From assembly GCA_016936395.1 (NCBI GenBank), contig JAFGXY010000055.1, forward strand, positions 1-64,000: a DNA stretch of 64,000 nt, given 5' to 3'. The stretch is from Paracoccaceae bacterium. Lineage in GTDB: Bacteria > Pseudomonadota > Alphaproteobacteria > Rhodobacterales > Rhodobacteraceae. The translations under genes were made by a program, and so were the position numbers. The notes beneath the pieces were generated by a model. The model ran no database searches. It was not told the origin of the DNA and worked only from the letters and a program-made list of their open reading frames with translations. Shown in pieces: positions 1 to 64,000 of the stretch. Numbering within the stretch: the stretch's first letter is position 1; each line of letters begins with the position of its first letter.

Positions 1-75
1 GTCTGCGACCTCTTCACCGAAGACGAATGCCTCAACTACTTCATCGCCGCAGGATACAAACCCGATTGGGCGTGA
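1..75 (+). mobile_element. C-terminal end of IS630-family transposase (truncated by window edge)
   Basis: Frame 1 reads VCDLFTEDECLNYFIAAGYKPDWA*, typical of IS630 transposase C-termini (DLF..EC.NYF..AGY). Confidence 0.75.
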
Positions 76-94
76 CACGCTCTAGCGCAGCGCC

Positions 95-424
95 TTGCCT
101 TCGCCCGACGCCGGAACGCATTTTCCGGGTGTCCGGGCCGGATATGGGCTGGGGCCGTGCATCGTCTGGCCGCAGGAAGGCATCACCGTCATGGTTGATG
201 TCAGCCGCCTGCCGCCCGGCGCGTTGGGTTATGTGCCGACCCCCGCGCTGGTGGCCCCCATTGAGCATACCTTGCCGCGCCCTGCCTGTCTGGCACATGG
301 CGGCCATGCCGGGGCGAGACCTGCGATCTGGTTCAGATGCAGGCCGGGGGCGGCGCGTGATGACGCGATCTGGCATGGCGCGGCGGGTGCCGGGTCCATG
401 AACGGATGGGAAGGCTGGAGGTAG
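95..424 (+). pseudogene. Possible decayed gene fragment (weak resemblance to a saccharopine-dehydrogenase-like segment)
   Basis: Stretch GYVPTPALVAPIEHTLPRPACLAHGGHAG looks protein-like, but the ORF is short and lacks a full domain. Confidence 0.25.
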
Positions 425-448
425 GCTAAGTCAAGGGGGAGGAAGCTT

Positions 449-817
449 GTGCTGAAAACCTTGGCAGCGGCCTTGGTGCCGATACCCGGCGCGGTTTTTG
501 CCTGCGCCCTGCCGCTGTTGGTCATCCTGACGCTGCCGACCGGGCAATACACCCTTGTCGCGCTGAATGACCCGCTGTTCCGGGGCGATTCGTTGTTGGG
601 CCTGAGCGCGTTCTATGTGTCATTCGAGTTTCTGGCCGATCAGACCATGATGTCACTGGTCTGCGCCGCACAGTTCGCCGCGATTCTGGGCGCGCATTTG
701 CTGGCTTTGCGGCTGGTCGGCCCGGTGCGACCCTTGGCGCACGTGCCAATGACCGGGTTGATGCTACGCTATCCCATTCCGGGTCTTTGGCTGCTGTCCA
801 CCGCCAGAACGGGCTGA
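449..817 (+). CDS. Hypothetical small membrane protein
   Basis: 122-aa ORF, GTG start with purine-rich RBS, several hydrophobic segments. Confidence 0.45.
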   Translation: MLKTLAAALVPIPGAVFACALPLLVILTLPTGQYTLVALNDPLFRGDSLLGLSAFYVSFEFLADQTMMSLVCAAQFAAILGAHLLALRLVGPVRPLAHVPMTGLMLRYPIPGLWLLSTARTG

Positions 818-893
818 GAAAACCGTTTACAAATGACCCTCTAAGACGAAACCTGAACCCGTTAGGCGCCCGCTGCAAGAGACGCCCGCAAAA

Positions 894-2189
894 GTGGAGA
901 TCACCGACATGACACGCAAACTCACTGGGCTGACCGCCTCACGCCGCGCGGTTTTGCAAGGCGCGGGTGCAGGGCTCTTGACGGCCGGCTTTGTCGCCCC
1001 GATCTGGGCGCAGGCAGCCCCGATCAAGCTGGGGTTTCAGTTGCACCGCACCGGCATTGGCGCAGCATACGGGCGTTGGTATGAACGCACCGCGCAGGCC
1101 GCGCTGAAGATGGTGAATGACGCAGGCGGCATCAATGGTCGCCCGGTCGAGATCGTGTTTGAAGACGACGGCACAGACCCCAAGCGCGGCGCCGAGGTTG
1201 TCGAAAAGTTGACCCGTCAGCACAACTGCGACCTGATCTTCGGGCCGCTGTTTTCGCATGTGGTCATCGGGTCGGCCCCCCGTGCGGGTGAGCTGAAGGT
1301 GCCGTACCTTGTGTGTTCCGAAGGCTTCCATGTCGCTGGTGGCAAGTTGAACCGCTGGTCGATGCAACCCGGTATCACCGATGTGCGCGCCCAGGTGCAG
1401 TCGATGGCGCCTTGGGTGCTGGCCAACCTTGGCAAGAAGGTCACCATGGTGTTTCCCGATTACGCCTTTGGCCATGATCACCGCGACTACTTTACCGCTG
1501 CCGTGGAAGCGGGCGGTGGCAAGGTGCTTGCCCAGATCGCCATCCCGCCGACCGAGACCACCTTCACCCGCTACATGCCGCAGATCCCGACCGACACCGA
1601 GGTTTTGTATCACGTCATGGTCGGCCCCGCCGTCCTGACCTTTGTCAAGGAGCTGGGCGAGTTCTATGGCTCGGGTGCCAAACCGCAGATTTTCGGCTTT
1701 ATCGACAGCCTGGAGGCGGTGGATATGGCAAGTCCGGGGCTGGAGTTTCTGGAAGGCAGCCATTTCTGGGAAGGCCATTGCCGCAACAAGCAACCCGATG
1801 CGCCCGACTATGAGGCGACCTATCGCGCGGCGGTGGGGGTCGATGATAACGGCGCCTCGGTATCCGATCCCAAGGACATTTCCACCTATGGCCATATGTT
1901 CAGCGTGTGGGAAACATTGCACATCATCAAGGCCGGGATGGAAAGTGCGGGCTATCAGGGTGCCGCCGATCGGCAGAAGTTTGTCGAAGCGGTCGAGGCG
2001 ATGACTGTGATACCCGCAAGCCTTGCGCATGTGCAGGGCGAAAAGGTGTTCAACGGCAAGACGCATCAGGTCTTCGGGCTGCAGTTCATCAGCCGGGTTG
2101 AAGGCGGCAAGCTGGTCAAGGTGCACACCAGCAGCATGGAAGACGGCATGTATCCCGACGCGGTGGATTTCAGCACGCAGTCGTTCTGA
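894..2189 (+). CDS. Branched-chain amino-acid-type ABC transporter substrate-binding protein
   Basis: Tat-like signal (SRRAVLQGAGAGLLTAG) then periplasmic binding domain (IKLGFQLHRTGIGAAYG...); followed by permease and ATPase genes. Confidence 0.9.
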   Translation: MEITDMTRKLTGLTASRRAVLQGAGAGLLTAGFVAPIWAQAAPIKLGFQLHRTGIGAAYGRWYERTAQAALKMVNDAGGINGRPVEIVFEDDGTDPKRGAEVVEKLTRQHNCDLIFGPLFSHVVIGSAPRAGELKVPYLVCSEGFHVAGGKLNRWSMQPGITDVRAQVQSMAPWVLANLGKKVTMVFPDYAFGHDHRDYFTAAVEAGGGKVLAQIAIPPTETTFTRYMPQIPTDTEVLYHVMVGPAVLTFVKELGEFYGSGAKPQIFGFIDSLEAVDMASPGLEFLEGSHFWEGHCRNKQPDAPDYEATYRAAVGVDDNGASVSDPKDISTYGHMFSVWETLHIIKAGMESAGYQGAADRQKFVEAVEAMTVIPASLAHVQGEKVFNGKTHQVFGLQFISRVEGGKLVKVHTSSMEDGMYPDAVDFSTQSF

Positions 2190-2245
2190 GTGGCCGTGTT
2201 GTCTTTTCGGGATGGTTTCGCGCTTTCGGCTGATCCCCCACGCCT

Positions 2246-2268
2246 CCCCTCCCCCTCGTGGGGAGGGG
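2246..2268. repeat. Inverted repeat/hairpin CCCCTCCCC-ctcgt-GGGGAGGGG
   Basis: Perfect 9-bp stem in the gap between the binding-protein and permease genes. Confidence 0.8.
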
Positions 2269-2319
2269 TTGGGGGTTGGGGGCATGTCCGGCGAGTGCCG
2301 CGCTGCCCCCCCACCCGAG

Positions 2320-2342
2320 CCCTCCCCCATAAGGGGGGAGGG
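2320..2342. repeat. Second inverted repeat CCCTCCCCC-ataa-GGGGGGAGGG
   Basis: Near-perfect stem in the same intergenic gap. Confidence 0.75.
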
Positions 2343-2374
2343 AGGAGGTACCCCCTCGGCCAAGGGCGCGCGTC

Positions 2375-3253
2375 ATGAGCTTTGGGCCGTTCCTGCTGCT
2401 TGCCCTGCTGGAAGGCACCGTCATGGCGGCGGTCCTGGCGCTGACGGCGGTGGGCCTGTCACTGGTGTTCGGCGTGATGCGGGTGGTCAACGTCGCGCAT
2501 GGCGAGTTTTTCATGGTTGGCGCGGTGCTGGCTTGGTTTGTCACCACTTACCTGCCGTTTCCCCCCGCGCTTTCATGGCTGGTGGCGCTGATCATTGCGC
2601 CGCTGATTGTGGCGGCGATAGCGGCGCTTGCCGACACGCTGATCCTAAAGCGCCTGACCTATGACCCCGAGGCCACCATCGTGGCCACCATCGGCATCCT
2701 TTATATGCTGCAACAGGCGGTGCTGACGCTGTATGGCCCCGACGCCCGCCCGGTGCCCGCGCCGTTCGAATGGCGGATACAGACGCCGTGGTTTGGCTAT
2801 TCCGGCTACAAGCTGTTTGTCGTGGCCGCATCGGGTGCGATCCTGACTGCCGTCTGGCTGTTCATGACACGCAGCAGGGCCGGGCTGGTGATGCGCGCCA
2901 CGCAGGTGGACCGTGACATCGCCCGCGCCTTCGGGATCAACGTCGATCGGGTCTATGCGGGCACCTTTGCCCTTGGGGCCGGGCTTGCAGCAGTGGCGGC
3001 GGTATTGATCGTGCCCATCCAGCAAGCGCATTACCTGATGGGGCATGACCCGCTCTTGCTGTCCTTTGTGGTGGTCATCATCGGCGGGCTGGGGTCCATT
3101 CGCGGCACCTTGGTGGCGGCCCTGGTCATCGGCCTGTCGGATGGCGTGATTTCGATGTTCTTCTCGCCCACGCTGGCCAAGATCCTTGCCACGCTTCTGG
3201 TGGCGATGGTGTTGGTGTTCCGCCCGCAGGGCCTGTTCGGGGCGAAAGCATGA
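2375..3253 (+). CDS. Branched-chain amino-acid ABC transporter permease (LivH family)
   Basis: 292 aa, multi-TM, VGLSLVFGVMRVVNVAHGEFFMVGA motif. Confidence 0.93.
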   Translation: MSFGPFLLLALLEGTVMAAVLALTAVGLSLVFGVMRVVNVAHGEFFMVGAVLAWFVTTYLPFPPALSWLVALIIAPLIVAAIAALADTLILKRLTYDPEATIVATIGILYMLQQAVLTLYGPDARPVPAPFEWRIQTPWFGYSGYKLFVVAASGAILTAVWLFMTRSRAGLVMRATQVDRDIARAFGINVDRVYAGTFALGAGLAAVAAVLIVPIQQAHYLMGHDPLLLSFVVVIIGGLGSIRGTLVAALVIGLSDGVISMFFSPTLAKILATLLVAMVLVFRPQGLFGAKA

Positions 3254-3263
3254 GGGTGGGGGC

Positions 3264-4196
3264 ATGAAGGTCTGGGCGCTGCATCTGGCGGTGGTGGCAG
3301 CTTTGTTTGCGCTGCAATTCGTGTTGCCGCCCTATCACGCCACCAACCTTGCCCGGATCATGGTGCTGGCGGTGTTTGCGATGGGGTATAATATTGCCTT
3401 TGGCTATACCGGCCTTCTGTCGCTGGGCCATGCAGTGTTCTTTGCTGCCGGCATGTTTGGCATGGGCTTGCCAGTCTGGCATCTGGATTGGACCGCCCTT
3501 CCCGCCCTGATCACGGGACTTGCAGCGGGTGGTCTTGTGGCCGGGGCCGTTGGGCTGCTGGCGCTGCGCACAGCGGGAGTCAGCTTCATGATCGTGACGC
3601 TGATGTTCGCGCAGGCCGGCTATCTGCTGCTGCTGTATTTTGGCGCGGTGACGGGCGGCGATGAAGGCTTTGTGGTGGAAACCAGCAGTCGCAGCGTCTT
3701 TGGCTGGAACCTTTCCGAGGATGGTCCGCGCTATGTTGCCGCGCTGACGCTGTTTGCGGCGGCACTGCTGTCTTGCCTGTGGCTGGTGCGGTCGCCGTTT
3801 GGCCGGGTCATGGTGGCGATGCGTGAAAATGAAGATCGCAGCCGGATGCTGGGCTATAACCCGTTCCGGGTAAAGCTGATCGCCCTGGTGATGTCGGGCC
3901 TCTATGCCGGGGCGGCGGGGGCTGTTTATGGCCTGCTGTTTGGCTATGTCGGGGCCACATTTGCCACCATTCAGTATTCCATCCTGCCAATGCTCTATGT
4001 GCTTCTGGGCGGCGCGGGCACCGTGCTGGGCCCACTGTTGGGGGCAGCGGTGGTGTTCTACCTGATCGACATCACCAGCGCCTTTACCGATGCCTATTTC
4101 TTTGTGGTCGGCGCGTCCTTGGTGGCACTGGTGCTGTTTGCGCCAAAGGGCATCTTGGGCACGATCCGCGAAAGGGTTGCCGCATGGCTGCCGTGA
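3264..4196 (+). CDS. Branched-chain amino-acid ABC transporter permease (LivM family)
   Basis: MGYNIAFGYTGLLSLGHAVFFAAGMF motif; multi-TM; start moved to MKVWALHL. Confidence 0.92.
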   Translation: MKVWALHLAVVAALFALQFVLPPYHATNLARIMVLAVFAMGYNIAFGYTGLLSLGHAVFFAAGMFGMGLPVWHLDWTALPALITGLAAGGLVAGAVGLLALRTAGVSFMIVTLMFAQAGYLLLLYFGAVTGGDEGFVVETSSRSVFGWNLSEDGPRYVAALTLFAAALLSCLWLVRSPFGRVMVAMRENEDRSRMLGYNPFRVKLIALVMSGLYAGAAGAVYGLLFGYVGATFATIQYSILPMLYVLLGGAGTVLGPLLGAAVVFYLIDITSAFTDAYFFVVGASLVALVLFAPKGILGTIRERVAAWLP

Positions 4197-4903
4197 TGGA
4201 AACCATCGCCCTGACCCGGCATTTTGGAGGCCTGCGGGCGGTGGACGGTGTCGATTTCCGGCTGACGCAGGGCCAAATCCACGCGCTGATCGGCCCGAAT
4301 GGGGCAGGCAAGACCACCTTTGTCAGCCTGCTGTCAGGCCGGATTCCGGTGCAATCGGGTCAAATATTGCTGGAGGGCAAGGAAATCACCCACCTGCCCG
4401 CCCATGCCCGCGTGCACAAGGGCGTGGCCTATACCTTCCAGATCACCTCGGTCTATCCACGTTTATCGGTGTTTGACAACGTGGCGCTTGCCGCGCAAAG
4501 CCGCAGCCCGAAAGACGTGGCGGCACAGGTGGCCGAGGCTCTGGCCCATGTCGGGCTGACGGGGATGGAGGCGCTGCTGGCGGGCACGCTGTCCTATGGC
4601 CATCAGCGGTTGCTGGAACTGGCGATGGGCCTTGCCCTGCGCCCGCGCGTGCTGATCCTGGATGAGCCGACGCAGGGGCTGGCTGCCGGAGAGATCGAGG
4701 GCTTCAAGCGCCTTGTGCGGTCCTTGGTGCCGCAGACCACAGTTCTGCTGATCGAACACAACATGGAGTTGGTGATGGATCTGGCCGATCAAATCACCGT
4801 GCTGAACTTTGGCCAGATCCTTGCCAGCGGCACTCCGGCGCAGATTCACGGCAACGCGGCCGTGCAAGACGCCTATCTGGGGGGGCATCATGCTGCGCAT
4901 TGA
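4184..4903 (+). CDS. Branched-chain amino-acid ABC transporter ATP-binding protein (LivG family)
   Basis: Walker A GPNGAGKTT, Walker B LILDEPTQGL. Confidence 0.93.
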   Translation: MAAVMETIALTRHFGGLRAVDGVDFRLTQGQIHALIGPNGAGKTTFVSLLSGRIPVQSGQILLEGKEITHLPAHARVHKGVAYTFQITSVYPRLSVFDNVALAAQSRSPKDVAAQVAEALAHVGLTGMEALLAGTLSYGHQRLLELAMGLALRPRVLILDEPTQGLAAGEIEGFKRLVRSLVPQTTVLLIEHNMELVMDLADQITVLNFGQILASGTPAQIHGNAAVQDAYLGGHHAAH

Positions 4904-5585
4904 CGGCATCACCGCAGGCTATGGCGCGGTCACCGTGCTGCGGGATTTGTCATTTCAGGCGGCGCCGGGGCAGGTGACCTGCATCATGGGGCGCAACGGA
5001 GCGGGAAAATCGACCCTGATGAAGGCCATCATGGGGTTGGTGCCGGTGCAGTCGGGGCAGATTCTGCTGAATGGCCAGCCGATCCACACCCTGCCCGCGC
5101 ATCAGATCCCCAAGCGCGGCATTGCCTATGTGCCACAAGGGCGGCGGCTGTTCGGGCCGCTGACGGTGGCGGAAAACATCGAGATCGGCCTGATGGCCCG
5201 CAACACCGGGCCGGACCGGCGCGAGTTTGTGCTGACACTGTTTCCGCGCCTGCGCGAACGGCTGGATCAGGTCGCCAGCACGCTTTCGGGGGGCGAACAG
5301 CAAATGCTGGCGATTGCCCGCGCGCTGTGTCTTGACCCTGCGGTGCTGCTCTTGGACGAACCGACCGAAGGGCTTCAGCCGTCGATGATCGGGCTGATCC
5401 GCGATGTGGTGCTGCGCCTGCGCGACGCTGGCCTTGCCACGGTGCTGGTCGAGCAGCGGGTCGATGCGGTGCTTCGCATGGCTGACCGCGTTGCCTTCAT
5501 GGCGCATGGCCGGGTTGAGGCCGAGGTTCAGCGCGCCGAGCTTGCGCCAGAGTCGTCCCTGTTTCAACGGTTTGTGGGGGTGTAA
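4890..5585 (+). CDS. Branched-chain amino-acid ABC transporter ATP-binding protein (LivF family)
   Basis: Walker A GRNGAGKST, signature LSGGEQQMLAIARAL, Walker B LLLDEPTEGLQP; start at MLRIDGITAG. Confidence 0.93.
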   Translation: MLRIDGITAGYGAVTVLRDLSFQAAPGQVTCIMGRNGAGKSTLMKAIMGLVPVQSGQILLNGQPIHTLPAHQIPKRGIAYVPQGRRLFGPLTVAENIEIGLMARNTGPDRREFVLTLFPRLRERLDQVASTLSGGEQQMLAIARALCLDPAVLLLDEPTEGLQPSMIGLIRDVVLRLRDAGLATVLVEQRVDAVLRMADRVAFMAHGRVEAEVQRAELAPESSLFQRFVGV

Positions 5586-5797
5586 TGGTGGGGTTGGTCG
5601 CGGGTGTTGATGTGGACGGCACCTTTTTCCGATCTGGTGATCTCTGGCCCCGCCAGCGGCGCGGTGCGACTGGCCAAGCTGTCCGCGACCCTGTCCAATC
5701 AGGCGGCGGGCGTCTCGAACGGCTGAATGCGCGCGGCTATTGCCGGGAACTGCCGGTGATGAATGGCAACGGCGGTGGCGTGGTTCTGCGCGAATAG
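5585..5797 (+). pseudogene. Hydantoinase/oxoprolinase A (hyuA-like) remnant, frameshifted and internally deleted
   Basis: VGLVAGVDVDGTF continues in another frame as FSDLVISGPASGAVRLAKLSATLSNQAAGVSNG*; a later piece LNARGYCRELPVMNGNGG matches an internal hyuA motif. Confidence 0.7.
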
Positions 5798-5905
5798 TGT
5801 CGAAAGCGGCGATCCGGCACAGCGCGATCCGGCGCTGATTGACAAGGATGTGCGGTTGGGCCGCGACACCGCAGATCAAGCCCGCAAATCCTGCGATTGG
5901 CAGGA

Positions 5906-7033
5906 TTAGAGCCGTTTTATACCGCCCTGCCAGACCGCCAGAAGGCGCATGTCATCGGCCAGATGCACCATATTGGCTTGTGCGCCGGGGCGCAGATGGC
6001 CCAGATCGTCGCGACCGATCAGCCGGGCGGGGGTGGCGGTGGCCATGATCAGCGCAGCCTGCACGCTCTGTCCCAACTGGCCCACTATCACCGCCAAAGC
6101 CTGTGGCAAGCTAAGATCGGCCCCGGCCAAGGTGCCATCCTCCAATGTCAGGCGCCCGCCCTGCCGCAAGATGCGCCGCCCGCCAAGGGTGAACTCGGTC
6201 TGCTCGGTTCCTGCTACCGCCATGCAATCCGACACCAGAAACAGCCCTGTCGGCCGCGCTGTCAGCGCAAGACGCATGGCCGCGGGATGCACGTGGATGC
6301 CGTCAGCGATCAGGCCGGCGGCTATTGTCCCGCTTAGCACCGCCCCGACCAACCCCGGTTCGCGGTGACCCAGCGGACTCATTGCATTGAACAGATGCGT
6401 GGCGCAGCGGGCACCAGCGGCGATTGCAGCCTCGGCCTCGGCCAAAGTGCAGTCGGCATGGCCAAGACTGACAATCACCCCTGCCCGCGCCAGTGCCGCG
6501 ATCTGATCTGGCCGCACCGCGGCTGGGGCCAGCGTCACCATCAGAGCGGGAAGGTGACAAGCGGCCTTCACCAACAGCGCCAGATCGGCGTCGGTCATCG
6601 GGCGGATCAGGGCGGCGTCATGCGCGCCCTTGCGGCGCGGGTCCAGATGCGGGCCTTCCAGGTGCAGACCCAGAAATCCGGGGGTGCCGACGGCCGTGAT
6701 ACCAGCCTTGAGCACCCGTGCGGTCGCCTGTGGTGTGTCCGTGATCAGCGTCGGCAGCACACCCGTGGCCCCCAGACGGGCCTCTGTCAGGCAAATCGCG
6801 GCCAAGGTCGCCGCCGTGGTCTGGGCATCTACCATAAGGCCCCCACCACCGTTTACCTGAAGGTCCAACAGCCCCGGCGCAAGGATGCCGCCGTCCAACC
6901 GTACCACTCTGGCCCCTTGTGGCACCGACGCGCGCACTTCGCACACCTGATTGCCTTCGGTAACAACAACGGCAGCGGCGTGCAGCGACGACCCGTCAAA
7001 CACCCGCGCGCCGACAAATGCAGTTTGCATCAC
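5906..7033 (-). CDS. nagA: N-acetylglucosamine-6-phosphate deacetylase
   Basis: 375 aa; APGLLDLQVNGGGG, GLHLEGPHLDPRRKGAH, ATHLFNAMSPLGHREPG, SDCMAVAG motifs. Confidence 0.93.
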   Translation of the reverse strand: MMQTAFVGARVFDGSSLHAAAVVVTEGNQVCEVRASVPQGARVVRLDGGILAPGLLDLQVNGGGGLMVDAQTTAATLAAICLTEARLGATGVLPTLITDTPQATARVLKAGITAVGTPGFLGLHLEGPHLDPRRKGAHDAALIRPMTDADLALLVKAACHLPALMVTLAPAAVRPDQIAALARAGVIVSLGHADCTLAEAEAAIAAGARCATHLFNAMSPLGHREPGLVGAVLSGTIAAGLIADGIHVHPAAMRLALTARPTGLFLVSDCMAVAGTEQTEFTLGGRRILRQGGRLTLEDGTLAGADLSLPQALAVIVGQLGQSVQAALIMATATPARLIGRDDLGHLRPGAQANMVHLADDMRLLAVWQGGIKRL

Positions 7034-7145
7034 ATCGTCTCCGTCACTGTGTGCAGGTGCGGCGGGGTGTCAGGTTCATATGCCGCACCTATCAGACCAA
7101 AGCCCAAAGGGCGATGACGCAGACAAAATGACTGAGGTGAAAAGT

Positions 7146-7220
7146 GGTGCCGCTGAAGAGACTCGAACTCCCGACCCCATCATTACGAATGACGTGCTCT
7201 ACCAGCTGAGCTACAGCGGC
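7146..7220 (-). tRNA. tRNA-Thr (anticodon CGT), CCA encoded
   Basis: Minus strand GCCGCTGTAGCTCAGCTGGTAGAGCACGTCATTCGTAATGATGGGGTCGGGAGTTCGAGTCTCTTCAGCGGCACCA; folds with anticodon loop TTCGTAA. Confidence 0.92.
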
Positions 7221-7307
7221 ACTTTCTGGTGCGTGTGTCCTATTGCGCCGCACCACCCGCGTCAAGCCCGCGTCGGCGGGCTTGGGCGGTGTTTTTCCGG
7301 CGATGCC

Positions 7308-8741
7308 TCAGGCTGACTTCTGTTCGACGTCGTCCATCACCTCGGCCGCGGCCTTGATCGGGGCGGGCTGACCGACGATCAGTGGCATCAGCTCGGTCCC
7401 GGTGGCGGACGGCCCTGACGTATCGGGCGCCTCACGCCAGCTGAGCGTATCGAACCCGCCGCAATTGTCACAGATCGGGTGCCACTGGGCATGCACCGCC
7501 TGGCACTTGTCACAGCACCATTGCGGGCCACGCGGCGCTGTCAACGCCCGGGTCAGCCAGCCACGGACCACCGCATCGTCTTCGCCCTCGCCGCGCGCAA
7601 TGGCGGCCATGATGGCAAGTGTGCGTTGTGTCGGATGTTTGGTGACCAGATCGCCCAGATCACGCTTGGCGGCCGGAAAATCCTCGGCGGCGACGTGCAG
7701 CTCGGCTTGCAACAGGCGGGTCTGTTCGTCTTCGGGCTTGATCGCCGTCAGCGCCTTGAACCGCTTCAGGCGGGCATTGGCCGATTCTTCGGGTTCGATC
7801 TCGGCAAAGGCGGCGGCAAGGTCGGGGTGCGGCTGCATGGCCCAGGCCTTTTTCAGAAGGGCGGTTGCCCCCTTCTTGTCGCCTTTGGCCACCAGACTGC
7901 GCGCGGCCATTGATGCGGCGGGAATCAGGTCGGGTGACAGCCGGTTCGCCTCGATCGCGGCTTCGCGCGCCTCGATGCTGGCCGTGTCGTCGATCACGGT
8001 CTTGGCCTCTTGCAGTGCCAGAACCGCATCGCGGCGGCGATAGACATCGCGGGGCAACTCGCCCGCTTTCAGCTTGGCACCAAGGGTCTGACGGGCCCCT
8101 TTCCAATCAGAGTGTTCCGCTTGCAGTTTCAGCAATATATCCTGAGTTTCCACATGACGCGGCTTCATCGCAAAGGCTTTTTCGGCCAGTTTCAAGGCGG
8201 TTTCGGTGTCACCTTCGGCCAGTTTCTGCTTCATCAGGCCCCGCACACCAACGAAACGGGTTTTTTCATCGCCCAGAAGTTTCTTGTAGGCGTCACTTGC
8301 CCGTTTGGTGTCGCCCACCGCCTCGGCCGATTGCGCCATCAGCAGCGTGGTCAGTTCCGGTGCCGCCAGATACCTCTCGGCCCGTTGCGCCCGCGCCAAG
8401 GCCACCCTGCCATCGCCCGAGGCCAGCGCCAGCAGACCTTCGGTCAGGGCACGAAGACCTTTGCGTTCGCGGTTGCGGATGAAGTAGCGCGAAATCGCGG
8501 TTTCGTCGCCATTCAGAAAGCGCAGGACCGCGACCAGCAGACCTACCAGCTTCAGCAAAATCCAGAAAGCGGCCAAGATGAGCAGCACCAGGATGACAGC
8601 CTGGAACGGGCCAAGGTTCAATTCCCACCCCGCAACGGCCACGCGCACCCCGCCATCGGTTTCAAGCAGCACGCTTGCCCCATAGGTCAGGCTGCCAACG
8701 ATGGCCACGAACAGAACGACTTTCAGCAAAGACCAAAGCAT
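7308..8741 (-). CDS. HemY-like tetratricopeptide membrane protein
   Basis: N-terminal MLWSLLKVVLFVAIVG with HemY_N-like domain, TPR-rich; adjacent to hemD. Confidence 0.82.
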   Translation of the reverse strand: MLWSLLKVVLFVAIVGSLTYGASVLLETDGGVRVAVAGWELNLGPFQAVILVLLILAAFWILLKLVGLLVAVLRFLNGDETAISRYFIRNRERKGLRALTEGLLALASGDGRVALARAQRAERYLAAPELTTLLMAQSAEAVGDTKRASDAYKKLLGDEKTRFVGVRGLMKQKLAEGDTETALKLAEKAFAMKPRHVETQDILLKLQAEHSDWKGARQTLGAKLKAGELPRDVYRRRDAVLALQEAKTVIDDTASIEAREAAIEANRLSPDLIPAASMAARSLVAKGDKKGATALLKKAWAMQPHPDLAAAFAEIEPEESANARLKRFKALTAIKPEDEQTRLLQAELHVAAEDFPAAKRDLGDLVTKHPTQRTLAIMAAIARGEGEDDAVVRGWLTRALTAPRGPQWCCDKCQAVHAQWHPICDNCGGFDTLSWREAPDTSGPSATGTELMPLIVGQPAPIKAAAEVMDDVEQKSA

Positions 8742-8751
8742 CAGCGCACCC

Positions 8752-10146
8752 TCACCCTTCGACAGCAGCGGCAAGTGCCGCGATGGCACCGGCTGCATCC
8801 AGCCTGTGTTGCGCCATGGCAGACCATTCGGCCATGGCGGCTTTTCCAGCATCGGGCAAGGCCTGCAATTCGGTCAACGCGGTTTGCAGATCACCCGCTT
8901 TAACGGCCGCTTCGGCGCGGGACAACACGGCATCCGAGCCGTCGCCTTCTTGCGGCGTCAAGGACCGCACACCCGCGGCGCTTTGCAGGAAAGACGTGGC
9001 GCGGTCGGCCCAGTTGTCGCCGATGTTTGACCGGATCGAGGTATCAAGCGCCACCCGCGCTGCCTCTGGAAAGCCTGCGATCAGGGTAGCCAACGACGGC
9101 ACGCCGCTTTCTGCAGATTGGGTCAGAATGTCGGGCACATCAAATCCCGCCAGATCGGGCAAGGCATCGGTAAACGGGCCACCGCTTTCCAAGGCCGCCG
9201 TCAGGCGACCGACAGAGGCCTTGGCCAGTGCGATGCGCGCGGTTTCTTCGGCTTCGGCCTTGATGGCGGCGGCCGAGGCTTCGGCTTCGGCGATCTGGGC
9301 CTTGGCTTCGTCAACCATGGCCAGAACCCCGGCGCGCGCATCGCCCTCTTCTTGCTTCAGCACATCCATTTCGGCGCGCAGGGCCCTGACCGTGGCGACC
9401 AGATCGGAGGGAACACCATCCGCCGAAATGATCGGACCCGCCGCTTCCAGCGTCGCAAGCCGGGCTTCCAGTGCGGCGAGTGCATCCGTCACCGGCGAAA
9501 GATCGGGCTCGGCCGCGGCGGGCCGCGACTCAAGCGCTGCGATGCGGTCTGTCAATGTGGCCTCTTCCAGCGCACCGATTCGCGTTGTCAGGGCCTGCAT
9601 CGCAGCCTGTTCTTCGGCAGAGGGCGCCGGGGCGGGCAGCAGACCGGGGATCGGGTTGAAGGTGGCCAGAGCATAGCCCGCCGCCGCCGCAACGACGCCG
9701 CCAAGGACGGTTCCGAAAAATCCACCGCCCGATTTCTGCCGCGCTGGCGGCGGGGCCGGGGGCGCCGGCGGTGGGGTGGGTTCGGGCCGGGATTCTTCGA
9801 TGACCTCGGCGTCGGTCACATCGGAACTGTCTTGCGACTGCGGGCTGTCGTCGCCCAAAGCTTCAAGGATTTCATCCGCTTCGACGGTTTCGACAAACTC
9901 GTCCGCGCGCTTGCGATCGGCGTCCTCGGCAGCCTGTTCTGCCCAGCTGGCCACCTCGGCATCAAGGATCTTGGCCTCATCGTCCAATACAGCCGATGTG
10001 ACAGTCTCCTCGCCCGACGGCGACGAAGATGTATCGGCAGCGTCGAGCGGGGTGTCGGAACTGGGGTTCGCTTCGGCCGATTCAGGGACGGTCATCTGGC
10101 CATCATCTGTTTCGGCCTCTGGGTTTGGGCGGACTGGTGTGGCCAT
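8752..10146 (-). CDS. Mitofilin/Mic60-like inner membrane protein (COG4223-type)
   Basis: Acidic N-terminus, single TM (GGGFFGTVLGGVVAAAAGYALA), coiled coil, C-terminal mitofilin-like domain; between hemD and hemY-like gene. Confidence 0.75.
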   Translation of the reverse strand: MATPVRPNPEAETDDGQMTVPESAEANPSSDTPLDAADTSSSPSGEETVTSAVLDDEAKILDAEVASWAEQAAEDADRKRADEFVETVEADEILEALGDDSPQSQDSSDVTDAEVIEESRPEPTPPPAPPAPPPARQKSGGGFFGTVLGGVVAAAAGYALATFNPIPGLLPAPAPSAEEQAAMQALTTRIGALEEATLTDRIAALESRPAAAEPDLSPVTDALAALEARLATLEAAGPIISADGVPSDLVATVRALRAEMDVLKQEEGDARAGVLAMVDEAKAQIAEAEASAAAIKAEAEETARIALAKASVGRLTAALESGGPFTDALPDLAGFDVPDILTQSAESGVPSLATLIAGFPEAARVALDTSIRSNIGDNWADRATSFLQSAAGVRSLTPQEGDGSDAVLSRAEAAVKAGDLQTALTELQALPDAGKAAMAEWSAMAQHRLDAAGAIAALAAAVEG

Positions 10147-10222
10147 GGTGTACATTCCTGTTTACACTTTGGCAGGCGAGCCTGCGATTTAACGCGATCC
10201 TAATCCTGCTCGCTGGTGATCA

Positions 10223-10948
10223 TCAAGCATTCAAAAAGCAATGATCCATCGCAAGAAGGAGGTCTTTCTGTGTCGGGGCGGCGGCTACCTTAACCTGTTG
10301 AACCTTCATGTCTGCAACGGCTTGCGTCACAGCAGGGCTAAGGACCACCAGATACAGCGTGGCGCGCAGCGTCAGCACCGCACATGCTGCGCCGAAAAGC
10401 CGCGCACTACGGGGCGAAAACAACGGCACGATCACCGGACCGACAGACTGTAAGGTAAACTTGACAGTTTCGTTGAACGGAATCGGCTCTTGGGCATAGA
10501 TCACCCGGCTTTCGGCCTTCACCCCGCGATCTGCCAGGGCCTGCGCCACATCACCGACCGACTCACGCCCATGCAGATGCAAAAAGGGCGAGTCCTCCGG
10601 GTGGTTGGCCAGCATTTGTGCCAGATCACCGGATGCGCCGTTGGCCGAAATCGACTCGAACCCCAACTCCCTTGCCACCTCGGCGGTGCGGTTGCCCACG
10701 CAATACGCGCGCCTTGGCAAGGACAGCCCCAGCGTGCGCGCCGCTTTCACGCCGGTTTCCGAAGTGAAGACCACTGACGAGAAAGCACCGCACTCAACCT
10801 GGGTTGGCATCACCACGGGGCACAGCAGCGGGCTGAGGATCGGATCAACCTTGTCGCCATAGCGGTCCAGCAAAGTCTGCCGGAACCGCGATGCTTGCGG
10901 CTCGGGCCGGGTGATCAGAACCGGAATGGCGCGGGATTGCGAGACCAT
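10223..10948 (-). CDS. hemD: Uroporphyrinogen-III synthase
   Basis: [13 protein letters not shown] start, [28 protein letters not shown]; heme-gene context. Confidence 0.82.
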
Positions 10949-10993
10949 GGCACAGGTGTTACCTGCGACAGACAATTTTCGCAACGGCGGACC

Positions 10994-12085
10994 ATGCAGG
11001 CAGCCCTGACCTTTCTTGGCATAGAATCAAGCTGCGACGACTCCGCCGCCGCCGTGGTGCGCGTGGGCGACCGGGCCGAGGTTTTGTCCTCGGTGGTGGA
11101 AGGCCAAGTGGCGCTGCATGCCGCCTTTGGCGGCGTGGTGCCAGAGATTGCCGCCCGCGCCCATGCCGAACGGCTGGACGGATGCGTCGAACGCGCGCTG
11201 GATCAGGCCGGTCTGACGCTGGCCGATCTGGACGGTATCGCCGTCACCGCCGGGCCGGGGCTGATTGGCGGCGTGCTGTCCGGCGTGATGCTGGCCAAGG
11301 GGTTGGCGGCGGGCACCGGCCTGCCGCTGGTGGGGGTCAACCATCTGGCCGGTCATGCGCTGACGCCGCGGCTGACCGACGGATTGGCGTTTCCCTATCT
11401 GATGCTGCTGGTGTCTGGCGGGCACTGCCAGTTTCTGATCGCGGACGGGGCTGAGGATTTTCACCGGATCGGTGGCACCATCGACGATGCCCCCGGCGAG
11501 GCGTTTGACAAGACCGCCAAACTGCTGAGTCTGCCGCAACCCGGTGGCCCGGCGGTCGAGGCCGAGGCCGCCCTGGGCGATGCTGCGCGTTTTGTGCTGC
11601 CCCGCCCGCTGCTGGACAGGCCGGGCTGCGACATGTCGTTCTCTGGTCTGAAAACCGCGCTGTTGCGGGCGCGCGATGCGCTGATCGCTGAAAAGGGCGG
11701 CTTGACGGTGGCAGACCGGCGCGACCTCTGTGCCGGGTTTCAGACCGCAGTTACAGCGGTGCTGACGGAAAAGACCCGGCGCGCTCTTGACCTGTATCTG
11801 GACACCGCACCGAACCCGCCGGCCTTTGCCATTGCCGGGGGCGTGGCGGCCAATGCGCCCATTCGCGCCGCGTTAGAGACGCTTTGTGCCAGCCGCGATG
11901 TGCGGTTCGTCGCCCCACCTTTACGGCTGTGCACCGACAATGCCGCCATGATCGCCTATGCCGGGATCGAACGCTTCCGCCTGGGCCACCGGGACGATGC
12001 CACCCTGTCAGCACGCCCGCGCTGGCCACTGGATCAAACCGCGCCCGCGATGATCGGGTCGGGCAAGAAGGGGGCCAAGGCATGA
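10994..12085 (+). CDS. tsaD: tRNA N6-adenosine threonylcarbamoyltransferase
   Basis: [43 protein letters not shown]. Confidence 0.96.
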
Positions 12086-13050
12086 TCGGTATTGCAGGCG
12101 CAGGGGCGTTCGGGTCGGCATTGGCGGTGGCGCTTGGCCGAGCCGGGCAAGACGTGACACTGTGGGCGCGGGATCCCGATCAGGTCAGGCAGATGGCCGA
12201 GACGCAGCGCAACCTGCGCCATCTGGGCAGCGTCAGCTTGCCGCAAACAGTGTCTGTGACGGCCGAAATCGGCGGCTTGTGCGGGGCAAAAGCCGTGCTC
12301 TTGGCGGTTCCGATGCAATCCCTGCGCGGTTTCATGGCCGGTCACGGCCGTAGTCTGGACGCCGTGCCCCTGGTTACCTGCTGCAAGGGAATGGACCTTG
12401 CCACGCTGAACGGCCCCACGGCGCTGATCCGGCAAAGCCAGCCACAGGCCATGATCGCCTGCCTGACCGGCCCCAGCTTTGCGGTGGATATCGCCCAGGG
12501 CCTGCCGACCGCGCTGACCCTTGCCTGCGAAAGCGATGCTGGCGGAGAGATGCTTCAGCATCTGTTGTCGACCCCGACCCTGCGGCTCTACCGCACCACC
12601 GATGTCATCGGGGCCGAACTTGGCGGCGCGTTGAAGAATGTGATCGCCATCGCCGCCGGTATTGTCATAGGGGCGGGCTTGGGTGAAAGCGCGCGTGCCG
12701 CACTGGTCACGCGCGGCTTTGCCGAGATGGTGCGCTTTGCCAGCCGCATGGGGGCGCGGCCCGAGACGATGATGGGCCTGTCAGGCCTCGGCGATCTGGT
12801 GCTGACCTGCACCTCGGAGCAATCCCGCAACTTTCGCCACGGACAGGCCTTGGGCAAGGGCATAGCGCCAGACAGCCGCCAGACCGTTGAAGGCGTAGCC
12901 ACCGCGCAGGCGATCTTGGCCCAGACGTTGCGCCTTGGCATGGCCGCACAAATCCCGGTGACCGCCATGGTGGCGCAGGTTACCTCTGGCCGAATCGGTA
13001 TTGCCGAGGCCATTCATGCCCTGATGACCCGCCCCCTGAAAGAGGAATAG
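12082..13050 (+). CDS. gpsA: NAD(P)H-dependent glycerol-3-phosphate dehydrogenase
   Basis: [50 protein letters not shown]. Confidence 0.96.
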
Positions 13051-13053
13051 ACC

Positions 13054-13326
13054 ATGCGCGCCGCCCTGATCTGTATCGACAAACCCGGCCACCTGCAAAC
13101 ACGCCTGGACACCCGCGCCGCGCATCTGGCGTATGTCGACGCCACGGGCATTGTCGAGATCGCGGGGCCTTTTCTGGATGCTGACGGCACGATGATCGGC
13201 AGCCTTATCGTGCTGAACGTTACCTCCATGGATCAGGCACGGGCCTGGGCCGACGCAGACCCCTATGCCAATGCCGGATTGTTCGAAAGCGTTGCCATCC
13301 ACGAATGGAAAAAGGTGGTCGGATGA
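13054..13326 (+). CDS. YciI-like family protein
   Basis: 90 aa; ALICIDKPGHLQTRLDTRAAHLAYV...DPYANAGLFESVAIHEWKKV. Confidence 0.88.
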   Translation: MRAALICIDKPGHLQTRLDTRAAHLAYVDATGIVEIAGPFLDADGTMIGSLIVLNVTSMDQARAWADADPYANAGLFESVAIHEWKKVVG

Positions 13327-13751
13327 AGTTCTGGCTGTTCAAGTCCGAACCCGATGCCTGGAGCTGGGACCAGCAGGTTGCCAAAGGTGCATCGGGCGAG
13401 GAATGGACGGGCGTGCGCAACTATCAGGCCCGCAACAACATGCGGGCGATGCAGGTGGGCGACCTTGGGTTCTTCTACCATTCCAATGTCGGCAAAGAGA
13501 TCGTCGGCATCGTCGAGGTGATCCGGACCAGCGCGCCCGACAGCACCACCGATGATCCGCGATGGGATTGCGTGGTGATCAAGGCGGTTTGCCCGCTCAG
13601 GCACCCTGTCACGCTGGATACCTGCAAGGTGCAACCGGGGCTGGAGGCGATGGCTCTGGTCACCAACACGCGCCTGTCGGTGCAACCGGTCTCCGAAGCG
13701 GAATGGCGGATCGTCTGCGGTCTGGCGGGACTCGATCCTATCGGCCTGTAA
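13323..13751 (+). CDS. EVE domain-containing protein
   Basis: MKFWLFKSEPDAWSWDQQ...WTGVRNYQARNNMRAMQVGDLGFFYHSN. Confidence 0.94.
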   Translation: MKFWLFKSEPDAWSWDQQVAKGASGEEWTGVRNYQARNNMRAMQVGDLGFFYHSNVGKEIVGIVEVIRTSAPDSTTDDPRWDCVVIKAVCPLRHPVTLDTCKVQPGLEAMALVTNTRLSVQPVSEAEWRIVCGLAGLDPIGL

Positions 13752-15165
13752 GACCTTGACGGGCGATGGCCGCGATCACGGCTTGCGCCTGTTCAGCCAA
13801 AGTCCGTTCATGGGCCGGTGACAAACGCAGTTTGCCTTTGCTGCCCCAGATCGGCAGACCGGCACCCTGAACCATCGGGTTCAGGCCAAGATCCACACAA
13901 TGCGCCCGCAGCGCTGCGTGAAGCGCGAGGACACGCGCCTCGGTGCGTGGCAGAACGGCAAGGTTGGGCGTGGTTTGCAAAAGACGCGCCAGAAAGCCCG
14001 TGGCGAAGGCGGCAGCCAAAACGGTTCCCGAAACCGTGCGCGGACCAAGGTTCAGGCCAACGCCGGGGGCCAGAACGTCAAGGCCCCTGCCCGACGCCGC
14101 CCTTGCAAAAGCAGCAAACCCGTCACTGCCCGCATCCGCCAGAAGATGCCGGTTGGATCGGTCTGCGCCGCGCCCAACGGCGCCAACCCCCAGCACTTCG
14201 GGCCAAGCCGCTGGAAACCTGACCGGCCAGCCCGTCTCGCCAACCGGTGCTACGACGACGAGGCCGGACGCGCGGGCCGATCGCAGCGCGCGCAACAGCC
14301 GTGGGTCAGGATGCGGGCACGACACCGCCAGACAGACAAGATCAAGCTGGTGACGAGCGCAGTGGTCCAGTGCCGCGATCAAATCGGTGACATGCGCTCG
14401 AAGCGGCAAAGACAGATGGTGAATCTCGACGCCAGGCGCGCAACTGCCCAGAATTTGCGTCAGTGCCGAGGCCAGTGGAGTGTGGGTTTCTGGCACGACG
14501 GCGCAGGCTTTCGGGCGCTTCCAGTCGGTCACTAACTGATCATCGCACACCGGAGCGATCACACAGCCTTCGCATCCGGCGCGGACCTTGCCCCAGGGAT
14601 GACAGGAAATGACGGCGACGCGAACCAAGGACGCGCCCAGCACACACAGGCTTGGCACCATGTGCAGACGCATTGCCTCCACGCCCCAACAGAGACGATC
14701 ACCTTCTGCCTCCGGGACCGGCTCCAGAACCGCCGTGTTATGCTGCGACAGGAAGGGCTCGGTTTCCACCAACCTTGGATTGATCTGTCGAAGCGTGACA
14801 TATCCTGCGGCTTCGACCAGCAAAAGCGTTTGTGCGGTATCGGGAAGGGCCGCAACTGAAAGAATGGCTCGGCCCGCCGTATCCGTCTCGACGCAATCGC
14901 CCCCATCGGGGATGGCGGTCAGAACGGTCACGGTGGCCCCCGCGACCGGTCGCCCCAGCACATCGGTTACGCGCAGGTCAATTTTTCGCCTTGGGCCATA
15001 AACAATAGCGGATGACGGAACTGCGGTCTTTGTCAGGGTTTCCTGAAACAGGCCTTGTGCGGTCAGGGCCTCGTGTTCCGCCAGCCCGCCAAAACTGGGC
15101 TGGACCCAACGTCCTGACCATCCCTTTTCGTGGTCCGCGCCTGTCATGTCCCGATCCTCACTCAC
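13738..15165 (-). CDS. Subtilase (S8)-fold protein with N-terminal carboxypeptidase-regulatory-like domain; catalytic residues apparently lost
   Basis: WGVEAMRLHMVPSL...VRVAVISCHPW, DLIAALDHCARHQLDLVCLAVS, GLVVVAPVGETGWPVRFPAAWPEVLGVGAVGR and SGTVLAAAFATGFLA align by eye to subtilase blocks, but D/H/N/S positions differ. Confidence 0.7.
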   Translation of the reverse strand: MSEDRDMTGADHEKGWSGRWVQPSFGGLAEHEALTAQGLFQETLTKTAVPSSAIVYGPRRKIDLRVTDVLGRPVAGATVTVLTAIPDGGDCVETDTAGRAILSVAALPDTAQTLLLVEAAGYVTLRQINPRLVETEPFLSQHNTAVLEPVPEAEGDRLCWGVEAMRLHMVPSLCVLGASLVRVAVISCHPWGKVRAGCEGCVIAPVCDDQLVTDWKRPKACAVVPETHTPLASALTQILGSCAPGVEIHHLSLPLRAHVTDLIAALDHCARHQLDLVCLAVSCPHPDPRLLRALRSARASGLVVVAPVGETGWPVRFPAAWPEVLGVGAVGRGADRSNRHLLADAGSDGFAAFARAASGRGLDVLAPGVGLNLGPRTVSGTVLAAAFATGFLARLLQTTPNLAVLPRTEARVLALHAALRAHCVDLGLNPMVQGAGLPIWGSKGKLRLSPAHERTLAEQAQAVIAAIARQGLTGR

Positions 15166-15744
15166 TTCAATACCGTTGGAACCAAGGTCTGGCGAATCCT
15201 TCCGTCCGTGCCTTCAGACCGCACCGAAAAGACGGTGTCTGGTCCTTCACGGTGCGCTTACGTGAGCTTTTTGTCCGTTTCATGCCAAAGGTAAGGCGCG
15301 ACCGGTCTTGCGAGGGGGGAGAAACAAAAGGCGCTGTCGCCGCCAACGTGGCTGCAACTGTCATCACCTCGGGACGCTATTCTGGATCGGTGTTGATCGT
15401 GGATCTTGGCGCCATTGAACTCTCATCGAGCCACGGCAGGGAGGGCACGACCCTGACGTGGCGATACTAGGGTTGCTGGCCATCGCCGTGCCTTGGGGCC
15501 TGATTGCCGCGAGGCCTTTCGATGCTGATTTGGCACGCCACAGCAGCGTTTTCGGTCACAAATGGTTGCGAAATGGAGGGCCCCGACCCCAACAGGACCC
15601 TCCATCCACCCCACGTGCTCCCCTGGCACCACACGTGTTCTGAAAAAGGGTCCCGGGCATACTGCCCTGTTACTGTTACGCTACAGGATACTGCGGTCGC
15701 CGCGCAAGTTCGACAAAGATAAAACTGTAACCTTGGCAATGCAC

Positions 15745-15785
15745 GAAAAAGGCCCCACGGCGGATGGGCCCTTGTCGGGTCTTTT
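15745..15785 (-). terminator. Rho-independent terminator of the DUF2853-like gene
   Basis: Minus strand GGCCC-atccgccgt-GGGGCC followed by TTTTT. Confidence 0.65.
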
Positions 15786-15795
15786 TGCGGGCGGC

Positions 15796-16137
15796 TTAAT
15801 TGTACACGGCTTCCTTGCCGAAATGTTTGGTCAACATGTAATACACCACCGCGCGGTATTTGCTGCGGTTTGACCGGCCGTAGGTGTCGATCACCGCGTG
15901 GATTGCTTCCATCAGCCGGGGGCTGTCTTCCAACCCCAGCTTTTTCATCAGGAAGTTCTTCTTGATCGTCTCCAACTCGCTGTCATCGGTTCCAGCAACG
16001 ACCGAGGCATCATCGTTGTAGATCGCAGGTCCACAGCCGATGGTCACTTTGGTCAACAGGGCCATGTCTGGCGTCATGTTGCATTTTGTAGTCAGTTCAT
16101 CGGCATATTTCGCGATCAGATCGTCACGCTTACTCAT
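15796..16137 (-). CDS. DUF2853 family protein
   Basis: MSKRDDLIAKYADELTTKCNMTPDMALLTKVTIGCGPAIYNDDASVV... Confidence 0.8.
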   Translation of the reverse strand: MSKRDDLIAKYADELTTKCNMTPDMALLTKVTIGCGPAIYNDDASVVAGTDDSELETIKKNFLMKKLGLEDSPRLMEAIHAVIDTYGRSNRSKYRAVVYYMLTKHFGKEAVYN

Positions 16138-16332
16138 GGCTTTTTGTCCCTGTCCGACTGAGTTCCGGCCCACCACAACCGTCATGGTGAGCGCTCGTCA
16201 CAAAAGGTAGGCTGAAATTCGATTTCGAACCAAGGGAAAAATCCACCTCACCCAGCGCCAGCGACCGCCGTTGTCGTTCCGCGCTGCCAAGGCAACAAGC
16301 TCTGGTTTCCAAAGCAAGGCAGGGAAAGAAAG

Positions 16333-16358
16333 AGGCCGACCATTTCCACGGTCGGCCT
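16333..16358 (-). terminator. Terminator hairpin downstream of ahcY
   Basis: Perfect 9-bp stem AGGCCGACC-atttccac-GGTCGGCCT, T-rich on the minus strand, just past the ahcY stop. Confidence 0.7.
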
Positions 16359-16380
16359 TTCGTTGCAGCGTTGCAGCAGA

Positions 16381-17778
16381 TCAATAACGGTAGTGGTCCG
16401 ACTTGAACGGTCCTTCGACCGCAACCCCAATATAATCGGCCTGATCCCGGCGCAATTCGGTCAGCTTTACACCGATCTTTTTCAGATGCAGGCGGGCGAC
16501 TTTTTCATCCAGCGATTTGGGCAGGATATAGACGCCGGGCTTATAGTCAGCGCCCTTGGTCCAAAGCTCGATCTGGGCCAGCACCTGATTGGTGAAAGAT
16601 GCCGACATCACGAAAGACGGGTGGCCAGTGGCATTGCCAAGGTTCAACAGGCGGCCTTCGGAAAGCAGGATGATGCGATTGCCATTCGGCATCTCGATCA
16701 TGTCGACCTGGTCCTTGATGTTGGTCCATTTGTGGTTTTTCAGCGCGGCGACCTGAATTTCATTGTCGAAATGGCCGATGTTGCCGACGATCGCCATATC
16801 CTTCATCTCGCGGATATGCTCGATGCGGATCACGTCCTTGTTGCCAGTGGTGGTGATGAAGATATCGGCGCTGGCGACCACGTCTTCCAACAGCACCACC
16901 TCGAACCCGTCCATCGCAGCTTGCAGCGCGCAGATCGGATCGACTTCTGTCACCTTCACACGCGCGCCGGCACCTTGCAGTGACGCGGCCGAGCCTTTGC
17001 CAACGTCGCCGTAGCCGCAAACCACGGCCACCTTGCCGGCCATCATGGTATCGGTTGCGCGGCGGATGCCGTCGACCAAGGATTCCTTGCAGCCGTACTT
17101 GTTGTCGAACTTCGACTTGGTGACGCTGTCATTGACGTTGATCGCGGGAAACGGCAGCAGCCCTTTCTTGTGCAGATCATACAGGCGATGGACGCCGGTG
17201 GTGGTTTCTTCCGAAACGCCCTTGATCTCATCGCGCTGCTTGGTGAACCAGCCGGGCGATGCCTTGAGCCGTTTCTTGATCTGGTTGAACAGGCAAACCT
17301 CTTCATCCGAGGTCGGAACCTCGATCAGATCGGTCTCACCCGCCTCAACCCGCGCACCCAGCAGGATGTACAGCGTGGCATCACCGCCATCGTCCAGGAT
17401 CATGTTGCAGGTGCCACCCTCGCCGCCGAACTGGAAGATGCGGTCGGTATATTCCCAGTAATCCTCAAGGCTTTCACCTTTGATCGCAAACACCGGGATG
17501 CCCGATTTGGCGATCGCCGCGGCGGCATGGTCCTGGGTCGAGAAGATATTGCATGACGCCCAGCGCACATCAGCCCCAAGGGCCGCCAGCGTTTCGATCA
17601 GAACGGCGGTTTGGATGGTCATGTGCAGCGACCCGGCAATCCGCGCGCCAGTCAACGGCTTGGTGGTGCCAAACTCTTCGCGGCAGGCCATCAGGCCCGG
17701 CATTTCGGTTTCCGCGACCGTCAGTTCCTTGCGCCCGAACTCGGCAAGCGCGATGTCTTTTACGATGTAGTCAGCCAT
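16381..17778 (-). CDS. ahcY: Adenosylhomocysteinase
   Basis: [51 protein letters not shown]-terminal KSDHYRY. Confidence 0.97.
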
Positions 17779-17944
17779 GTTCAATTCGTCTCCTGATCTG
17801 TTGAGGGGCGCTCTATCACCGCTTGACCCCAAAAACAACGAGCATTGCCCTCGGTCGGTGCGGGCCGAAGCGTCGCCGGCATTTGCACGCAGCTTTCCGA
17901 AGCGCTAAATGTTGCGAAGAAGACGGAAGAAAAGGGCGACGCTG

Positions 17945-18541
17945 ATGGCACAGCCGCAACGCGCATGGCAACGCATGCTGTCAGGTCGGCGGCTTGATCT
18001 GCTGGACCCGACGCCGATGGATATCGAAATCGAGGATATCGCGCACGGGCTTGCCTTTGTCGCGCGGTGGAATGGCCAGACCCATGGTGACTGGCCCTAT
18101 TCCGTTGCAGAACATTCGCTTTTGGTCGAGGTGATCTTTTCGCGGCTGAACCCTGGGTGCGCCAACAAATGGCGGTTGGCCGCCTTGCTGCATGATGCGC
18201 CGGAATATGTGATCGGCGACATGATCTCACCCGTCAAGGCGGCGGTCGGGCCTGCCTATGGTGCGCTGGATGAACGCCTGACAGCGGCGGTGCATTTGCG
18301 CTTTGGCTTGCCGGCAATCTTACCCGCGGCCATCAAGAAACAGATCAAGGCCGCAGATCGGATTTCCGCCTGGATGGAAGCCGTGCAAATTGCCGGCTTT
18401 TCGCAAACCGAAGCCGACAGACTTTTCAAACGCCCGGATGTCACACTGATTTCCGGGTTGGAAATCCGATTGCGGCCCGCATCGGCGGTAAAGGCCGATT
18501 TTGTTTGTCGGCACGCCGCTTTATTGGCGGAATGCGGATAG
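17945..18541 (+). CDS. HD-domain phosphohydrolase (YfbR-like)
   Basis: YSVAEHSLLVEVIF...LAALLHDAPEYVIGDMISPVK. Confidence 0.85.
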   Translation: MAQPQRAWQRMLSGRRLDLLDPTPMDIEIEDIAHGLAFVARWNGQTHGDWPYSVAEHSLLVEVIFSRLNPGCANKWRLAALLHDAPEYVIGDMISPVKAAVGPAYGALDERLTAAVHLRFGLPAILPAAIKKQIKAADRISAWMEAVQIAGFSQTEADRLFKRPDVTLISGLEIRLRPASAVKADFVCRHAALLAECG

Positions 18542-18586
18542 AAGAACAAGGCGCGCGCTGCCCAAAGGCAGCCGGCCCGGCGGCTG

Positions 18587-18901
18587 TCAGATCGCCATGT
18601 CTTCAGGTTTGGCGCCTGACTTGAGGGCCAGATCAAACCAGCGCGGCTTGCGCCCACGGCCTGACCACGTCTCGGATGCATTGGCAGGATTTGCGTATTT
18701 TGCTGCTGCTGGTGCGCGTTTTTTCGGGGCGGTCAACCCTACCAATTCGGATAGGGAAAAGCCCATCGCGCGGGCTTTTTCTTCAAGTTCGGCGATAGCC
18801 TCTTTCTTGCGACGCTCCTGAAATGACGCTATCGCCTTGGCGACTTGCGACTGAAGATCCTTGAGGTCTTTCAGGGACAGATCATTCAGGTTGATATCCA
18901 T
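18587..18901 (-). CDS. hvrA: H-NS family nucleoid protein, HvrA-like
   Basis: 104 aa; C-terminal WSGRGRKPRWFDLALKSGAKPEDMAI; downstream of regA as in R. capsulatus. Confidence 0.82.
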   Translation of the reverse strand: MDINLNDLSLKDLKDLQSQVAKAIASFQERRKKEAIAELEEKARAMGFSLSELVGLTAPKKRAPAAAKYANPANASETWSGRGRKPRWFDLALKSGAKPEDMAI

Positions 18902-18981
18902 TCCCGTGGTCCTTTTACCGTTTATTGTTGTGCTTTAGTAGAATGCCTCCGGCAGAAACACAACAATTCGTTAAAAGGTTT

Positions 18982-19536
18982 TTATCGTGGACTGCGTTTT
19001 GCCAGAATCCGCTGAAGGGTCCGGCGGTGCATCGAAAGGCGGCGCGCCGTTTCAGAAACATTCCGGTCGCACATTTCAAACACCCGCTGAATATGCTCCC
19101 ACCGAACCCGGTCTGCCGACATCGGGTTTTCCGGCGGTGCAGGCATGGCTTCGCCCTTGGCCAGAAGGGCATTGGTCACTTCATTGGCATCGGCGGGTTT
19201 GGAAAGATAGTCGATCGCCCCAATCTTGACCGCCGCGACGGCCGTCGCAATCGCGCCATATCCTGTCAGCACGACGATCCGGCAATCGGGCCTGCGTTCG
19301 CGCAGGGCCTCTACCACGTCCAGCCCGTTGCCATCTTCCAGCCGCAGGTCAACCACCGCGTAAGCCGGCGGGCGGGTCTGAGCGATGGCCTTGCCGACAG
19401 CGACGCTTTCTGCGGTTTCGGTGACAAAGCCCCGACGCTCCATGGCGCGGGCCAGCCGTTTGACGAACGGCTCGTCATCATCCACCAGCAGAAGGGTTTT
19501 GTCCGGACCCAGGTCTGCCATCATCTCATCTGCCAT
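18982..19536 (-). CDS. regA: Response regulator RegA/PrrA/ActR
   Basis: LLLVDDDEPFVKRLARAMERRGFVTETAESV...YAVVDLRLEDGNGLDVVE...VLTGYGAIATAVAAVKIGAIDYLSKPAD, C-terminal HTH RLSMHRRTLQRIL. Confidence 0.95.
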   Translation of the reverse strand: MADEMMADLGPDKTLLLVDDDEPFVKRLARAMERRGFVTETAESVAVGKAIAQTRPPAYAVVDLRLEDGNGLDVVEALRERRPDCRIVVLTGYGAIATAVAAVKIGAIDYLSKPADANEVTNALLAKGEAMPAPPENPMSADRVRWEHIQRVFEMCDRNVSETARRLSMHRRTLQRILAKRSPR

Positions 19537-19597
19537 CGTTTTGGTCCTTGCGTTTTTGTCGCGTAGAACCGGAACCTAGGGGCTTTGCAGCGCAGGG

Positions 19598-20233
19598 TCA
19601 ATTTTTCTGCGCAGCGGGCGCGTTTTTCACAAAGCAGGCCACCCGATCGGCCATCTGTTCGGGCGTATCTTCCCGCCGGAAGGCATAGACAAAACCGATA
19701 CCCGGCAAGGTCAGATAGGTAGAGGTCGAGTGATCAATCAGATAATAGTCCGGATCGCCATCGTCCTGCTTTTTGTAAAAGGTCTTGTAGGCCTGCGAGG
19801 CAGCTTTCACCTGCTCGGGCGTGCCGGTCAGCCCGATCATCCGCGGATGCAGGTTGTCGGTAAAGTCGGCAAGCGTTTCGGGCGTATCGCGTTCAGGGTC
19901 AATCGAGATGAACACCGGCTGCACCTCTAGGCCGCGGGTTTCCAGAATGTCCACGGCTTCGGCATTGCGGGCATTGTCCAGCGGGCAGACATCGGGGCAG
20001 AAGGTGTAGCCGAAATAGACCAGCGATGGCTTGATCAGCACATCGGCATCGGTGACGGTGGTGCCGGTTTCGTCGATCAACTCAAACGGACCGCCAATCT
20101 TTGCGCCCGCGATCTGGCCACCACGACATTCGGCGAGGGCATCGCTCTCGCCCGGACGCAAGATATACAGGGCGGTGCCGCCCAACAGAGCCGCCACCAC
20201 GGCCGCTGTCAGGGCCACGTATGTTTTTGTCAT
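19598..20233 (-). CDS. senC: SCO1/SenC family protein
   Basis: FGYTFCPDVCPLDNARN, FISIDPERDTPETLADF. Confidence 0.92.
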   Translation of the reverse strand: MTKTYVALTAAVVAALLGGTALYILRPGESDALAECRGGQIAGAKIGGPFELIDETGTTVTDADVLIKPSLVYFGYTFCPDVCPLDNARNAEAVDILETRGLEVQPVFISIDPERDTPETLADFTDNLHPRMIGLTGTPEQVKAASQAYKTFYKKQDDGDPDYYLIDHSTSTYLTLPGIGFVYAFRREDTPEQMADRVACFVKNAPAAQKN

Positions 20234-20332
20234 CGGTTCGATCCCTTGCATTCTTCTGACGTCGGACGGCATTGATCCCGCAGGTCAGCCCGCCTAGGCT
20301 TGGCAGGATAAAGGCTTTGCCGAAAGGTTACC

Positions 20333-21721
20333 ATGTTTTCCCCGACCCCCGGACTTCTGTCGCGTGACACCCGCAGCGATTGGGTGCGTCTTCGCACGCT
20401 GATCTTGTTGCGCTGGACGGCGATTGTGGGGCAATTGGCCGCAATCACAGTGGCCGACCGCTATTACGACATCCAGCTTCCCTTGGGGCTGTGCTATCTG
20501 GCGGTCGGGGCCTCTATCATCGCAAATCTTGTGTCGATCTTCGTGTTTCCGGAAAACAAGCGCCTGTCCGAAGTCGAAGCGATGATGACGCTGCTGTTTG
20601 ACCTGACGCAGCTTTCGTTTCTTTTGTATCTGACCGGGGGGCTGGCCAATCCTTTCGCGCTGCTGATCCTTGCTCCGGTAACGATTTCCGCCTCGGCACT
20701 GGAATTGCGCACCACCATCTTTCTTGGCAGCCTGTCGATCCTTCTGGTAACGCTGACGGCCTTTGTGCATGTGCCCTTGCGGTTGGCCGATGGCACGATA
20801 CTGACCGTGCCGGTACTGTTCGAGTTTGGCTTCTGGTTGTCCATTGTCATTGGCATCCTGTTCCTCGGCCTGTATTCCCGGCGGGTGGCCACCGAAATCC
20901 GGTCGATGTCCGAGGCGCTGCTGGCCACCCAGATGGCACTGGCCCGTGAACAGAAGTTGACCGATCTGGGCGGCGTTGTTGCCGCCGCCGCGCATGAATT
21001 TGGCACACCGCTGGCGACCATCACGCTGGTCTCGTCCGAGATGATGGACCAATTGGACAAAGGGTCCGAGCTTTACGACGACGCCAAACTGATCCGCGAT
21101 CAGGCCGACCGTTGCCGCGATATCCTGCGGTCGATGGGGCGGATCGGCAAGGATGACCTGCATCTGCGCACCACCCCGTTCGAGATGCTTGTCCGCGAAG
21201 CGGCGGAACCACATCAGTCGCGGGGCAAGACCTTGCACTTCAGCTTTTTGGCGGGGATCGACGGCAGCGACCGGCAGCCTCTGGTGACCCGCCGGCCCGA
21301 GGTGATTCACGGTCTGCGCAACCTTATTCAGAATGCGGTCGATTTTGCGCGCACCTCGGTCTGGCTTGACGGGGAATGGACCGCCGATACCCTGACCCTG
21401 CGGATCATCGACGATGGCGAAGGCTTTCCATCCCAAGTGATTGGGCGCATCGGTGACCCGTTCGTGCGCCGTCGCCGTTCGGCCCAAGATCTGGCGCGGC
21501 GGCCCGAGTATGAGGGGATGGGTCTGGGCCTGTTCATCGCCAAGACCCTGCTGGAACGCACCGGCGCCGAGTTGACCTTTGCCAACGCGTCCGACCCGTT
21601 CCTGACCCCCGAGGAACGCCCCGAACGCAGCGGGGCGATCGTCGAGGTGGTCTGGCCCCTCAACCGGCTGGTGCCGCCGTCCCAAAGCGGTCTGGGTCAG
21701 AACGCCCCGTTCGAGATATAG
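20333..21721 (+). CDS. regB: Sensor histidine kinase RegB/PrrB/ActS
   Basis: Six-TM N-terminus, GGLANPFALLILAPVTISAS, AAAHEFGTPLATI (H-box), GMGLGLFIAKTLLERTGA. Confidence 0.95.
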   Translation: MFSPTPGLLSRDTRSDWVRLRTLILLRWTAIVGQLAAITVADRYYDIQLPLGLCYLAVGASIIANLVSIFVFPENKRLSEVEAMMTLLFDLTQLSFLLYLTGGLANPFALLILAPVTISASALELRTTIFLGSLSILLVTLTAFVHVPLRLADGTILTVPVLFEFGFWLSIVIGILFLGLYSRRVATEIRSMSEALLATQMALAREQKLTDLGGVVAAAAHEFGTPLATITLVSSEMMDQLDKGSELYDDAKLIRDQADRCRDILRSMGRIGKDDLHLRTTPFEMLVREAAEPHQSRGKTLHFSFLAGIDGSDRQPLVTRRPEVIHGLRNLIQNAVDFARTSVWLDGEWTADTLTLRIIDDGEGFPSQVIGRIGDPFVRRRRSAQDLARRPEYEGMGLGLFIAKTLLERTGAELTFANASDPFLTPEERPERSGAIVEVVWPLNRLVPPSQSGLGQNAPFEI

Positions 21722-21757
21722 CGTTCAAGCGTCTTTATTCTTAGACTCGCCTTTAGG

Positions 21758-21772
21758 TTAATGTTGCATTAA
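21758..21772. promoter_or_regulatory. Perfect CtrA-type box TTAA-N7-TTAA
   Basis: TTAATGTTGCATTAA about 46 bp upstream of the PAS-protein start. Confidence 0.65.
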
Positions 21773-21817
21773 CATACTAACCACTAGGTTGTATGACGAA
21801 TGCGGCGAGGGCGGCCG

Positions 21818-23392
21818 ATGGAGTCACACCTTTTGTTTGGGATCGGCCTTGGGGTGACGGCCATCCTGGCGTCGCTTGGAAGTCTGATGTTGCTGACCGC
21901 CTTTCAGGCCCGCCGCAGGCCCGCCCGTCAATCAATCTTTGATGACCGGCAAAAAACTACGCTGTTCTTGTTTGATGGCGAGTCTCTGGTTGATTGCACG
22001 CCCGGCGGCCGTGCGGTGCTATCGGCCTCGCCGGCCGAGGGCAGCGCCTGGGTCAAGCTTTTGGCATATCTGGGCACGATTTTTCCTGAAATTGACAAGC
22101 ACCTCGCCCGACTGGAGGCCGAGGGAGCCGTGACCTTGGCCACCGAAGACAGTTCGGGACAGCCCTTGTTGCTACAGGCCGAACAGCGGGGCGGCCTGAC
22201 CCGGATCACCCTGATCGACCCGGAAGCCGACGCGGGCGTGCACGGACTTGACCCTTTGGCACATCGCGCAATGACCGAAGAATTGGCCTTTTTGCGTGCC
22301 ATGCTGGCACAGGCCCCGATCCTTGCCTGGCGCGAGCGCGAGGATGGCGCGGTGATCTGGGCCAATGCCGCCTACATCCTGCACGCCGCCGATCTGTTGC
22401 CGCAGGGGCAAGACCTGTCCTGGCCCCTGCCCCACTTGTTTGAGCGGACCGCCATCCATCAAGGTGCCACCGGTCAGCGACAAAAACTGCGCTTTCCCGA
22501 TGGCGCCACCACCTGGTTCGATCTGGTCAGCACACCCGACGGCACCGGGCGGCGGGTCTATGCCCTGCGTGCGGACGCGGCGGTTCAGGCTGAAACCACG
22601 CTGCGCGATTTCATGCAGACCCTGACCAAGACCTTTGCCCATCTGCCGATCGGGTTGGCGATCTTTGACAATCAGCGCGCCTTGCAGATGTTCAACCCGG
22701 CGCTGCTGGATCTGACCGGGCTTCCGCCCGACTTCCTGTCGCGACGCCCGTCGCTGGTTTCGGTTCTGGATGCGTTGCGCGACCAGAACATGGTGCCCGA
22801 GCCGAAGGATTATCGCAACTGGCGGCAACAGATCACCGAATTGGAGCGCGCCGCGGCGTCGGGCATCTATGAAGAGACCTGGAACCTGCCGGGTGGGCAG
22901 ACTTACAAGGTGATCGGGCGACCCCACCCCAACGGGGCCCTTGCCCTGATGATCGAGGATATCTCGACCGAGATCACGCGCACCCGGCGCTATCGCGCCG
23001 ATCTTGAATTGGGCCAGTCGGTCATTGACTCGCTGGAAGAGGCGGTCTGCGTGTTTTCGGAAACCGGGCTCTTGGTGATGACCAACGCGGCCTATGCCAA
23101 GCTTTGGCAGCACGATCCGGCCATGGCCGTCGCGGTGGGGGGGATCACTTCGCTTTCGCAGCATTGGCGCAGCCAGACCGCCCCGAACCCGCTTTGGGCC
23201 GAGGCCGAGGAATTCGTGTCAACAGTCGGCGACCGGACAAGCTGGACCGCGGATGCCCGGCTTCTGGACGGCCGCATGGTGACCTGCCGCTTTGCACCGC
23301 TTTCCGGAGGGGCAACCCTTGTCGGGTTCCGGATTGTCCAGCCCGAAACAGGGTCGCGTCCGGCGCTGCCATCCAAGCGGCGCAGCGCCTGA
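21818..23392 (+). CDS. PAS-domain membrane protein, DivL-like, apparently without a histidine-kinase catalytic domain
   Basis: N-terminal TM (LLFGIGLGVTAILASLGSLMLLTAF), PAS repeats (LPIGLAIFDNQRALQMFNPALLDLTGL; VIDSLEEAVCVFSETGLLVMTNAAYAKLW), ends without H/N/G boxes; sits beside regB. Confidence 0.75.
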   Translation: MESHLLFGIGLGVTAILASLGSLMLLTAFQARRRPARQSIFDDRQKTTLFLFDGESLVDCTPGGRAVLSASPAEGSAWVKLLAYLGTIFPEIDKHLARLEAEGAVTLATEDSSGQPLLLQAEQRGGLTRITLIDPEADAGVHGLDPLAHRAMTEELAFLRAMLAQAPILAWREREDGAVIWANAAYILHAADLLPQGQDLSWPLPHLFERTAIHQGATGQRQKLRFPDGATTWFDLVSTPDGTGRRVYALRADAAVQAETTLRDFMQTLTKTFAHLPIGLAIFDNQRALQMFNPALLDLTGLPPDFLSRRPSLVSVLDALRDQNMVPEPKDYRNWRQQITELERAAASGIYEETWNLPGGQTYKVIGRPHPNGALALMIEDISTEITRTRRYRADLELGQSVIDSLEEAVCVFSETGLLVMTNAAYAKLWQHDPAMAVAVGGITSLSQHWRSQTAPNPLWAEAEEFVSTVGDRTSWTADARLLDGRMVTCRFAPLSGGATLVGFRIVQPETGSRPALPSKRRSA

Positions 23393-23437
23393 CCGGATCG
23401 GCTTGCCACGGCGGACAGGGACGGTAAAACTGCCGCC

Positions 23438-23935
23438 ATGTCACAATTCGCCCCCCTGCTGATTGTTATGGCCACCGAGGCTGATACCGATGCACTTGGC
23501 AGGCTTCTGGCCGATCATCTGCATCCGGGCGATACGCTGCTTCTTGACGGGCCGATCGGTGCCGGCAAATCGCATCTGGCCCGCGCCTTCATCCGAAACC
23601 GGCTGGGCCGGATGGAGGACGTGCCCTCGCCCAGTTTCACCTTGGTGCAAACCTATGAGCATCCAGCGGGCGATATCTGGCATGCCGACCTTTACCGCCT
23701 GTCGCACCCGGATGAGGTGCTGGAACTGGGTCTGGAGGATGCCTTTGCCAGCGCGATCTGCCTTGTCGAATGGCCCGACCGGCTTGGCCGTCTTGCCCCC
23801 GCGAATGCCATTCATCTGACCCTGTCCCTACAGGGTGACGGTCGGTTGGCCGAACTGCGCTTTTCCGGTCGCGATGCGTTGCGCACGGCCTTGGCCCAGT
23901 TCTGCCCGCCCGACGACTGCCAAGCCGATGACTGA
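23438..23935 (+). CDS. tsaE: tRNA threonylcarbamoyladenosine biosynthesis ATPase TsaE
   Basis: GDTLLLDGPIGAGKSHLARAFIR, PSPSFTLVQTYE, HADLYRLSHPDEVLELGLEDAF. Confidence 0.95.
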   Translation: MSQFAPLLIVMATEADTDALGRLLADHLHPGDTLLLDGPIGAGKSHLARAFIRNRLGRMEDVPSPSFTLVQTYEHPAGDIWHADLYRLSHPDEVLELGLEDAFASAICLVEWPDRLGRLAPANAIHLTLSLQGDGRLAELRFSGRDALRTALAQFCPPDDCQADD

Positions 23936-24941
23936 CCGTGCCGCCTTGTCACAGGCCTTTTTGGCCGCCCACGGCTGGGGCGATGCGGACCGGCGGTTTC
24001 TGGCGGGCGATGCGTCGGACCGAAGCTATGACCGGCTGACAAAGGGCACCAAGACCGCGATTCTGATGGATGCGCCGCCCGGCCGGGGCGATGATCCCGC
24101 CCGATTTGTCGCCATTGCCGCGCACCTTGCCGGCATCGGCCTGTCCCCTCCGGCGATTTATGCGCAGGATCTGGCGAATGGCTTTTTGCTGATCGAAGAC
24201 CTTGGCGACCAGCTTTTTGCCCGCGCCCTGACCGCCGATCCGCAGCAAGAGGCCCCGCTATACCGTGCAGCGACCGATGTTCTGGTGCATGTGCAGCGCT
24301 TTCCCGCACCGGCCGGACTGCCGGATCTTGCGGCGCAGGATTGGGCGACCGCCGCTGCCTTTGCCATTGACTGGTATGCCTTTGCCGCCACCGGGCAAAG
24401 GCAAGACGCAACTGCCTTTGTCGCAACCTTGACAGCCGCCCTGCTGGCCCATGCCGATGGCCCGCGCGTGATGATCCTGCGCGATTATCACGCCGAGAAC
24501 CTGCTGCACCTGCCGGGACGGCATGGCGTGGCTGCGGTGGGGCTTTTGGACTTTCAGCTCGCGCAGATGGGGCAGCCGGGCTATGATCTGGTGTCGCTGG
24601 TGCAAGACGCGCGGCGCGATGTCTCGCCCGATGTGGCCGCCGAAATGATGGCGCATTTTGCTGCCCGGACCGGGCGCAATCTGGTGGCGTTTCAAACCTC
24701 GTGCGCGGTTTTGGGTGCCCAGCGCGCCTTGCGGATTTTGGGCATTTTCGCACGGCTTTGCCTTGTGGGCGGCAAGCCCGGCTATCTGCGGCTGATGCCA
24801 CGGGTCTGGCGCCAGTTGCAGGCAAACCTTGCGCATCCGGCCCTGTCAGACCTGCGCGATCTGTGCCATGACATGCTTCCGGAACCGACCGATGCCGTCT
24901 TGCAAACCATAGGGGACAGATGCGCGATCCCTTCCCCCTGA
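23928..24941 (+). CDS. amgK: Aminoglycoside-phosphotransferase-fold sugar kinase, AmgK-like
   Basis: GDASDRSYDRLTKG, RVMILRDYHAENLLHLPGR, GLLDFQLAQMGQPGYDLVSL; followed by murU-like gene. Confidence 0.85.
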   Translation: MTDRAALSQAFLAAHGWGDADRRFLAGDASDRSYDRLTKGTKTAILMDAPPGRGDDPARFVAIAAHLAGIGLSPPAIYAQDLANGFLLIEDLGDQLFARALTADPQQEAPLYRAATDVLVHVQRFPAPAGLPDLAAQDWATAAAFAIDWYAFAATGQRQDATAFVATLTAALLAHADGPRVMILRDYHAENLLHLPGRHGVAAVGLLDFQLAQMGQPGYDLVSLVQDARRDVSPDVAAEMMAHFAARTGRNLVAFQTSCAVLGAQRALRILGIFARLCLVGGKPGYLRLMPRVWRQLQANLAHPALSDLRDLCHDMLPEPTDAVLQTIGDRCAIPSP

Positions 24942-25627
24942 TGTTGTTTGCCGCCGGCTTTGGCACCCGGATGGGCGCGCTGACGGCCAGCCGCCCCAAA
25001 CCGCTGATCAAGGTTGCCGGGCGGGCGCTGATTGACCATGCCCTGATCATCGCTGACCGCGCCGGCATCAGGCGGCGGGTGGTGAACCTGCACTATCTGG
25101 GCGATCAACTGGCCGCACATCTGGCGGACCGCGACCTTGCACTATCGTGGGAGCGCGACGCGATCCTTGATACTGGGGGTGGCCTGAAAGCCGCCTTGCC
25201 GCTGCTGGGCGACGGCCCCATTCTGACGCTGAACACCGATGCGGTCTGGACCGGGGCCAACCCGCTGACCCAGTTGATGCTGGCGTGGGATGCCGACCGG
25301 ATGGACCAACTTTTCCTGCTGCTGCCCGCAGCGCAGGCGCGCAGCGCCACCGGACGATCTGACTTTGTGATGAACGATGACGGGCGCGTGGATTGGGCCC
25401 GCGGGCGTGACGGCTATCTTTATCTGGGGGCGCAGATCATCCATCCGCGCCTTTTGGTGGAAACTGAACAGGTATTCTCATTGCATGCGCCATGGACGCT
25501 GGCGATGGCTGAGGGCCGCGCTTATGGCGCGCTGCATCAAGGCGACTGGTGCGATGTCGGGCACCCCGAAGGCATCGCGCAGGCCGAAGACATGCTGCGC
25601 CAAGCCGGGGAATGGCCCGATGTTTGA
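24920..25627 (+). CDS. murU: Nucleotidyltransferase, MurU-like
   Basis: LMLFAAGFGTRMGALTASRPKPLIKVAGRALIDHAL; ends WCDVGHPEGIAQAE. Confidence 0.87.
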   Translation: MRDPFPLMLFAAGFGTRMGALTASRPKPLIKVAGRALIDHALIIADRAGIRRRVVNLHYLGDQLAAHLADRDLALSWERDAILDTGGGLKAALPLLGDGPILTLNTDAVWTGANPLTQLMLAWDADRMDQLFLLLPAAQARSATGRSDFVMNDDGRVDWARGRDGYLYLGAQIIHPRLLVETEQVFSLHAPWTLAMAEGRAYGALHQGDWCDVGHPEGIAQAEDMLRQAGEWPDV

Positions 25628-28577
25628 CCCGGGCACCCCGCGCCTGTTTGCACTGCCGCCGGGGGTGGATTTTCCGCAGGCGTTGGTGGACGGTCTGCAC
25701 GCCCGTATGGCCGGACAGCCGCCCGAGGCGATGGCGCGGGTCACGCTGTATCTGAACACCACCCGGATGCGCAGGCGGGTGGTGCAGATCTTTGGCCAGC
25801 AAGGCGCGGGCTTTCTGCCCCGCATCCGCCTTGTCACCGACCTTGGCGCTGATCTGATCGTCCCCGACCTGCTACCCGCCATTCCCACCCTGCGGCGCAA
25901 GCTGCAACTGACGGTGTTGATCGGCCGCCTGCTGGACGCAGCCCCCGACCTTGCGCCGCGATCCGCGCTTGCCGATCTGGCCGAAAGCCTGTCGGCGCTG
26001 ATGTCGGAAATGCAGGGCGAAGGCGTGGGGCCTGACCGGGTGGCCGGGCTGGACGTGGCCGAGCATTCCGAGCATTGGGCGCGCACGCGGGCGTTCCTGA
26101 CCATCATCGCGCCGTTCTTCACCGACGCCGAGGAACCCGACGTCGAAGGCCGCCAACGCCGTCTGGCGCTGATGCTGGCCGATCTGTGGGCCAAGGCCCC
26201 GCCGTCGGACCCCGTGATTGTGGCCGGCTCTACCGGGTCGCGCGGCACCACGGCGCTGTTCATGCAGGCGGTGGCGCGGCTGCCGCAGGGTGCGCTGGTG
26301 CTGCCGGGGTTTGATTTTGACATGCCGGTGTCGGTCTGGGACGGGCTGCATGATGCGCTGACATCCGAAGACCACCCGCAATACCGCTTTCGGCGGTTGA
26401 TGGACCTGACCGGCACCACGCCTGCCGATGTGCGCATGTGGAAGGACACACAGGCCCCCAGCCCCGCGCGCAACCGCGTTCTATCGCTGGCGCTGCGCCC
26501 CGCACCTGTCACCGACCAATGGCTTGTGGAAGGCCCGGATTTGCCCGATCTGCCGCAAGCGATGGCTGGTGTGTCCCTGATCGAAGCCCCCTCGCCCCGG
26601 CAAGAGGCGCTGGCGATTGCGCTGATCCTGCGCGAAGCGGCGGAAGACGGGCGCACGGCGGCGCTGATCTCGCCCGACCGGGTGCTGACGCGGCAGGTCG
26701 CGGCGGCGCTGGACCGATGGGGTGTCCGGGCCGATGACAGTGCCGGTTTGCCGTTGACCCAATCGGCACCAGGCCGGTTCCTGCGCCATGTGGTGCGATT
26801 GTTCGGGCAACGGCTGACGTCGGATGCCTTGCTGACAGTGCTCAAGCACCCGCTGACCGCCTCGGCCATGGAGCGCGGCCAGCACTTGCTTCTGACCCGC
26901 GACCTGGAACTGACCCTGCGCGAAAAGGGCCCGGCCTTTCCCACCGGCCCCGATCTGATTGCCTGGGCGATGGCGCAGCGCAACGAACACGCCTTGGGCT
27001 GGGCCACCGCCCTTGCCGGGGCGCTGGACGGGCTGGACGTGGCGGGAAGCGCGCCTTTGGCCGACCATCTGGCCCGCACCCGCCTGCTGGCCGAACGGCT
27101 GGCGCGTGGCCCTGCCCCAGACGGCACGGGTGAGCTGTGGAAGGAAGAACCGGGCATCAAGGCGCAGGATTTCCTGACGCGGTTGGAGGCCGAGGCGCAG
27201 CACGGCGGCACGCTGACCGCGTCCGAGTTTCGCGATCTGTTTGATGGCATGATCGGGCTGGAACAGGTGCGCGATGCGACCATCGCCCACCCCGGCATCA
27301 TGATCTGGGGCACCATCGAGGCGCGGGTGCAGGGGGCTGATCTGGTGATCTTGGGCGGACTGAACGATGGCATATGGCCCGGCCTGCCGCCACCCGACCC
27401 GTGGCTGAACCGCAAGATGCGGCAAGATGCGGGGCTATTGTTGCCCGAACGGCGCATCGGCCTTTCGGCGCATGACTTTCAGCAGGCGATTGCCGCGCCG
27501 CGCGTGGTGCTGTCGCGCGCCCTGCGCAATGCCGAAGCGGAAACCGTACCGTCGCGCTGGATCAACCGCCTGACCAACCTGATGGATGGCCTGCCGATGT
27601 GCGACGGGCCAGCAGCCTTGGCACAGATGCGGGCTCGCGGCGCGGTCTGGCTGGCCCGCGCGGCGGCGATGGACCGGCCTTTGCCCAACCCACCCCCCGA
27701 CATGCTGCCCGCAAGGCGCCCCTCGCCACGCCCGCCGCTTGCCGTGCGACCCAAATCGCTGTCGCTGACGCGGATCGAGGTGTTGATCCGCGATCCTTAT
27801 GCGATCTACGCCGACAAGGTGCTGCGCCTGCGCGCGCTGAAACCCTTGCGCCAGATGCCCGATGCCCGTGACCGGGGCACGGTGGTGCATGCCATTCTGG
27901 AACGCTTCGTCAAGGACCGGCCAGAGGCGGAAACCCGCCCCGAGGCGCTTGCCCGGCTGATGGCCATCACTGATACGGTTCTGGCCGAACAGGTGCCCTG
28001 GCCCGCTGCCCGGGCGCTGTGGGCGGCGCGAATGGGGCGCGCAGCCGACCATTTCCTGACCGTCGACGCCCGCGACGACGGTGAAACCCTGCTGATCGAA
28101 GGGCGCGGCGAACTTCTGCTTGAAGACCTGGGCTTTACCCTGTTCGGCACCCCTGACCGGATTGACCGCCTGCCCGATGGTCGCCTGCATCTGATCGACT
28201 ACAAGACCGGATCGCCGCCCAGCAAGGACCAGATGACATCCTATGCCAAGCAGTTGCATCTGGCGGCTTTGCTGGCTGAAGATGGCGGCTTCAAGGCCCT
28301 TGGTCCGCAACAGGTGGCCAAGATCACCTATGTCGGGCTTGGGTCCGGTGAAAAACTGACGACGGATGAGATTACGGACACGGTCATGCAAACTGTGCGC
28401 GACGGCTTGCGCAAGCTGGTTGGCTCATACGCCGTGCGGGCGCAGGGCTATACCTCACGCCGGGCGGTGTTTTCCGAACGCTTTCCCGGCGACTACGATC
28501 ATCTGGCCCGCTTTGGCGAATGGGAAATGACCGACACGCCGGTGCCCGAAGATGTTGGCCAAGGCGGTGACACATGA
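25620..28577 (+). CDS. addB: Double-strand break repair protein AddB
   Basis: 985-aa alphaproteobacterial AddB-type protein; C-terminal nuclease motif LHLIDYKTGSPPSKDQ; followed by addA. Confidence 0.93.
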   Translation: MFDPGTPRLFALPPGVDFPQALVDGLHARMAGQPPEAMARVTLYLNTTRMRRRVVQIFGQQGAGFLPRIRLVTDLGADLIVPDLLPAIPTLRRKLQLTVLIGRLLDAAPDLAPRSALADLAESLSALMSEMQGEGVGPDRVAGLDVAEHSEHWARTRAFLTIIAPFFTDAEEPDVEGRQRRLALMLADLWAKAPPSDPVIVAGSTGSRGTTALFMQAVARLPQGALVLPGFDFDMPVSVWDGLHDALTSEDHPQYRFRRLMDLTGTTPADVRMWKDTQAPSPARNRVLSLALRPAPVTDQWLVEGPDLPDLPQAMAGVSLIEAPSPRQEALAIALILREAAEDGRTAALISPDRVLTRQVAAALDRWGVRADDSAGLPLTQSAPGRFLRHVVRLFGQRLTSDALLTVLKHPLTASAMERGQHLLLTRDLELTLREKGPAFPTGPDLIAWAMAQRNEHALGWATALAGALDGLDVAGSAPLADHLARTRLLAERLARGPAPDGTGELWKEEPGIKAQDFLTRLEAEAQHGGTLTASEFRDLFDGMIGLEQVRDATIAHPGIMIWGTIEARVQGADLVILGGLNDGIWPGLPPPDPWLNRKMRQDAGLLLPERRIGLSAHDFQQAIAAPRVVLSRALRNAEAETVPSRWINRLTNLMDGLPMCDGPAALAQMRARGAVWLARAAAMDRPLPNPPPDMLPARRPSPRPPLAVRPKSLSLTRIEVLIRDPYAIYADKVLRLRALKPLRQMPDARDRGTVVHAILERFVKDRPEAETRPEALARLMAITDTVLAEQVPWPAARALWAARMGRAADHFLTVDARDDGETLLIEGRGELLLEDLGFTLFGTPDRIDRLPDGRLHLIDYKTGSPPSKDQMTSYAKQLHLAALLAEDGGFKALGPQQVAKITYVGLGSGEKLTTDEITDTVMQTVRDGLRKLVGSYAVRAQGYTSRRAVFSERFPGDYDHLARFGEWEMTDTPVPEDVGQGGDT

Positions 28578-31500
28578 CGCATGATGCCAGCCTTGCCCAG
28601 ATCGCCGCCGCGCAACCCGCGCTGTCCACATGGCTTTCGGCCAATGCCGGGTCGGGCAAGACGCGGGTGCTGACCGACCGGGTGGCGCGGCTTTTGCTGA
28701 ATCGGGTGCAGCCGCAGCACATCTTGTGCCTGACCTATACCAAGGCTGCCGCGACCGAGATGCAGAACCGGCTGTTCCGCCGTCTGGGTGCCTGGGCGAT
28801 GAAGCCCGATGCCGATCTGCGCGCCGATCTGGCCGAGTTGGGCGAAGGGGCCGCGCTGGACGCAGAGCAGTTGGCGCTGGCGCGGCAACTCTTCGCCCGC
28901 GCAATCGAAACGCCCGGTGGTTTGCGCATCCAGACCATCCACAGCTTCTGCGCCACGCTTCTGCGCCGTTATCCGCTTGAGGCGGGGGTGACCCCCGGTT
29001 TCAAGGAAATGGATGACCGCACCGCAAAGGCACTGCGCGATGCCATTGTGCAGGACATGGCCGACCGTCTGGCCCCGGATGCCGTGGCCGACCTTGCCCG
29101 CCACTACACCGCCGAAGATTTTGACGCACTGATGGCCGAGATTTGCAGCCACGCCGATGATTTTGCCACACCGCTGGACCACAAGGGCGCTTTGGCGCGC
29201 TTCGGGCTTGGCGCGGACACCACGTCGCAGCACATTCTGGATGCGGTGTTTCTGGGCGATGAAGCGGACATTCTGGCCGAGCTTGTGGCGCGGCTGGCGA
29301 CCGGCACAATCACAGACCAAAAGAACGCAGACAAACTGTCGGCCTTGATCCCGATAAGCCCCGACATGCGCTGTCTTGCCAGTCTGGAAAGCGTCTTCCT
29401 GTTCCAGACCGGCGCCCGCGCCTTTCAGGCCAAGGTTGGCGATTTCCCGACCAAAGACCTGCGCAATGCCCTTGGCCCGCTGCGCGACCGGCTGGAACAC
29501 CTGATGCTACGGGTCGAGGTGGCCCGCGCCGCGCGCATCGGGCTGATGGCCGCCGAAAAGACACTGGCTTTGCACGGCTTTGCACGGGTGTTCCTGCAGC
29601 TTTATGCGGATCGCAAAGCCCAGTTTGGCTATCTGGATTTTGACGACCTGATCCGTAAGGCGGGGGTGTTGCTGAACGACCCCGGATTGGCCGCGTGGGT
29701 TTTGTTCCGGCTGGATGGCGGCATCGACCATATTCTGGTGGATGAGGCGCAAGACACCTCTCCGGCGCAATGGGCTGTCATCGAAAAGCTGACCGCCGAG
29801 TTCACGGCCGGCCACAGCGCCAGCGACAAGACCCGCACGCTGTTTGTGGTGGGCGACAAGAAACAGTCGATCTATTCCTTTCAGGGCGCCGATCTTTCGG
29901 CCTTTGACGCCAAGCGGCACGATTTTGCCGGCAAATTCGCCGCCGTGGGCCAGCCAATGCAGGACCGGACGCTGGACTATTCCTTCCGGTCATCGCGCGC
30001 CGTGCTGGAGGTGGTAGATGCCACCTTTGGCAGCGCCTTTCCGGCGGCTTTGGGCGACCCACCGCGGCATCTGGCGTTCTTTGATGGCCTGCCGGGGCGG
30101 GTGGATTTGTGGCCGCTGATCCCAAAGACCGACACCACGCAGGATCAGGATGGCTGGGACCCGGTTGACCTGATCTCGGACAGTCACGAACGGGTGGAAT
30201 TGGCCCGTATGATCGCCGCCGAAATCCGCGGAATGATCGACAGCGGGGTGCAGATCCCGGTTTCAGCCACCGAAAGCCGGCCGATGCAGGCAGGCGACGT
30301 GCTGATTTTGGTGCAAACGCGGGGCACGCTGTTTGAACAGATCATCCGCGCCTGCAAGCAGGAAGGTCTGCCCATCGCCGGTGCCGACCGCCTGAAGCTG
30401 GGCGAGGAACTGGCGGTGAAGGATCTGACCGCGTTGCTGGCCTTTCTGGCCACGCCGGAGGACAGCCTGTCCCTTGCCGCCGCGTTGCGGTCGCCGCTGT
30501 TCGGCTGGTCCGAGGATCGGCTGTATCGGCTGGCGCATGGTCGCCGCGGCCATCTGTGGGAGGCGCTGCGCAACGCTGATGAGCCCGACACGCTGGCCAT
30601 CCTGCGCGACCTGCGCAACCAGACCGATTTCTTGCGCCCGTATGAGATCCTTGACCGGATGCTGACTCGCCATCGGGGCCGCGAACGCCTGCTGACGCGG
30701 CTGGGGCCAGAGGCCGAGGATGGCATCGACGAACTGCTCAATCAGGCGCTGGCCTATGAGCAGACCGATGTGCCCAGCCTGACCGGCTTTCTGATCTGGT
30801 TGGAAAGTGATGTGGTCGAGGTCAAGCGGCAGTTGGACAGTGCGGGCAGCCGCATAAGGGTGATGACGGTGCATGGCGCCAAGGGGCTTGAGGCCCCGAT
30901 CGTCATCCTGCCCGACACCGCCGACCGCAACCCGCGCGACCGGGCCGAGATTTACAAGCTGGAAGACGGTGTGCCGGTGTGGAAAACCGCATCAGACGAA
31001 AGCCCGCCCGACATCGCCGTTGCCCGCGCCCAGCGCCGGGAAAAGTCGGGCGAGGAAAACCTGCGCTTGCTTTATGTAGCGCTGACGCGGGCCCAATCCT
31101 GGCTGATCATCGCCGGGGCGGGTGAGGCCAAGGTCATGTCGGGCAAGACCGCAAAACCGCGAGAGGATTGGGCCTGGTATCGGCAGGTCGCGGCCGGGTT
31201 GTCAGCCCTGGGGGCGCAGCCGATGCAAGGCGGGCGGTTGCGGCACGCCTTCGGCGTCTGGCCGGGCAATAATCGGGTGTCTGACCAAGTGGTTGCGCCG
31301 ACGGAGGCATTGCCTGACTGGATCTGCCAACCCGCGCCAGAAGTGGAAGTGCCCCGCGATCCGGGGCCGATCAGCCCGTCAGACCTCGGCGGTGCCAAGG
31401 CCCTTCCGGGCGAAGGCGACCCGGTCGAGGTGGCGCTTGCCCGCGGCACCGCTCTTCACCGGCTGTTGGAGCATTTGCCCGCCACCGACCCCGCCGATTG

Positions 31501-31921
31501 GCCCGCTCTGGCCCGCACGGCCGCCCCCGATGGCATGGATGCCAATGCCCTGCTTGCCGAGGCGGCGGGGGTGCTGGCCGCGCCAGACCTTGCCGTTTTG
31601 TTTGCGCCCGGATCACTGGCAGAAGTGTCGGTGACCGCCACGCTGAACGGGCGTCAGATCGAAGGCACGCTGGACCGGGTGATTGTTGCGGCCGATTGGG
31701 TGCTGGCGGTGGATTTCAAGACCAATCGTGTGGTGCCAGCCACGCCCGACCAGGTGCCCGAGGGCATCTTGCGGCAAATGGGGGCCTATGCGCATGCCTT
31801 GGCGCAAATCTACCCGGGCCGGAGGATTGAAACGGCGATATTGTGGACAGTGGTGCCGAATTTGATGCCACTGCCTTGCGATATGGTGGCTGCGGCACTG
31901 GCACGCGCCACCACAGCTTGA
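28574..31921 (+). CDS. addA: Double-strand break repair helicase AddA
   Basis: [68 protein letters not shown]. Confidence 0.96.
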
Positions 31922-31974
31922 CCTTTCCAACCGCTCTCCTTAGCTTTGTGGTTGATGCATTCCTGTCAGGAGAT

Positions 31975-32307
31975 ATGAACATGGGCGCTGCGACAATCGC
32001 CGTCACCGACGCCACCTTCGATGCCGAGGTCCGCAAATCGGACATTCCGGTTGTGGTGGATTTCTGGGCCGAATGGTGCGGGCCCTGCCGTCAGATCGGC
32101 CCGGCCCTTGAAGAACTGGCCGTTGAATATGCGGGCAAGGTCAAGATCGTGAAGGTCAACGTTGACGACAACCCCGACAGCCCGGCCATGCTGGGCGTGC
32201 GCGGCATTCCGGCGCTGTTCATGTTCAAGGACGGTCAGGTTGTGTCGAACAAGGTCGGCGCCGCGCCGAAGGCCGCTTTGGCAACCTGGATTCAATCCGC
32301 GATCTGA
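31975..32307 (+). CDS. trxA: Thioredoxin
   Basis: [24 protein letters not shown]. Confidence 0.96.
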
Positions 32308-32406
32308 TGGATTATGCCGCAGATGGCACAAGAGGCGGTCCGTTGGGCCGCCCTTTTGTTTTGCGCGCACAGCCGCCATATTGGCGCAAAGTGGATGGAG
32401 GGTTTC

Positions 32407-32967
32407 ATGGCCGAAGACAGGTTTCCGGGCTGGCACGGCACCACCATTCTGGCGGTGCGCCGGGGCGGCGAGGTGGTGGTGGCAGGCGATGGTCAGGTGT
32501 CGCTGGGCCAGACCGTGATCAAGGGCACGGCCCGCAAGGTGCGCCGCCTGTCTCCGGGCGGGCACGATGTGGTCTGCGGCTTTGCCGGATCGACCGCCGA
32601 TGCCTTTACCCTGCTGGAACGGCTGGAGAAAAAACTTGAGGCTGCACCCGGTCAGTTGGGCCGCGCCTGCGTTGATCTGGCCAAGGACTGGCGCATGGAC
32701 AAGTATCTGCGCAACCTTGAGGCCATGCTGATCGTCACCGATGGCGCTGACCTGTATGTTATCACCGGCGCGGGTGATGTGCTGGAGCCGGAACATGACG
32801 TGGCTGCCATCGGGTCGGGCGGCAACTTCGCCCTTGCCGCCGCGCGCGGGCTGATGGAAACCGACCTGCCCGCCGAGGGCGTGGCACGCAGGGCGATGGC
32901 AATCGCCGCCAGCATTTGTGTCTATACCAACGGCAATCTGACCGTGGAACGGATCAGCGCGACATGA
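32407..32967 (+). CDS. hslV: ATP-dependent protease subunit HslV
   Basis: [38 protein letters not shown]. Confidence 0.96.
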
Positions 32968-34019
32968 TCAGCCCCCAAGACCTTCGCGCCGCCGTGCAGC
33001 GCGGGTTGATCACCGAGGCGCAGGCGGCGGGGTTGACCGCGATGGCCGAGGCCCGGCGGCAGGCCGTGGCGGGGGTTGAGCCGGGGGAAGAGCCGTTTGT
33101 GCTGTTCAAAGGCTTCAACGAGATTTTCATCGTCATCGGCCTGACCATCCTGTTCGTCGGCTGGATCGGCATTGCCGCCCTGATGGGGGCCGAAGTCTTT
33201 TCGCCCGGCGGTCTGGACACGGTTCTGGTGGCGCTGGTGACCTTGGCCGGATTGGCTGCGGTGCAGCGTTATTTCACCACCACGCGCCGGATGATCGCGC
33301 CATCCATCGCGCTGGCGATCATGTCGGCTTTGACGGCCTTGGTGCTTGGCTGGGCCGTGGCCGATCTGGCAGGGCTGCGCGATCTGGCCGCTTCGGCGGT
33401 GGCTTCTGCCGTGGTGGCGGCAGTGATGCTGCTGCATTACCGGACCTTCCGGGTGCCATTTGATGCGGCGATCATTGCCACGGCACTGTTTTCAGCCATT
33501 TGGGCGGTGCTGGCCGGGCGAGGCATCTTGCCCAGTGATGGGATGGGGCTGTTGCACCTGTCGAGCAAAGGATCGCTTGCGATTTTGTCGCTGCTGTTCG
33601 GGCTGGCGACCTTTGCGATGGCGATGCGGTTTGACATGTCAGATCCGCATCGGGTGTCTACCCGCAGCACCACCGGGTTTTGGCTGCATGTCACCGCAGC
33701 CCCGGCGATTGTGAACACTATCGCCATAAATCTTCTGGGCAGGGGGCAGGGCGGCGAAGCCTTGCTGTTTGCCTTTCTGCTGGCCATTGCCTGCGTGGCC
33801 CTGGTGATTGACCGCCGGTCGTTTCTGGTGTCGGGCGCGGGCTATGCAGTCTGGCTGATCTTCACCTTGTTTGACGGGTCGGCCCTGGTCATCGTGTTTC
33901 TTGGCCTTGGCCTGGTTTTCCTTGGGGCGCAGTGGGACCGTCTGCGCTCTGCCTTGATGCGCGCCTTGCCTGACTTTCCCGGCAAGGACCGCCTTCCCCC
34001 CTATGGGAGCACAACATGA
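32964..34019 (+). CDS. Conserved multi-TM membrane protein of unknown function between hslV and hslU
   Basis: 351 aa, about 10 hydrophobic segments, ATGA overlaps at both ends. Confidence 0.85.
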
Positions 34020-35311
34020 CTGACCTGACCCCCCGCGAGATCGTGTCGGAACTGGACCGTTTCATCATTGGCCAGAATGACGCCAAGCGCGCCGTGGCCG
34101 TGGCCCTGCGCAACCGTTGGCGGCGCAAACAACTGGCCGATGATCTGCGTGACGAGGTGTATCCAAAGAACATCCTGATGATCGGGCCGACCGGGGTGGG
34201 CAAGACCGAAATCAGCCGCCGTCTGGCAAAACTGGCGAAAGCGCCGTTCCTGAAGGTCGAGGCGACGAAGTTCACCGAAGTGGGCTATGTCGGTCGCGAC
34301 GTCGACAGTATCATCCGCGATCTGGTCGATGCCGCCATGGTCGATACCCGCGCCCGGATGCGCGAGGACGTGAAGGCGCGGGCACAGCAGGCCGCCGAGG
34401 ACCGGGTGATCGAGGCGCTGGCCGGCAAGGACGCGCGCGAGCAGACCCGCGAGATGTTTCGCGGCAAACTGCGGCGGGGCGAGTTGGATGCCACGGTGAT
34501 TGAACTGGAGCTGATCGACAGCTCTGGCCCGATGCCGATGATGGGCATGCCGGGGATGGAAACCCAGATGCAGGGATTGCAAGACCTGTTCAAGGCGTTT
34601 GGCACCCGCACCGTGCGCAAGAAGGTAACGGTCGCCGACAGCTATGATCTGCTGATCGGGCAAGAGGCTGACAAGCTGCTGGATGACGAGGCGGTGAAGG
34701 CCACCGCGCTGGAGGCGGTGCAGGAAAACGGCATCGTGTTTCTGGACGAGATCGACAAGATCTGCGCGCGCAGCGATGCGCGGGGCGCAGATGTCAGCCG
34801 TGAAGGCGTGCAGCGCGATCTGTTGCCCCTGATCGAAGGCACGACCGTTTCCACCAAATACGGGCCGATCAAGACCGACCACATCCTGTTCATCGCCAGC
34901 GGTGCGTTCCACGTCGCCAAACCGTCAGATCTGCTGCCGGAATTGCAGGGGCGTCTGCCGATCCGGGTGGAATTGAAGCCGCTGACCGAGGCCGATTTCG
35001 TGCGCATCCTGACCGAGACCGACAATGCGCTGACCTTGCAATATACCGCTCTGATGGCCACCGAACAGGTGACGGTGACCTTTACCACCGATGGCATTGC
35101 CGCCTTGGCGCGCATCGCGGCCGAGGTAAACCGGTCGGTTGAAAACATCGGAGCGCGGCGGCTTTATACCATTCTTGAACGGGTGTTCGAAGAGCTGAGC
35201 TTTACCGCGCCAGACAGGTCTGGGCAGTCGGTCACCGTGGACGCCGATTTCGTCGAGGCAAATGTGGGGGCACTGGCACGGTCCGCCGATCTGTCACGCT
35301 ACGTTCTTTAG
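34016..35311 (+). CDS. hslU: HslU ATPase
   Basis: [52 protein letters not shown]. Confidence 0.97.
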
Positions 35312-35417
35312 AGGCAATCGGCCCTGAAATGCGCGTCTGTCCGCAGATGCGCTTGACGGGCACCGTATAAGCCGCAAAAGCTTGCGGTGGTGCCAGAGTG
35401 GGGTTCTCGTATTGCGT

Positions 35418-36524
35418 GTGTCAAAACTGCTGCTGATGGGTCTGCTCTGCGTTCTGGCGGCCTGCACCCAACGCGGGCGGCTGACCCTTGCGCCCGAAGC
35501 CCAAAGCATCGGGTCGCAGCGTGAGGTGTTTGTCGGGTCAACCCGTGGGCTGGATGACGCTGGAAATTTTGACGGGTCGAGGGTCGAGGCGGTCAGTTTC
35601 GGGCGCTATGACATCTCGATCCCGCCCGACCGGCAACCGGGCGAGATTACCTGGCCGCCCCGATCGGGCAAGATTGACCCCAAGACCCAGTTCCTGACCA
35701 CCTCTGCCACGCGCTATCCATCTGAAAGACAGTTTCGCAGCGCTTTGGCGTCTGACTTGCGTCTGCACGACAATGAGGCGGTGATTTTCGTGCATGGCTT
35801 CAACAACACCTTCTCGGAGGGGGTCTATCGCATCGCCCAGATGTCGTATGATCTGGGTCTGCCGGGCTCTGTGGTGCATTATTCCTGGCCTTCGGCCGCG
35901 CAACCGCTTGGCTATGTCTATGACCGCGACTCGGCGCTGTTTGCGCGCGATGGGTTAGAGCGACTGCTGCTGGAGGTGGAGGGGGCAGGCGCCAAGCGGG
36001 TGGTGCTGGTGGCACATTCCATGGGCAGCGCGCTGGTGATGGAAACTCTGCGCCAGATCGCCATTCGCGGCGAAAGCGGAGTTCTGGCGCGGATCGGCGG
36101 TGTGGTGCTGATCTCGCCCGATATCGACGTGGATGTGTTCCGCGCGCAGGCCCTTGCCATACCGCGCCTGCCGCAGCCGTTCATCGTGTTCTCGTCCGAG
36201 CGCGACAAGATACTTCGCCTGTCTGGCACCCTGGCCGGGCAACACGACCGCCTTGGAACGCTGGTCGATGTCTCACAGGTCAGCGATTTGCCGATCACCT
36301 TTCTGGATACAGCGGCATATAGCAGCGGTGCGGGACATTTCAATGTGGCCGAGTCGCCAAGCTTGGTGCGACTGCTGGACGGTATCTTGTCGGTCGATGC
36401 CGCTTTTGACACCGAACGCGCGACCCGCACCGGATTGTTGCCGGGGGTGGTTCTGACAGTGCAGAATGCGACCCAGATCATCCTGAGCCCGGTGATTGCT
36501 GTCAGCAACGAATTGCAACAGTGA
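35418..36524 (+). CDS. DUF900-type alpha/beta hydrolase lipoprotein
   Basis: Lipobox LAAC, FVHGFNNTFSEGVYRIAQM, VLVAHSMGSALVMETLRQ; start uncertain. Confidence 0.85.
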   Translation: MSKLLLMGLLCVLAACTQRGRLTLAPEAQSIGSQREVFVGSTRGLDDAGNFDGSRVEAVSFGRYDISIPPDRQPGEITWPPRSGKIDPKTQFLTTSATRYPSERQFRSALASDLRLHDNEAVIFVHGFNNTFSEGVYRIAQMSYDLGLPGSVVHYSWPSAAQPLGYVYDRDSALFARDGLERLLLEVEGAGAKRVVLVAHSMGSALVMETLRQIAIRGESGVLARIGGVVLISPDIDVDVFRAQALAIPRLPQPFIVFSSERDKILRLSGTLAGQHDRLGTLVDVSQVSDLPITFLDTAAYSSGAGHFNVAESPSLVRLLDGILSVDAAFDTERATRTGLLPGVVLTVQNATQIILSPVIAVSNELQQ

Positions 36525-36536
36525 CACCGCGACGGG

Positions 36537-37148
36537 TCATCGCCCCCGGCGCAAGTAAACGTAATAGGCCCCCGCGCCGCCATGGCGCAGATGCGCTTCG
36601 GCGACTTGCAGGATCAGCGGGGCCAACGGCGGCAGGCGCAGCCATTGTGGCACCTGATGGCGCAGCACCCCGATGCAGGTGGGAATCGGGCCATGGTCGG
36701 GCTTGGCCTTGCCCTTGCCGGTGATCACCAACACCAGACGCATCCCCTGGGCATGGGCATTCAGGATAAAGCGGATCAGATCGGGGTGGGCCTCGGCCAG
36801 TGTCATGCCATGCAGGTCGATCCGGGCCTCGGGCACCAGCTTGCCGCGCGTCATGCGGCCGTAAGCCTTGGCATCCATCTGCTTGGGGGCGCTTGCAAGA
36901 GCCTGTGACAACGTCGGGGCCAGATCGTGGCCGCTGACGGGCTTGGCCTTTTCACCCAGCCGGAACGCCACCGGCCGTTGTGGCAAAACCGGCACCATGG
37001 GTTCTTTCGGATGAAACGGGCTGGTGTCCTTGCCGTGGTCTTTCGGGTGCAGGATCTTCGTGCCGTTGGAATGCATCGGCCGGGCGGTCCGGGCCACAGC
37101 TTGCCAGATTTCCTCTTCTTCCGGGCGCAGATTGCGGCGACGGGCCAT
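36537..37148 (-). CDS. Smr/MutS2 C-terminal domain protein
   Basis: RIDLHGMTLAEAHPDLIRFI...LVLVITGKGK...HLRHGGAGAYYVYLRR. Confidence 0.9.
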   Translation of the reverse strand: MARRRNLRPEEEEIWQAVARTARPMHSNGTKILHPKDHGKDTSPFHPKEPMVPVLPQRPVAFRLGEKAKPVSGHDLAPTLSQALASAPKQMDAKAYGRMTRGKLVPEARIDLHGMTLAEAHPDLIRFILNAHAQGMRLVLVITGKGKAKPDHGPIPTCIGVLRHQVPQWLRLPPLAPLILQVAEAHLRHGGAGAYYVYLRRGR

Positions 37149-37149
37149 G

Positions 37150-38181
37150 TCAGCCGTCCGACATCATGGCATAGGCGCGGTCGATCGGCAAAAGCTGGAT
37201 CAACCGCCCGCCATCCTTGATCCGCCCGGCTGCTTCGCCCGCGTCAAACCCCGTGCCATAGAAGATATCGGCCCGTTGTGCGCCCTTGATCGCGCCACCG
37301 GTGTCTTGCGCGATCATCAGGCGGCGAAACGGCTGCCGCCCGTCCTTTTCAATCCACACCGGTGCGCCCAGCGGAATTTGGTCGGGGTCGATGGCCACCG
37401 ACCGCAGGCTGGTGATCGACCGGCCCATCGCGCCAATCGGGCCGCTTTCGGCGGGCAGCTGGTCCAGCACCCGGAAGAACACGAAAGACGGGTTTGAATT
37501 CAGAAGCTGACGCCCCGGTCCGGGGTTGGCGCGCACCCAAGCCTTGATGTCCTGCGCCGAGACATCCGCCATCGACGCCCCGCGCCGGATCAATTCCTGC
37601 CCGATCGACCGATAGGGATGCCCGTTCTTGCCTGCATATCCGACGCGCATCACCCGGCCATCGGGCAACCGGATGCGGCCAGAGCCTTGGACTTGCAGAA
37701 AATACACCTCGACCGGGTCGTCCAGCCAGACAATTTCCAGCCCGCGCCCGCGCAATCCACCGGCCTCGATCGCCGCACGGTCATGAAAAACCTGCCCCTC
37801 GGCCAGCTCTGGCGGTTTGCGATACAGCGGATAGGCATAGCGCGGGGTGCGGGTCAGCGACCCCTTCAGTTCCGGCTCGTAATAGCCGGTGAACAGGGCA
37901 GGCGGGGTGCCAACCAGAACTGGGCGAAACAGAAGTTCAAAAAACTGACGGGCAGCGGCGGGGCTGGTGCCGGCATCGGCGGCAAGGTTGCAGATCGGCC
38001 GCCAATCAGGGCCCTGCAAAAGCGGGCAGGTTATGCGAAAGGTGGCAAGGGCTTGGCTGTGGTCGTCCTGCGCCCAACCGTCGAGATCCTGAAACGACAG
38101 AACCTGCGCCGGGATGGCCGGAGCGGACATCAGCGCCGCACCCAGAAGAAGGCCGTGTAATGCATCGCGCAGCCGGGCCAC
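37150..38181 (-). CDS. mltA: Membrane-bound lytic murein transglycosylase A
   Basis: FTGYYEPELKGSLTRTPRYAYPLYRKPPEL, FLQVQGSGRIRLPDG, IAQDTGGAIKGAQRADIFYGTG. Confidence 0.94.
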   Translation of the reverse strand: MARLRDALHGLLLGAALMSAPAIPAQVLSFQDLDGWAQDDHSQALATFRITCPLLQGPDWRPICNLAADAGTSPAAARQFFELLFRPVLVGTPPALFTGYYEPELKGSLTRTPRYAYPLYRKPPELAEGQVFHDRAAIEAGGLRGRGLEIVWLDDPVEVYFLQVQGSGRIRLPDGRVMRVGYAGKNGHPYRSIGQELIRRGASMADVSAQDIKAWVRANPGPGRQLLNSNPSFVFFRVLDQLPAESGPIGAMGRSITSLRSVAIDPDQIPLGAPVWIEKDGRQPFRRLMIAQDTGGAIKGAQRADIFYGTGFDAGEAAGRIKDGGRLIQLLPIDRAYAMMSDG

Positions 38182-38190
38182 AAGGCAACC

Positions 38191-38850
38191 TTAGTCGCCG
38201 GTGGCAACAAGTTGCCAGTTCGGATCGGCCGAGCCCATCACGCGGGCAAACGTCCAGACATCGCGCTGACGCTTGATTTCCTTCGGATTGCCTTCGACGA
38301 TCTCACCGGCCTTGTTGCGAATGGCGGAATACAGCTCGCCCACGTAGCGGACTGACACCTCGGCACGTTTGCTGTCACGGTCAAAGGTTGCGTCTTGCAG
38401 CGCCATTTCCTTCAGTCCGACAAAGGTGGCCTCAACCGTCAGACCCGCTGCCTCGCGCGCATTGATGGCTTGGGCAAATGCCGCTTCGATTTCTTCATCC
38501 AGAAACGGGCGGATCGTGTCCAGATCGCCGCGTTCAAATGCCATCAGGATCATTTCATAGGCGCCACGGGCACCTTGCAGGAAGGTGTTCACCGAAAAAC
38601 TCGGCTCGGCCATCTTCATCGCGGCAAGGGCCTTTGCAGCGTTCGAGCCATCGGCCACGTGATCGGTGATATCATGGTCTGCACCGCCTTCGATTATCTC
38701 GAAATCGCGCTTGACGCGCGGGCGCAACTCTTCCACCGGCGCGGCGGGCTTTTCAAAGCCGTCGCGGGTGCCAAGGACCGAACGCAGTTTCAGAATCAGG
38801 AAAACGGCGATCCCGGCAAGGACAAGCAACTGGATCAGGGAAGAGTTCAT
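38191..38850 (-). CDS. Tim44/TimA-domain protein
   Basis: N-terminal TM, AYEMILMAFERGDLDTIRPFLDEEIEAAFAQAI...SVRYVGELYSAIRNK. Confidence 0.9.
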   Translation of the reverse strand: MNSSLIQLLVLAGIAVFLILKLRSVLGTRDGFEKPAAPVEELRPRVKRDFEIIEGGADHDITDHVADGSNAAKALAAMKMAEPSFSVNTFLQGARGAYEMILMAFERGDLDTIRPFLDEEIEAAFAQAINAREAAGLTVEATFVGLKEMALQDATFDRDSKRAEVSVRYVGELYSAIRNKAGEIVEGNPKEIKRQRDVWTFARVMGSADPNWQLVATGD

Positions 38851-38990
38851 GAAAAACCTCGATCGGGTATCCCGGATGGGTCCGGGCGGCATTGCGGGTT
38901 GGTAAATCATACCATTAGCTCTTATGTAGGGCCGAGAGGGGGAAGTGTCTACCGCCCCGCCTTGCGCAATTGCCCGTGAAGGAGGCTGCA

Positions 38991-39461
38991 ATGTGGCTTT
39001 TCAGCTTGTTCCTGATCGTTCCGCTGATCGAGATCGCGCTTTTCATTACGGTTGGCGGCTGGCTGACTTTGTGGCCGACACTGGCTCTGGTGCTGCTGAC
39101 CGGCATTGTGGGAACTGTCTTGATGCGGTGGCAGGGGCTTAAAGTCTTGTCGCAACTTCGTGGCGATATGGGGCAGTTGAAAAACCCGCTGTCGCCACTG
39201 GCCCATGGCGCCTTGATCGTGGTGGCAGGCTTACTGCTGCTGACGCCCGGGTTTTTTACCGACAGCATCGGCTTTCTGCTGATGGTGCCGCAGGTGCGCA
39301 GCTTTCTGATCGCACAGATCGGCGCACGGGTTCAGGTGCAAAGCTATGGAATGGCTGCGGGTTCGGCCCGACAAGACGGACTTACGGTCATTGACGGTGA
39401 ATTCTTTGAAGTCGATGAAAATACGCCGCCCCGGGGCCCATCTGGCTGGACCCGGGATTGA
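38991..39461 (+). CDS. FxsA family membrane protein
   Basis: MWLFSLFLIVPLIEIALFITVGG...GLLLLTPGFFTDSIGFLLMVP. Confidence 0.92.
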   Translation: MWLFSLFLIVPLIEIALFITVGGWLTLWPTLALVLLTGIVGTVLMRWQGLKVLSQLRGDMGQLKNPLSPLAHGALIVVAGLLLLTPGFFTDSIGFLLMVPQVRSFLIAQIGARVQVQSYGMAAGSARQDGLTVIDGEFFEVDENTPPRGPSGWTRD

Positions 39462-39522
39462 GCGGCGCGCTGTGACCTGCTAGGAACCCAAGTGAAGTGC
39501 TTTCAACAGGGATAAACCGATC

Positions 39523-40029
39523 ATGGCCGAGGAAAATGGCGCCGATGCGCAACCGCAGGCCCAGCCGCAGATCAAGATGCAGGTGCTGGCGCAATTCATT
39601 CGTGACTTGTCGTTCGAAAACGCTGTCGCGCAAAAGGGTTTGACGGGCGGAGAGGTCCAGCCGGACATTCAGGTGTCGGTCAGTCTGGATGTGCGCAAGC
39701 GCCCGGTCGACCATCAGTTCGAAGTGATCCAGAAGTTCCGCGTCACATCGAAAAACCGCGCGACCAATGACACGCTGTTTTTGCTGGAGGTCGATTATGG
39801 CGGCATCTTCCACGTCGAAGGCGTGCCGGACGAGCAGATGCACCCATTCTTGCTGATCGAATGCCCGCGTCTGCTGTTTCCGTTCATCCGCCGGATCATT
39901 TCCGACGTGACGCGCGATGGCGGCTTCCCGCCCCTGAACATCGACACGGTGGATTATCTGGCGCTGTATCGTCAGGAACTGGCGCGGCGCGCACAGCAGG
40001 CGCAGGTCGAAACCAACCATCCGAACTAA
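39523..40029 (+). CDS. secB: Protein-export chaperone SecB
   Basis: MQVLAQFIRDLSFENAVAQKG...LLIECPRLLFPFIRRIISDVTRDGGFPPLNIDTVDYLALY. Confidence 0.97.
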   Translation: MAEENGADAQPQAQPQIKMQVLAQFIRDLSFENAVAQKGLTGGEVQPDIQVSVSLDVRKRPVDHQFEVIQKFRVTSKNRATNDTLFLLEVDYGGIFHVEGVPDEQMHPFLLIECPRLLFPFIRRIISDVTRDGGFPPLNIDTVDYLALYRQELARRAQQAQVETNHPN

Positions 40030-40032
40030 GTG

Positions 40033-40061
40033 AAAAGGCCGATCCCAGGGATCGGCCTTTT
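40033..40061. terminator. Bidirectional terminator between secB and dnaQ
   Basis: AAAAGGCCGATCCC-A-GGGATCGGCCTTTT, 14-bp perfect palindrome between convergent genes. Confidence 0.9.
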
Positions 40062-40065
40062 GCTT

Positions 40066-40767
40066 TCAGAGACGCTTCTTCCAGACTGCTGCCTCGCCCA
40101 GCCTGGCCACGAAAGCAGCATGCGCGGCCGTTTCCTCTTCGGTGATCCGGGGGGAAAGCGGCACCGGGCGTGGGCGCGGACGCCAGTCCTGCGACGGGCC
40201 TGATGCGCTGTCTTGTCGCGGGTTGGTGCTGGCCGCAGACAGGGCAAAGTCGGGCTGGCGACCGCCGACAAGCTCGAGATACACCTCGGCCAAAATCTCG
40301 GAGTCGAGCAGGGCGCCGTGCTTTTCGCGAGCCGTGTTATCGACCCCAAAGCGGCGACACAGGGCATCCAGCGACGCAGGTGAGCCGGGATATCTTAGCC
40401 GGGCAATCATCAGGGTATCGGTGGCGCGGTTCATCGGAAGGCCGGGCAGCCCTGCACGCTGAAGCTCAGAGTTCAGGAACTTCATGTCGAAGGCTGCATT
40501 GTGGATCACAAGCTGAGCATCGCCGATGAACTGAAGAAACGCCGAACAAATCGCGCTGAACACCGGCTTGTCACGCAGGAAGTCGTCGCCAAGACCGTGC
40601 ACCTCGAACGCGTCCTTCGGCATGGCGCGTTCCGGGTTGATGTATTGATGATAGGTGCGACCGGTTGGCAGGTGGTTGAACAACTCAACCGCGCCGATCT
40701 CGACGATGCGGTGGCCGTCAGACGGCTCGAGCCCGGTGGTTTCGGTATCAAGGACGATCTCACGCAT
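40066..40767 (-). CDS. dnaQ: DNA polymerase III epsilon subunit
   Basis: MREIVLDTETTGLEPSDGHRIVEIGAVEL. Confidence 0.95.
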   Translation of the reverse strand: MREIVLDTETTGLEPSDGHRIVEIGAVELFNHLPTGRTYHQYINPERAMPKDAFEVHGLGDDFLRDKPVFSAICSAFLQFIGDAQLVIHNAAFDMKFLNSELQRAGLPGLPMNRATDTLMIARLRYPGSPASLDALCRRFGVDNTAREKHGALLDSEILAEVYLELVGGRQPDFALSAASTNPRQDSASGPSQDWRPRPRPVPLSPRITEEETAAHAAFVARLGEAAVWKKRL

Positions 40768-41350
40768 GCCAGCCTCGGATATGGGTAATCAGCGCCTGCA
40801 CATAGGCGCGGGTCTGGTCGATGGACAGGGTTTCGACGATATGGGTGGCACGGGCGCGCTTTTCGGCATCCGGCATCTGGCGTGCCAGGATCAGCAAAAA
40901 TTGCGCCTCGGTCATGCCGGGGCGTGACAGCACCCGCTGACGTTGGACAGCGGCAGGCGCGGTGACCAGAAGCGTGGCATCCATTTCGGCCGCGCTGCCG
41001 GTTTCGAACAGCAAGGGAATATCGAAAACTGCAAGATCAGAGACGCATTTAGCCGCAAACGCCACGCGGTCGGCGGCGACCAACGGGTGAACGATGGCCT
41101 CAAGCCGGGGCAGGGTGGCGGGATCGGCGGCAATGACATCGCGCAGCACGGCACGGTCAATCGCGTTATCCTTCAAGGCGGCAGGACACAGATTGGCCAC
41201 CGGGCCAACGGCTGCGCCACCCGTGGAATACAGCCGATGCACGGCGGCGTCGGCGTCCCAGACCGGAACGCCTTCAGCCGCAAACAGTGCCGCCGTGGTG
41301 CTTTTGCCCATGCCGATGGACCCGGTAAGGCCAAGGCAAAACACGGTCAT
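40760..41350 (-). CDS. coaE: Dephospho-CoA kinase
   Basis: LGLTGSIGMGKSTTAALFAAEGVPVWDADAAVH. Confidence 0.95.
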   Translation of the reverse strand: MTVFCLGLTGSIGMGKSTTAALFAAEGVPVWDADAAVHRLYSTGGAAVGPVANLCPAALKDNAIDRAVLRDVIAADPATLPRLEAIVHPLVAADRVAFAAKCVSDLAVFDIPLLFETGSAAEMDATLLVTAPAAVQRQRVLSRPGMTEAQFLLILARQMPDAEKRARATHIVETLSIDQTRAYVQALITHIRGWHA

Positions 41351-42186
41351 GCCGACAGAACCGCCCGGCGGGTGGCGTCATCGACCTGCGGTCGCTGGCC
41401 AAACCAGCGCTCAAACCCGGGGGCCGCCTGATGCAGCAACATGCCGAGCCCGTCCACAATCGTGCAGCCCTTTGCCTGGGCTTCGATCAGGAACTGCGTC
41501 ATCAGCGGCGTGTAGACCAGATCGGTGACCACGGCGCGCGGGTTCAGCCCATCCAGCGGCACCCGGAATTCCGGCTTGCCAGTCATGCCAAGCGAGGTGG
41601 TGTTGACCACTGTTGTGGCTCCGTCGAGCATGTTGGCGGCCTGCACCCATTCACTGACGATCACCTTGGCCCCGAAGTCGGAGCGCAACGCCTCGGCCCG
41701 CGGGCGGGTGCGGTTGGCGATGCTGATCTCGGGCACGCCGACCTCGATGAGCGCCGCGACGGTGGCCCGCGCGGCCCCACCAGCACCAAAGACCACGGCC
41801 GGACCGCTGCCGGGCTGCCAATGTGGCGCATTCTGGCGCAGGTTGGCGATCAGGCCTGCACCATCGGTGTTATCGGCCTGAATCCGGCCATCCTTGCGGA
41901 AGATCAGGGTGTTGGCAGCACCGATCAGGGCGGCGCGGTCGGTAACGACATCAGCGATCTGCAGGATCGCTTCTTTGTGCGGAATTGTGATGTTGACACC
42001 GACAAACCCCATCAGCGGAAGGGTCTGCAAGACATGGGCAAGGTCGGCTGGGGCGACATCAAGCGGCACGTAATGACCCTTTATCCCGTAGCGTTGCAGC
42101 CAGTAGCCATGCAGCGCCGGCGACCGGCTGTGCGCAATCGGGTGGCCGATGACACCGGCAAGGGGGATGCGGGGATGATCTGTCAT
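41347..42186 (-). CDS. aroE: Shikimate dehydrogenase
   Basis: [50 protein letters not shown]. Confidence 0.95.
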
Positions 42187-42776
42187 GTCGGGATGCTGCC
42201 TCTGTCGCCGAGATAGCCCAAAAGCGGCAAAAGGGGAAGTCCGAGCACAGTGAAGTAGTCGCCTCCAATGGCAGAAAACAATCGCACGCCTTCTTCCTCC
42301 AGCTTGTAACCGCCAAGGCTGTGGCAGATGCTGGACCAGTTGCGATCGACGTGATCCGACAAATAGGCGTCTGACAGCGGGCGCATGGTCAAGCGCGCCT
42401 CGCCAATATGACGCCAGATCGGGCGGGCCTGATGATACAGGACGGCGGCCGACAACAGAATGTGCGTCTGCCCGCGCAGGCGGTGCAGTTGTCCCAACGC
42501 ATCCGCCGGGCTTTCAGGCTTTGCCCAGACTTCACCCTTGAAGGCGAGAACCTGATCGCAGCCCAGAACAAGGTCATCGGGGCGGTTTTCTGCAACCTTG
42601 CGGGCTTTCATCTCGGCCAGAGTGTCCGCGATGTCTGATGGCGGCGCGGCCTCGGCCTGAAGTGCGCGACGAATGCTGTCTTCATCAACACGCGCGGGAA
42701 TGGACATGACCGGAACTCCCGCGGCTTGCAGAAGGCGGATGCGGATCTGCGATGCAGAGGCAAGGATCAGTGTCAT
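42183..42776 (-). CDS. Maf-family nucleoside triphosphate pyrophosphatase
   Basis: [18 protein letters not shown]...[18 protein letters not shown]. Confidence 0.94.
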
Positions 42777-43195
42777 CGGTCAGGAGAACCTTGTGGGTAA
42801 ACGCGGTTTGTTCTTGGGTTGGACTTTGTGGTCCCATGGGGGATGGGCGCTCAGGGTGCGTGCCTGCGGTGATATGTCAACACCGCCAAAACAGATATCC
42901 CGTTGTGTGCGAGCTTTGGGATGGGCTGTGGGCCACTGGATAATTGCGACAGTTCAAGGCGTGTCCTGTAAATGTTCAGTGACAGACGTCCTTATCGTTA
43001 CTTTTTGTTTTTATTACATTTAAATCAACTTATCCACTGAGGATGTGACTTTTCCACCAGGTTATCCAAGGCTCACGCAGTGTGGAGAAGTTCCGTGATC
43101 ATCGGGGATAGCCTGTTCTCCACAGGCCCTACATCATCATTCCCTTTCTCTTTCTCTTTTTATAAAGAAGGAGCCAAACGAAAGGTAGGAATACG
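42777..43195. other. oriC: Candidate chromosomal replication origin (oriC)
   Basis: Intergenic between divergent maf and hemJ; cluster of DnaA-box-like 9-mers (TTATCCACT 43030-43038; TTCTCCACA rc 43081-43089 and fwd 43116-43124; TTACCCACA rc 42792-42800; weaker ones), AT-rich tract 43000-43030, parAB about 6 kb away. Confidence 0.75.
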
Positions 43196-43645
43196 ATGGG
43201 CGGTTATCTGGCAGAGTGGTATCCTTGGATCAAATCGATGCATGTGGTGTCAGTGTTGGCCTGGATGGCAGGACTGTTCTATCTGCCACGGTTGTTTGTA
43301 TATCACGTCGAGGTCGTCGAGACGGGCAGTGGCACGGATGAGCTGTTTCAGACAATGGAACGGCGGTTGTTGCAGGCGATCATGAACCCGGCGATGATCT
43401 CGACCTGGATATTCGGGCTGGCCTTGGTGTTCACTCCGGGGATTGTGGACTGGTCGGCGGTATGGCCCTGGCTGAAGGGCGCTGCGATCCTGGCGATGAC
43501 CTGGTTTCACATGTGGCTTGGAGGGCGCCGGAAAGACTTTGTCGCGGCAAGCAACACGCGCAGCGGACGAAGCTATCGGATGATGAACGAACTGCCCACT
43601 GTCTTGATGCTGGTCATCGTATTCTCGGTGATTGTGAAGTTCTGA
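43196..43645 (+). CDS. hemJ: Protoporphyrinogen oxidase HemJ
   Basis: [27 protein letters not shown]...[15 protein letters not shown]. Confidence 0.92.
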
Positions 43646-43766
43646 TTTCTTGACTTTTGTCGGGGCTGGGCCTAATGCGGTTTCGCTGAGGCCGGCCGGC
43701 CCATGTCTTCCCCCTGATAATTTTGTGCAGACCCTGCGTGCAGCGGGGCATGTCAAGGATAATTCG

Positions 43767-45038
43767 ATGACCGTTGAACGCTTGAACCTGTCTGATCTGA
43801 AAGCCAAGACACCAGCCGATCTGCTGGCGATGGCGGAGGAGTGGGAGATCGAGAACGCGCCCAGCATGCGTAAGGGCGAGATGATGTTCCAGATTTTGAA
43901 GGAGCATGCCGAGGAAGGTTTCGAGATCGGTGGCGATGGTGTCCTGGAATGTCTGCAGGACGGGTTCGGGTTTCTGCGCAGCCCATCGGCCAATTATCTG
44001 CCTGGCCCGGATGATATTTATGTCAGCCCCGAGATGATTCGGCAGTTTTCCCTGCGCACAGGCGATTCGATTGAAGGTGTTATTCAGGCACCGCGCGAAA
44101 ATGAGCGCTACTTCAGTCTGGTTAAGGCGACAAAGATCAACTTCGACGATCCGGAACGGGCCCGGCACAAGGTGCATTTTGATAACCTGACGCCGCTTTA
44201 CCCTGATGAGCGATTGAAGATGGAGGTTGAAGATCCGACCGTGAAGGACCGATCGGCGCGGATCATTGATCTGGTCTGTCCGATCGGCAAAGGCCAAAGG
44301 GCGCTGATCGTGGCGCCGCCGCGGACCGGCAAGACGGTGCTGTTGCAAAACATCGCCCATTCGGTGGCGACCAACCACCCAGAGTGTTATCTGATCGTGT
44401 TGCTGATTGATGAACGGCCTGAAGAAGTGACAGACATGCAGCGCAGCGTCAGAGGTGAGGTTGTGTCGTCGACCTTTGACGAGCCGGCAACCCGGCACGT
44501 GGCGGTTGCCGAGATGGTGATCGAGAAGGCTAAACGGTTGGTAGAGCACAAGCGCGATGTGGTCATCTTGCTGGATTCGATCACGCGTCTGGGTCGCGCC
44601 TTCAACACGGTGGTTCCGTCCTCGGGGAAAGTGTTGACGGGGGGCGTGGATGCGAATGCCTTGCAGCGGCCCAAGCGGTTCTTTGGGGCCGCGCGCAACA
44701 TTGAAGAAGGGGGATCGTTGACCATTATCGCCACGGCCTTGATCGATACCGGCAGCCGGATGGACGAAGTGATCTTTGAAGAATTCAAGGGAACCGGGAA
44801 CAGCGAGATCGTGCTGGACCGCAAGGTGGCCGACAAGCGCGTGTTCCCGGCGATTGATATTCTGAAGTCGGGGACGCGGAAGGAAGATCTGCTGGTTGAA
44901 AAGACCGATTTGCAGAAAACCTATGTCTTGCGGCGGATTCTGAACCCGATGGGAACGACAGACGCAATCGAGTTCCTGATCTCGAAGCTGAAGCAGACCA
45001 AGTCGAATTCGGAATTCTTCGAATCGATGAACACCTGA
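43767..45038 (+). CDS. rho: Transcription termination factor Rho
   Basis: [46 protein letters not shown]. Confidence 0.97.
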
Positions 45039-45068
45039 TCGCGCGAAACGGTGTGAGCGTGGCCAATC

Positions 45069-46355
45069 ATGACTGAGACAATTTTCGCGCTGGCCACCGC
45101 GCGGGGCAAGGCGGGTATTGCGGTCATTCGCGTATCCGGTCCGCGCGCCTTGGCTGCCGTGACGTCGCTTGGGGCTGTGAACCTTGAGCCACGCCGGGCA
45201 GCCTTGCGACGGCTGATGCTGGGGGATGACGTTCTGGACGAGGCCCTTGTGTTGTTCTTTCCGAGGGGTGCAAGTTTTACCGGCGAAGAGAGCGTTGAAA
45301 TTCAAGCGCATGGCAGTGTGTCGGTGGTTGCTGCCTTGCTGTCGGCACTTGGGGCAATGCCAGACCTTCGCATGGCAGAGCCGGGTGAGTTTACCCGTCG
45401 TGCGCTTGAAAACGGCAGGCTGGATCTGACGCAGGTCGAAGGGCTTGCCGATCTGATTGATGCGGAAACCGAAAGTCAGCGCAAACAGGCGCAAAGGGTG
45501 TTGTCGGGCGCTTTGGGTGCGCGGGTCGATAGCTGGCGGCAAGATTTGATCCGTGCGGCGGCGCTGATTGAAGCCTCGATTGATTTTGTCGACGAAGACG
45601 TGCCGGTTGACGTGACCCCTGAGGTGGGGAGGGTGATTGACCGGTTGATGGCTGCGTTCCGATCAGAGCTGGATGCTGGAAAGATTGCAGAGCGCATAAG
45701 GGTTGGCTTTGAAGTTGCCATAATTGGCAGCCCGAACGTGGGTAAATCAAGCCTTCTCAATGCATTAGCTGGTAGAGAGGCGGCGATCACCTCGGCAATC
45801 GCAGGCACGACCCGCGATGTGATCGAGGTCAGAATGGACATTGGTGGCTTTGCTGTCACCTTGCTGGATACGGCTGGTTTGCGTGAGACCGAGGATGAGA
45901 TCGAGCAGCTGGGTATTGCGCGCGCGCGCGAACGGGCTTTGGCGGCGGACCTGCGGATTGTCCTGTTGGATCCACAGGAAGAACGACCGCAGCAAGGCGA
46001 GGACGATCATGACATTGTGGTGTGGTCAAAGGCGGATCTGAGTCCAGGGCCGGCGGCAATATCCAGCAAAACCGGGGTCGGTTTGGATTGGCTGTTGGCG
46101 GAAGTCGAGCGGCGTTTGTCGGGCATGAATGCAAACAGCGGGCTGATCGTCAGAGAGCGACACCGTATCGCGCTGATGGGTGCATTTCAGGCTTTGGAAC
46201 TGGCGCAACGGTCGGTTACAAGTCATACTCCGGCATTGGAATTGGTAGCTGCCGATCTGAGAAGTGCGCTGTCACATCTAGAGTTGCTGGTCGGCAAGGT
46301 GCATGTCGAAGTGTTGCTGGACGAAATCTTCGCCAGTTTCTGTATCGGAAAGTAG
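45069..46355 (+). CDS. mnmE: tRNA modification GTPase MnmE
   Basis: [46 protein letters not shown]-terminal FCIGK. Confidence 0.97.
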
Positions 46356-46357
46356 GG

Positions 46358-48232
46358 GTGTTTCACGTGAAACATTTTGATGTGGTCGTGATCGGTGGTG
46401 GCCATGCCGGAACCGAAGCGGCTGCCGCGGCAGCGCGCATTGGCGCATCGGTCGCCTTGGTCACGCAGAATGCGCAGAAGATTGGCGTAATGTCCTGTAA
46501 TCCCGCTATCGGCGGGCTTGGAAAGGGTCATCTTGTCAGGGAAATTGATGCACTAGACGGCATTATGGCCAAGGCGGCAGATGACGCAGGTATTCAGTTT
46601 CGTTTGCTGAACCGTCGGAAAGGGCCGGCGGTGCAAGGACCAAGAGCACAGGCGGACCGGGAAATTTACCGACACTCTGTGCAGCATTACTTGAGCCTTC
46701 ATCGAAATAATCGGATCGTGGAAGGCGAAGTGGTCGACATAACGATGCAGGGTTATTCCGTCACCGGGGTGGTTTTGGCAAATGACCAGCGCATTCAAGC
46801 AAACGCTGTTGTCTTGACGGCAGGAACCTTTCTGAACGGTGTCATTCACGTAGGTGCAGAGACCTCACAAGGTGGAAGGCTGGGTGACAGTCCGTCAGTT
46901 CGGCTGGGCGCGATGTTGAGAGATCTGGGTCTGGCGCAAGGCCGTCTGAAAACGGGAACGCCCCCAAGATTGGATGGAAGAACGATTGCTTGGCATCGCA
47001 TCGATCGCCAAGATGGTGATGACGTCCCCACAATGTTTTCGTTCTTGAGCGAAGGCCCCAAGGCGCGGCAAATCGCTTGCGGTATCACGCACACGAATGA
47101 GGTGACCCATGCGATCATTCGAAAGAACCTTGGCAGATCCGCTCTGTATGGCGGAAGCATAGAGGGCGTTGGTCCCCGATACTGCCCGTCGATTGAAGAC
47201 AAGGTGGTGCGATTTTCTGAAAAGCTCTCGCATCAGGTTTTTCTTGAACCGGAAGGGCTGACCAGCGACGTGGTCTACCCCAATGGCATCTCCTCATCCT
47301 TGCCCATCGATGTGCAATCCGATTATGTGCGGAGCATCACCGGGCTGGAGGATGCAACAATCCTGCAACCGGGTTATGCCATCGAATATGATTTCTTCGA
47401 TCCACGTGGCATGAGGTCATCGTTGGAGCGTAAGGAAATTGCCGGTCTGTTTTTCGCGGGTCAGATCAACGGAACGACCGGATACGAGGAGGCTGCTGCG
47501 CAAGGCCTTGTTGCCGGGCTAAATGCAGCGCGGAGCGCTCTTGGAAAAGACCCCGTGCATTTTCATCGGTCAGAAAGCTATATCGGGGTGCTGATCGACG
47601 ATTTGATTTTGCGCGGTGTAACGGAGCCATATCGGATGTTCACGTCGCGGGCAGAATATCGGTTGCATTTGCGTGCAGATAACGCCGACCAGAGATTGAC
47701 GGAACTGGGTATAACCGTCGGACTCGTGGAGGCGGACCGAGCGTTGAAGTATCGTGAAAAGGCCGAAAAGCTTCAATCTGCACGCTCCATGTTAGCGGCC
47801 CGCATTTTTTCGAATAGGGATCTGCGGGACAGCGGTGTTACAGTCAGTGCGGATGGCGCGTTGCGGGATGGCTTTGAGGTTATCGGCGCGTTCAATCTGG
47901 AGCCATCAGAGTGTGAGCGCCTTCTTCCCGAATTGGGCCTGTTTGACCCCGATATTCGAACTCAAATATATAGCGACGCCTTGTACAGCCGCTACCTGGA
48001 TCGGCAGCGTGCCGTAATCGAGCATCTTCGTAAAGACGAACAGCTTCCGATTCCGTCAAGCTTTGACTACGCCGGCCTCTCTGGGCTGTCGTCTGAGCTG
48101 ACGGCCAAACTGCAACGAATCATGCCGTCCAACCTAGCTCAGGCGGCGCAAATCGAGGGCATGACGCCATCGGCCATGGCGTTGCTTCATGCCAAGATAA
48201 AGCGTGCCGGCGCTTCAAATATTCGGGCGTGA
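46358..48232 (+). CDS. mnmG: tRNA modification enzyme MnmG (GidA)
   Basis: GTG start gives [51 protein letters not shown]. Confidence 0.97.
46359..46374. promoter_or_regulatory. parS: parS site, perfect TGTTTCACGTGAAACA
   Basis: Exact 16-bp consensus palindrome. Confidence 0.95.
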
Positions 48233-48235
48233 CCT

Positions 48236-48856
48236 TTGGATTCATTGTTCACACAGCTGAATGTTTCACGTGAAACGGCGGAAATGCTCGACGCCTACAA
48301 GGCGATTGTCTTGCGGTGGAACAGAGCAATTAACCTCATATCGGAAAGAAGTGCAAAAGATATTGATCGACGCCACATTGCAGACTCCCTTCAACTCTGT
48401 CCCCTGATCGTACGACCTATAGAGCGTTGGTGCGACATTGGCAGCGGAGCGGGCTTCCCCGGAATGGTGGTGGCGATCTACTCTCACACTATGGGCAAGC
48501 CTCTGGATATGCATTTGGTCGAAGTTGACGCCCGAAAGGCAGTCTTTCTGAGAGAGGCGTCGCGGCAGTTGGGGCTGAAGGTGACGGTCCACAACAAAAG
48601 GGTTGAAGATTTACCACCACTGCACTGCGATGTGGTGTCAGCGCGGGCATTGGCACCGCTGGCAACGTTGTGCAGCATGGCAAGCCCACATCTTGCATCC
48701 GCTGGAATATGCGTCTTTCCGAAGGGCGCCAGCTATCGTGAAGAGGTTAGATCGGCGAAGGCAGAATGGAATTTCAGCCTCGAGGCCATTCCCAGTCAAA
48801 CGGATGAGAACGCGGTCATATTGTTGTTGAAGGAGGTATCGCGTGTCACCACTTGA
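48236..48856 (+). CDS. rsmG: 16S rRNA (guanine527-N7)-methyltransferase RsmG
   Basis: LNVSRETAEMLDAYKAIVLRWNRAINLIS, WCDIGSGAGFPGMV. Confidence 0.95.
   Translation: MDSLFTQLNVSRETAEMLDAYKAIVLRWNRAINLISERSAKDIDRRHIADSLQLCPLIVRPIERWCDIGSGAGFPGMVVAIYSHTMGKPLDMHLVEVDARKAVFLREASRQLGLKVTVHNKRVEDLPPLHCDVVSARALAPLATLCSMASPHLASAGICVFPKGASYREEVRSAKAEWNFSLEAIPSQTDENAVILLLKEVSRVTT
48262..48277. promoter_or_regulatory. parS: parS site, TGTTTCACGTGAAACG (15/16)
   Basis: One mismatch to consensus, inside rsmG. Confidence 0.92.
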
Positions 48857-49679
48857 GGGCCGGAAGGCAGTTCGAATCATTGCGGTCGCGAACCAAAAAG
48901 GTGGCGTGGGCAAAACGACCACAACAATCAACGTCGCTGCCGCCTTCGCCGAGATGGGGTATCGGACGCTGGTCATTGACATGGACCCGCAGGGCAATGC
49001 ATCGACTGGTTTGGGCGTGGGGGCCGAAAAGCGCGGAAAAACCAGTTACGACCTCTTGTTGGAAAAGGCCCATCTGGCCGAGCTGATTCAACAATCCTCT
49101 GTCCCCAACATTCTGGTTTGTCCAGCCAACGCAGATTTGTCCTCCGCTGATATAGAGCTCGTGGCGAGCGAGAAGCGATCCTTTTTGCTGAAAGATGCGC
49201 TCAACGATCCGACTTTTGCCGATCTTGGCTTTGACTTCGTGCTCATAGACTGCCCTCCCTCTTTGTCCCTTCTGACCGTCAACGCGCTCGTTGCGGCACA
49301 CTCGGTGCTTGTTCCCCTTCAAAGCGAGTTCTTTGCGCTTGAGGGCCTGTCCCAGTTGATGTTGACCGTGCGTGATATCCGCAAGCGGGCCAATCCTGGC
49401 CTTCGGATTGAAGGAGTCGCTGTCACAATGACTGACAACAGAAATCGTCTGTCGCTACAGGTTGAGGCGGATGCCCGCCAAAACTTGGGAGAGCTGGTAT
49501 TTGCGACGACCATTCCGAGAAATGTGCGCGTGTCCGAAGCTCCGTCTTATGCAATGCCAGTCTTGCAATATGAACCGACGTCAAAAGGTGCAGAGGCCTA
49601 TCGCAAGCTTGCCCTGGAAATCATCGCACGCAAACCGGCAGTCCGTGCCACCAAGCGGGAAACACTCGATCATGGATAA
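48843..49679 (+). CDS. parA: Chromosome partitioning ATPase ParA
   Basis: IIAVANQKGGVGKTTTTINVAAAFAEMGYRTLVIDMDPQGNAS. Confidence 0.97.
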   Translation: MSPLEGRKAVRIIAVANQKGGVGKTTTTINVAAAFAEMGYRTLVIDMDPQGNASTGLGVGAEKRGKTSYDLLLEKAHLAELIQQSSVPNILVCPANADLSSADIELVASEKRSFLLKDALNDPTFADLGFDFVLIDCPPSLSLLTVNALVAAHSVLVPLQSEFFALEGLSQLMLTVRDIRKRANPGLRIEGVAVTMTDNRNRLSLQVEADARQNLGELVFATTIPRNVRVSEAPSYAMPVLQYEPTSKGAEAYRKLALEIIARKPAVRATKRETLDHG

Positions 49680-50589
49680 GAAACTGGAACGTCGAGGTCT
49701 TGGGCGTGGGCTGTCAGCCCTGATGTCGGATGTCAATCTGGGGTCAAACGAGGTTGCAGACTCACCGCAGAGGTTCCCGGCGGCAGACCTGATGATTGCT
49801 GTCGAGCGGATTCGTCCGAATCCAAAGCAACCAAGGCGGGACTTTGATCAGGCGGCCTTGGAAGAGTTGGCAGGCTCAATACGCACAAAAGGTATTATCC
49901 AGCCAATAATCGTGCGTCCAACCGCAGATGATGGCGATTTTGAGATCGTGGCTGGCGAAAGGCGTTGGCGCGCGGCCCAACTGGCACAGTTGCATCAAGT
50001 GCCGGTGGTCGTTCGGTCCTTTTCCGACGCCGAGATGCTGGAAATAGCGATTATCGAAAATATTCAGCGCGCCGATCTGAATGCTGTCGAAGAAGCGTTA
50101 GGTTTCAAGCAGTTGATGGAAAACTTTGGTCATACTCAGGAAAAGTTGGCCGACGCTCTGTCGAAAAGCAGATCGCATATCGCCAACACTTTGCGCCTTT
50201 TGTCGCTGCCTGACGACGTTCTGCAGATGATCCGCTCAGGAAAACTGACTGCGGGCCACGCGCGTGCGTTGATTGGCGCCTCAGACCCCGTTGCCTTGGC
50301 GGCAAAGGTTATTGGTGCCGGTCTGTCTGTGCGCGAAACGGAAAAGCTGGCGAAGCGTGCCATGCAGAAGCCAGACAGAAGCAATTCGCGGGCACGGGAG
50401 ACGGAAAAAGATGCTGACACGCGCGCGATAGAGGCAGATCTGAGCGCCAATTTGGGGATGAGTGTGACGATTGACCACGATCCAGCAGGCGAAGGCGGCT
50501 TCATCAAGGTCCGTTACCGAACACTGGGGCAGCTTGATATGTTGTGTCAGATGCTGTCCGTCATCCCGCGCGACTTCAAGGCAGACTGA
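49672..50589 (+). CDS. parB: Chromosome partitioning protein ParB
   Basis: RGLGRGLSALMSD, IRPNPKQPRRDFDQAALEELAGSI, IVAGERRWRAAQLA. Confidence 0.97.
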   Translation: MDKKLERRGLGRGLSALMSDVNLGSNEVADSPQRFPAADLMIAVERIRPNPKQPRRDFDQAALEELAGSIRTKGIIQPIIVRPTADDGDFEIVAGERRWRAAQLAQLHQVPVVVRSFSDAEMLEIAIIENIQRADLNAVEEALGFKQLMENFGHTQEKLADALSKSRSHIANTLRLLSLPDDVLQMIRSGKLTAGHARALIGASDPVALAAKVIGAGLSVRETEKLAKRAMQKPDRSNSRARETEKDADTRAIEADLSANLGMSVTIDHDPAGEGGFIKVRYRTLGQLDMLCQMLSVIPRDFKAD

Positions 50590-50598
50590 GGTGTTGCT

Positions 50599-51777
50599 CT
50601 AGTCCGCCAGATGTCGGATCACGCTGTTCAGCACAAGGCGCCCCTGCACACTGGTTTTCAGGCGTGTGCCACATAGTTGTAGAAGGCCGAGGTCACTCAA
50701 TTCGGTGATCTTTCGGGCGTCAATCGTCTTGCCGGTGATGGTTTCGTACATTTCGACATCAAGGCCTGACGATACCCGCAATCCCATGACCATCAACTCA
50801 CGGCCCTGATCCTCGGCTGTAAGGCTCTCGCGCGGGTCTTCGCCATTTTTCGTCTTTGCCACTCGGTCCAGCCATGTGCCGGGCGATGCAGGGCAAAATG
50901 TTGCAAATCTGGGTCCTTGCCGCAAGGTCAGCCGACCATGGGCCCCAGGTCCGATGCCCAAATAGTCACCACCGCGCCAATAGACCATGTTGTGCCGCGA
51001 GAAGGACTGCTCTCGCGCATGATTGGAAACCTCGTAGGCAGGAAGGCCGACAGCATTGCAAAGATCTTGCGTCGCCAGGTACATGTCGGCGGAAAGGCCT
51101 TCGTCGGGCAAGCCACGCAACTGCCCACGGGCATGGCGTGCTCCGAACACGGTTTCTGGCTCTACGGTCAGTTGATAAAGCGACAGGTGGTCGCCCGCTA
51201 TGTCCAAAGCGGCCGAAAGTTCGCCTTGCCAGTCGCCCAGTGACTGATCTTGCCGGGCATAAATCAGGTCAAAGCTGGTGCGATCAAAGATCTTTTGGCC
51301 CAAGGCAATGGCCGACCGGGCTTCCGCTGCATCGTGCATGCGGCCAAGCCGACGCAGATCGCGGTCATTCAAGGCCTGCACCCCGATCGAGACCCGGTTC
51401 ACGCCCGCAGCTCGATACCCAGCAAAGCGATTCGCTTCGACCGAGGTCGGGTTGGCCTCCAGTGTGATCTCGATGTCATTCGCCGGCGTCCACAGGCGCG
51501 TTGCCTCATCAACAATCGCAGCGACCAAGGATGGCATCATCAACGATGGTGTCCCGCCCCCGAAAAAGACGCTTTGCAAAACGCGCCCCTCCGTTTCAAG
51601 GGCGACCCGCCGCAGCTCCGACAGATAGGACTGCTGCCACACTGCCTGATCAACAGAGGATGAGACATGGCTGTTGAAGTCGCAATATGGGCATTTTGAC
51701 TGGCAGAACGGCCAATGCACATAAAGCGCAAAGCCGGCCTGCTGCCACCGCTCCAACGATACAGGGGTCTCGGTCAT
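50599..51777 (-). CDS. hemW: Radical SAM heme chaperone HemW
   Basis: FALYVHWPFCQSKCPYCDFNSH, SVFFGGGTPSLM, RVSIGVQALNDRDLRRLGR. Confidence 0.95.
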   Translation of the reverse strand: MTETPVSLERWQQAGFALYVHWPFCQSKCPYCDFNSHVSSSVDQAVWQQSYLSELRRVALETEGRVLQSVFFGGGTPSLMMPSLVAAIVDEATRLWTPANDIEITLEANPTSVEANRFAGYRAAGVNRVSIGVQALNDRDLRRLGRMHDAAEARSAIALGQKIFDRTSFDLIYARQDQSLGDWQGELSAALDIAGDHLSLYQLTVEPETVFGARHARGQLRGLPDEGLSADMYLATQDLCNAVGLPAYEVSNHAREQSFSRHNMVYWRGGDYLGIGPGAHGRLTLRQGPRFATFCPASPGTWLDRVAKTKNGEDPRESLTAEDQGRELMVMGLRVSSGLDVEMYETITGKTIDARKITELSDLGLLQLCGTRLKTSVQGRLVLNSVIRHLAD

Positions 51778-51811
51778 CGCCTGCCGACGCGCTCGATTAG
51801 GTCAAGCTGTT

Positions 51812-52420
51812 TCACGTGAGCAGACACGCAACCAGCTTGCGGAACGCATCGGCCCGATGGCTGATCTGGTTTTTCAGCCCGCCCGCCATTTCCGCAAATG
51901 TCTGGTCGTATCCATCCGGCTGAAACATTGGGTCATAGCCATGCCCGTGAAGCCCGCGCGGCGGCCAGACCAAGACACCCGGCATCACCCCCTCAAAGAC
52001 CTCATCGCTCCCGTCGGGATAGGCGATCACCAGAGTGCAGCGGAACTGCGCGCGACGCGGCTCCGGCGCGCCAACCGCCTTACAGGCCTCCCAGGTTCTT
52101 GCCATCGCAAGACTGAAGTCCCGACCAGACGGCGTTTCCGCCCAATCGGCCGTCCAGACGCCCGGCGCCCCGTCCAAGGCATCGACACAAATCCCCGAGT
52201 CATCAGCCAAAGCTGGCAAGTCCGTGGCCTGCGCAGCATAGTGTGCCTTGATCCGCGCATTTCCCACAAAGCTGTCCTCGGTCTCTTCGGGCTCCGTCAA
52301 TCCAAACGATGCTGCCGGAACAATCTCTACGCCAAACGGCTCTAGCAAGGCGGAAATCTCTGCCAGCTTGCCAGCATTATGGGTGGCGATTACCAGCTTG
52401 GGCCCGATGCTCTTTCGCAT
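51812..52420 (-). CDS. rdgB: XTP/dITP diphosphatase RdgB
   Basis: KLVIATHNAGKLAEISALL, LADDSGICVDALDGAPGVWTADWAE. Confidence 0.95.
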   Translation of the reverse strand: MRKSIGPKLVIATHNAGKLAEISALLEPFGVEIVPAASFGLTEPEETEDSFVGNARIKAHYAAQATDLPALADDSGICVDALDGAPGVWTADWAETPSGRDFSLAMARTWEACKAVGAPEPRRAQFRCTLVIAYPDGSDEVFEGVMPGVLVWPPRGLHGHGYDPMFQPDGYDQTFAEMAGGLKNQISHRADAFRKLVACLLT

Positions 52421-52422
52421 GG

Positions 52423-53139
52423 TCACAGTCCCAAGGCCGCTTTCTGTGCCGCAACCAGAGATGCGATGCCAAGGTCTGCTAGGTCCAGCAACTCTCCCAT
52501 CTCGGCACGCGAAAACGTGGCGCCCTCGGCCGACATCTGGACCTCGATCAATCGCCCGCGGCCGGTCATTACAAAGTTCCCATCCGTGCCAGCGGCCGAG
52601 TCCTCCGGATAATCCAGATCCAGAACCGGCTGCCCGGCAAACACACCGCAGGAAATGGCGGCAACATGGTCGACAATCGGGTCACTCACAATCGCACCCG
52701 TAGCCAGCAGCTTGTTGACAGCCAGCCGAAGTGCCACCCAACCACCGGAGATCGACGCGCAACGTGTGCCGCCATCGGCCTGCAAGACATCGCAATCCAC
52801 CACAATCTGACGTTCACCCAAAGCGCTGCGATCAACCCCCGCGCGCAAAGAGCGGCCAATAAGTCTTTGAATCTCTTGTGTTCTTCCGCTTTGCTTGCCA
52901 GCAGCCGCTTCCCTGCGGGTCCGGCTGTTGGTGGCCCGTGGCAACATGCCGTATTCCGCTGTTACCCAACCAAGGCCGGTATTCTTCAGAAATGGCGGCG
53001 CTTTGTCCTCTATGGTCGCCGAACACAGAACATGCGTATCGCCCATCTTGATCAGGCAAGACCCCTCGGCATGCCGCATCACGTCAATTTCAATGGCAAT
53101 CGGGCGGGTTTCATTCAGCTTCCGGCCAGAGGGGCGCAT
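52423..53139 (-). CDS. rph: Ribonuclease PH
   Basis: [44 protein letters not shown]. Confidence 0.97.
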
Positions 53140-53252
53140 GACAGGTCCTTTCCATAGGGTCACACCTGATATGCGCCCGACCTGCACCGATGCAACCCCG
53201 ATTGACGCCCCCGCCAGTCGGAATACTCTACCACGCCAGAGTAGGAGCGCGC

Positions 53253-54323
53253 ATGTCCGACGGATCGAAACTGCTTGCCGAAATGAACGATCGCTCGCGC
53301 GAGGTGTTTCGCAAGGTTGTCGAAGGCTACCTCACCTCGGGCGATCCGGTTGGGTCGCGCAGCCTGACCCGCACGATGTCCGAAAAGGTATCCGCTGCCA
53401 CCATCCGCAATGTCATGCAAGATCTCGAATTTCTTGGCCTGCTTGACAGCCCGCACGTTTCAGCCGGCCGCATCCCAACACAACTTGGCTTGCGGATGTT
53501 TGTTGATGGCCTGCTTGAGGTGGGCACAGTGGCCGACGAAGACCGCGAACGGATTGACGCCACCCTTGGCAGCAATGATCATGACGTGGTCTCGCTGCTC
53601 GATCAGGTTGGCGCGGCCTTGTCCGGCATCACCCGTGGCGCCAGCCTTGTTCTGTCGCCGAAACACGAAGCCCCGATCCGCCATATCGAATTCGTCAGCC
53701 TTGGTCCCGACCGTGCGCTGGTCGTGCTGGTCTTTGCCGATGGCCATGTCGAAAATCGCCTGTTCACGCCGCCACCCGGGCAGACGCCGTCATCAATGCG
53801 TGAGGCCGCCAACTTTCTGAACGCGCTTGCCGAAGGCCGCACGCTGTCAGACCTGCGCCGGACAATGGCCCAGGACATTGCCCTGCACCGGCAAGAGATC
53901 GACAGTCTGGCCCGTGACCTTGTGGAAAGCGGTTTTGCGGTCTGGGAAAACAGTGCCGAGCGCCGGGAAAGGCTGATCGTGCGCGGCCGTGCCAACTTGC
54001 TCGAGGGCGCCACCGAGGCCGCGGATGTCGACCGCATCCGCACCTTGTTCGATGACCTTGAACGCAAGCGTGACATTGCCGATTTCCTAGAACTGACCGA
54101 ATCCGGCGAAGGGGTGCGCATTTTTATCGGGTCCGAGAACAAACTCTTCTCACTTTCGGGTTCCTCTCTGGTGGTCTCTCCCTATATGAACGCTGATCGC
54201 AAGATCATCGGTGCCGTTGGCGTCATTGGTCCGACTCGGCTGAATTATGGCCGCATCGTGCCCATCGTCGACTACACGGCACAGCTTGTCGGTCGGATCG
54301 TGTCCGAGCGCGGCGGTGGATGA
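53253..54323 (+). CDS. hrcA: Heat-inducible transcriptional repressor HrcA
   Basis: [60 protein letters not shown]. Confidence 0.96.
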
Positions 54324-54354
54324 TCACAACGGACAAACGCAAGGAAGACGGACC

Positions 54355-54894
54355 ATGGCGCAGGATATCCCCAGCACCGAAACCACCGAGATGGAAGAGA
54401 TGGCCGAGGCAGAAAACCCTATCACTGCCGAAGAGCTTGAGGCCCTGCGCGCCGAACGCGACGACCTTCGTGATCGTTTCATGCGTGCGCTTGCCGATGC
54501 CGAAAATTCCCGCAAACGCGCCGACCGTGATCGGCGTGAGGCCGAGCAATTCGGCTCCACCCGTCTCGCGCGTGATCTGCTGCCGGTTTATGACAACCTC
54601 AAGCGCGCGCTTGATGCCGCAAGCGAGGAAACCCGCAGCCTTGATGCTGCCATGATCGAAGGCGTCGAGCTGACCCTGCGTGAACTGACGCATGTCATGA
54701 CCAAGCACGGCGTGACCCCGATCTCACCTGCTGTGGGTGACGCGTTTGATCCGCAACAGCATCAGGCGATGTTTGAAGCGCCGGTTCCCGGCACCAAGGC
54801 CGGTCAGATCATCCAAGTGATGACCGAAGGTTTCTTGCTGCACGATCGACTGTTGCGGCCCGCACAGGTTGGCGTGTCCTCGACGGTTGGCTGA
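54355..54894 (+). CDS. grpE: Nucleotide exchange factor GrpE
   Basis: LRAERDDLRDRFMRALADAENSRKRADRDR...HGVTPISPAVGDAFDPQQHQAMFEAP. Confidence 0.96.
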   Translation: MAQDIPSTETTEMEEMAEAENPITAEELEALRAERDDLRDRFMRALADAENSRKRADRDRREAEQFGSTRLARDLLPVYDNLKRALDAASEETRSLDAAMIEGVELTLRELTHVMTKHGVTPISPAVGDAFDPQQHQAMFEAPVPGTKAGQIIQVMTEGFLLHDRLLRPAQVGVSSTVG

Positions 54895-54902
54895 TTTGCG
54901 CC

Positions 54903-54937
54903 CGGGCGGGGCGGCCGACACGGCCGCGGCCCGCCCG
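54903..54937. terminator. Strong GC-rich hairpin between convergent grpE and phnM
   Basis: CGGGCGG..CGGCCG-aca-CGGCCG..CCGCCCG; no clear U-tract. Confidence 0.5.
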
Positions 54938-54951
54938 CGCTTGTGCCCCCG

Positions 54952-56094
54952 CTAGCCGACCCGCTTTCCCTGCACCCAAACCCCGCGCACAGCGCCGGCA
55001 GCGCCCAGCCGGGTCACCCTGATGACATCTGCCCGGGCACCGGGCACCAGATGGCCCCGATCCTGCAACCCGGTCGCATCGGCCGGGGCGGCGGTGACCG
55101 TCGCAATCCCGCGTGCCATATTCCCCCACAGATCGCCCAGCATCAGCGCGGCTGACAACAGCGACGAAGGCACATAATCGGACGACACAATGTCCAGCAA
55201 ATCCGCCTCGGCCAATTCCCGTGCCGCCACATTGCCCGAGTGCGAGCCGCCCCGGATCAGGTTCGGCGCGCCCATCATCACCTTGATGCCCTGCAAGCGG
55301 CAGGCCGCGGCAGCCTCGGCGGTGGTCGGAAACTCGGCAAAATGCACACCGTGCTGTGCGCTGACCGCGACCTGTGGTGCTGTGGTATCATCGTGGCTGG
55401 CCAGTGTCGCGCCATAGCGCCGCGATTCCGCCACCGCCGTCGCCTCGTGCAGCGCGCCCAGCCGGTCACGCAGCGCGCGCAGACTGGCCACATGCTCGAC
55501 AAATTCATCCTCCGACAGGCCCTGCTTGCCGCAGACATAATCCTTCAACTTGGACACATCTCGGAACTGCCGCTCACCGGGTGTGTGGTCCATCAGGCTG
55601 ACAATGCCGATCCGGTCATCGGGCCCGAACTTGGCCATTTCCTCGACCAGCGTTTCCGAGCAGATCTCGGCCCGCAGGTGCAGGAAGTGGCTGATCCGCA
55701 GTGCGCCTTGCGCCCGCAATTCCAAAATCTCATCCGCAAGGGCGCGGGCATATTCGCCGTAGTTTGCCTTGCCATTCGACACCACAGACCCCACGCGCAG
55801 GGCATCATAGACCGTGGTGATCCCGACGCTCGCCAATTCGGCATCATGCGCAATGATAGCGGCCTGATGCGGCCAGTTCACCCGCGGACGCGGCTCGATA
55901 TGGCGCTCCAGATTGTCGGTGTGCAACTCGATCAGGCCTGGCATCACCAGGTCTCCTGCGCAATCGATCGCGCCCGCTGGAACAGCGCTCCCGCCCGAAA
56001 TGTCCACAATGCGGCCCCCCTGCATCCGCACGGCGCCCTTGCGCACCTCATCGGGCAAAACCAGCGTCGCATTGGCAAGGGTCGTGTCGGTCAT
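54952..56094 (-). CDS. phnM: Alpha-D-ribose 1-methylphosphonate 5-triphosphate diphosphatase
   Basis: LVMPGLIELHTDNLERHIEPRPRVNWPHQAAIIAHDAELASVGITTVYDALRVG. Confidence 0.95.
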   Translation of the reverse strand: MTDTTLANATLVLPDEVRKGAVRMQGGRIVDISGGSAVPAGAIDCAGDLVMPGLIELHTDNLERHIEPRPRVNWPHQAAIIAHDAELASVGITTVYDALRVGSVVSNGKANYGEYARALADEILELRAQGALRISHFLHLRAEICSETLVEEMAKFGPDDRIGIVSLMDHTPGERQFRDVSKLKDYVCGKQGLSEDEFVEHVASLRALRDRLGALHEATAVAESRRYGATLASHDDTTAPQVAVSAQHGVHFAEFPTTAEAAAACRLQGIKVMMGAPNLIRGGSHSGNVAARELAEADLLDIVSSDYVPSSLLSAALMLGDLWGNMARGIATVTAAPADATGLQDRGHLVPGARADVIRVTRLGAAGAVRGVWVQGKRVG

Positions 56095-56189
56095 GAAAGA
56101 TCGTCCTGTCTTGAGGTTTTTGTGGTAAGCGCGTCGCATGACATGGCCCCGTCACACCGGTGTGACATTGCCTGCCTATCCCGTCCAGC

Positions 56190-56879
56190 ATGGATCAGAT
56201 GAAACGTTACGCCGTCTATTATGCCCCACGCCCCGGTGCCTTTGCCACCCGCGCCGCCGCGTGGCTGGGCTGGGACGTGGCGCTTGGTCAGCCGGTGGCG
56301 CAGCCCGATCTGCCCGGCCTTCCCGCGCCTGCCGCCCTGTTGACCGCCGACCCGCGCAAATATGGCTTTCATGGCACCATCCGGGCGCCGTTTCGCCCGG
56401 CCGCAGGGCAGACTGGCACCGACATCGCCGACACCGTGGCACACCTTGCGCACAGCTTGCCGCCTTGCGTCTGCGACGGCCTGCATCTTGAAATCCTGCA
56501 TGGTTTTCTGGCGCTGACGCCAACGGGCGACGAAACCGCCCTGCTGGCACTGGGGGCTGCCGTGGTGGAAGGCACAAATGCCTTGCGTGCGCCCCTGACG
56601 GCGGCCGAGGTCGCCAAGCGCCGCCCCGAATCGCTTAACCCGCGCCAGCGCGAGTTGCTCGATCGCTGGGGCTATCCGCATGTGATGGAGGCATTTCGCT
56701 TTCATCTGACGCTGACCAGCCGTCTGCCCGCCGATCAGGCCGATCAGGCCGCCACGGTTCTGCGTGATCATTTCGCCCCGGTCCTGCCGCAGCCTTTTGT
56801 CATCAAAGACCTGTGCCTGTTCGGTGAAGACGCCGCCGGCTGCTTTCATCTGCTGCACCGCTATCCCCTGTCGGGCTGA
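56190..56879 (+). CDS. DUF1045 phosphonate-associated protein
   Basis: KRYAVYYAPRPGAFATRAAAWLGWD...KYGFHGTIRAPFRPA; located in phn cluster. Confidence 0.9.
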   Translation: MDQMKRYAVYYAPRPGAFATRAAAWLGWDVALGQPVAQPDLPGLPAPAALLTADPRKYGFHGTIRAPFRPAAGQTGTDIADTVAHLAHSLPPCVCDGLHLEILHGFLALTPTGDETALLALGAAVVEGTNALRAPLTAAEVAKRRPESLNPRQRELLDRWGYPHVMEAFRFHLTLTSRLPADQADQAATVLRDHFAPVLPQPFVIKDLCLFGEDAAGCFHLLHRYPLSG

Positions 56880-57385
56880 AGCGCCGCCAACAGCCGGGCC
56901 ACGCCCACCTCTGGGCTGGCATCGTTCATCACCACACGCGGCACGATTCCCGCAGGCAGGGTAAAGCTGGCGCGCGCAAGGCGCGCCTTGATGTCCTCTA
57001 CATCCTCGCGCCCGCGCGCCGCCAGACGTGCGGCCAGAATGTCATCGGGTGCGGTTACCAGCACCACCACCAGACCCGGCAGCCGATCGCGCGCCTCAGC
57101 CAGCGCCGCGCGCGAGCCGTTGAAAACCACGTCCCCCGGCAGCGCCAATTGCGCCTTCGGGATGCCATAGCGCAGCCCATGCGCGTGCCAGTCCAAGGCG
57201 AACTCCCCCGCCTCCAGCCGCCGCTGAAACGCATCCTCGCTGACCGCTTCAAACGGCTCGCCGCCCGCCTCGGCGCTGCGGGTAATCACACGGCGCACGA
57301 TGTGCAGGTCGGGCCGCTGTGCCAGCGCGCCTGCCAGCAGCGTGTCCTTCCCGGCGCCAGACGGGCCGACCACGGCAAAGATCAT
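56861..57385 (-). CDS. phnN: Ribose 1,5-bisphosphokinase PhnN
   Basis: MIFAVVGPSGAGKDTLLAGALAQRPDLHIVRRVITR. Confidence 0.93.
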   Translation of the reverse strand: MIFAVVGPSGAGKDTLLAGALAQRPDLHIVRRVITRSAEAGGEPFEAVSEDAFQRRLEAGEFALDWHAHGLRYGIPKAQLALPGDVVFNGSRAALAEARDRLPGLVVVLVTAPDDILAARLAARGREDVEDIKARLARASFTLPAGIVPRVVMNDASPEVGVARLLAALQPDRG

Positions 57386-58074
57386 GCGGCAACCTTTGGC
57401 GTGAAGCCCGTAACATCCACCAGCCTGTCGCACACCCGGCCCCGCGCGCCTTCGTCATGGAAGATACCAAGTATCGCCGCGCCCCGCGCCTTTGCCTCTT
57501 CGATCAGGGTCAGCACAACCTCGCGGTTCACCGCATCCAGACTTGCGGTGGGCTCGTCCAGCAGCAGCACGGGGTAGGGGTGGGCAAAGCCGCGCGCGAT
57601 GTTTACCCGCTGCTGTTCGCCGCCGGAAAACGTGGTGGGCGACAGGCTCCACAACCGCTGCGGAATGTTCAGTCGCGCCAACAGCGACTCGGCCCGTGTC
57701 CGGGCAACGTCGGCCCTCACCCCCAGTTGCAACAACGGGTCCGCCACCACGTCTACCGTTGGCACCCGGGGCACCACGCGCAGGAACTGGCTGACATAGC
57801 CCAGGGTCTCGCGCCGCAGCCGGATGATCTGGCGCGGGCTGGCGGTTGCTACGTCAAGGCCCGCCACCCGCAGGCTGCCCCCGGCGGCCAGATAGTTGCC
57901 GTAAACCATCCGCATCAGCGTCGATTTGCCCGCACCCGATTGCCCGGTCAGCCCGACACATTCACCGGGTGCGACCACAAGTGCCGCGCCCGCCATCACC
58001 GGAATGACGGCACTGCCCTGATTGTGCAGGGTGAACGACTTCGACAGGCCGGAAATCTCGATCATCGCCGTCAT
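57382..58074 (-). CDS. phnL: C-P lyase ABC-type ATPase PhnL
   Basis: ISGLSKSFTLHNQGSAVIPVMAGAALVVAPGECVGLTGQSGAGKSTLMRMVYGNY. Confidence 0.95.
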   Translation of the reverse strand: MTAMIEISGLSKSFTLHNQGSAVIPVMAGAALVVAPGECVGLTGQSGAGKSTLMRMVYGNYLAAGGSLRVAGLDVATASPRQIIRLRRETLGYVSQFLRVVPRVPTVDVVADPLLQLGVRADVARTRAESLLARLNIPQRLWSLSPTTFSGGEQQRVNIARGFAHPYPVLLLDEPTASLDAVNREVVLTLIEEAKARGAAILGIFHDEGARGRVCDRLVDVTGFTPKVAA

Positions 58075-59030
58075 AGCCAGCGCCTCCATTTGAAAAACAG
58101 ATAGGTTCCCACGGCCGAGGCCACCATCAGGCCAAGCGCCATCGGATAGCCCCAGACCCATTTCAGCTCTGGCATGACCTCAAAGTTCATCCCATAGGCA
58201 CTGGCGATCACGGTCGGCGGCAGGAACACCACCGCGACGATTGACACGATCTTGATGGTCTGGTTCTGGCTCAGGTTGATCATCCCCATGGTCGAATCAC
58301 TCGCCAGCGCCACGCGCGAAGACAGATGGTCGGCATGCACCTCCAACGCATGAATGTCGCGCATCAGGCCCTTGACCGGGGCCTTTAACGCTGTGCCGCG
58401 GTGTTCATCGGTCAGGGATTGGCCAAAGTAGCTGATCGCCCGCTCGATCGTCAGAAGCGATAGCCGCACCCGTGCGATCTGTTCGCCTTCGCGCCCGGTG
58501 CGTCGCAGCGCCGCCTGAAGCTGGTCGGCGTCGGTCGTGCCGGTATCGCTGTAGACTTCCCGTGCAAGGGTATCCAGCGCCCGGCCCGAGCTTTCCAGAA
58601 GGTCGGCCAGCCGGCCGATGATTTCCTCGATCAGGCTCAAGAACGCCTGTCCACTGTCGGCAATGCCCGGCCCCACCCGGTCGGCCCGTTCCGGATAGGT
58701 CGTAAAGGGCCGCGGATCGTGGTGCCGCACGGTGAAAAGCCGTTCTGGCGTGATGACAAAGGTCACCGGTCCTGACATGGCTTCCTTGGTGTCTGAAAGG
58801 CCGGGCAACACCACTGTGATGTAGTCAATGCCGTTTTCGCGGTACAATCGGTTCGAGACTTCGATCTCTTCCATCTCTGCAAGAGTTGGCACTTCAATGC
58901 CAAAGGCCTGTGCGGCCTTGACCTGCGAAGAAAGCGGGCGATACAGGTCAATCCAGACAGCGCCGTCCAGCGGTTGATCCGCCTCCAGTCTTTGCAGCTT
59001 TGCGCCTTGCGCCTGATAAGCAAACAACAT
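58071..59030 (-). CDS. CorA-family divalent-cation transporter
   Basis: C-terminal ASAYGMNFEVMPELKWVWGYPMALGLMV (GMN-containing motif) with two TM helices. Confidence 0.93.
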   Translation of the reverse strand: MLFAYQAQGAKLQRLEADQPLDGAVWIDLYRPLSSQVKAAQAFGIEVPTLAEMEEIEVSNRLYRENGIDYITVVLPGLSDTKEAMSGPVTFVITPERLFTVRHHDPRPFTTYPERADRVGPGIADSGQAFLSLIEEIIGRLADLLESSGRALDTLAREVYSDTGTTDADQLQAALRRTGREGEQIARVRLSLLTIERAISYFGQSLTDEHRGTALKAPVKGLMRDIHALEVHADHLSSRVALASDSTMGMINLSQNQTIKIVSIVAVVFLPPTVIASAYGMNFEVMPELKWVWGYPMALGLMVASAVGTYLFFKWRRWL

Positions 59031-59033
59031 TCA

Positions 59034-59828
59034 TCAGACCTGCAACACCGAGGATACCAGCAGCTGGCTATAGGCGTGCTGCGGATCGTCCAGCACCTGA
59101 TCGGTCAAACCCTGTTCCACGACACGCCCGCCTTTCATCACCATCAAACGGTCCGCCAGCAGCCGCACCACTGCCAGATCATGCGTCACGATGATAACCG
59201 AAAGCCCCAGGTCGCGCACCAGCCCGCGCAACAGGTCCAGCAACCGCGCCTGCACAGAAACATCCAGACCCCCGGTCGGCTCGTCCATGAACACCAGCCG
59301 CGGCCCGGTCACCAGATTGCGGGCGATCTGCAAGCGTTGCTGCATGCCGCCCGAAAACGCCGACGGCCGGTCGTCGATGCGGTCGGCGGCAATTTCCACC
59401 CGGCCCAGCCAATCGGTTGCAGTGTCGCGGATTGTGCCATAGTGCCTTGCGCCGATGGCCATCAGCCGTTCGCCCACATTGCCCCCGGCAGAAACCCCCA
59501 TCCGCAACCCATCGCGCGGGTTCTGGTGGACATAGGCCCATTCGGTGCGGCTCAGCCTGCGCCGTTCCGTTTCGGCCATGCCCAGAACATCGCGCCCGTC
59601 ATACGTCACGCTGCCCAGATCAGGCCGCAGATGCCCCGCCAGACAGGACAGCAACGTCGATTTACCCGAGCCACTTTCGCCCACAATCCCCAGAACTTCG
59701 CCGGGGAACAGGTCGAACGACACATCCAGACAGCCAACACGGGTGCCATAATATTTGGTCAGGCCGTCCACCTGGAAAAGGGGCTGCTCATTCCCCTTGG
59801 CACAAATACCCAATTCCACCGCTCCCAT
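59034..59828 (-). CDS. phnK: C-P lyase ATPase PhnK
   Basis: LFQVDGLTKYYGTRVGCLDVSFDLFPGEVLGIVGESGSGKSTLL. Confidence 0.95.
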   Translation of the reverse strand: MGAVELGICAKGNEQPLFQVDGLTKYYGTRVGCLDVSFDLFPGEVLGIVGESGSGKSTLLSCLAGHLRPDLGSVTYDGRDVLGMAETERRRLSRTEWAYVHQNPRDGLRMGVSAGGNVGERLMAIGARHYGTIRDTATDWLGRVEIAADRIDDRPSAFSGGMQQRLQIARNLVTGPRLVFMDEPTGGLDVSVQARLLDLLRGLVRDLGLSVIIVTHDLAVVRLLADRLMVMKGGRVVEQGLTDQVLDDPQHAYSQLLVSSVLQV

Positions 59829-60718
59829 CACGCGACACCCCCGGCCATTGCGACACCCAGCCGCCCCACATGCCCCGCCTCGCGGCGGCCCGTGCAGAAA
59901 TCGGTGTCCGAACAGACATACATCCGGCTGCCTGCATCGTCGGTAATCACCTCGTCCAGATAGCTGCCCTTGGCACCGCACAGGTCGCAGTCATGTGGTG
60001 CCTTGCTGGCCACGAACGGATGATCGTCGAAATCGAGGCTGACCACCTGCGTATAGGGTGGCACCGCATAGATCCGCTGCTCACGCCCCGCGCCGAACAA
60101 TTGGATCGCGGCATTGTCCCCCAATTTGGGGTTGTCGAACTTGGGGATCGGCGAGGGATCCATCACATAGCGCCCCTCCACCTTGACCGGATAGGCATAG
60201 CTGGTGGCAATCTCGCCATGCCGGGCGATGTCTTCATACAGCTTCACATGCATCAGCCCATATTCTTCCAGCTCATGCATCTTGCGCGTCTCGGTTTCGC
60301 GCGGCTCCAAAAACCGCAGCGGCTCGGGGATTGGCACCTGATAGACCAGTATTTGCCCCTCGGTCAGCGGCGTCTCCGGTATCCGGTGGCGGGTCTGGAT
60401 CACCGTCGCCTCCCCCGTCGCTTCGGTGACCGCAACGCCTGCGGTGCGTTGAAAGAACTTGCGGATGCTGACCGCGTTGGTGGTGTCATCGGCACCCTGG
60501 TCAATCACCTTCAGCCGGTCTTCTGGCACCAGGCAGGCCGCCGTCACCTGCACCCCGCCTGTGCCCCAACCGTAAGGCATCGGCATCTCGCGGCTGGCAA
60601 ACGGCACCTGATAGCCGGGCACCGCCACACCTTTCAGAATGGCACGACGGATCATCCGCTTGGTCTGTTCGTCCAGATAGGCGAAATTATAGGCATTAGT
60701 TTCAGAAGCTTGTGTCAT
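59828..60718 (-). CDS. phnJ: Alpha-D-ribose 1-methylphosphonate 5-phosphate C-P lyase PhnJ
   Basis: YNFAYLDEQTKRMIRRAILKGVAVPGYQVPFASREMPMPYGWGTGG, C-terminal CDLCGAKG. Confidence 0.97.
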   Translation of the reverse strand: MTQASETNAYNFAYLDEQTKRMIRRAILKGVAVPGYQVPFASREMPMPYGWGTGGVQVTAACLVPEDRLKVIDQGADDTTNAVSIRKFFQRTAGVAVTEATGEATVIQTRHRIPETPLTEGQILVYQVPIPEPLRFLEPRETETRKMHELEEYGLMHVKLYEDIARHGEIATSYAYPVKVEGRYVMDPSPIPKFDNPKLGDNAAIQLFGAGREQRIYAVPPYTQVVSLDFDDHPFVASKAPHDCDLCGAKGSYLDEVITDDAGSRMYVCSDTDFCTGRREAGHVGRLGVAMAGGVA

Positions 60719-61797
60719 TCTGCCGCCTCCTGCATCGTCATGGCTTCGGCCCGCAGACGCCGCACCAGCTCCAGTTCCGACTGGAAATCCACGTAATGCG
60801 GCAGCTTGATGTGTTCCAGAAACCCGGTCGCCTGAATGTTGTCGCAGTGATACAGCACGAACTCCTCGTCCTGCGCCGGGGCGCCGATGTGGTCTTCGCC
60901 CAATTCTTTCCAACGCAGCGCCCGGTCCACCAGGCTCATGGCAATCGCCTTGCGCTCGGTCTGGCCGAACACCAGACCATAGCCGCGGGTAAACTGTGGC
61001 GGCTCGGTCTTGCTGCCCTTGAACTGGTTGACGGTCTCACATTCCGTCAACTCCACCTCGCCAATCTCGACGGCAAAGCCCAGCTCGGGGATCTCCATTT
61101 CCACCGCCACACGGCCGATGCGCAGCTCGCCGACAAAGGCATGGGTGCGTCCGTATCCGCGCTGCGTGGAATAGGCCATTGACAGGATGAATCCTTCATC
61201 CCCCCGCGTGATCGCCTGCAAGCGCAAAGGCCGGTCAGCGGGCAATTCCAGCGGAGTTCGGGTCAGATCGGCAGGTTGCGTGTCGTCGCGCGGGGCGTCC
61301 TCGATCAACCCGTCGCGGTTCAGGAAAGCGGTCACATGCGGCACCGGGCCGAGGGTGGCCGGGGCCTTGGCGGCGACCGGGGCTTCGCCTTCGGCGGCAA
61401 GGGCAAAGTCCAGCAAGCGGTGGGTATAATCGAAGGTCGGCCCCAGCACCTGACCACCGGGCAAATCCTTGAACGTCGCGCTGATCCGCCGATCCACTGC
61501 CATATCGGCGGTATCGACCGGCAGCGACGTGCCTAACCGGGGCAAGGTGGTGCGATAGGCGCGGATCAGGAAAATCGCCTCGATCAGGTCGCCGCGTGCC
61601 TGCTTTATCGCCAAAGCCGCAAGATCAGGGTCGAAAAGTGACCCTTCCGCCATCACCCGATTGACCGCCAGCTTCAACTGCTCGCGGATCTGCGGCAGCG
61701 TCAGTTCGGCAACCGCGGTATCCCCCCGGCGTTCTTCGGCCAGCCAGGCATGGGCGTTGTCGATGGCGCGCTCGCCCCCTTTGACAGCCACATACAT
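60715..61797 (-). CDS. phnI: C-P lyase complex subunit PhnI
   Basis: MYVAVKGGERAIDNAHAWLAEERRGD...LLDFALAAEGE. Confidence 0.96.
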   Translation of the reverse strand: MYVAVKGGERAIDNAHAWLAEERRGDTAVAELTLPQIREQLKLAVNRVMAEGSLFDPDLAALAIKQARGDLIEAIFLIRAYRTTLPRLGTSLPVDTADMAVDRRISATFKDLPGGQVLGPTFDYTHRLLDFALAAEGEAPVAAKAPATLGPVPHVTAFLNRDGLIEDAPRDDTQPADLTRTPLELPADRPLRLQAITRGDEGFILSMAYSTQRGYGRTHAFVGELRIGRVAVEMEIPELGFAVEIGEVELTECETVNQFKGSKTEPPQFTRGYGLVFGQTERKAIAMSLVDRALRWKELGEDHIGAPAQDEEFVLYHCDNIQATGFLEHIKLPHYVDFQSELELVRRLRAEAMTMQEAAE

Positions 61798-62366
61798 CAG
61801 ACATCCTCCACGATGGTTGAGCGGGGCAGGCCCGCCACCTGCGCACCGCAGGTCAGCAGAACGTCAAACCCAAGCGGGAACAGCGCCCGGTTTGCGCGGA
61901 ACGCCGCCACTTCGGGCAGCGACAAATGCGCCGCGTCCTTGATCCCCGGTCCGGTCAGCCTTGCGCCTGCCGCCTCCAGCCGATCCACCTCGACGATCAA
62001 CGTGGCCGAACGGTCGGGATAGTCCGGCTGGCCAATCCTGAAGCGGTGCAGCGGTTGCAGGTCTTGCCACCGGCCCAGCGCGAAATCGGCGTCTTCGGCG
62101 GCCACCAATGGCGCGCCGATGTGGAACGTCACCCAATCGCGCACCGCTGCGCAATCGGCAGCACCGGTCAGATGCAGCGGTGTCGTGCCATCAGCCAAGG
62201 TCAGCAGCGCCACCCCCGCCGCAACCGACAATGGCGCCGGGGGCGCCGCCCCTTCCAGCAGATGAATGGTGCCGGGCCGGGCCATCACCTCCAGCAAGCC
62301 GCGAAAGGCACGGGCCGATTGTTGCGGGGCTTTTGCAAAGCCGCCGGTCAGAGCATCGGATGTCAT
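61797..62366 (-). CDS. phnH: C-P lyase subunit PhnH
   Basis: FRGLLEVMARPGTIHLLEG...KDAAHLSLPEVAAFRANRALFPLGFDVLLT. Confidence 0.95.
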   Translation of the reverse strand: MTSDALTGGFAKAPQQSARAFRGLLEVMARPGTIHLLEGAAPPAPLSVAAGVALLTLADGTTPLHLTGAADCAAVRDWVTFHIGAPLVAAEDADFALGRWQDLQPLHRFRIGQPDYPDRSATLIVEVDRLEAAGARLTGPGIKDAAHLSLPEVAAFRANRALFPLGFDVLLTCGAQVAGLPRSTIVEDV

Positions 62367-62791
62367 TTGTCCTCTCCGCGCACCATGGTGAAGAAATCAA
62401 CCTTCGTCGACGCCGCTTTTTCGGCTCTGTCATGGCGGAAAGAGCTTGCTTCGGCCGCGAGCACAGCCACCACGTCCGAGTGCATCTGCGGTGCGGCACC
62501 TGTCTGCATCAGCGCGTCCACCACTGCGGCACGGGTGGCGTGGGTCTTGTCGCGCCCTTGGACATAGGCATGGCCGACCGGGCCATCCTCCAGCCGAACC
62601 GAACAGCGCGTCACCGTCATTTCGCCAAGGTTGAATGGCGCGCCCGTTCCGCCGACCCGGCCCTGCACCATCACCGACCCGATTTCGGGCGGCCGCAAAA
62701 AGCTGTGCCGGGGCAGGTCGGGCAGCAATGCTGCCAATCGCGCGGGCGGGGCCTTGGCCAACACCGACATCCAGCCTTTTCGATCCATCAT
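62363..62791 (-). CDS. phnG: C-P lyase subunit PhnG
   Basis: RKGWMSVLAKAPPARLAALLPDL...PEIGSVMVQGRVGGTGAPFNLGEMTVTRCSV. Confidence 0.95.
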   Translation of the reverse strand: MMDRKGWMSVLAKAPPARLAALLPDLPRHSFLRPPEIGSVMVQGRVGGTGAPFNLGEMTVTRCSVRLEDGPVGHAYVQGRDKTHATRAAVVDALMQTGAAPQMHSDVVAVLAAEASSFRHDRAEKAASTKVDFFTMVRGEDK

Positions 62792-62815
62792 TTTGTGGCC
62801 CTCGACAGCTTGCAG

Positions 62816-62847
62816 ATTTGTCTAGCTTACTATACAACTAGACAAAT
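62816..62847. promoter_or_regulatory. Candidate PhnF operator (inverted repeat)
   Basis: ATTTGTCTAG-cttactatacaa-CTAGACAAAT, perfect 10-bp arms between divergent phnG and phnF. Confidence 0.65.
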
Positions 62848-62892
62848 ACTACGCACAGAACCCGTCCGGCTCAACCCCCTGCTGATGAAGTT

Positions 62893-63618
62893 TTGATGAC
62901 AAGACCCAGCGCCCGACAGCCGATCTGGAAATCGATCGCCGACACCTTGTCGGCCGAGATCGCCCAAGGCCACTACCGCCCCGGAGACAAATTGCCAACC
63001 GAGGCGCAGCTGGCCAGCCGCTTTGGCGTCAACCGGCACACGATTCGCCACGCGCTTGCCGGGCTTGCCGATCTTGGTACGGTCCATTCGCGGCGTGGAT
63101 CGGGCGTGTTTGTGGCCAGCCAGCCGACCGACTATCCGCTGGGCCGCCGGGTGCGGTTTCAACAAAACCTCGCGGCGAGCGGACGCAGCGCCTCGCGCAG
63201 CATCAGCCGAAGGGAGTCCCGCCCTTGCGATGTGCGTGAGGCCGAGGCGCTGCGCCTGACCCCCGGTGCCCTTGTCCATATCGTCGAAGGGCTGTCGCTG
63301 GCGGATGGTCAGCCGATGGCGGCGTTTCGGTCGGTGTTTCCCGCCGAAAGGTTCCCGGATCTGCTCGACAGGATCGAGAAGACCCAGTCCATTACCAGCG
63401 CGCTTTCTGACTGTGGGCTTGGCGATTATACGCGGCAATCCACCCGGATCACGGCGAAACTCGCTTCGGCGGTTCTGGCCTTGTCCTTGCAAATACCTGA
63501 GGGTGGGCCGATCCTGCGGTCGGTTGCGATCAACGTCGATGCGGATGGTATGCCGGTGGAATATGGCACCACATGGTTTGCGGGGGACAGGGTCACACTG
63601 ACCCATACCCCCGATTGA
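62893..63618 (+). CDS. phnF: GntR/HutC-family phosphonate regulator PhnF
   Basis: PIWKSIADTLSAEIAQGHYRPGDKLPTEAQLASRFGVNRHTIRHAL plus UTRA-type domain. Confidence 0.94.
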   Translation: MMTRPSARQPIWKSIADTLSAEIAQGHYRPGDKLPTEAQLASRFGVNRHTIRHALAGLADLGTVHSRRGSGVFVASQPTDYPLGRRVRFQQNLAASGRSASRSISRRESRPCDVREAEALRLTPGALVHIVEGLSLADGQPMAAFRSVFPAERFPDLLDRIEKTQSITSALSDCGLGDYTRQSTRITAKLASAVLALSLQIPEGGPILRSVAINVDADGMPVEYGTTWFAGDRVTLTHTPD

Positions 63619-64000
63619 TCAGCCGTTGTATTTCTCCAAAAACGCCTCGGCCTTGAGGCTTCGAAAATCCATCAGCGCGTCGTGCAGGCGGCTGTGGTCC
63701 CAGTCCCACCATGCCAGCGCCATCAGGCGGTCGGCAATCGCGGCGGGGAAGCGGGCGCGCATGGGGGTGGCTGGCACCCCGGCGACGATCATATAGGGCG
63801 GCACGTCCTTGGTCACCACCGCGCCCGAGGCGATGACGGCGCCGGCGCCGATGGTCACGTCGGGCTTGATGATCACGCCATGCCCCACCCAAGTATCGGG
63901 CCCGATCACTGTGCGGCGGGCGGCGCGGGCCTCGAAGGTGGCAGGGTCGTCGGCCGCGTCGTCCCAGTAATAGCTGGAGCGATAGAGGAAATGATGCAGG
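63619..64000 (-). CDS. Hexapeptide-repeat acetyltransferase of phosphonate clusters (5' end beyond window)
   Basis: Open frame continues to the window edge: LHHFLYRSSYYWDDAADDPATFEARAARRTVIGPDTWVGHGVIIKPDVTIGAGAVIASGAVVTKDVPPYMIVAGVPA. Confidence 0.88.
   Translation of the reverse strand, partial: LHHFLYRSSYYWDDAADDPATFEARAARRTVIGPDTWVGHGVIIKPDVTIGAGAVIASGAVVTKDVPPYMIVAGVPATPMRARFPAAIADRLMALAWWDWDHSRLHDALMDFRSLKAEAFLEKYNG

Follow-up and report, generated by a model that had tools for sequence, protein, structure and literature searches.

The Caulobacter chromosomal origin, Cori, is located between hemE and the COG1806/DUF299 gene and has five sites for CtrA and one for IHF; CtrA sites are missing from some of the other origins predicted in Alphaproteobacteria (PMC1914354). 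For Rhodobacteraceae, Kopejtka et al. (2019, PMC6699656) predicted oriCs from GC disparity, DnaA boxes, and nearness to parAB, and the passages of that paper drawn on here hold no description of flanking genes or of an unwinding module. The basal unwinding system is laid out as a DnaA box, a spacer, and DnaA-trios, the commonest published trio being 3'-GAT-5', which is not an absolute requirement (Pelliciari et al. 2021, PMC8287927). We scrutinized a 64-kb stretch of DNA (the window) from a Rhodobacteraceae genome that is, unlike the closed genomes of Kopejtka et al. from the same family, a 77-contig draft (3.07 Mb scanned, 92% complete). Judged from sequence, the intergenic gap between maf and hemJ at 42777-43195 is very probably a chromosomal oriC of the Cori type (probability roughly 0.94). 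Origins of this type, bordered by hemE and COG1806, were already known, and the maf/hemJ gap would add another. The gap and its neighborhood comprise the following features.

42777-43195, no strand: predicted oriC, intergenic between maf and hemJ, 419 bp, 48% GC
42183-42776, minus strand: maf, Maf-like nucleotide pyrophosphatase, left flank; no profile model reached its cut-off, the best match being PRK02478 at 190 bits
43196-43645, plus strand: hemJ, protoporphyrinogen oxidase, right flank (TIGR00701, 136.5 bits, slightly below the cut-off of 138)
46359-46374, no strand: parS, perfect palindrome TGTTTCACGTGAAACA
48262-48277, no strand: second parS, one mismatch
48843-49679, plus strand: parA (comparison frame begins at 48870)
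49690-50589, plus strand: parB, inside the open frame 49462-50589

The first-pass annotation had described a 419-bp gap between divergent genes, with parAB and parS to its right and with neither hemE nor DUF299 between maf and hemJ, and all of this was confirmed. On the left, dnaQ-coaE-aroE-maf are directed away from the gap, with secB farther out; on the right, hemJ-rho-mnmE-mnmG-rsmG-parA-parB are likewise directed away. GC content is 48% in the gap versus 62% in the window. The stretch from hemJ to parB (43001-51000) is also low in GC, at ~55 to 58%, clearly below most other window DNA (~60 to 67%).

To place the gap relative to Cori, we followed PF03618 (DUF299/COG1806, ppsR), which 8 of the 151 family genomes carry and which did not turn up in the source genome, a 92% complete draft. 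PF03618 and its neighbor are divergently arranged in all eight, with ~420 to 475 bp separating it from hemJ in five (G030, G171, G016, G093, and G109) and from hemE in three (G129, G019, and G090). Among loci read from the class's other families, almost every one has hemE facing PF03618. Relative G123 has lost ppsR and retained hemE, giving the order maf / gap / hemE-hemJ, and the source genome's own hemE sits on a separate contig (C45). Because PF03618 faces hemE or hemJ across the gap, and Cori lies between hemE and COG1806, the maf/hemJ gap is, on this comparison of gene order, the positional homolog of Cori once ppsR had been lost and hemE had moved. The earlier proposal of an origin in a Caulobacter-type neighborhood thus stands. 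Complete relative G129 (C1:2736237-2738888) still has the complete ancestral arrangement (maf-ppsR / gap / hemE-hemJ) and is a useful historical intermediate.

Like Cori, the locus is a homologous chromosomal gap of ~400 bp with DnaA boxes, an AT-rich tract, and a common neighborhood, and COG1806/DUF299 and hemE border the gap in related genomes that retain them. Unlike Cori, it has lost DUF299, its hemE has moved, and 42777-43195 contains no CtrA (TTAA-N7-TTAA) or IHF consensus site; these were present in 4/80 and 7/80 family gaps, respectively. GANTC (CcrM) sites were also absent from 42777-43195, with at least one found in 55/80 gaps. Our claim is limited to positional homology with Cori and to oriC function; CtrA control is not part of it.

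The gap contains seven DnaA-box-like sites, listed here with the number of species, among 80 aligned gaps, keeping a box of up to two mismatches at the homologous slot.

42792-42800, minus strand: DnaA box TTACCCACA, one mismatch, maf-side; 69/80
42935-42943, minus strand: weak DnaA-box-like site TTATCCAGT, two mismatches; slot not often conserved
43030-43038, plus strand: DnaA box TTATCCACT, one mismatch, beside the AT tract; only 11/80
43050-43058, plus strand: weak DnaA box TTTTCCACC, two mismatches; 22/80
43062-43070, plus strand: weak DnaA box TTATCCAAG, two mismatches; 40/80
43081-43089, minus strand: DnaA box TTCTCCACA, one mismatch, inverted partner of the 43116 box; 65/80
43116-43124, plus strand: DnaA box TTCTCCACA, one mismatch, where DnaA would load in the predicted unwinding module; 63/80

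All four one-mismatch boxes claimed from the first inspection of the DNA were found where it had placed them, as were the three weaker sites, each with two mismatches. Four one-mismatch boxes compare with a mean expectation of 0.12, and none of 2000 dinucleotide shuffles gave as many as four; the whole-genome rate (217 one-mismatch sites in 3.07 Mb) corresponds to ~0.03 per 419 bp. No 419-bp stretch of the window equaled the site count of the gap, except those overlapping it. The gap has no perfect box, as is the case for 44/80 gaps (this one included). We considered whether sub-consensus boxes were a sign of an unusual lineage and dropped the idea, given the frequency of gaps without a perfect box and a DnaA helix-turn-helix that appeared ordinary by eye.

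The maf/hemJ gap recurs in 79 other Rhodobacteraceae contigs, picked by hemJ similarity as those carrying both maf and hemJ, at a length of 371 to 457 bp (median 416.5) and with boxes at corresponding places. Wherever these contigs are long enough, they show the order dnaQ-coaE-aroE-maf / gap / hemJ-rho-mnmE-mnmG-rsmG-parA-parB. The first-pass annotation had suspected a lineage-specific local order; the maf/hemJ order is real, but among relatives chosen in this way the sequences make it the rule in Rhodobacteraceae. The 80 aligned gaps together hold 575 boxes with up to two mismatches versus ~90 after shuffling, the most conserved slots being those at 42792, 43081, and 43116, the last of which is a perfect TTATCCACA in 13 of the 80 species. 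The inverted boxes at 43081 and 43116, the innermost conserved pair, lie at a spacing of exactly 35 bp in 43 of the 52 relatives where it could be measured, a rigidity that suggests a fixed DnaA-DnaA geometry.

Where the DNA would first open was assessed from duplex stability and from conservation on the hemJ side of the 43116 box, where the relevant elements are as follows.

43003-43033, no strand: least stable 30-bp tract of the window, the unwinding element first suggested; relatives median 73% AT, variable
43125-43129, no strand: GC-rich spacer GGCCC
43130-43141, no strand: period-3 element TACATCATCATT, DnaA-trio-like; complementary strand 3'-5' TAG-TAG-TAA
43139-43169, no strand: pyrimidine/AT-rich tract, ranking third among the window's 30-mers for low stability; relatives median 77% AT (10th to 90th percentile, 69 to 83%)

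In relatives, the module reads as a box, 4 to 5 GC-rich bases, CTAC, CA(A/T)-type repeats, CATC, and pyrimidines. The AT tract at 43000-43030, first put forward as the unwinding element, does contain the least stable 30-mer, but varies more in AT content among relatives; hence, the first DNA to melt is probably ~43139-43169, and the conserved module at 43116-43169 is the likelier site of unwinding. Applying the basal unwinding rule (no more than two mismatches in the box, a spacer of 16 bp or less, and three or more NAN trios; PMC8287927), we found the one-mismatch 43116 box followed by an 8-bp spacer and three NAN trios (top strand ATC ATC ATT). In the hemJ-side orientation, 56/80 gaps passed the rule versus 5 to 10 shuffled ones; since the poly-pyrimidine tract helps many gaps pass, conservation of the module outweighs this count. 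Class-wide, the rule was weakly enriched (9/27 gaps versus 2 to 4 shuffled). A fixed 22-mer from the module had no reach outside the family, and a box with CTAC/CTACC-like elements could be recognized by eye at the corresponding place across the class.

The module thus resembles the basal unwinding system in its box, 8-bp spacer, NAN trios (TAG TAG TAA), AT-rich tract, and inverted upstream box. It differs in that the commonest published trio is 3'-GAT-5', whereas the Rhodobacteraceae element consists mostly of top-strand CAW repeats (3'-GTW-5'), and some family members (e.g., L108) have a conserved element that departs from the NAN rule. Repeats of 3'-GAT-5' are absent here, where a single GAT (top-strand CTA) lies beside the spacer; two or more in-phase GAT trios occurred in 14/80 family gaps and 8/27 class gaps. 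From the box to its last A, the period-3 element is mostly 14 or 17 bp long, and its length followed a modulo-3 pattern in 20/31 cases after genus grouping (P = 0.0004), a pattern found post hoc, with no tree, and against a control spacing too rigid as a null. Rhodobacteraceae origins could conceivably use a divergent DnaA-trio, with CAW (3'-GTW-5') repeats after one 3'-GAT-5' and a length varying in three-base steps, an idea we regard as tentative and rather doubtful.

In many bacteria, oriC adjoins dnaA, so an origin elsewhere, for example at dnaA-dnaN, had to be weighed, with the maf/hemJ gap merely a conserved divergent promoter region. The first-pass annotation had looked to the GC-skew minimum to locate the origin. 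From 20 samples of 20 kb along each complete relative chromosome, with permutation P values, we found a sign change at hemJ in five of six (G143, P < 0.0002; G018, P = 0.0002; G129, P = 0.001; G123, P = 0.024; G132, P = 0.031); the sixth, G069, gave no usable skew. The source genome's own 110-kb contig showed no clean minimum at the gap and was uninformative; the skew evidence comes from its relatives. The best fit was within ~45 kb in G143 and roughly 60 to 440 kb off in G132 and G123, and because of these offsets the skew backs the region rather than the exact gap. Furthermore, dnaA lies 26 to 107 kb from hemJ in G123, G132, G143, and G087, where coarse skew alone cannot tell the two loci apart. 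In G129, by contrast, dnaA is 503 kb from hemJ and the skew favors hemJ (0.308 versus 0.117), as it also does in G143 (0.876 versus 0.774). The source genome's dnaA region (C16:70000-80000) has one one-mismatch box, within dnaA itself, and at most three weak boxes per 419 bp. Together with the homology of the gap to Cori, these data make an origin elsewhere highly improbable.

DnaA boxes occur at regulatory sites too. Among the genome sites listed, which give positions for the first 100 of the 217 one-mismatch sites and cover clusters on later contigs in part, a second, smaller cluster at C14:54473-54819 has one perfect and two one-mismatch boxes. It surrounds the start of a gene whose N-terminus resembles a helix-turn-helix, lies 3' of an MttB-like gene (both named by eye), and is possibly a DnaA-controlled promoter. 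Despite this further cluster beside a promoter region, it is less probable still that the boxes at 42777-43195 form a DnaA-titrating or DnaA-reactivating site, or DnaA-controlled maf/hemJ promoters, near but not at the initiation site, because the skew breaks at the locus and because gap, box slots, and module persist as the flanks change between ppsR and maf on the left and hemE and hemJ on the right. We had also considered the conserved CTAC..CATCAT stretch as a leader of hemJ and dropped this notion, since a like element precedes hemE in G123.

The reading of the maf/hemJ gap as a replication origin, as first proposed, is supported by its box cluster, the conservation of gap and box positions, homology with Cori, the nearby parABS, and the skew breaks in five relatives. 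That DnaA binds here, where exactly the DNA melts, that the helicase is loaded, and that the gap acts as an origin are all inferred from these sequence features. In the mechanism we propose, DnaA would bind an array of mostly sub-consensus boxes, spread from the inverted pair 43081/43116 onto the period-3 element at 43130-43141, and melt the pyrimidine/AT tract to ~43169, where the helicase would be loaded; ParABS, 3 to 7 kb rightward, would separate the newly made origins.

An origin at this position would fix the replication start and, with it, the replichore and gene-dosage layout of a draft genome in which skew is unusable. It would also provide a simple rule for the family, namely that the origin lies in the maf/hemJ gap, and an account of how the flanking genes came to differ from those in Caulobacter. 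As a conserved element, the period-3 module offers a testable opening site in a well-studied family and may represent a natural DnaA-trio variant. The possible divergent trio is the single feature that a specialist might follow up; if true, the family's DnaA, or its single-strand contacts, would read a different triplet.
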